DNA of 8,487 nucleotides from Actinomycetota bacterium (GTDB taxonomy: Bacteria > Actinomycetota > Actinomycetes > Mycobacteriales > Mycobacteriaceae): positions 1-8,487 of the forward strand of contig SYAB01000471.1 in assembly GCA_005787665.1 (NCBI GenBank). Reading direction: 5' to 3'. Below, piece after piece: positions 1 to 8,487 of the stretch (positions are counted from its first letter, which is position 1; every line of letters begins with the position of its first letter). The position numbers and the translations under genes are program-made. The notes under the pieces are model-generated. The model did not search any database. It was not told where the DNA came from and saw only the letters and a list, made by a program, of their open reading frames with translations.

Positions 1-801
1 CTGGCGTGGCTGTTCGCCCGCTCGACCGGGCGGCGCTTTCTGATCCGCATCGAGGACCTCGACGACCGGACCGATGACGGCATCGCGCTGCGGCAGCTGA
101 CCGACCTGGCGGCCCTCGGGGTGACGTGGGACGAGGAACCGTTGTGGCAGTCGTCGCATCCGCAGCACTACGACGGGGTGATCGCGTCACTTGACGAGCG
201 CGGGCTGATCTACGAGTGCTATTGCAGCAGAAAAGAAATCCTCACCGCACCGCGTGCGCCGCACGCCCCGGAGGGGGCATATCCAGGGACGTGCCGGGAA
301 CTGAGCGAGACGGATCGCCGGATGAAACGCGCAGCCGGGCGACCGCCGGCGTTGCGACTACGCGCCGAGGTCACCGAGTACACCGTGCATGACCTCCTCG
401 TCGGTGACTACACGGGGGCGGTCGACGATATGGTGCTGCGCCGCGGGGACGGGGTGCCGGCCTACCACCTGGCGGTGGTGGTCGACGACGCGGCCTCCGG
501 GATCGACCAGGTGGTCCGCGGGGACGATCTGCTGGCGTCCTCGCCCCGGCAGGCCTACCTCGCCGGGCTACTGGACTACCCGCAACCGGTCTACGCCCAC
601 GTCCCACTGGCGCTCAACGCCGCTGGTAAGCGGCTGGCCAAACGGGACGGCGATGTCACCCTCGCTGACCTCGGGGTCGACCGGGCATGGGATCTGATCA
701 CCGCGTCACTGGGCCGGCCCGCCGTCACCATGGACGGCCTGCTGGAGCGCTTCGATCCGGCCCGGCTCCCGCGCGGGCCCTGGATCTACCAACCTGGCTA
801 A
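1..801 (+). CDS. gluQ: Glutamyl-queuosine tRNA(Asp) synthetase (GluQRS), 5'-truncated by window edge
   Basis: This is a paralogue of the catalytic half of glutamyl-tRNA synthetase. It activates glutamate and, in the characterised family, attaches it to the queuosine base at position 34 of tRNA(Asp) in the cytoplasm. The frame is open from base 1 to TAA at 799-801, giving 266 visible residues. The HIGH-type motif and true start lie upstream of the window, roughly 25-30 residues away by family length. Visible signatures in fragment numbering are RIEDLD at 16-21, a zinc-site pattern with CYC at 73-75 followed by YPGTC at 94-98, the VVRGDDLL segment near 171-178, and KRLAKRDG at 210-217 in the place of the KMSKS loop. 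The protein ends soon after the catalytic core and has no anticodon-binding domain, which separates GluQRS from GltX. It converges on the leftward gene at 955. The tgt gene at the other end of the window acts on the same modification. The assignment to GluQRS is firm. Confidence 0.93.
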   Translation: MAWLFARSTGRRFLIRIEDLDDRTDDGIALRQLTDLAALGVTWDEEPLWQSSHPQHYDGVIASLDERGLIYECYCSRKEILTAPRAPHAPEGAYPGTCRELSETDRRMKRAAGRPPALRLRAEVTEYTVHDLLVGDYTGAVDDMVLRRGDGVPAYHLAVVVDDAASGIDQVVRGDDLLASSPRQAYLAGLLDYPQPVYAHVPLALNAAGKRLAKRDGDVTLADLGVDRAWDLITASLGRPAVTMDGLLERFDPARLPRGPWIYQPG

Positions 802-928
802 GTCAGGCCACGCCAATGTGAGCCCTATGCGCGAATCCGGTGCCGAAAAGCTGCACAAGGCACACATTCGGCGATTACGGCCCGCTGGCAGGCACAGCAA
901 GAGGCCGCCGATTGGCCCGGCTGCCGCA

Positions 929-953
929 GCGGCCCCGCGTCGGCCGGGGTTGC
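929..953 (-). terminator. GC-rich hairpin just after the oxidoreductase stop codon
   Basis: Positions 929-937 pair with 945-953 in a 9-bp stem with two G-U pairs (core CCCCG/CGGGG) around a 7-nt loop. It starts 2 bp beyond the stop codon of the leftward gene and lies in the convergent gap with gluQ. There is no T-run on either side, so it would be a tail-less hairpin of the kind often seen in high-GC actinomycetes, or simply an mRNA 3'-end stabiliser. The rest of the 802-954 gap shows no gene or other clear signal. Confidence 0.35.
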
Positions 954-954
954 C

Positions 955-2166
955 CTACGGAGTCAACTCCATCTGCCCCCACGGGGATCCGTAGGCGGTC
1001 AGCAGTTCCAGGAACGGTTCGGACTCGAAGCACTCCGGGCCGAGAATCCCGACTCCGCTCCAGGTTCCGGTGGCCAGAAGCTCCAGCGCCACAACGGGAT
1101 TGACCGCTGTTTGCCAGACCACGCACTGATGGCCGTACTCGGCCATCGACCACTCGTTGTCCACTACGTGATAGAGGTAGGTCGAGCGGGGCGTGCCGTC
1201 CTTGCCGGTTCCGGTCACCCACAGCCCGGCGCAGGTCTTGCCCTTCATGACCGGGCCGAGTTCGGCCGGGTTGGGCAGGCAGGCGGCCACGACGTCGCGT
1301 GGGCTGACCTCCACGGCCCCGACCTTCACCTTCTCGGTGCGGTCGAGGCCCAGCTTGTGCAGCACCTTGAGGACGTCGATGAACTCCTCGCCGAGCCCGT
1401 ACTTGAACGTGACCCGCTTGCAGTCGATCCAGCGCGGCATCAACAGCACTTCCTCGTGCTCGACGTTGACGCACTCCACCGGTCCGATGCCCTCCGGGAA
1501 GTCGAAGACCTCCGGCTCGCTGAACGGCTCGGTGACGAACCAGCCGCGGTCCTTCTCCCAGATCACCGGCGGGTTGAGGCATTCCTCGATGGTGGTCCAG
1601 ATGGAGAACGACGGAGCGAACTCGTAGCCCTCCACGCTCAGGTTGGCGCCGTCGCGCACACCGAGTTCGTCGATATCGCTGAACAGGTTGTCCGCGGCGT
1701 ATCGGGCGAACACGTTGGCCAACCCCGGTTCGACACCGAACCCGACGAGCGCCAGTCGCCCGGCGTCCTTCCACTGCGGCTCCGCCTCGAACTGTTCGTC
1801 GCCGAGTTTGACCCCGGTCAGCTCGTAGGGCTTGTCGGGGTGACGCTGCGACAGGCTCATCGCCATGTCCAGGTAGTCCGCGCCGCCGGCCAGGGAACCG
1901 TTGAAGATCGGCATCACGAACCGCGGGTCGACCGCATTGACCACGTGGGTGATGCCATGCTGGCGCACCAGCGTGGCGACCGCGTCCGCCGAGGAGGCAT
2001 CCACCCGGGTGGCGGTGAACCGGGGATCACCGACCGCCTCCGCAGCCTGCTGGGCGCGGGCCTGGTCGTAGTCGGCTACCACGATCTGGTCGAAGAAGTC
2101 GCGCCGTTTGGCGATGGCGCAGAACGCCGAACCCACGCCGCCGGCACCCACCAGGAGAATCTTCAT
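955..2166 (-). CDS. Saccharopine dehydrogenase-family oxidoreductase (Lys9/carboxynorspermidine dehydrogenase-like)
   Basis: This is a 403-aa NAD(P)-dependent oxidoreductase of the saccharopine dehydrogenase / Lys9 family (COG1748-like), predicted cytoplasmic. A Rossmann nucleotide-binding motif GAGGVGSA lies at residues 7-14, right after the first beta strand. The family's GFGVEPGLANVFARYA block is at 142-157. A C-terminal block around 297-335 (LPNPAEL, KGKTCAGLWV, then KDGTPRSTYLY) resembles the end of Vibrio-type carboxynorspermidine dehydrogenase as I recall it, and the length fits that ~400-aa group. Members reduce Schiff bases between an amino acid semialdehyde and an amine or amino acid. 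The substrate here cannot be read from the sequence, so lysine or polyamine metabolism is only suggested. The ATG start at 2166 lies 9 bp after the P450 stop codon, so the two are very likely co-transcribed. No strong Shine-Dalgarno is visible before this start. Confidence 0.85.
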   Translation of the reverse strand: MKILLVGAGGVGSAFCAIAKRRDFFDQIVVADYDQARAQQAAEAVGDPRFTATRVDASSADAVATLVRQHGITHVVNAVDPRFVMPIFNGSLAGGADYLDMAMSLSQRHPDKPYELTGVKLGDEQFEAEPQWKDAGRLALVGFGVEPGLANVFARYAADNLFSDIDELGVRDGANLSVEGYEFAPSFSIWTTIEECLNPPVIWEKDRGWFVTEPFSEPEVFDFPEGIGPVECVNVEHEEVLLMPRWIDCKRVTFKYGLGEEFIDVLKVLHKLGLDRTEKVKVGAVEVSPRDVVAACLPNPAELGPVMKGKTCAGLWVTGTGKDGTPRSTYLYHVVDNEWSMAEYGHQCVVWQTAVNPVVALELLATGTWSGVGILGPECFESEPFLELLTAYGSPWGQMELTP

Positions 2167-2175
2167 GGCCGAAAA

Positions 2176-3390
2176 CTACACCGAGACGTCCAGGCTGGCC
2201 ATGCCACGCAGCGTCACATGCGGCTTGTAAACCGGCTCGCCCGCCAGCCGAGCGTCCGGGAATCGCGCCGTCACGGCCGACAGCGCAACGGCGGCCTCCA
2301 GTCGCGCCAGGGGCGCCCCCAGACAGAAGTGCGGTCCCAGCCCGAACGCGAGGTGCCGCACGGAGTCGCGGGCCGGGTCGAACTCGTCTGGTCGCTCGAT
2401 CACCGAGGGATCCCGGTGCGCGGCGGCCAGCAGCAGCATCATGGTGTCCCCCTTGGGGACCTCGACCCCGCCGATCGTCATATCGTCACCGGCCACCCGC
2501 CCGACCAGCTGCACCGGTGGGTCGAAGCGCAGCGTCTCCTCGATGATCGCGGGAGCCCGGGCCGCATCCCGGCTCAGAGCGGTCCAATGTTGCCGATGGC
2601 GCAGCATCGCCAGGATCGCGTTGGCGATCAGGTTCACCGTGGTCTCGTGACCGGCCACCAGCAGCAGGTTGCAGGTGGCGACGATCTCCTCCTCGGTGAG
2701 CTGGTCACCGCTCTCCTCCACTGCGATCAGACCCGACATCAGGTCATCGCCGGGGTTCGCCCGGCGTTGCGCCAGCAGGTCGCGCAGATATCCCCGCAGC
2801 CACAGGCCGGCCTTGAGGCGTTCCTCGATGCCCTGGGTCTGGCCGGTGAAGGCGATGAACGGATCCAGCCCCTGGGCCAGCAGTGTGGAGGCGGCGCTGA
2901 ACTCGGGCTCGTCCTCGATGGGCACCCCGAGCAGCCGGCAGATCACCGCGACCGGCAGCGGGTGGGCCAGATCGGCGACGGCCTCGAAACGGCCCGCCTG
3001 TTCGACCCTGTTGAGCAAACCGTCCACCAGGTCGGCGATCTCGGGCTCCAGGGACTTCACGACCTTCGGCGAGAAGGCCTTGCTGACCAGCCTGCGCAGC
3101 CGGGTGTGGTCGGGCGGGTCGAGGAACAGGAAACCGGGGACGCCGAAGGGTCGGGGTTGCTCGCCGGCGGCGATCGCGCGCTGCGCGGTGGTGGACTTCA
3201 GCCGGTCACTGCACGAGGAGGGATGACGCAGCACGGCGTCGCAGTCCGCGAAACCGGCGAACACGCACAGGTTGGACTCCGGCAGTTGCAGCGGCGCGCT
3301 GTCCAGCAACCGGCGGTACACCGGATAGGGGTCGGGCCGATTCTGCGGGTCGAGGAGTTGCAGCAGCAGGTCCTGAGGCGCTTCGGTCAT
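2176..3390 (-). CDS. Cytochrome P450 (soluble bacterial class I)
   Basis: This is a 404-aa haem-thiolate monooxygenase without a membrane anchor, of the typical bacterial class I size. It would take electrons from a separate ferredoxin and reductase, and neither gene is in this window. Signatures in order are the C-helix DPPDHTRLRR at 91-100 with His95 and Arg99 placed to contact the haem propionates, the I-helix oxygen-activation motif AGHETT at 246-251, the K-helix ExxR at Glu285-Arg288, and the haem-binding loop FGLGPHFCLG at 349-358 with Cys356 as axial ligand. All key residues are present, so the enzyme should be active. The substrate is unknown and I do not assign a CYP family. It is the middle gene of a compact leftward unit, 19 bp after the RNase T2 stop and 9 bp before the oxidoreductase, which suggests shared expression. 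The ATG at 3390 is chosen because it gives a normal-length N-terminus (RPDPYPVYRRL near 18-28). Confidence 0.96.
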   Translation of the reverse strand: MTEAPQDLLLQLLDPQNRPDPYPVYRRLLDSAPLQLPESNLCVFAGFADCDAVLRHPSSCSDRLKSTTAQRAIAAGEQPRPFGVPGFLFLDPPDHTRLRRLVSKAFSPKVVKSLEPEIADLVDGLLNRVEQAGRFEAVADLAHPLPVAVICRLLGVPIEDEPEFSAASTLLAQGLDPFIAFTGQTQGIEERLKAGLWLRGYLRDLLAQRRANPGDDLMSGLIAVEESGDQLTEEEIVATCNLLLVAGHETTVNLIANAILAMLRHRQHWTALSRDAARAPAIIEETLRFDPPVQLVGRVAGDDMTIGGVEVPKGDTMMLLLAAAHRDPSVIERPDEFDPARDSVRHLAFGLGPHFCLGAPLARLEAAVALSAVTARFPDARLAGEPVYKPHVTLRGMASLDVSV

Positions 3391-3409
3391 ACCGACCAGT
3401 CTGCCCGGA

Positions 3410-4156
3410 TCACGGCACCCGGGCCTGCCCGCACCCGGCGGGGACGCTGGGGCCCCGGGCGAGCGCCTCCCCCAGCGACGGCGTCTTCTGGTCGAGTTGG
3501 GTCACCGGCGGAAGCGACATCTGCACCTCGAACATGATGCTGCCCGCGCCCTTCGCGTCCCGGCACGTCAGCCCGACCCTGCTGCCCGCGCCTGGCCCGA
3601 ACCGCGCATCGAAGGCCGCGCGCACCGACCGCGCCGACACCCGCTGTCCGACTGCGGGTGCGAAGATCGGGCCGAGCACCTCATCGGCCTGCTTGGCCAG
3701 CGCGGTGGCCAGCCCGAAGTACTCCGGCGGCGTCAGACCCGAGCAGGTGCCGTGCGCGTACCACTCGTGGTTCGTCATGAACCCCGAATCCGACATCATC
3801 GCCTTCAGTTCGGCCTGCAGGTCGGGCGGCAGCGGCACCGGGGAGGGCGAGCGTTCGGCGGCCCGCTTGGACACGTTGCAGTACTGCTCGGTGGACGGCT
3901 GCGGCCACAGCCCGTGCAGCACGAAGGCGTCTCCCAGACTGTCGACGTGTCCGGATTTGCAGCCGGAATTGGACGGCTCGACTTTGCAGAGACTGGGACC
4001 CCAGGTCACCACAAGCAGGCTGGAACTGCTGTTCGCCGCCGCCTCCACCGGTCGGGGCCGACGGTCGAGGACGAGAAGGCTGAAGGCGACCGCCGCGGCG
4101 ACGATCACCGCCAGTCCGGCCGTCACCGAGATCACGGTCAGGTCCCCGCGCTTCAT
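3410..4156 (-). CDS. RNase T2 family ribonuclease, membrane-anchored or secreted
   Basis: This is a 248-aa endoribonuclease of the RNase T2 family, which cleaves RNA through 2',3'-cyclic phosphates. One hydrophobic segment at about 7-30 follows a short basic start (MKRGD) and points to export or an N-terminal membrane anchor. There is no lipobox cysteine. The first catalytic block is HGLWPQ at 81-86 and the second is NHEWYAHGTC at 129-138, giving the expected His81, His130, Glu131 and His135. The Lys that precedes the last His in fungal enzymes (Lys108 of RNase Rh) is Ala134 here. Six Cys outside the helix (57, 66, 93, 138, 198, 242) could form three disulfides, fitting an extracytoplasmic location. 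The frame stays open upstream to 4381, but ATG 4156 is preferred because it places the signal anchor at the N-terminus and avoids overlap with the divergent gene. It is probably the first gene of the leftward unit with the P450 and oxidoreductase. Confidence 0.9.
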   Translation of the reverse strand: MKRGDLTVISVTAGLAVIVAAAVAFSLLVLDRRPRPVEAAANSSSSLLVVTWGPSLCKVEPSNSGCKSGHVDSLGDAFVLHGLWPQPSTEQYCNVSKRAAERSPSPVPLPPDLQAELKAMMSDSGFMTNHEWYAHGTCSGLTPPEYFGLATALAKQADEVLGPIFAPAVGQRVSARSVRAAFDARFGPGAGSRVGLTCRDAKGAGSIMFEVQMSLPPVTQLDQKTPSLGEALARGPSVPAGCGQARVP

Positions 4157-4162
4157 ACCGGA

Positions 4163-4180
4163 CGATTCAACAGTGAATCG
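4163..4180. promoter_or_regulatory. Inverted repeat in divergent promoter region, candidate operator
   Basis: The sequence CGATTCAACAGTGAATCG is a perfect inverted repeat with 7-bp arms (CGATTCA/TGAATCG) around a 4-nt centre. It lies in the 69-bp gap between two divergent genes, 7 bp upstream of the RNase T2 ATG. It also covers the position where a -35 box for the rightward promoter would be expected. A dimeric repressor or activator bound here could control both directions. Alternatively, as RNA it would form a 7-bp, 4-nt-loop hairpin next to the RNase T2 start and affect its translation. No regulator gene is present in the window. Confidence 0.45.
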
Positions 4181-4192
4181 ACCCGCTCTGGC

Positions 4193-4198
4193 TACAGT
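4193..4198 (+). promoter_or_regulatory. Putative -10 box for the membrane protein/RT unit
   Basis: TACAGT fits the TANNNT pattern of mycobacterial housekeeping -10 elements. It would place a transcription start near 4204-4206, about 20 nt before the GTG start, enough room for the Shine-Dalgarno at 4210-4217. No clear -35 hexamer is found at normal spacing, which is common in mycobacterial promoters. The inverted repeat sits in the -35 zone. Confidence 0.4.
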
Positions 4199-4209
4199 TG
4201 TGCCGCACG

Positions 4210-4217
4210 AAAGGTGA
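4210..4217 (+). promoter_or_regulatory. Shine-Dalgarno that decides the GTG start at 4226
   Basis: AAAGGTGA closely matches the anti-Shine-Dalgarno complement and ends 8 nt before GTG 4226. An in-frame GTG at 4214 lies inside this motif and would have no ribosome-binding site of its own, so 4226 is the preferred start. Confidence 0.7.
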
Positions 4218-4225
4218 CCGCCCGG

Positions 4226-6316
4226 GTGAACGATGTCGACCGCTGGTTCGACCGAACGGCGCGCACCAGCAGCGCCCCGGTCTCGCTGTACTCCAGTCTG
4301 CTCACCGGTCGGATCTTCGGCTATCTGCGCTACCGGTTGCGGTATCCGCTGCTGATCGCCGCGGTCCGGTTCGCGGTCCACGTCGCGGAGTTCTTCATCC
4401 TGCTGTCCAGCCTGGGCGGGGTCGCCGCCTATGCGGTGATGATGCTGCGGGCCGGCAGCCTGTTCGTCGCCGGCGGCTGGTGGGGCTTGCTGGAGGTCAT
4501 GCGAGAGCGGGTACGAACCTTCGCGCGCGCCGGGCGGAGGGACGCCTCAGAGGCAGAGATCGGCCGCTGGCTGGTCCTCGGGGTGCTCCTGGCCGCGCTG
4601 ACCGTTGCCGTCGGGGCGGTCGTGCTGCTGGTGTTCGGGCCGGCCGGCGATGACCCGATCGCCCGGCTCTACACCTTCCTCATCGTCGTCGAGTTCGCCA
4701 TCGACCTGCCGGTCCGGGTTCTGCATTCCGGGATCTACGCCACCCGGCGCGTCTACAAACCGGCCTGGTCGATGTTCGTACCGATCGTGGTCCAGCTGGC
4801 GATCCTGGCCTGCGGCTTCTATTTCTACCCGACCGTCGCGATCATCGTCGCGATCATCGCCTCCAACGCCCTCGGCATCGGGATCACCGTGCACTACTGC
4901 CTCGAGGTCTACCGGTTGATGGGCCTGCGCCCGCGGTGGTGGCCGCGGGACCTCAGGTTCTGGCGCCATCTGCCGTCGATCCCGCCCCGGCTGGGACTGG
5001 CGACGACACTGTCCGGCCTCAGCATGCGGCTCGACGCGATTCTGGTGATGGCCCTTGTCGGCTTCTACGGCACCGACACCCGGACCTTCGACCTCACCGC
5101 CGGAATGACGAGTTGGGCCCGCATCGACGCATTCCAATTCTTCTATCTGATCCTGCCGTTGTTCCGCGGCACCTATGAGAGCGCGGCGATCTTCTACTTC
5201 GATCTCGTGCGATTGCGCACCATGCCCGCGATCCGGGAGCTTCACCTGGCGTTCTACCGGAAGCTGCTCTGGACGGCGCCGGTGGTGGCGCTCTTCTTCT
5301 GGGCACTGGCCGCGGCACTGGGACTCCTCGTGCTGCACGACATCCCGATCGGCTTCCTGGTTGCGCTCATCCCGCTGTTCGTGGTGCGGAGCCTGATCGG
5401 GATCTATCAGATCCGGCTGTTCGCGGAGGGATACTTCGGCACCCACATCGCCAACTTTGCGCTCCTGGCGGCGCTGCTGTGGCTGGTGTGGCTCAACCCC
5501 AATCCGGCCGGCGATCTGGTCCAGATCACCGCGGCGATGGTCGTCCAACTCCTGGTCCTGATCAACGTCCAGCATCTTCGGGACCGCCGCGACCCGACGT
5601 TGCCCACCCTGGTGCCACTGCGAGACTGGTTGCGTGCGCTGGCCGGGGAGGCCGGCCCCGCCGTGGCCGGGACGATCCGCATCCGGGAATCGATCACACC
5701 CAAACAGCGGGCGGCCGCCGTGGCGACGATGCGGGAGACGCTGGCGGGCCGCGGCCACCTGGCGTTCGGGTCGGCGACGAAACTCCTTTACTACCAACGC
5801 TCGCCGGACGGGGAGGACACCGGCACCTCCCATGTGACCCTCCAGACGATGACCGGCGGTGCGGCTGGACGCGGGCACTGCCTGCCGGCGCCGGCGCCGA
5901 GCGGGCCCGCGGCGCTGGAACATCTCCGGTCCGGACGGTGGTTGCCGGCGAGGGCGGGCGACGACGCCGGTCCGTCCGATAACGAGGCTCTGCGCAGCGC
6001 ATTCCTGCGGATCTTCCCTGACGGGGTCGTCTTCGACACCGAAACCCTCAGTGGCGCAACCCGGATGCGCGCTCTGGACCCGGAGGTGCTGGCCACTGCA
6101 CTGCAGTCCGCCGTCGCGAGCCGGGAGGAGGGACACGACACGATCGTGGTGTCGGACCGCCTGCTCACCCCGGTGTACCTCGGGGGTGTGCTGCGGATGC
6201 TCCTGGTGTTGCCGCCGGATCCCGAACCGGCCCGGCACCGCGAATGGCTCGACACCGTCCGGTCCTGGAACCTCGATGCCGGGAACGCCGTCGCGGGGTC
6301 GGTGGGCCATGGTTGA
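4226..6316 (+). CDS. Polytopic membrane protein with large C-terminal soluble domain, partner of reverse transcriptase
   Basis: This is a 696-aa protein that I do not recognise at family level. Residues 40-449 are strongly hydrophobic, with about 11-12 likely membrane segments near 42-62, 64-84, 115-138, 147-166, 182-202, 204-226, 258-281, 299-315, 347-370, 374-397, 406-424 and 430-449. The layout loosely recalls lipid or polysaccharide flippases of the MOP/MATE superfamily, but this is an impression, not a motif match. The last helix is followed by a basic HLRDRRD stretch at 450-456, so by the positive-inside rule the soluble domain at about 450-696 should face the cytoplasm. That domain is mixed alpha/beta with no motif I can name. 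It contains a Pro/Gly/Ala-rich, probably flexible stretch near 543-585 and ends in an Asp- and Gly-containing tail. The stop codon overlaps the start of the reverse transcriptase gene by 8 bp, so the two are almost certainly co-transcribed and probably translationally coupled. A role as membrane effector or sensor is inference. Confidence 0.85.
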   Translation: MNDVDRWFDRTARTSSAPVSLYSSLLTGRIFGYLRYRLRYPLLIAAVRFAVHVAEFFILLSSLGGVAAYAVMMLRAGSLFVAGGWWGLLEVMRERVRTFARAGRRDASEAEIGRWLVLGVLLAALTVAVGAVVLLVFGPAGDDPIARLYTFLIVVEFAIDLPVRVLHSGIYATRRVYKPAWSMFVPIVVQLAILACGFYFYPTVAIIVAIIASNALGIGITVHYCLEVYRLMGLRPRWWPRDLRFWRHLPSIPPRLGLATTLSGLSMRLDAILVMALVGFYGTDTRTFDLTAGMTSWARIDAFQFFYLILPLFRGTYESAAIFYFDLVRLRTMPAIRELHLAFYRKLLWTAPVVALFFWALAAALGLLVLHDIPIGFLVALIPLFVVRSLIGIYQIRLFAEGYFGTHIANFALLAALLWLVWLNPNPAGDLVQITAAMVVQLLVLINVQHLRDRRDPTLPTLVPLRDWLRALAGEAGPAVAGTIRIRESITPKQRAAAVATMRETLAGRGHLAFGSATKLLYYQRSPDGEDTGTSHVTLQTMTGGAAGRGHCLPAPAPSGPAALEHLRSGRWLPARAGDDAGPSDNEALRSAFLRIFPDGVVFDTETLSGATRMRALDPEVLATALQSAVASREEGHDTIVVSDRLLTPVYLGGVLRMLLVLPPDPEPARHREWLDTVRSWNLDAGNAVAGSVGHG

Positions 6317-7640
6317 GCCCGTCGACATCGACCGCAGTCTGGCAGATCCACGGACCTACGACGCGGTGATCCTGGGGATCTTCACCAAGCGCCAGCAGCG
6401 CGGCTTGGCGTTCACCGAAGCCGCCGACGGGGTGACCTATTTCGAGACCGCCACCAAACGACGCGCCCTGGCCCGGGCGATCGCCAGGAGTATCGCGTCC
6501 GGGCAGTACCGGCCGCAACCGGTCGAACTCTGGTCACTGGAAACCAAGGGCAAGGTTCGTGCCGCCCACATGCCCGGGTTCACCGACCACATCGTCGGGA
6601 CGGCGCTCTACCAACTGCTCACCCACAACGCCCGCTGCTTCGGACTACCCGGGGTCTACTCATACCTGCCCGCGCTGAACAACGTAGCGGCGATGCGGGC
6701 CCTCGCGGCGTTCGTTCGCGAGCACCGCAAGCGGGTCGGGACGACCGGGCCGCCGATGTATGTCCTGCAATCGGATTTCGCGCACTACGGGGATGGTCTG
6801 CCACTCGGGCCCGGCGCGGCACTGTGGCCCATCCTGCGGCAGGTGGCCGCCCTGGGCAGCCCGTCGGGCCGGCTCTCGGAGAATGCCTGGCACCTGATCA
6901 CCGCACTGATCCGTCCGGTGGTGCGGGACTCCGACGGCGCGCAGTTCACCCGACTGCAGGGTGTGCCGATGGGAACCCCCATCGTCCCGGTGCTGTCCAA
7001 TCTGGCCGTGCTGCCGATGGACCGGTCGATCCAGCAGATCGACGGGATCTTCTATGCCCGCTACAACGACGACTTCCTGATTGCCCACCCCGACCTGTCG
7101 GCGTTACGGGAGGCCGACACCCGGATCGACGCGGAACTGGAACCCCTTGGCGTGCAGCGCAAGTCCGCCAAGGAACGCCGAACCGCGCTGAGCGGCAACG
7201 GGATGCCGTCTTCCGAGGACCCCGCCTATCGCGGCGGCAATCGCATCGACTGCCTGGGCCTGTCGGTCAGTCACATCGGGGCCCTGTCGGTGGGTCCGCA
7301 TCGGCTGCGACGGCTGATGGAACGCATCGCCGTCCGGATCGACGGCACCGCGACGGCACTGTGGCCGCTGCCGGTCACCGAACGGGCCCGCCATCTGGTC
7401 GACACCACCAATGTGATGCTCGACGTGTCGAGTCCCTTTGCCGTTCCGGGGCTTTCAGCCCTGCTCGACACGACCGCCGATCGCGGCGTGCTCACCGACC
7501 TCGACCGGCGCATCTCCCGCAAGATCGTTCAGGCCGCCACCGGACGGCCGGGCCTGCGGGGCTTCCGCACCATCCCTCCCCACACGCTGTACGCCGACCT
7601 GGGGCTGGTGTCGCTGGTGCACCTGAAGAACTTGCGGTAG
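6309..7640 (+). CDS. Reverse transcriptase (RNA-directed DNA polymerase), unclassified group
   Basis: This 443-aa protein has the fingers-palm order of a bacterial reverse transcriptase. A KGKVRAAHMPGFTDHIVGTAL block at 80-100 corresponds to the RT1 region of group II-like enzymes. Motif A is SDFAHYGDGLP at 155-165 with Asp156. Motif B is QGVPMGTP at 217-224 followed by LSNLAVLPMD. The catalytic box is YNDD at 252-255. A motif D-like Lys lies at 285 (RKSAKERR), and a CLGLSV strand at 315-320 matches motif E. The Asp156/Asp254/Asp255 triad is complete, so polymerase activity is expected. About 100 residues follow motif E, enough for a thumb but without an endonuclease or recognisable extra domain. 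ATG 6309 overlaps the end of the membrane protein gene. The frame is open upstream to 5859, but that part is antisense-like Arg-rich shadow. I cannot place it in a named RT class. The retron, group II intron and DGR hallmarks I looked for are missing. Confidence 0.93.
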   Translation: MVEPVDIDRSLADPRTYDAVILGIFTKRQQRGLAFTEAADGVTYFETATKRRALARAIARSIASGQYRPQPVELWSLETKGKVRAAHMPGFTDHIVGTALYQLLTHNARCFGLPGVYSYLPALNNVAAMRALAAFVREHRKRVGTTGPPMYVLQSDFAHYGDGLPLGPGAALWPILRQVAALGSPSGRLSENAWHLITALIRPVVRDSDGAQFTRLQGVPMGTPIVPVLSNLAVLPMDRSIQQIDGIFYARYNDDFLIAHPDLSALREADTRIDAELEPLGVQRKSAKERRTALSGNGMPSSEDPAYRGGNRIDCLGLSVSHIGALSVGPHRLRRLMERIAVRIDGTATALWPLPVTERARHLVDTTNVMLDVSSPFAVPGLSALLDTTADRGVLTDLDRRISRKIVQAATGRPGLRGFRTIPPHTLYADLGLVSLVHLKNLR

Positions 7641-7680
7641 CCGCCATCGTCCTGTTTCATTCAACGCGGAGGCGCGGATC

Positions 7681-7694
7681 CCGCCCGCGGGCGG
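7681..7694. repeat. Perfect GC palindrome in the RT-tgt gap
   Basis: CCGCCCGCGGGCGG is a perfect 14-bp palindrome 40 bp after the RT stop codon. GGAT at 7676-7679 and ATCC at 7698-7701 flank it as outer complementary arms, although the bases between do not pair symmetrically. It may form the first of two hairpins at the 3' end of the RT transcript or act as a protein-binding site. Confidence 0.4.
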
Positions 7695-7699
7695 CCCAT

Positions 7700-7742
7700 C
7701 CGAAGGATCACAGAGGCTGCGGCTTTCGGTCCCTCATTTTTT
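7700..7742 (+). terminator. Candidate intrinsic terminator after the RT gene
   Basis: CCGAAGG at 7700-7706 pairs with CTTTCGG at 7723-7729 (7 bp, one G-U). The 16-nt loop can itself form CAG/CTG at 7711-7713 and 7717-7719. Six T residues follow at 7737-7742 and four more at 7745-7748. The 7-nt distance between stem and T-run is longer than ideal, so termination may be partial. The gap at 7641-7772 holds no gene that I can see. Confidence 0.5.
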
Positions 7743-7772
7743 CGTTTTCCCCCGCGCCCTCCCCTGCCCAGG

Positions 7773-8487
<715 letters not shown>

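What the first reader, a model, noticed from the sequence alone, without database searches (positions are those of the whole stretch)
4226..7640. Two-gene cassette: polytopic membrane protein coupled to an orphan reverse transcriptase
A 696-aa protein with about 11-12 membrane segments and a cytoplasmic-looking C-terminal domain overlaps by 8 bp an RT with a complete catalytic triad. The pair has its own promoter-like region, a terminator-like end and no transposase, intron RNA or retron features. Known defence-associated RTs come as compact RT-plus-partner units, often with membrane or effector partners, so this could be an uncharacterised RT system. One model is that the RT makes or binds a nucleic acid that gates the membrane protein. 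Association is seen directly; function is inference.
Basis: partly seen in the sequence, partly recalled or inferred. Interest (0 to 1): 0.75.

Follow-up and report, generated by a model that had tools for sequence, protein, structure and literature searches.

The report
RT, RNA, transporter and RNase cassette
Some mycobacteria, and rarely other bacteria, share a patchily inherited four-part gene set: a reverse-transcriptase-like enzyme, a small folded RNA, a transporter-like membrane protein and a secreted RNA-cutting enzyme; its job is unknown, and I found no description of this combination.

Summary
In the window and 46 RT-bearing loci from genomes, wherever the contig is long enough, the same unit appears. 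(1) A divergent RNase T2 gene with intact catalytic residues lies upstream (43 of 46 loci; 3 are cut by contig ends). (2) The 696-aa membrane protein has a MOP (MATE/Wzx/MurJ) fold plus a C-terminal alpha/beta domain of unknown family. (3) The RT overlaps it by 8 bp; it scores far below true members of the PADLOC and NCBIfam RT classes, and its sugar-gate position is Gly in 220 of 221 fetched relatives. (4) A ~95-nt structured RNA, window 7668-7762, follows the RT. It covaries strongly, and a covariance model found it in an alphaproteobacterial cassette not used for training, at that cassette's other end. The 'terminator-like end' is this RNA. In 248 Mycobacterium genomes, 27 have RT and membrane protein, always together and with T2 beside them; 6 have T2 alone. 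Gene neighbourhoods differ between clades. Most likely this is an RT-ncRNA complex coupled to a membrane transporter, perhaps a conflict or defence system; that function is inference. A bolder reading, that it makes and exports RNA, is not excluded.

The parts
3410..4156 (-). RNase T2 gene (248 aa): N-terminal hydrophobic segment (anchor or signal, by eye), HGLWP and HEWxxHGTC motifs (H81, E131, H135), six conserved Cys
   Evidence: Pfam PF00445 E 5e-15; sequence match to RNase MC1 and RNase I in the PDB; the three catalytic residues and six Cys invariant in 15 of 15 aligned; divergent next to the membrane gene in 43 of 46 loci and in 28 of 28 cassette copies of 27 genomes (coordinates; one copy with a 671-bp gap)
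4157..4225 (.). 69-bp divergent interval between RNase T2 and membrane gene
   Evidence: 19-228 bp in 43 of 44 measured cassettes, 671 bp in L045; blastn similarity in 68 of 861 possible pairs (the 42 gaps over 30 nt)
4226..6316 (+). polytopic membrane protein, 696 aa: MOP-superfamily fold (about residues 18-458, window 4277-5599)
5603..6295 (+). C-terminal alpha/beta domain of the membrane protein (about residues 460-690), predicted cytoplasmic, unknown family
   Evidence: secondary structure, pLDDT mostly 76-96 per block; no significant sequence relative in PDB or Pfam; its fold was not searched alone
6309..7640 (+). RT-fold polymerase, 443 aa; overlaps the membrane gene by 8 bp
6774..6776 (+). 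RT motif A catalytic Asp (D156)
   Evidence: 221 of 221 aligned relatives
6789..6791 (+). G161 at the sugar (steric) gate position, D+5 of motif A
   Evidence: Gly in 220 of 221 aligned relatives, Thr in 1; aligns without gap to the second Phe of GsI-IIC 'DLEKFFD'
7065..7073 (+). RT motif C NDD (N253 D254 D255)
   Evidence: DD in 221 of 221; N in 217, G in 4
7668..7762 (+). RT-associated structured RNA (ncRNA), about 95 nt, three-way junction
   Evidence: consensus fold and covariation; covariance model R1, window hit 99.4 bits (a training row)
7668..7677 (+). ncRNA closing helix P1, 5' strand (pairs with 7751-7761; one bulge in this window)
   Evidence: changes on both sides at 5 of 10 P1 pairs; fold
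7681..7694 (+). ncRNA hairpin P2
7702..7735 (+). ncRNA hairpin P3 with inner hairpin capped by a UGCG (UNCG-type) loop in this window
   Evidence: 4 of 8 outer pairs with changes on both sides; inner hairpin paired in all cells of 46 rows
7736..7750 (+). U-rich single-stranded segment between P3 and P1 (candidate template; inference)
   Evidence: unpaired in the consensus; two U positions invariant and five nearly so in 46 rows
7751..7761 (+). ncRNA closing helix P1, 3' strand

Best explanation
This is a four-part, patchily inherited cassette: a secreted or membrane-anchored RNase T2, a MOP-fold transporter-like membrane protein with a cytoplasmic domain, an RT-fold polymerase and a ~95-nt three-way-junction RNA. 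Shown here by sequence: the four parts, their strict linkage, their conserved active-site residues and the RNA structure. Inferred: the RT binds the RNA and sits, as a ribonucleoprotein, on the cytoplasmic domain of the membrane protein whose gene it overlaps. It copies the U-rich single-stranded segment of the RNA into an A-rich product. That product is DNA, or RNA or mixed, because the residue that normally excludes ribonucleotides is lost. The product or its synthesis state then drives the membrane protein, and the RNase acts on RNA at the outer face. The most likely purpose is a conflict function such as anti-phage defence, with the membrane protein and RNase as the effector side.
For: Strict linkage: membrane protein next to RT in 45 of 46 loci and T2 next to it in 43 of 46, all misses at contig ends. 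27 of 248 Mycobacterium genomes have RT and membrane protein, all 27 with a T2 match beside it (26 above Pfam's cut-off; the T2 of G157 is broken); Fisher p about 1e-30. Co-divergence r 0.93 (RT-MP), 0.88 (RT-T2), 0.91 (MP-T2), 0 of 2000 permutations as high. RNA: 77 covarying cells against 18.9 in shuffles, 0 of 500. The model found the RNA in a cassette not used to build it (L046, 46.2 bits, E 3e-8). Over 22 genomes it found one RNA per cassette in 15 of 15 (16 copies), none in 6 of 6 T2-only genomes and none in G157 with its broken RT (only the 150 best first-look candidates per genome were scored). Gate position. Fold matches. A U-rich template in a structured ncRNA is described for DRT9 (PMC12483538, passages). 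T2 occurs alone in 6 genomes, but RT plus membrane protein never without T2 in the 27, as expected if T2 is harmless outside and the pair needs it.
Against: No experiment; transcription of the RNA and RT-RNA binding are not shown. Folding of the window RNA alone is not significant (z -0.7). The U-rich run after P3 could be a terminator in the mycobacteria, though P1 closes beyond it. The flanking families shown are mainly metabolic, not a defence island. No match in the plasmid, phage and viral collections searched (the single viral RNA-motif match looks like chance). An extracytoplasmic RNase is not a known component of RT defence systems (recalled). MOP proteins are exporters or flippases (recalled), not known as gated pores.
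Confidence: 0.42

Rival explanations
1. Export system: the polymerase makes an RNA or mixed nucleic acid on the ncRNA template, the MOP protein exports it (or a lipid- or protein-linked form), and RNase T2 trims or recycles it outside. It would be a secreted-polymer or signalling system, not defence.
For: Known MOP transporters and flippases move substrates outward (recalled). The sugar-gate position is Gly in 220 of 221; the analogous Phe of MMLV RT (F155) is a gate against ribonucleotides (PMC8857657, one passage), and a natural gate change makes mycobacterial DinB2 use rNTPs (PMC4176160, abstract). An RNase gene accompanies every cassette whose contig reaches far enough.
Against: No known transporter of this fold moves nucleic acid (recalled). 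Gate loss alone does not prove rNTP use. Other residues of the pocket were not modelled.
Confidence: 0.2
2. RNA scavenging: T2 degrades external RNA, the membrane protein takes up products, and RT plus ncRNA act as sensor or regulator.
For: T2 looks extracytoplasmic by its N-terminal segment and conserved Cys and exists without the pair in 6 of 33 T2-bearing genomes.
Against: Catalytic Asp residues invariant in 221 of 221 are not needed for a mere regulator; importers of this fold are unusual (recalled).
Confidence: 0.1
3. The conserved downstream element is only a transcription terminator or 3' UTR element of the RT operon.
For: P3 hairpin followed by a U run resembles an intrinsic terminator; window RNA alone folds no better than shuffles.
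Against: About 60-115 nt are conserved between the window and mycobacterial cassettes with different neighbours. P1 pairs sequence before P2 with sequence after the U run, with compensatory changes. In L046 the RNA lies between two T2 genes at the far end of the cassette.
Confidence: 0.08
4. The RT is a member of an already classified retron, DRT or group II intron class, and the rest is neighbourhood.
For: RT fold; PADLOC generic RT and Drt9 matches of about 60 bits; structure matches to GsI-IIC and DRT9.
Against: Drt9 proteins of the same genus score 545 and 583 bits. NCBIfam group II, retron, Drt2 and Drt3a models score 32-60 bits against cut-offs of 200-390. Gate residue and motif NDD set it apart.
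Confidence: 0.08

Closest known systems
DRT9 (defence-associated RT with poly-U templating ncRNA)
   Different: 58 PADLOC bits against 545 and 583 for Drt9 of the same genus; accompanied by RNase T2 and a MOP protein; Gly at the gate position. The two RNAs were not compared directly
Retrons (RT, ncRNA, effector)
   Same: compact RT-ncRNA-partner unit
   Different: NCBIfam St85 retron model 32.5 bits against cut-off 235; RNA lies after the RT in 46 of 47 cassettes; msDNA features not examined
Group II intron and G2L4 RTs
   Different: 59.5 bits against cut-off 300; no Rfam intron RNA in the window; gate Phe of GsI-IIC replaced by Gly
MOP superfamily (MATE, WzxE, MurJ)
   Different: no sequence family match; extra C-terminal domain; partnered with an RT
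RNase T2 family (RNase I, RNase MC1)
   Same: catalytic motifs and family match
   Different: in the 248 Mycobacterium genomes, 28 of the 34 T2 matches lie in this cassette

Membership tests
DRT / UG-Abi RT classes | class-specific profile score comparable with true members | tested here: not met
   PADLOC best 60.6 (generic RT), Drt9 58.4, UG17 42.9 (best 25 of 57 shown); Drt9 controls 545 and 583. Models of other class schemes (e.g. myRT) were not available
DRT / UG-Abi RT classes | experimentally shown anti-phage activity | not testable with these tools
   no experiment
DRT with ncRNA (DRT2, DRT9 type) | conserved structured ncRNA next to the RT | tested here: met
   no Rfam match at gathering threshold and only chance-level ones below it
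Retron | retron RT family score | tested here: not met
   NF038233 32.5 bits against cut-off 235; NF038237 and NF042941 13-14 bits
Retron | msr-msd RNA and branched msDNA | not testable with these tools
   only that the RNA follows the RT in 46 of 47 cassettes
Group II intron | intron RNA and maturase score | tested here: not met
   no Rfam hit in the window; TIGR04416 59.5 against cut-off 300
MOP superfamily | MOP transporter fold | tested here: met
MOP superfamily | transport or flipping activity | not testable with these tools
   no experiment
RNase T2 | family score and catalytic His/Glu/His | tested here: met
   Pfam 56.5 bits against cut-off 26; residues invariant in 15 of 15

The most novel reading that the evidence does not exclude
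An RT-fold enzyme that has lost its sugar gate makes RNA (or an RNA-DNA copolymer) on a dedicated U-rich RNA template, and hands it to a MOP-type transporter for passage across the membrane, with an RNase on the far side as processor, recycler or safety device: a dedicated nucleic-acid synthesis-and-export machine in bacteria.
Probability: 0.15. Interest if true: 0.97.

Novelty: new variant of a known kind. Interest (0 to 1): 0.84.

Why it matters
RT-ncRNA systems have repeatedly turned out to do unexpected nucleic-acid chemistry. This one has an RT, an RNA and partners that I found in no library or paper searched. It is the only case I met that couples an RT to a transporter fold and an extracytoplasmic RNase, so it makes 'what does a free-standing RT do at the membrane' directly testable. 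The lost sugar gate gives a sharp biochemical prediction (rNTP use). The covariance model and the gene signature allow it to be found elsewhere.

Tried and rejected
Defence-island context: 86 flanking proteins from 23 loci were scanned as set A9, chosen by me from the 134 candidates (24 loci). Pfam: first 25 of 107 families shown, mixed and mainly metabolic. PADLOC: first 25 of 59 families shown, each matched by one protein; JetB and JetC at L040, UvrD-type helicase (GajB, RTasHel models), PD-T4-6 and mad6, which I took as generic matches without following them. Not a general island, as far as shown.

Plasmid, phage or virus carriage: no RT match in plasmids or phages; no confirmed relative in viral contigs. 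One viral contig matched the RNA core pattern (L123), but the covariance model gave 18.6 bits (E 0.0016 in that contig alone) and no cassette protein was found in it, so I judged it chance.

RNA between T2 and membrane gene: rejected; gaps of 19-228 bp (671 in L045), similarity in 68 of 861 possible pairs. These gaps are shorter than the 400-nt downstream stretches, so the contrast with 893 of 946 is partly one of length. The stretch just after the L046 RT does not fold unusually (z 0.04); the model finds the RNA elsewhere in L046.

Single-sequence folding of the window RNA is not significant (z -0.7); L002 (-3.6) and L036 (-3.0) are. The case rests on covariation and on the independent hit.

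Weak model matches: L109 21.9 bits (E 0.04) after the broken RT of G157, L106 17.3 bits (E 0.55) in a T2-only flank; 12.8 bits (E 0.3) in L086 among 11 loci with other RTs or lone T2.

The C-terminal domain of the membrane protein: no significant Pfam or PDB sequence relative (one PDB hit at E 0.69).

Gate controls are limited: my pattern for other RTs required F or Y at D+5, so it could not show another residue. A plausible motif A with F was seen in 7 of 8 RTs of other kinds; L086 was not resolved and L082 was not examined. The 221 relatives are those of the proteins fetched (lists capped at 120), not a random sample.

Dropped rows: tree and Mantel used 44 of 47 cassettes (L004, L011, L033 lack T2, or T2 and membrane gene, at contig ends). 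Mantel does not correct for species relationship. Neighbour clustering picked genes mechanically and missed T2 in several loci that the profile then found. Genome searches scored only the best few first-look candidates per genome (4-6 for proteins for the RNA), so absences are not exhaustive.

Print: searches listed no paper on this combination. Passages of PMC8934634, PMC8867640 and PMC13275509 did not mention it; a term search of PMC9508834 for the gate found nothing. The UG/Abi survey (PMC9226505) is not held, so prior mention cannot be excluded.
Full report
WHAT IS IN THE WINDOW. The window holds a gluQRS-like fragment (1-801 +; tRNA synthetase class I domain), a carboxynorspermidine-synthase-like dehydrogenase (955-2166 -; below that model's cut-off), a P450 (2176-3390 -), an RNase T2 (3410-4156 -), the 696-aa membrane protein (4226-6316 +), the 443-aa RT (6309-7640 +) and a tgt fragment (7773-8345 -). 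The host is probably a mycobacterium by its closest homologues; no genome is held for it.

THE PAIR IS REAL. Searching one genome per species gave 46 loci encoding an RT relative: 42 at 63-77% identity from mycobacteria or records named only Mycobacteriaceae, Actinomycetes, Actinomycetota or the like (L003 is labelled Bifidobacterium, probably a mis-binned contig), 3 Rhizobiaceae (52-54%) and one other alphaproteobacterium (L046, 44%). The membrane gene is directly upstream in 45; the 46th (L033) begins inside the RT. Judged by profile position the overlap is 8 bp in 39 of 44 cassettes, though in many the start codon used cannot be fixed. In 248 Mycobacterium genomes drawn evenly, 29 had an RT match at E<=1e-5; 27 are strong, and the two weak ones score as Drt9 (545 and 583 bits in PADLOC). 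The membrane protein is found in the same 27 and in no others. In one of them (G216) RT and membrane gene lie on different contigs. Elsewhere strong matches are rare: 3 of 298 genomes of the order (three Mycobacterium genomes already seen), 1 of 249 of the rhizobial order, 1 of 318 of the alphaproteobacterial class and 1 of 359 of its phylum, each of these last three being the seed genome. The protein search also named Hoeflea and Thiorhodovibrio.

THE THIRD PART: RNase T2. Clustering the flanks showed one gene family that stays with the pair while other neighbours change: a divergently transcribed RNase T2, present in 43 of 46 loci. L004, L011 and L033 are cut before it. In the same 248 genomes PF00445 matches 33 (32 over the cut-off): all 27 cassette genomes, where each of the 28 cassette copies has T2 beside the membrane gene (coordinates), and 6 others. 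In those six no cassette membrane gene or RT was found genome-wide or in the fetched flanks. In one (G214, L107) T2 sits in the same tgt-T2-P450 order as in the window, so the pair is missing there while T2 remains. Fisher p about 1e-30. Catalytic His81, Glu131, His135 and six Cys are invariant in 15 of 15 aligned; the three rhizobial proteins have Tyr instead of the first His of the second motif. An N-terminal hydrophobic segment and conserved Cys suggest that it acts outside the cytoplasm (inference).

THE FOURTH PART: AN RNA. The 400 nt after the RT stop give blastn matches in 893 of 946 pairs of cassettes, against 68 of 861 for the (shorter) T2-membrane gap. Many of the 893 share a neighbour gene, but between the window and mycobacterial cassettes in other contexts the similarity is confined to about 60-115 nt, and to the rhizobial ones to 32-33 nt at 91%. 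Alignment A11 (window plus L001-L045) folds into a three-way junction. With the 23-pair consensus, 96.0% of cells pair, 11 pairs have changes on both sides and 77 cells covary (shuffled mean 18.9, 0 of 500 as high); sliding the partners by 1-3 columns drops pairing to 43-54%. The structure was derived from the same alignment, so part of the slide contrast is expected. A hand-extended 28-pair version gives 94.1% pairing, 12 pairs and 83 cells. Frequent G-U pairs, which would be C-A on the other strand, place the structure on the + strand. The independent test is the covariance model: it found the RNA in L046, which was not in the alignment, at 4805-4907 (46.2 bits, E 3e-8), with a re-paired P1 and the same UGCG-capped core. 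There it lies between two tandem T2 genes, upstream of the membrane gene, so it is not an RT terminator. Over 22 whole genomes the model finds 16 copies in 15 genomes, one per cassette (G211 has two cassettes); none in 6 of 6 T2-only genomes and none in G157, where RT and T2 frames are broken (for G157, where a 21.9-bit trace remains). No Rfam family reaches its threshold (for the cassette stretches searched, 129).

INHERITANCE. RT, membrane protein and T2 distances correlate at 0.88-0.93 over 44 cassettes (0.77-0.85 within mycobacteria). On a joint tree the tgt neighbourhood needs 2 changes and a second neighbourhood 1, while 21 cassettes have other neighbourhoods. Among these is a 15-member clade whose flanks mostly differ from one another, apart from a few shared genes. 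So the unit moves or is rearranged as a block but is old within clades (inference). One genome (G211) has two copies.

MECHANISM. Shown by sequence: parts, linkage, active-site residues, RNA fold. Inferred: an RT-RNA complex at the membrane. The closest worked example of a U-rich RNA template that I saw is DRT9 (PMC12483538, passages), and this is the basis for the A-rich-product prediction. T2 may be kept without the pair, but the pair was not found without T2; this fits T2 as an outer-face component that is harmless alone. I rank conflict or defence first, export second; neither is tested.

LIMITS. Training rows match the RNA model by construction. Genome searches score a limited number of candidates. 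The context sample is small and its family lists were cut at 25. Literature absence rests on the listed searches in an open-licence library.

Noticed in passing
window about 8346-8487: The tgt reading frame on the minus strand appears interrupted upstream of 8345 compared with a relative (L107 7663-8901): sequencing error or broken gene.
   Followed up: no
L040:2-5027: Wadjet genes JetA (cut by the locus end), JetB and JetC lie directly next to the cassette (PADLOC); no JetD match among the three genes tested on the other side.
   Followed up: partly
L078, L079: Two mycobacterial genomes (G158, G087) carry Drt9-type RTs (545 and 583 bits) and no strong match to this cassette.
   Followed up: partly
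L109 (G157) about 4451-8921: A decaying cassette: RT frame ends early and T2 is spread over two frames while the membrane gene is full length; the RNA has only a 21.9-bit trace. Described only.
   Followed up: partly
L110 (G211) 6557-8653: In one of two cassette copies of a genome the membrane gene is split over two ORFs.
   Followed up: no
L046:3865-5803: Two tandem RNase T2 genes instead of one, with the RNA between them.
   Followed up: yes
L045:4690-5362: 671-bp gap between T2 and membrane gene, large enough for an extra gene.
   Followed up: no
L024:1604-1714: SAM-IV riboswitch in the flank, unrelated.
   Followed up: no
L003: Contig labelled Bifidobacterium breve MAG carries a mycobacterial-type cassette close to the window's: probably mis-binned.
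   Followed up: no
P0345-P0348: Four remote RTs (29-34% identity to L046) have GDD in motif C instead of NDD; the residue at D+5 of motif A is Gly in three and Thr in one. Their neighbours are unknown.
   Followed up: partly
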